Source: Deltaproteobacteria bacterium (GTDB lineage: Bacteria; JAUYMQ01). From it: a stretch of 11,182 bases of DNA. The notes under the pieces were generated by a model, which made no database searches, was not told the DNA's origin, and worked only from the letters and a program-made list of their open reading frames with translations. Numbering within the stretch: position 1 is the stretch's first letter; each line of letters opens with the position of its first letter. The DNA lies in assembly GCA_030698575.1 (NCBI GenBank), contig JAUYMQ010000125.1, forward strand, positions 1 through 11,182, written 5' to 3'. Below are positions 1-11,182 of the stretch, in pieces. A program made the translations under genes and the position numbers.

Positions 1-1
1 G

Positions 2-1201
2 ATGTCCGGATCGGATTCGAAGGCAGGCGGCGGCGGGCGCTTCGCGCTGTCGGATCGGCTCTCGAAGCGCCCCCCCTATCTCTTCGCCGAGATCGACCGC
101 ATGAAGCGCGCGGCCCGGGCGAAGGGGGTCGACATCATCGATCTCGGTGTGGGCGATCCCGATCAGCCCACGCCGCCCCACATCGTGAAGAAGCTCCAGG
201 CGTCCTGCGCCGAGCCGCGCTACCACCGCTATCCATCCTACGAGGGGATGCTCCCCTTCCGCGAATCGGTCGCGGGGTGGTGCCAGCGGCGGTTCGGGGT
301 GAAGCTCGATGCCGCCAGTGAGGTGGTGTCGCTCATCGGATCGAAGGAGGGGATCGCGCACCTCCCGCTCGCTTTCGTGAACCCCGGCGACGCGACGCTG
401 GTCACCGATCCCGGCTACCCGGTCTATTCCATCGCCACGCTTTTTGCGGGCGGCGAGCCGGTCTCGGTGCCGCTGCGCGCCGAAAACGGCTTCCTCCCCG
501 ACCTCGACGCCATTCCGCCGAAAGTGCTCGACCGGGCGAAGATCCTCTTTCTCAACTACCCGAACAACCCCACCTCGGCGATCGCGGATCTGGCTTTCTA
601 CACCCGCGTGGCCGAGAAGGCGGCGCGGCACGGATTCCTCGTGGCCGCCGACTCGCCCTACTCCGAGATCACGTTCGATGGCTACCGGGCGCCGAGCTTC
701 CTCGAGGCGCCGGGTGCGAAGGAGGTGGGAGTCGAGTTCCACTCGCTTTCCAAGACCTACAACATGACGGGCTGGCGCTGCGGCTTCGCCGTGGGCAATC
801 CGCAGGTCATCGCCGGGCTGGGCAAGATCAAGACCAACGTCGACTCGGGGATCTTCGAAGCCATCCAGGTCGCGGGGATGGAGGCCCTCGAAGGCGATCA
901 GTCGTGCATCGAGGAGATGCGGAAGCTCTACGCCGAACGCCGCGACGTGTTCGTCGCGGGCCTCATGCAGGCGGGTATCGAGGTCAAGCCTCCGAAGGCG
1001 ACCTTCTACGTCTGGGCGCCGGTGCCGAAGGGATACGGGTCGGCGGACTTCGCCGCGCATCTTCTCGAGAAGTCGGGCATCGTCGCAACACCCGGCAACG
1101 GCTTCGGGCCCGCCGGCGAGGGGTACATCCGATTCTCGCTGACGGTGGACAAGGCGCGGCTGGCCGAGGCCGTCGCGCGAATCCAGAAGACGGGCTTCTG
1201 A
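2..1201 (+). CDS. dapL: LL-diaminopimelate aminotransferase (PLP fold type I)
   Basis: This 399-residue protein is a class I/II PLP-dependent aminotransferase. It most likely converts tetrahydrodipicolinate plus glutamate directly to LL-diaminopimelate, in the cytoplasm, for lysine and peptidoglycan. The N-terminal stretch with RPPYLFAEIDRMK and IIDLGVGDPDQPTPPHIV is typical of the DapL family. PLP-site residues are visible: Asn189 in NYPNNPTS, Asp217 and Tyr220 in AADSPYSE, the Schiff-base Lys251 in SLSKTYNMTGWR, and the substrate-carboxylate Arg377 in GYIRFSLT. Length fits the family. The ATG lies one base from the window edge, so its ribosome-binding site and any extension upstream cannot be seen. 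The stop codon overlaps the next start (TGATG). Related family members act on other amino acids (LL-DAP versus alanine/aspartate aminotransferases), so the substrate is inferred from overall similarity. Confidence 0.87.
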   Translation: MSGSDSKAGGGGRFALSDRLSKRPPYLFAEIDRMKRAARAKGVDIIDLGVGDPDQPTPPHIVKKLQASCAEPRYHRYPSYEGMLPFRESVAGWCQRRFGVKLDAASEVVSLIGSKEGIAHLPLAFVNPGDATLVTDPGYPVYSIATLFAGGEPVSVPLRAENGFLPDLDAIPPKVLDRAKILFLNYPNNPTSAIADLAFYTRVAEKAARHGFLVAADSPYSEITFDGYRAPSFLEAPGAKEVGVEFHSLSKTYNMTGWRCGFAVGNPQVIAGLGKIKTNVDSGIFEAIQVAGMEALEGDQSCIEEMRKLYAERRDVFVAGLMQAGIEVKPPKATFYVWAPVPKGYGSADFAAHLLEKSGIVATPGNGFGPAGEGYIRFSLTVDKARLAEAVARIQKTGF

Positions 1202-1767
1202 TGCTCGCGATGGGGCCCTCCCTGAAGGCGGCGGCCGCGATGCTGTTCCTTTTTGCAGCCGCAGGCTGCGCTGCCGATCAGAACGGCCCCGCCGGAGCGA
1301 CCGCCGGCGCCCGGCCGCCGCTCATGTCGCACGCCGGGCCCGAAGGCTGGGAGCTGCGCATTCTTCACGAGCCGCCCCCCTATTGGCTCGTCGAGTATCT
1401 CGAGCCGGCGCTCCCCGGCGTGCCGGACGAGAGCCGCGGGCGCGTTCGCGTGGGGAAGGCCTGGCAGCAGGCGGGGCGATCGGTCGTGACCTCGCTTTGC
1501 GACGCACAGTGGCGCAGCGAGACCGTTCTGGCGCAGCCCGCCACCGGGCGCGAGCCCATCGAGGCCCGGCGGGGCGGCGTGGTTTACACGGGATGGGAGG
1601 CCCGGCGGGCGCTTCCCGACGGCTCGAAGCTCAAGTTGCGCGCGCTCTGCGGAAGCTCCGATGTCGGGACGGCGTTTTTCTTCCTGAGCGCGCCCGACGA
1701 GAGCGCCCTCTACGAACCAGTGTGGGAGCACCTGCTCGACTTCAACCTCGGTGCGGGCGATCGCTAG
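1201..1767 (+). CDS. small lipoprotein of unknown function
   Basis: I do not recognise this 188-residue protein. It starts with a lipoprotein signal: residues 1-22 have Lys9, a hydrophobic run (AAAAMLFLFAAAG) and a lipobox-like AAGC, with Cys23 as the likely lipidated residue. The mature part after a Pro/Gly/Ala linker has a GWELR start, alternating beta-like segments (WLVEYLEP, VVYTGWEARRAL, KLKLRALC, GTAFFFLSAPDE) and a C-terminal helix (YEPVWEHLLDFNL). That order is vaguely like a PsbP/Mog1-type fold, which is a guess. Two further cysteines, in SLCDAQW and RALCGSS, could pair in the envelope. ATG 1201 is chosen because it overlaps the dapL stop. An in-frame ATG at 1210 is possible and would leave the signal peptide intact. 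Translation is probably coupled to dapL. Confidence 0.72.
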   Translation: MLAMGPSLKAAAAMLFLFAAAGCAADQNGPAGATAGARPPLMSHAGPEGWELRILHEPPPYWLVEYLEPALPGVPDESRGRVRVGKAWQQAGRSVVTSLCDAQWRSETVLAQPATGREPIEARRGGVVYTGWEARRALPDGSKLKLRALCGSSDVGTAFFFLSAPDESALYEPVWEHLLDFNLGAGDR

Positions 1768-1782
1768 GAGGAGGACTTGTTG

Positions 1783-2364
1783 ATGCATTCTCGTTCAGCT
1801 CGCGCGGCGGCCGTGCTCGCCGTTCTGCCCTTGCTTCTGAGTGCGGCGCCGCCCCCGCTCGATCCCGATTTCCGGCCGGCTGCGCCCGCCGGATGGGTCG
1901 TGCAGGCGGGCGACGAGTCTGGCTATAGCTGGCTTCGCCTTTCGGTATCGGAAGATCTGGAAGGGGACGACTACCGCGACGCCGCGATCACGATCTACCG
2001 CATCCTCCCCCGGGTGAAGCCCGCCGAGGCGGGCGAGGCCCTCGTGCAGCTCAAGGCCGAGGAGCAGAAGGTCGGCGAACGCGAGGCTGTCGATCGCACG
2101 GTTGAAGAAGTTCGCTGGCGCGGGATGGCGGCTGCCTACGGGAGCGATGGCGACGTGAAGCGCCGCGAACTTTACCTCTACACCGACCACATCGAGGGGG
2201 CGCTCTACCTCCTCTGGGGCCGAGGGCCGGCCGAGGGATGGGCGGGCGACGAGGCGCTCCGCGAGGCGGTGCTCCGGCGGGTGTCGCTCATTCTCACCGG
2301 GAAGGAAGTGCGGGAGGCCCGCGCGTCCGGAGCCGCCGAGGCGAAAGCCGGTATGAGAAAATAA
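1783..2364 (+). CDS. exported protein of unknown function
   Basis: This 193-residue protein has a cleavable-type signal peptide (Arg-rich start HSRSARAA, then AVLAVLPLLLSAAPPP), so it should be secreted or periplasmic. I do not recognise the mature domain. It begins GWVVQAGDESGYSWLRLS and ends with a helix (DEALREAVLRRVSLILTG), with YLYTDHIEGALYLLWGR between. The beta-rich, amphipathic layout resembles a PsbP/Mog1-like or DUF1795-like domain, offered only as a possibility. The start is ATG 1783, preceded at 1766-1774 by a strong AGGAGGAGG ribosome-binding site with 8 bases between. In-frame TTG codons at 1777 and 1780 are too close to that site. The preceding lipoprotein has a similar size and a similar secreted layout, so the two may act together. 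The stop overlaps the folK start by one base (TAATG). Confidence 0.72.
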   Translation: MHSRSARAAAVLAVLPLLLSAAPPPLDPDFRPAAPAGWVVQAGDESGYSWLRLSVSEDLEGDDYRDAAITIYRILPRVKPAEAGEALVQLKAEEQKVGEREAVDRTVEEVRWRGMAAAYGSDGDVKRRELYLYTDHIEGALYLLWGRGPAEGWAGDEALREAVLRRVSLILTGKEVREARASGAAEAKAGMRK

Positions 2365-2882
2365 TGCGCGCCTGGGTGGGGATCGGCTCAAACCTGGGCG
2401 ATCGCGTTTCCGCCTGCGCCGCCGCTGCGGTGGATCTGGGCGCGCTGCCCGGCACCCGGCTTCTCCGGCAATCGAGCCTTTACCTGACGGAGCCCGTGGG
2501 CATCGCGCCCTGTGAATGGTTCGTCAACGCGGTCGCCGAGATCGAGACCGATCTCGCCCCCGAGGCGCTGCTGGAGAGTCTGCTGGCGATCGAAGAACGC
2601 CTCGGCCGCCGGCGCGACGCTGGGCCGGCGCCCCGCACACTGGACCTCGACATCCTGGACGCAGGAGGGGAGCAACGGGCCGATCCCCGGCTCACCCTGC
2701 CCCATCCGCGCATGCACCTCCGGCGTTTCCAGCTTCTTCCGCTCGCCGAGATTGCGCCCGGCTGGCGGCATCCGCGGCTCGGCCAGACGGCGTCGGAGCT
2801 GCTCGGCGCGCTCGGAGACGGGGCGCGCGTGGTGCGCATAGCGCGCCTCGAACCCGCGCCAGGGAACGGAGTCCGGTCATGA
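2364..2882 (+). CDS. folK: 2-amino-4-hydroxy-6-hydroxymethyldihydropteridine pyrophosphokinase
   Basis: HPPK transfers pyrophosphate from ATP to 6-hydroxymethyl-7,8-dihydropterin, the step before dihydropteroate synthase in folate synthesis. The 172-residue length is right for a stand-alone enzyme. All main motifs are present in order: the N-terminal GIGSNLGDR (residues 6-14), LYLTEPVG (39-46), FVNAVAEIET (53-62), EERLGRRR (77-84), and the metal/ATP motif PRTLDLDILD (90-99), in which Asp94 and Asp96 match the two magnesium-binding aspartates of E. coli HPPK. LPHPRMHLRRFQLLPLAEI (112-130) completes the signature. The reading frame stays open further upstream, but GIGSN so near this ATG fixes the start. 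The start overlaps the preceding stop by one base, and the stop overlaps the next ATG by four (ATGA), so translation is probably coupled. No other folate gene lies nearby. Confidence 0.93.
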   Translation: MRAWVGIGSNLGDRVSACAAAAVDLGALPGTRLLRQSSLYLTEPVGIAPCEWFVNAVAEIETDLAPEALLESLLAIEERLGRRRDAGPAPRTLDLDILDAGGEQRADPRLTLPHPRMHLRRFQLLPLAEIAPGWRHPRLGQTASELLGALGDGARVVRIARLEPAPGNGVRS

Positions 2883-3148
2883 GCCTTCTGCGTTTGGCCG
2901 CCATCGCACTGCTCGCCTATCTGGGCGTGCGCCTTCTGAGGCACCTCCTCCGGCTGGGGCCGCCGAAGCCCGATCCGATGAAGCGCGCCCGCACGATCGA
3001 GGGCGCCGACATGGTCAGGGACCCGGCTTGTGGCATCTATACGCCGCGTGACACGGCCGTCGAGGCCCGGGTGAAAGGCGAGACCGTTTACTTCTGCAGC
3101 GAGGCCTGCCGGGAAGCCCATGCAAGCGGAAAGACCACATCCCGTTGA
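2879..3148 (+). CDS. small membrane-anchored protein with YHS/TRASH-like cysteine motif (PP0621-like)
   Basis: This 89-residue protein has one N-terminal hydrophobic segment (residues about 4-25, LLRLAAIALLAYLGVRLL) followed by basic residues, so it is probably a single-pass inner-membrane protein with the small domain in the cytoplasm. The C-terminal half carries MVRDPACGIYTPRDTA (Cys51) and VYFCSEACREAH (Cys73, Cys77, His81). That C-x21-C-x3-C-x3-H layout is the kind seen in YHS/TRASH metal-binding domains and in the PP0621-type small proteins. Those proteins are widespread but of unknown role, and metal binding is inferred. Its ATG overlaps the folK stop by four bases (ATGA), which fixes the start. 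It is the last gene of the left block; a perfect inverted repeat begins four bases after its stop. Confidence 0.8.
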   Translation: MSLLRLAAIALLAYLGVRLLRHLLRLGPPKPDPMKRARTIEGADMVRDPACGIYTPRDTAVEARVKGETVYFCSEACREAHASGKTTSR

Positions 3149-3151
3149 GGA

Positions 3152-3170
3152 ATTCATGCTACGCATGAAT
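3152..3170. repeat. perfect 8-bp inverted repeat, possible operator or weak terminator
   Basis: ATTCATGC (3152-3159), spacer TAC, GCATGAAT (3163-3170). The repeat begins just after the stop of the small YHS-like gene and ends 27 bases before the candidate -35 of the transaldolase promoter. No T-run follows, so an intrinsic terminator is unlikely. It is AT-rich compared with its surroundings, which is more typical of a protein-binding site. Confidence 0.5.
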
Positions 3171-3197
3171 GTGTTGAAAGGCGCGTCCCCGAAACGC

Positions 3198-3225
3198 TTG
3201 ACAGTGGCGAAGCGACTGCTGTAAC
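3198..3225 (+). promoter_or_regulatory. candidate sigma70 promoter for the transaldolase gene
   Basis: A perfect -35 hexamer TTGACA (3198-3203) is followed after 16 bases by TGTAAC (3220-3225), which matches 4 of 6 bases of the -10 consensus including TnTAA. The transcript would start near 3232 and have a leader of about 95 bases. Its place in the only sizeable gap before the transaldolase gene supports it. Confidence 0.55.
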
Positions 3226-3327
3226 TAGACGAAAAGACCGGCGCCCCGTACCCCCGGAGGCCATGGGCGCCCGCGGGACGCCTGGCCTATCGGGAGGCCT
3301 GGTCAAGGAAACCTCCAGGAGGAAGAG

Positions 3328-3978
3328 ATGAAGTTCTTCATCGACACGGCGAACATCAAGGAGATCCAGACCGCTACCGAGTGGGGGCTCATCGACGGCG
3401 TGACCACGAACCCCTCGCTCCTCGCGAGGGAGGGCGGAGACCCCATCGAGACCCTCCGCGAGATCACGAAGATCGTCGACGGGCCGGTGAACGCAGAGGT
3501 AGTGAGCCTCGAGGCGGAAGGGATGGTGCGCGAGGGGCTCGCCCACGCCAAGCTCGCCGACAACATCGTGATCAAGATCCCGATGACGATGGACGGCATG
3601 AAGGCCACGCGCCGCCTCACCTCCGAGGGGCTGCACGTGAACGTGACGCTCATCTTCTCGCCGCTGCAGGCTCTCATGGCGGCGAAGGCGGGCGCGACCT
3701 ACGTGAGCCCCTTCGTCGGGCGGCTCGACGACGTCTCGCACGAGGGGATGGATCTCATCCGCCAGATGGTCACGATCTACGACAATTACGGTTATGAGAC
3801 CGAGGTGCTGGTCGCCAGCGTCCGGGGCCCCCTGCATGTGCTCGAGGGAGCGCTTGCCGGCGCCCACATCGCGACCATCCCCTTCAAAGTGCTCGAGCAG
3901 CTCGCGAAGCACCCGCTCACCGACATCGGCATCCAGAAGTTCCTGGAGGACTGGGAGAAGCTCAAGAAGGGGAAGTAA
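3328..3978 (+). CDS. tal: transaldolase / fructose-6-phosphate aldolase (short TalC/MipB family)
   Basis: This 216-residue protein belongs to the short transaldolase family. Members either move dihydroxyacetone units between sugar phosphates (pentose phosphate pathway) or cleave fructose 6-phosphate to dihydroxyacetone and glyceraldehyde 3-phosphate. Family marks are the N-terminal [24 protein letters not shown] (residues 23-33), and IVIKIPMT with the Schiff-base Lys83. Further marks are [32 protein letters not shown] and the C-terminal [13 protein letters not shown]. Length is typical and the barrel looks complete. The ATG follows GGAGG at 3318-3322 with a 5-base gap. The gene has its own candidate promoter and a strong terminator, so it seems to be transcribed alone. 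Sequence does not clearly separate true transaldolase from aldolase activity. The length and the TNPSLL motif put it with the bacterial transaldolases of this subfamily. Confidence 0.92.
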
Positions 3979-4002
3979 CCCCCGCCGGAAGCGAAGAAAG
4001 TG

Positions 4003-4037
4003 CGCCGCGTTCCCACCCGGGACGCGGCGTTTTCTTT
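4003..4037 (+). terminator. Rho-independent terminator after the transaldolase gene
   Basis: CGCCGCGT (4003-4010) pairs perfectly with ACGCGGCG (4022-4029). The stem extends inward by a T-G wobble and two C-G pairs around a five-base loop (4014-4018), and TTTTCTTT follows at 4030-4037. An A-rich stretch (3993-4000) on the left can pair with the T-tract. It begins 24 bases after the stop codon and separates the transaldolase unit from the fadR promoter, only 25 bases further on. Confidence 0.9.
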
Positions 4038-4062
4038 GTCCGGGGAGCCCTCTCCGCAGTAC

Positions 4063-4091
4063 TTGACAGCCCCCACGCCCTCGGGTAGGGT
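4063..4091 (+). promoter_or_regulatory. candidate sigma70 promoter of the fadR-acd-etf operon
   Basis: TTGACA (4063-4068), a 17-base spacer, then TAGGGT (4086-4091), which keeps the most conserved T-A-n-n-n-T of the -10 element. The predicted transcript start is near 4098, inside the FadR-like palindrome, the classic layout for a repressed promoter. It sits between the upstream terminator and the regulator gene. Confidence 0.72.
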
Positions 4092-4096
4092 TTTTG

Positions 4097-4114
4097 TGAA
4101 TGAGCGGTCATTCA
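4097..4114. promoter_or_regulatory. FadR-type operator palindrome
   Basis: A perfect inverted repeat: TGAATGA (4097-4103), GCGG, TCATTCA (4108-4114), 18 bp in all. The published Bacillus subtilis FadR (YsiA) consensus, as I recall it, is TGAATGANTANTCATTCA; arms and spacing agree exactly and only the central bases differ. It covers the predicted +1 and lies 49 bases before the start of a FadR-like gene. Autorepression relieved by long-chain acyl-CoA is the expected behaviour by analogy. Confidence 0.82.
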
Positions 4115-4143
4115 GCGGCCGGGAGACACTCTCCCCGGACCGC
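4115..4143 (+). other. stem-loop in the 5' leader of the fadR-like mRNA
   Basis: GCGG/CCGC (4115-4118 with 4140-4143), CCGGG/CCCGG (4119-4123 with 4134-4138) and AGA/TCT (4124-4126 with 4130-4132) stack into a 12-pair stem. It has single-base bulges at 4133 and 4139 and a three-base loop. It starts directly after the operator and ends just before the weak ribosome-binding site (AAGAAGG, 4145-4151). No T-run follows, so it is not a terminator. An mRNA-stabilising or translation-damping role is possible. Confidence 0.5.
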
Positions 4144-4163
4144 CAAGAAGGCAGGCCCTCCCC

Positions 4164-4799
<636 letters not shown>

Positions 4800-4822
4800 G
4801 CGCCGCGAGAGGGATGTGAGCC

Positions 4823-5965
4823 ATGATTGATTTCACGCTGACCGACGAGCAGCTCGCCCTTCAGGAAACCGCCCGGCGTTTCGCGCAGACCGAGATGGCG
4901 CCGCAGGCAGCCCATTTCGATCAAACCGGCGAGTTTCCGGAGAAGATCATCAAGAAGGCCTGGGAGACGGGCCTCATCAACGAGGGGATTCCCGAAGAGT
5001 ACGGCGGTCCGGGCCTGAGTGTCCTCGACACCTGCATCCTCACCGAGGAGCTTGCGGCGGGATGCGCCGGCATGACCACCTCGATGATGGTCAACTCCCT
5101 CGGCCAGCTACCCATCCTGATCGGGGGGACGAAGGCGCAGATCGAGAAGCACATCGTCCCCTTCACGAAGGAGTTCCGCTACTGCTCCTTTGCCCTCACC
5201 GAGCCCTCCAGCGGCTCCGACGCCGCCACCATGCGGACCATCGCCAAGAAGGTCGGCGACAAGTACATCCTGAACGGGCGCAAGTGCTTCATCACCAACG
5301 GTGGGGTCGCGAACCTCTACTCCACCTTCGCCACCCTCGACCCGAGCAAGGGGCACAAGGCAATCTGCGCCTTCATCGTCGAGCGCGATTCGCCGGGCGT
5401 GTCCGCCGGGAAGAAAGAAGACAAGATGGGGCAGCGGGCCTCGAACACCACCGACGTGATCTTCGAGGACGCTGAGATTCCCGCCGAGAATCTTCTCGGC
5501 CGCGAGGGTGAGGGGTTCCCTATCGCGATGAAGACGCTCGACAAGTCGCGCCCCATGATCGGCGCGCTCGCGGTCGGCGTCGCGCGGGCGGCATTCGAGC
5601 ACGCCGTGCGCTATGCCAAGGAGCGCCAGGCTTTCGGGACGCCCATCGCAAGCTTCCAGGCGGTCCAGTTCATGCTGGCCGACATGGCAAAAGACATCGA
5701 GGCGGCACGCCTGCTCACCTACCAGGCCGCCTGGATGATCGATCAGGGCATGAACGCGGCCAAGTACTCGTCCTTCGCGAAGTGCTTCGCGTCGGACGCG
5801 GCCATGCGCGTCACCACCGACGCCGTGCAGATCTACGGCGGCTACGGTTACTCGAAGGAGTACCCGGTTGAGAAGCTGATGCGGGACGCCAAGCTTATCC
5901 AGATCTACGAGGGAACGAACCAGATCCAGCGCGTGGTCATGGCCCGCGAGATCCTGAAGGACTGA
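4823..5965 (+). CDS. acyl-CoA dehydrogenase, medium-chain (MCAD)-like
   Basis: This 380-residue flavoenzyme catalyses alpha,beta-dehydrogenation of an acyl-CoA, passing electrons from FAD to ETF. N-terminal helical domain: FTLTDEQLALQETARRF to EELAAGCAGMTTSMMVNSLGQLPI (residues 4-98). Middle beta domain: YCSFALTEPSSGSDAATM (120-137) and GRKCFITNGG (152-161), both FAD-contacting. C-terminal helical domain: RQAFGTPIASFQAVQFMLADM, then TDAVQIYGGYGYSKEYPVEK. It ends with IYEGTNQIQR, in which Glu363 matches the catalytic base of mammalian MCAD. The EELAxGCxG and NSLGQxPI segments are especially MCAD-like, but the true chain length or branching of the substrate cannot be read from sequence. The ATG follows GAGAGGGA (4807-4814) and lies 23 bases after the regulator. 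No hydratase, dehydrogenase or thiolase for later beta-oxidation steps is nearby. Confidence 0.92.
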   Translation: MIDFTLTDEQLALQETARRFAQTEMAPQAAHFDQTGEFPEKIIKKAWETGLINEGIPEEYGGPGLSVLDTCILTEELAAGCAGMTTSMMVNSLGQLPILIGGTKAQIEKHIVPFTKEFRYCSFALTEPSSGSDAATMRTIAKKVGDKYILNGRKCFITNGGVANLYSTFATLDPSKGHKAICAFIVERDSPGVSAGKKEDKMGQRASNTTDVIFEDAEIPAENLLGREGEGFPIAMKTLDKSRPMIGALAVGVARAAFEHAVRYAKERQAFGTPIASFQAVQFMLADMAKDIEAARLLTYQAAWMIDQGMNAAKYSSFAKCFASDAAMRVTTDAVQIYGGYGYSKEYPVEKLMRDAKLIQIYEGTNQIQRVVMAREILKD

Positions 5966-5970
5966 CCCAC

Positions 5971-5994
5971 GCGGTCGGCGTAACGGTCGACCGC
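5971..5994 (+). other. intercistronic inverted repeat between acyl-CoA dehydrogenase and etfB
   Basis: GCGGTCG (5971-5977) pairs with CGACCGC (5988-5994) across a 10-base loop, five bases after the stop. A second short repeat, CCGGCC/GGCCGG (6003-6008, 6011-6016), lies next to the etfB ribosome-binding site. No T-run follows, so read-through is expected; mRNA processing or stabilising is possible. In such GC-rich DNA, chance repeats are common. Confidence 0.4.
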
Positions 5995-6032
5995 TGACGG
6001 GTCCGGCCACGGCCGGCCCCCCGGAGGCTAAC

Positions 6033-6833
6033 GTGAAGATCATTGTCATCTTGAAGCAGGTTCCGGACTCCGAGACCAAGATCAAGGTCAAGGGGGACGG
6101 ATCGGGAATCGAAACGGACGGAATCAAGTACGTGATCAGCCCCTACGACGAGTACGCCGTCGAGGAAGCGCTGAAGCTCAAGGAGAAGGCGGGCGGCGAC
6201 AGCACGGTGACGGTCGTCTCGGCCGGGCCCGATCGCACGGTCGAGTCCATCCGGACGGCGCTGGCCATGGGAGCCGACGCCGCCGTCCATGTGAACGACC
6301 CGGCGCTCGAGGGTGCCGACAGCCTCGGCGTCGCCCGGGCGCTCGCGAAGGCTATACAGGACAACGGCTTCGACATCATCTTCGCCGGAAAGCAGGGCAT
6401 CGATCAGGACAACTCCCAGGTGCCCAGCGCCGTGGCCGAACTGCTCGACATTCCCCAGGTGAACATCATCGCGAAATTCGAGATCACCGAGGACAAGTCA
6501 AAGGCCACCGTGAGCCGGCGCATCGAGGGGGGCGAGGAGACCATCGAGACCTCGCTGCCCGCGCTCTTCGGCTGCGAGAAGGGACTCAACGAGCCGCGCT
6601 ACGCCTCGCTGCCGGGCATCATGAAGGCGAAGAAGAAGCCGGTGAAGACGGTGGACCTGGCCGGGCTCGGGCTCGACGCGGGCGAGGTCGGCGCCGCCGG
6701 CTCACACGTGAAGATCCTCAAGTGGATTCCGCTGCCGGAGCGCCAGGCCGGAAAGATCCTCCAGGGCATGGAGACCGCTGAGGCGTCCAAGGAGCTCGTG
6801 CGGCTCCTGCGGGAAGAGGCGAAAGTCATCTAA
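6033..6833 (+). CDS. etfB: electron transfer flavoprotein, beta subunit
   Basis: This 266-residue protein is the AMP-binding half of ETF, which carries electrons from acyl-CoA dehydrogenase to ETF-QO. It opens with MKIIVILKQVPDSETKIKVK, followed by SPYDEYAVEEALKLKE (36-51). The AMP-site signature is AGKQGIDQDNSQVPSAVAEL (118-137). The docking loop ASLPGIMKAKKK (191-202) has Leu193, equivalent to the human ETF-beta leucine that plugs into a hydrophobic pocket of the dehydrogenase. Its presence next to an acyl-CoA dehydrogenase fits a canonical respiratory ETF. A GTG start at 6033 is used, with GGAGG (6023-6027) five bases upstream; no better ATG exists and MKIIVILKQ is the usual N-terminus. 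Length is normal. Nothing points to the electron-bifurcating type, although sequence reading alone does not rule it out. Confidence 0.95.
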   Translation: MKIIVILKQVPDSETKIKVKGDGSGIETDGIKYVISPYDEYAVEEALKLKEKAGGDSTVTVVSAGPDRTVESIRTALAMGADAAVHVNDPALEGADSLGVARALAKAIQDNGFDIIFAGKQGIDQDNSQVPSAVAELLDIPQVNIIAKFEITEDKSKATVSRRIEGGEETIETSLPALFGCEKGLNEPRYASLPGIMKAKKKPVKTVDLAGLGLDAGEVGAAGSHVKILKWIPLPERQAGKILQGMETAEASKELVRLLREEAKVI

Positions 6834-6844
6834 CTCAGGTTTTA

Positions 6845-6887
6845 GCCTGCGCGCGGCGGGGCGAATGGCCCCGGACCTCGCGCAAGC
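6845..6887 (+). other. intercistronic imperfect hairpin between etfB and etfA
   Basis: Inner stem CGGGGC/GCCCCG (6857-6862 with 6868-6873, loop GAATG). Outer stem TGCGCG/CGCGCA (6848-6853 with 6879-6884), continued by two G-C pairs past a mismatch. It ends before the AGGAAGGAGAAGG ribosome-binding region of etfA. There is no T-run. A role in setting the etfB:etfA ratio or in RNA stability is conceivable but unproven. Confidence 0.35.
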
Positions 6888-6904
6888 AGAGGAAGGAGAA
6901 GGCG

Positions 6905-7882
6905 ATGGCGAACGAAGTTCTGGTTCTCGCCGAGCAGCGCGAAGGGACCCTGAAGAAGATCTCACTGGAGCTCTTGTCCATCGGCGCCGAGCTGGCCGAG
7001 AAGACGGGCGCTGAACTGACCGCATTGGTGATCGGAAACGGCGCCGAGGCCCTCGCGAAGACGCTCGGCGAGGGGGGCGCGAAAAAGGTGTACGTCGCCG
7101 AGACGGCAGACAAGTACTACAACACCGAGTTCTACACCCAGGCGGTCGTCGATGCGGTGGGGCAGTCCCAGGCGGCCATCGTGCTGGGTGGCGCCACCTC
7201 GATGGGGCGCGATCTCCTGCCGCGAGCCGCGGCCCGTCTGGGCACGGGGCTCGGCACCGACTGCACCGAGCTTCGCATCGAGGACGGCAAGCTCGTCATG
7301 AGGCGCCCGGTCTACTCCGGCAAGGCCTACGTCGAGCTGACGGTGACGACCTCGCCGGCGATGGCGTCGGTCCGGCCGAATTCCTACGGCCAGGCCTCGC
7401 TCGACAGCTCGAAATCGGCCGAGGTGGTGAAGCTCGCGGTCAAGGACGTCACGCCTCGCGCGACAGTCAAGGAAACCATCAAGACAGCGGGTGACAAGCC
7501 GGATCTCACCGAGGCGGAGATCATCGTCTCGGGCGGCCGGGCCATGAAGGCCGCTGAGAACTTCAAGATCCTCCACGAGCTGGCGGACGTGATCGGCGCC
7601 ACCGTTGGTGCAAGCCGCGCGGCGGTCGACAGCGGCTACGCTCCCCACAGCATGCAGGTCGGGCAGACGGGCAAGGTCGTGAACCCGAAGCTCTACCTGG
7701 CCTTCGGGATCTCCGGGGCCATCCAGCACCTCGCCGGCATGCGGACCTCCAAGGTCATCGTGGCGATCAACAAGGACCCTGACGCCCCGATCTTCCAGAA
7801 GGCCGACTACGGCATCGTCGACGATCTTTACAAGGTCGTGCCGGCGTTGACCGAGGAGTTCAAGAAGCTGCTGGCCGAATAG
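6905..7882 (+). CDS. etfA: electron transfer flavoprotein, alpha subunit
   Basis: This 325-residue protein is the FAD-carrying half of the ETF heterodimer. Domain I covers roughly residues 1-190 ([16 protein letters not shown] at the start; [21 protein letters not shown] at 99-119). The C-terminal FAD domain carries the signature: VSGGRAMK (208-215), [20 protein letters not shown] (235-254), [20 protein letters not shown] (255-274) and the [19 protein letters not shown] motif (289-307). All regions that hold the flavin are present and length is normal. Next to etfB on one side and ETF-QO on the other, it completes the electron path to quinone. The ATG at 6905 is preceded by a good AGGAGAAGG site and lies 71 bases after etfB. 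Expected to be regulated from the fadR promoter as part of one operon. Confidence 0.95.
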
Positions 7883-7926
7883 CGCGGAAGCGCCAGGCCG
7901 ACCGACGGGCGCATGAGGAGACGAGG

Positions 7927-9627
7927 ATGGGAGAGCAGCGCGAGAGCATGGAGGTGGACGTTCTGATAGTCGGGGGGGGACCGTCCGGTCTCGCGACCGC
8001 CTACCACCTCAAGCAGGCCGCGAAGCGCCACGACGAGGCGATCGAGAAAGCCGGCGTCGGCAAGAAGGTCGGCGAGCTCTCTATCGCGGTCATCGAGAAG
8101 GCGAGCGAGGTCGGCGCCCACATGATGTCGGGCGCGGTGATGGACCCCGTTGGAATCAACGAGCTGATGCCCGACTGGCTCGAGAGAGGCGCGCCGATCG
8201 AGAGCCCCGTCAAGAAGGAAGTCGTCTATCACCTCACCGAGAAGGGCGGCTTCAAGCTTCCCCTGGTGCCGCCTCCGCTCCAGAACCACGGCAACTACGT
8301 CATCAGCCTTTCGAAGTTCATCCGCTGGCTCGGTCCCATTGTCGAGGGCGAGGGGGTGGACATCTTCTGCGGCTTCCCGGGCACCGAGGTGCTCTACGAT
8401 GGCAACCGCGTGATCGGCGTCCGGACCGGCGACAAGGGGATCGGCCCCGATGGTTCGAAGCGCTCGAACTACGAGCCCGGGATCGACCTGATGGCCAAGG
8501 TCACGGTTTTCGCCGAAGGGGTGCGCGGGAACCTCGCCAAGCCCATGATCAAGAAGCTCGGGCTCGACGCGGGGAAGAACATCATGAGCTACGAGACGGG
8601 CGTGAAGGAGGTGTTCGAGGTCCCCGAGGGGCAGATCGAGCCCGGCTTCCTCATGCATACGTCGGGCTACCCGTCACGGAAGGACGCGACGGGCGGCTCC
8701 TGGCTGTATGGCATGCAGAACAACCTCGTCTCCGTCGGTTGGGTCGTCTACCTCGACTACCGCGATCCGCTGCTCGAGCCCCACACCGAGTACCAGAAGT
8801 TCAAGAACCACCCCATCGTCAAGAAGATGCTCGAAGGCGGCAAGCCGGTCTTCTACGGCGCCAAGGCGCTCGCCTCCGGCGGCTACTACGCCATGCCGCG
8901 GCTCTCCTTCGACGGCGGGCTCCTGGTGGGCGAGGACGGCGGGTTCCTCAACAACAAGCGACTCAAGGGCATTCATCTGGCCTTCAAGAGCGGGATGATG
9001 GCCGCCGAAACGATCATCGAGGCGCTCGAGAAGGGCGACGTGACGCGCGAGACGCTCGCTAACTACGAGAAACGATTCGAGCGGAGCTGGGCCGGCAAGG
9101 AGCTTTACGGCAGCCGCAACTTCACGGCCGCCATGAGCAAGGGCTTCCCCTTCCCGGCCGCCATCCATCTGGCCGCCCAGGAAGCCACGGGCGGGCGCGG
9201 GCTCATCGATCCGCTCCCCGTGGCGCACACCGATGCGCACGCGCTGGCTTCGCTCACCGAGTATTACAACGATGCGAACGCCATGCCGGAGCGCCCGAAG
9301 TACGACGGCAAGTGGATGCTCGACAAGGTGAGCGACGTCTACATCTCGGGGACGATCCACGAGGAGCAGCAACCTCCGCACCTCAAGATCGGCAACGCGG
9401 ACATCTGCCAGCAGTGCTGGGTCAAGTTCCGGAGCCCCTGCAACCGGTTCTGCCCGGCCGACGTCTACGAGATGGCGCTCGTGAACGAGCAGACGAAGGA
9501 GCGCGCCATGCAGATTCGCTTCTCGAACTGCGTGCACTGCAAGACCTGCGACATCAAGTGCCCCTTCGACAACATCACCTGGACACCGCCGGAAGGCGGT
9601 GGCGGGCCGAACTACACGGTGCAATAG
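7927..9627 (+). CDS. ETF:quinone oxidoreductase, with an eight-cysteine (possibly two-cluster) C-terminus
   Basis: This 566-residue membrane-associated flavo-iron-sulfur enzyme oxidises reduced ETF and reduces membrane quinone. FAD site: VDVLIVGGGPSGLATAYHL (GGGPSG at residues 16-21) and ASEVGAHMMSGAVMDP. Family marks continue with VFYGAKALASGGYYAMPRLS, GGLLVGEDGGFLNNKRLKG and HLAFKSGMMAAETI. The C-terminus holds the ferredoxin-like part: CQQC (494, 497), Cys505 and FCPADVYE (Cys509), then NCVHCKTCDIKCP (535, 538, 541, 545), ending WTPPEGGGGPNYTVQ. The canonical mammalian enzyme uses only the equivalents of 509, 535, 538 and 541. Here Cys545 replaces the usual Asp of CDIKDP, and with 494/497/505 it makes a full ferredoxin pattern, so a second [4Fe-4S] is possible. 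The ATG has GAGGAG upstream (7916-7921). Confidence 0.93.
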   Translation: MGEQRESMEVDVLIVGGGPSGLATAYHLKQAAKRHDEAIEKAGVGKKVGELSIAVIEKASEVGAHMMSGAVMDPVGINELMPDWLERGAPIESPVKKEVVYHLTEKGGFKLPLVPPPLQNHGNYVISLSKFIRWLGPIVEGEGVDIFCGFPGTEVLYDGNRVIGVRTGDKGIGPDGSKRSNYEPGIDLMAKVTVFAEGVRGNLAKPMIKKLGLDAGKNIMSYETGVKEVFEVPEGQIEPGFLMHTSGYPSRKDATGGSWLYGMQNNLVSVGWVVYLDYRDPLLEPHTEYQKFKNHPIVKKMLEGGKPVFYGAKALASGGYYAMPRLSFDGGLLVGEDGGFLNNKRLKGIHLAFKSGMMAAETIIEALEKGDVTRETLANYEKRFERSWAGKELYGSRNFTAAMSKGFPFPAAIHLAAQEATGGRGLIDPLPVAHTDAHALASLTEYYNDANAMPERPKYDGKWMLDKVSDVYISGTIHEEQQPPHLKIGNADICQQCWVKFRSPCNRFCPADVYEMALVNEQTKERAMQIRFSNCVHCKTCDIKCPFDNITWTPPEGGGGPNYTVQ

Positions 9628-9661
9628 TCCCGCGCCGTCCGGATGCGCGCCGCGCGCGGGA
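9628..9661 (+). other. stem-loop overlapping the ribosome-binding site of the dioxygenase gene
   Basis: TCCCGCGC (9628-9635), directly after the ETF-QO stop, is perfectly complementary to GCGCGGGA (9654-9661). The right arm covers the first half of the GGGAGGA ribosome-binding site (9658-9664) that serves the ATG at 9672. No T-run follows, so it should not stop transcription. It could lower translation of the next gene relative to ETF-QO. Confidence 0.45.
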
Positions 9662-9671
9662 GGATCACCGG

Positions 9672-10550
9672 ATGAGCACCGGGAAGCCTGACGTCGGGAA
9701 GGAAGCCGCCGCGATCCGGGATCAGGGGTACGTTCTCATCCCGGATTTTCTCTCCCCCGGGCAGATGAGTTCCATCCGCGAGGCGCTGGCGCCTCATCTC
9801 CGGCGCGAGCACCTCGGCCGAAACAACTTCGAAGGGCACGAGACCGAGCGGGTCTATTCGCTCGTCGGCCTCGGCAAGCTTTTCGAGGATCTCGCCGAGG
9901 AGCCCCGCATCATGGCCCTCTGCGACGCCTTCCTCGAACCGAATTACCTTCTCACCGCGTCGCAGGCTATCTGCATCCATCCCGGCGAGTCTCCCCAGGC
10001 CTTCCATACCGACGACGCCTTCTACCGGATTCCACGCCCCCGCCCGGCCGTGAGCTTGAGCACCATCTACGCCATCGATCCCTTCACGGCGGAGAACGGC
10101 GCGACGCAGATCGTCCCGGGCAGCCACGCCTGGAGCGATCCGGAGCTCGAGAACATCCTGAAAGCGATCGACTTCGAAACGCGGGGACCGGAGGAACGGC
10201 GCCCGCGCCCGCCGGATCCAACGATAGAGGGGAAGATCGAGGGAAAAGTGATCGACGCGACGATGCCCGCCGGGTCGGTGATCGTCTTCCTCGGAACGTT
10301 TCTCCACCGGGGAGGCGCCAACCGGAGTACGGCGCCGCGGCTGGCGCTGTCGAACCAGTACTGCCAGCCCTGGGCGCGCCAGCAGGAGAACTACCTGATG
10401 TCCATCCCGCGCGAACGCGTGCGGCGCATGTCGCCGGGCGTCCAGTCGCTGCTCGGCTACAGCATCCACCCCCCCTTCATGGGGCACGTGAAGGGGGTGC
10501 ACCCCCGGCGTCTCCTGGAAGGCGGCGGGACAGGGAGAGAAATGAAATGA
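9672..10550 (+). CDS. phytanoyl-CoA dioxygenase (PhyH) family Fe(II)/2-oxoglutarate oxygenase
   Basis: This 292-residue protein shows the PhyH layout. The N-terminus reads IRDQGYVLIPDFLSPGQMSS, and the first metal ligands are His112 and Asp114 in AFHTDDAFY. Then come ENGATQIVPGSHAW (141-154), the distal His212 in FLHRGGANRS and Arg223 in APRLALSN, which should hold the 2-oxoglutarate carboxylate. QYCQPWARQQENY (229-241) is typical of uncharacterised bacterial PhyH members. The active site looks intact, so it should hydroxylate a substrate using O2 and 2-oxoglutarate. The family acts on very varied substrates (acyl-CoAs, ectoine, natural products, phosphonates), so the substrate is unknown. 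An acyl-CoA would fit the neighbours. The ATG follows GGGAGGA at 9658-9664. The stop overlaps the next start (ATGA). Confidence 0.87.
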   Translation: MSTGKPDVGKEAAAIRDQGYVLIPDFLSPGQMSSIREALAPHLRREHLGRNNFEGHETERVYSLVGLGKLFEDLAEEPRIMALCDAFLEPNYLLTASQAICIHPGESPQAFHTDDAFYRIPRPRPAVSLSTIYAIDPFTAENGATQIVPGSHAWSDPELENILKAIDFETRGPEERRPRPPDPTIEGKIEGKVIDATMPAGSVIVFLGTFLHRGGANRSTAPRLALSNQYCQPWARQQENYLMSIPRERVRRMSPGVQSLLGYSIHPPFMGHVKGVHPRRLLEGGGTGREMK

Positions 10551-11116
10551 CGAGCAAGACGAGGGTTCTCGGACCGGTGCGGGACGACACGGCGCTCATC
10601 ATCGTGGACATGCAGGAACGGCTGCTCCCGGCCATGCCGGAGAAGCCGCGAAAGCAGATGCTGCGCAACGCGGGGATACTCATCGAAACGGCGAAGGCGC
10701 TGGGGCTCCCCATCCTCGTGAGCGAGCAGTACCCCAAAGGGCTTGGCCCCACGGTAGACGAGATTGCCGGCGCGATCGACAATTTCAAGCCGCTCGAAAA
10801 GATGGTCTTCAGCGCGGCGCGGGATGCGGGTTTTCGGCAGCGGCTCGATGAGGTCGGTCGATCGTCCTGTATCGTGACGGGTGTCGAGAACCACGTCTGC
10901 GTCCTGCAGACGGCCCTCGATCTGGCCGCGTCAGGCAAGAACGTCTATGTCGCCCGCGACGCCACCTGCTCGCGCACCGAAGAGAACTGGAAGGCCGGCT
11001 GCGCGCAGATGGCCGAAGGCGGAGTCCAGATCACGACGACCGAGATCCTCGTCTTCCAGCTTCTTGGCGAGGCCGGCACCGAGGCCTTCAAGAAAATCTC
11101 GAAGCTCGTCCGCTAG
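10547..11116 (+). CDS. isochorismatase-like cysteine hydrolase
   Basis: This 189-residue protein belongs to the isochorismatase-like superfamily (Rossmann-like alpha/beta hydrolases). The catalytic triad of the cysteine-hydrolase branch is present: Asp21 in LIIVDMQERL, Lys85 in LEKMVFSA and Cys118 in TGVENHVCVLQTALDL. SEQYPKGLGPTV and the C-terminal ARDATCSRTEENW plus TTTEILVFQLL are marks of the ISOC1/ISOC2/YcaC-type group rather than true isochorismatases of siderophore synthesis. Members include amidases and many proteins with no known substrate. The ATG overlaps the stop of the dioxygenase gene by four bases, so the two are almost certainly translated together and may act on the same compound. 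It appears complete and seems to be the last gene of the block. A palindromic repeat starts 11 bases after its stop. Confidence 0.88.
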   Translation: MTSKTRVLGPVRDDTALIIVDMQERLLPAMPEKPRKQMLRNAGILIETAKALGLPILVSEQYPKGLGPTVDEIAGAIDNFKPLEKMVFSAARDAGFRQRLDEVGRSSCIVTGVENHVCVLQTALDLAASGKNVYVARDATCSRTEENWKAGCAQMAEGGVQITTTEILVFQLLGEAGTEAFKKISKLVR

Positions 11117-11126
11117 ACGGCGCACA

Positions 11127-11170
11127 TGTCATAGCGAGGAGGGCCGCAGGCCCGACGAAGCAATCCCCTT
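11127..11170. repeat. dispersed REP-like palindromic intergenic element
   Basis: The element reads TGTCATAGCGAGGAGGGCC, then GCA, then GGCCCGACGAAGCAATCCCC. The core GGGCC/GGCCC (11141-11145, 11149-11153) forms a hairpin with a GCA loop. The outer ATAGC/GCAAT (11131-11135, 11160-11164) pairs with one mismatch. From memory it resembles the 'GTCATTGCGAGGAG...CGACGAAGCAATC' repeats scattered between genes in several delta-proteobacterial and other environmental genomes. Other copies cannot be seen in this window. Confidence 0.6.
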
Positions 11171-11182
11171 GTCAGACGGGAT

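Follow-up and report, generated by a model that had tools for sequence, protein, structure and literature searches.

A single-chain ETF:quinone oxidoreductase with a candidate ligand set for a second [4Fe-4S] cluster

Descriptions of ETF:quinone oxidoreductase (ETF-QO), an enzyme whose deficiency leads to human disease (MADD), give it a single cluster. The ETF-QO considered here is encoded in an 11,182-nucleotide stretch of DNA from a Deltaproteobacteria bacterium (the window) and carries eight closely spaced cysteines near its C-terminus, raising the question of whether it binds a second cluster. The gene occupies positions 7927–9627 of the forward strand, with a Shine-Dalgarno-like GAGGAGA at 7915–7921 ahead of its ATG, and its translation (7927–9624) is 566 residues long. 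The protein matched the ETF-QO quinone-binding region PF21162 with 109.5 bits (cut-off 27.7) and, fused at its C-terminus, Fer4_ETF_QO (PF05187) with ≈119.9–124 bits (cut-off 24). The latter corresponds to a ferredoxin-like domain at residues 462–564 (9310–9618, + strand). The best solved relative was the porcine enzyme, 2gmh (423 bits, residues 4–564). A full-length AF2 model had a pLDDT of 82.8, falling below 50 for residues 460–479 and 558–566, while the C-terminal domain modelled alone was poor (pLDDT 47.5). Superposition of the full-length model on 2gmh aligned 542 residues with a Z-score of 42.8, an rmsd of 2.3 and 41% identity. This match confirmed the ETF-QO fold, and with the profile matches it identifies the protein as a single-chain ETF-QO with predicted enzyme activity.

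The translation contains nine cysteines, at residues 148, 494, 497, 505, 509, 535, 538, 541 and 545, eight of which fall inside 52 residues (codons starting at 9406, 9415, 9439, 9451, 9529, 9538, 9547 and 9559). These eight form two motifs on the forward strand, C494-x2-C497-x7-C505-x3-C509-P (9406–9453) and C535-x2-C538-x2-C541-x3-C545-P (9529–9561), exactly as an earlier note on this DNA had placed and spaced them. Such clustering, together with the recurrence of the arrangement in independent genomes and other phyla (see below), makes it neither chance nor an assembly error. The earlier note had also stated that the known cluster uses 509, 535, 538 and 541, and that Cys545 stands where the human enzyme has an aspartate (CDIKDP). 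The alignment with 2gmh bears this out: the four canonical cysteines align, the porcine enzyme has only those four of the eight, and its residue at 545 is Asp. The C-x2-C spacing at 494/497 is unique to the window, most relatives having C-x3-C and one group (G024, G171 and G310) C-x4-C or C-x5-C at the equivalent positions, and the loop from 494 to 505 differs in length between relatives. Against the general dicluster profile PF12838 (Fer4_7; cut-off 27), the domain scored 26.6 bits, or 27.2 bits with neighbours in frame.

In both single-sequence and profile searches with the window domain, the EtfX subunit of Thermotoga maritima EtfABCX (7koe, chain D) ranked second after 2gmh, with 54 bits over residues 476–563 from the single sequence and 60 bits with a profile. 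EtfX contains two [4Fe-4S] clusters, with 7.1 Fe measured per complex (PMC10734219). Its C29, C33, C38 and C71 align to residues 494, 497, 505 and 545 of the window protein, and its C42, C61, C64 and C67 to 509, 535, 538 and 541, placing all eight ligands in the EtfX register. The second ligand set proposed in the earlier note thus coincides, residue for residue, with that of the EtfX distal cluster. In the same study, C29 and C33 were handled as distal ligands and C61 and C64 as proximal ones (PMC10734219), so that the division of each motif into three ligands for one cluster and one for the other agrees with the established homologue. Since all eight cysteines align with those of EtfX, whose two clusters are established, we assign 494, 497 and 505, with 545 as the fourth ligand, to a distal cluster, and 509 with 535, 538 and 541 to the canonical, proximal one.

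On these sequence comparisons we consider it likely, with a probability of roughly 0.77, that the window protein is a respiratory ETF-QO whose C-terminal domain has kept, or acquired again, every ligand for the two clusters of EtfX/FixX, with a second [4Fe-4S] cluster on 494/497/505/545. By analogy, we infer both the assembly of the two clusters in this enzyme and the role of the distal one. Electrons would pass from acyl-CoA dehydrogenase to ETF, and on through ETF-QO to quinone. The proximal cluster, which by homology would lie beside the FAD, would hand electrons to FAD and quinone, while the distal cluster would be located further from the FAD, probably as an additional entry relay from ETF, as a docking point or wider docking area for ETF, or as a stabiliser of the domain.

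The surrounding genes fit into the same picture, in that the row looks like one for the export of electrons from fatty-acid oxidation. It runs along one strand in the order TetR, acyl-CoA dehydrogenase, etfB, etfA and, last, ETF-QO. The TetR-family regulator (4164–4799, +; PF00440 and PF08359) has a YsiA-like C-terminal region of the fatty-acid regulator type. The acyl-CoA dehydrogenase (4823–5965, +; PF00441, PF02770 and PF02771) is the presumed electron source, and ETF, consisting of the beta subunit EtfB (6033–6833, +; PF01012) and the alpha subunit EtfA (6905–7882, +; PF01012 and PF00766), the presumed donor. Bifurcation is marked in EtfB by an arginine, R140 (PMC10734219). The window EtfB scored highest against non-bifurcating ETFs (1o94, 176 bits; 1efv, 165; 1efp, 157) and lower against bifurcating ones (6fah, 143; 4kpu, 128; 5ol2, 126; 7koe, 124), a ranking that disfavours a bifurcating ETF in the window. 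The row thus looks like an ordinary respiratory export of electrons, distinguished by one further cluster. In the few kilobases fetched around the other eight-cysteine genes, no etfAB was found, so the linkage is not a general property of these enzymes. Downstream of ETF-QO, positions 9312–10550 encode a phytanoyl-CoA dioxygenase family protein (PF05721). Its listed start overlaps ETF-QO in another frame, and translation probably begins at an ATG further inside, past the ETF-QO stop. The frame at 10547–11116 reads by eye like an isochorismatase-family hydrolase.

Relatives were collected from named genomes and from surveys of ≈390 genomes across bacterial groups, followed up by phylum and region; the window genome (G000) was the sole one of its phylum in the set searched. 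We counted 127 single-chain sequences, about half of them from Betaproteobacteria and relatives, so that the counts are not independent. Residues 494, 497 and 505 were absent and 545 was Asp in 60 sequences (the four-cysteine class), the 494/497/505 triad occurred with Asp545 in 39 (seven cysteines) and with Cys545 in 12 (eight cysteines), and 15 lacked both the triad and Cys541; the remaining sequence was cut by a contig end. Besides the window protein, the 12 comprise members of three groups (two sequences from G024/G310, four from G268/G427/G441/G405 and two from G033/G445), and three sequences of a fused clade that branches deeply (G062, G204 and G335); G171 also belongs to the first of these groups with eight-cysteine enzymes. 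At least three phyla besides that of the window are represented. When genomes were scanned at the DNA level for the second motif with a terminal Cys-Pro, 6 of 386 matched, indicating that the eight-cysteine form, although rare, occurs in several phyla. The deep clade (L102, L161 and L162) is divergent, on a long branch, and has a longer first motif (e.g., CMKCIAQYDRHGKDTPCVGDCTAEVH). Among standalone FixX outgroup domains, 17 of 22 had all eight cysteines; five standalone FixX/EtfX-like proteins (L094, L096, L098, L099 and L163) have lost distal-cluster cysteines, two of which (L098 and L099) retain the equivalent of Cys545 without the triad.

The triad was all-or-none in every relative examined, and in single-chain enzymes Cys545 always accompanied it (12/12). 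The expectation that all eight cysteines go together across bacteria held in this direction only, as the 39 enzymes with the triad and Asp545 show that Cys545 is not required with it. Free variation at 545, which the earlier note had named as an argument against a second cluster, was not seen: with an intact triad, the residue was either Cys or Asp. A literature search whose coverage lay mostly outside subscription papers found no account of a single-chain ETF-QO with two clusters; the enzyme is known, and the form described here is a genuine variant of it that recurs.

Two clusters are favoured by the presence of the eight cysteines, their match to EtfX, their recurrence, the all-or-none triad and the restriction of Cys545 to enzymes that have it. 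The case is weakened by the C-x2-C spacing, one residue off most relatives, by the 39 enzymes with Asp545, and by a PF12838 score only near the cut-off. The main alternative treats the extra cysteines as a remnant of ancestry, with the distal cluster absent, partly occupied or purely structural and electrons passing through the proximal cluster only, as in the mitochondrial enzyme. The 60 four-cysteine sequences indicate that ETF-QO can function with one cluster and no distal ligands; these ligands have also been lost from the standalone FixX proteins L094, L096 and L163, and the electron path proposed for EtfABCX is drawn via cluster II alone, leaving the need for cluster I unexplained (PMC10765413). 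Against this, all four distal ligands have been retained together across separate phyla, and in EtfX the loss of a distal ligand destabilised the holoenzyme, the mutant having both clusters or neither, so that the two were needed together (PMC10734219). We therefore regard a remnant as unlikely. It is very improbable that the cysteines are linked in disulfides or bind something else, such as a [3Fe-4S] cluster or Zn: the variable 494–505 loop (C-x2-5-C) would allow it, but a cubane cluster is favoured by the correspondence with the EtfX ligands, one to one, and by the C-x3-C-P pattern, and disulfides are improbable in the bacterial cytoplasm.

The residues around the cysteines also argue for two clusters. 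Gly-Asn-Pro precedes Cys505 in 38 of the 39 triad enzymes with Asp545 and in none of the 12 with Cys545. Conversely, Asn549 is found in all nine eight-cysteine rows and is shared by the deep clade, the four-cysteine class and EtfX, whereas only 2 of 38 seven-cysteine rows have it; Thr553 is present in 9/9 eight-cysteine rows. Because these features covary with it, Cys545 appears to be part of a coherent local state rather than a stray substitution, and the two-cluster reading gains from the eight-cysteine rows having the Asn549 of EtfX and lacking the Gly-Asn-Pro of the Asp545 class.

Asp545 with Gly-Asn-Pro is, by its sequence pattern, a second coherent state. In this class (L003–L016, L047, L083–L087 and L127–L144), Gly-Asn-Pro before Cys505 is near-invariant. 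Asp is a known cluster ligand in some ferredoxins, and in these enzymes a second cluster may accordingly be present as [3Fe-4S] or as Asp-ligated [4Fe-4S]; a cluster of unusual type is thus predicted for Acidobacteriota and other bacteria. Asp545 alone proves nothing, since the four-cysteine class, which has no second cluster, also keeps it. A separate class of ETF-QOs, with motifs such as CPAGVYE...NCVDCKATDVLGPRW, has lost the third canonical-cluster ligand, 541, in 15 of 15 sequences and is thus probably without a normal [4Fe-4S] cluster (L002, L173, L091–L093, L117–L122, L146, L147, L149, L152 and L155). The window genome carries its own copy of this kind near a contig end (G000:C601:4670-4933; L002 and L173).

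The earlier note had suggested that an extra cluster might go with menaquinone in place of ubiquinone. We scored MqnA/D or MenD as markers of menaquinone and UbiG as a marker of ubiquinone in the genomes tested. Triad-bearing ETF-QOs were mostly found in genomes with menaquinone markers, and both of the four-cysteine genomes tested had UbiG, in line with the suggestion. The association follows phylogeny, and Cys545 does not separate the quinones: seven-cysteine genomes, too, mostly had menaquinone markers, and the eight-cysteine genomes G427 and G441 also exceeded the UbiG cut-off. The extra cluster is thus not tied to menaquinone by Cys545. No quinone marker was over cut-off in the eight-cysteine genomes G405, G033 and G445, and in the window genome (92% complete) there was no MqnA/D match and nothing over cut-off for UbiG or MenD.

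Trees were calculated from the flavoprotein part only, leaving out the ferredoxin domain. Eight-cysteine lineages fell within or beside seven- and four-cysteine lineages, with weak deep support. Constraining the nine canonical eight-cysteine rows to a single clade raised the likelihood over that of the unconstrained quick search, in one comparison by 6.7 units (p-AU 0.59) and in another by 4.6 (p-AU 0.57), which is compatible with one origin; constraining eight- and four-cysteine enzymes together raised it by 5.8 units (p-AU 0.589). As neither grouping was rejected and the deep tree is weakly resolved, gain and retention of Cys545 are not separable. Tentatively, ETF-QOs could represent graded steps in the dismantling of a second cluster inherited from EtfX/FixX, from eight-cysteine enzymes with two [4Fe-4S] clusters, through seven cysteines plus Asp545 with a [3Fe-4S] or an Asp-ligated [4Fe-4S] cluster, to the four-cysteine, one-cluster mitochondrial form, with three-cysteine enzymes probably having none; the eight-cysteine enzymes, including that of the window, would then be nearest the ancestor.

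Among known systems, porcine ETF-QO (2gmh) is likewise a single chain and shares the four proximal-cluster cysteines, but it lacks 494, 497 and 505, has Asp at 545 and binds one cluster only. The seven-cysteine enzymes of Acidobacteriota, Zixibacteria and others are also single chains, with the 494/497/505 triad and ≈50% identity to the window protein; they differ in Asp545, in Gly-Asn-Pro ahead of 505, in Tyr547 and usually in Ile or Val at 549. With the distal ligands present in bacterial ETF-QOs, the one-cluster state would be one of several. T. maritima EtfX has all eight ligands and shares Asn-Ile-x-Trp past the second motif. It is, however, a small subunit in its own right within a bifurcating NADH:ferredoxin/menaquinone complex, as FixX is within FixABCX, whereas the window domain is fused to its flavoprotein and adjoins an ETF whose EtfB is nearest to those of non-bifurcating ETFs. 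The window ETF-QO thus resembles EtfX in its ligands, yet by sequence it is not an EtfX subunit, and the eight-cysteine ETF-QOs offer a single-protein system for asking why EtfX has a second cluster, a question left open for EtfABCX (PMC10765413).
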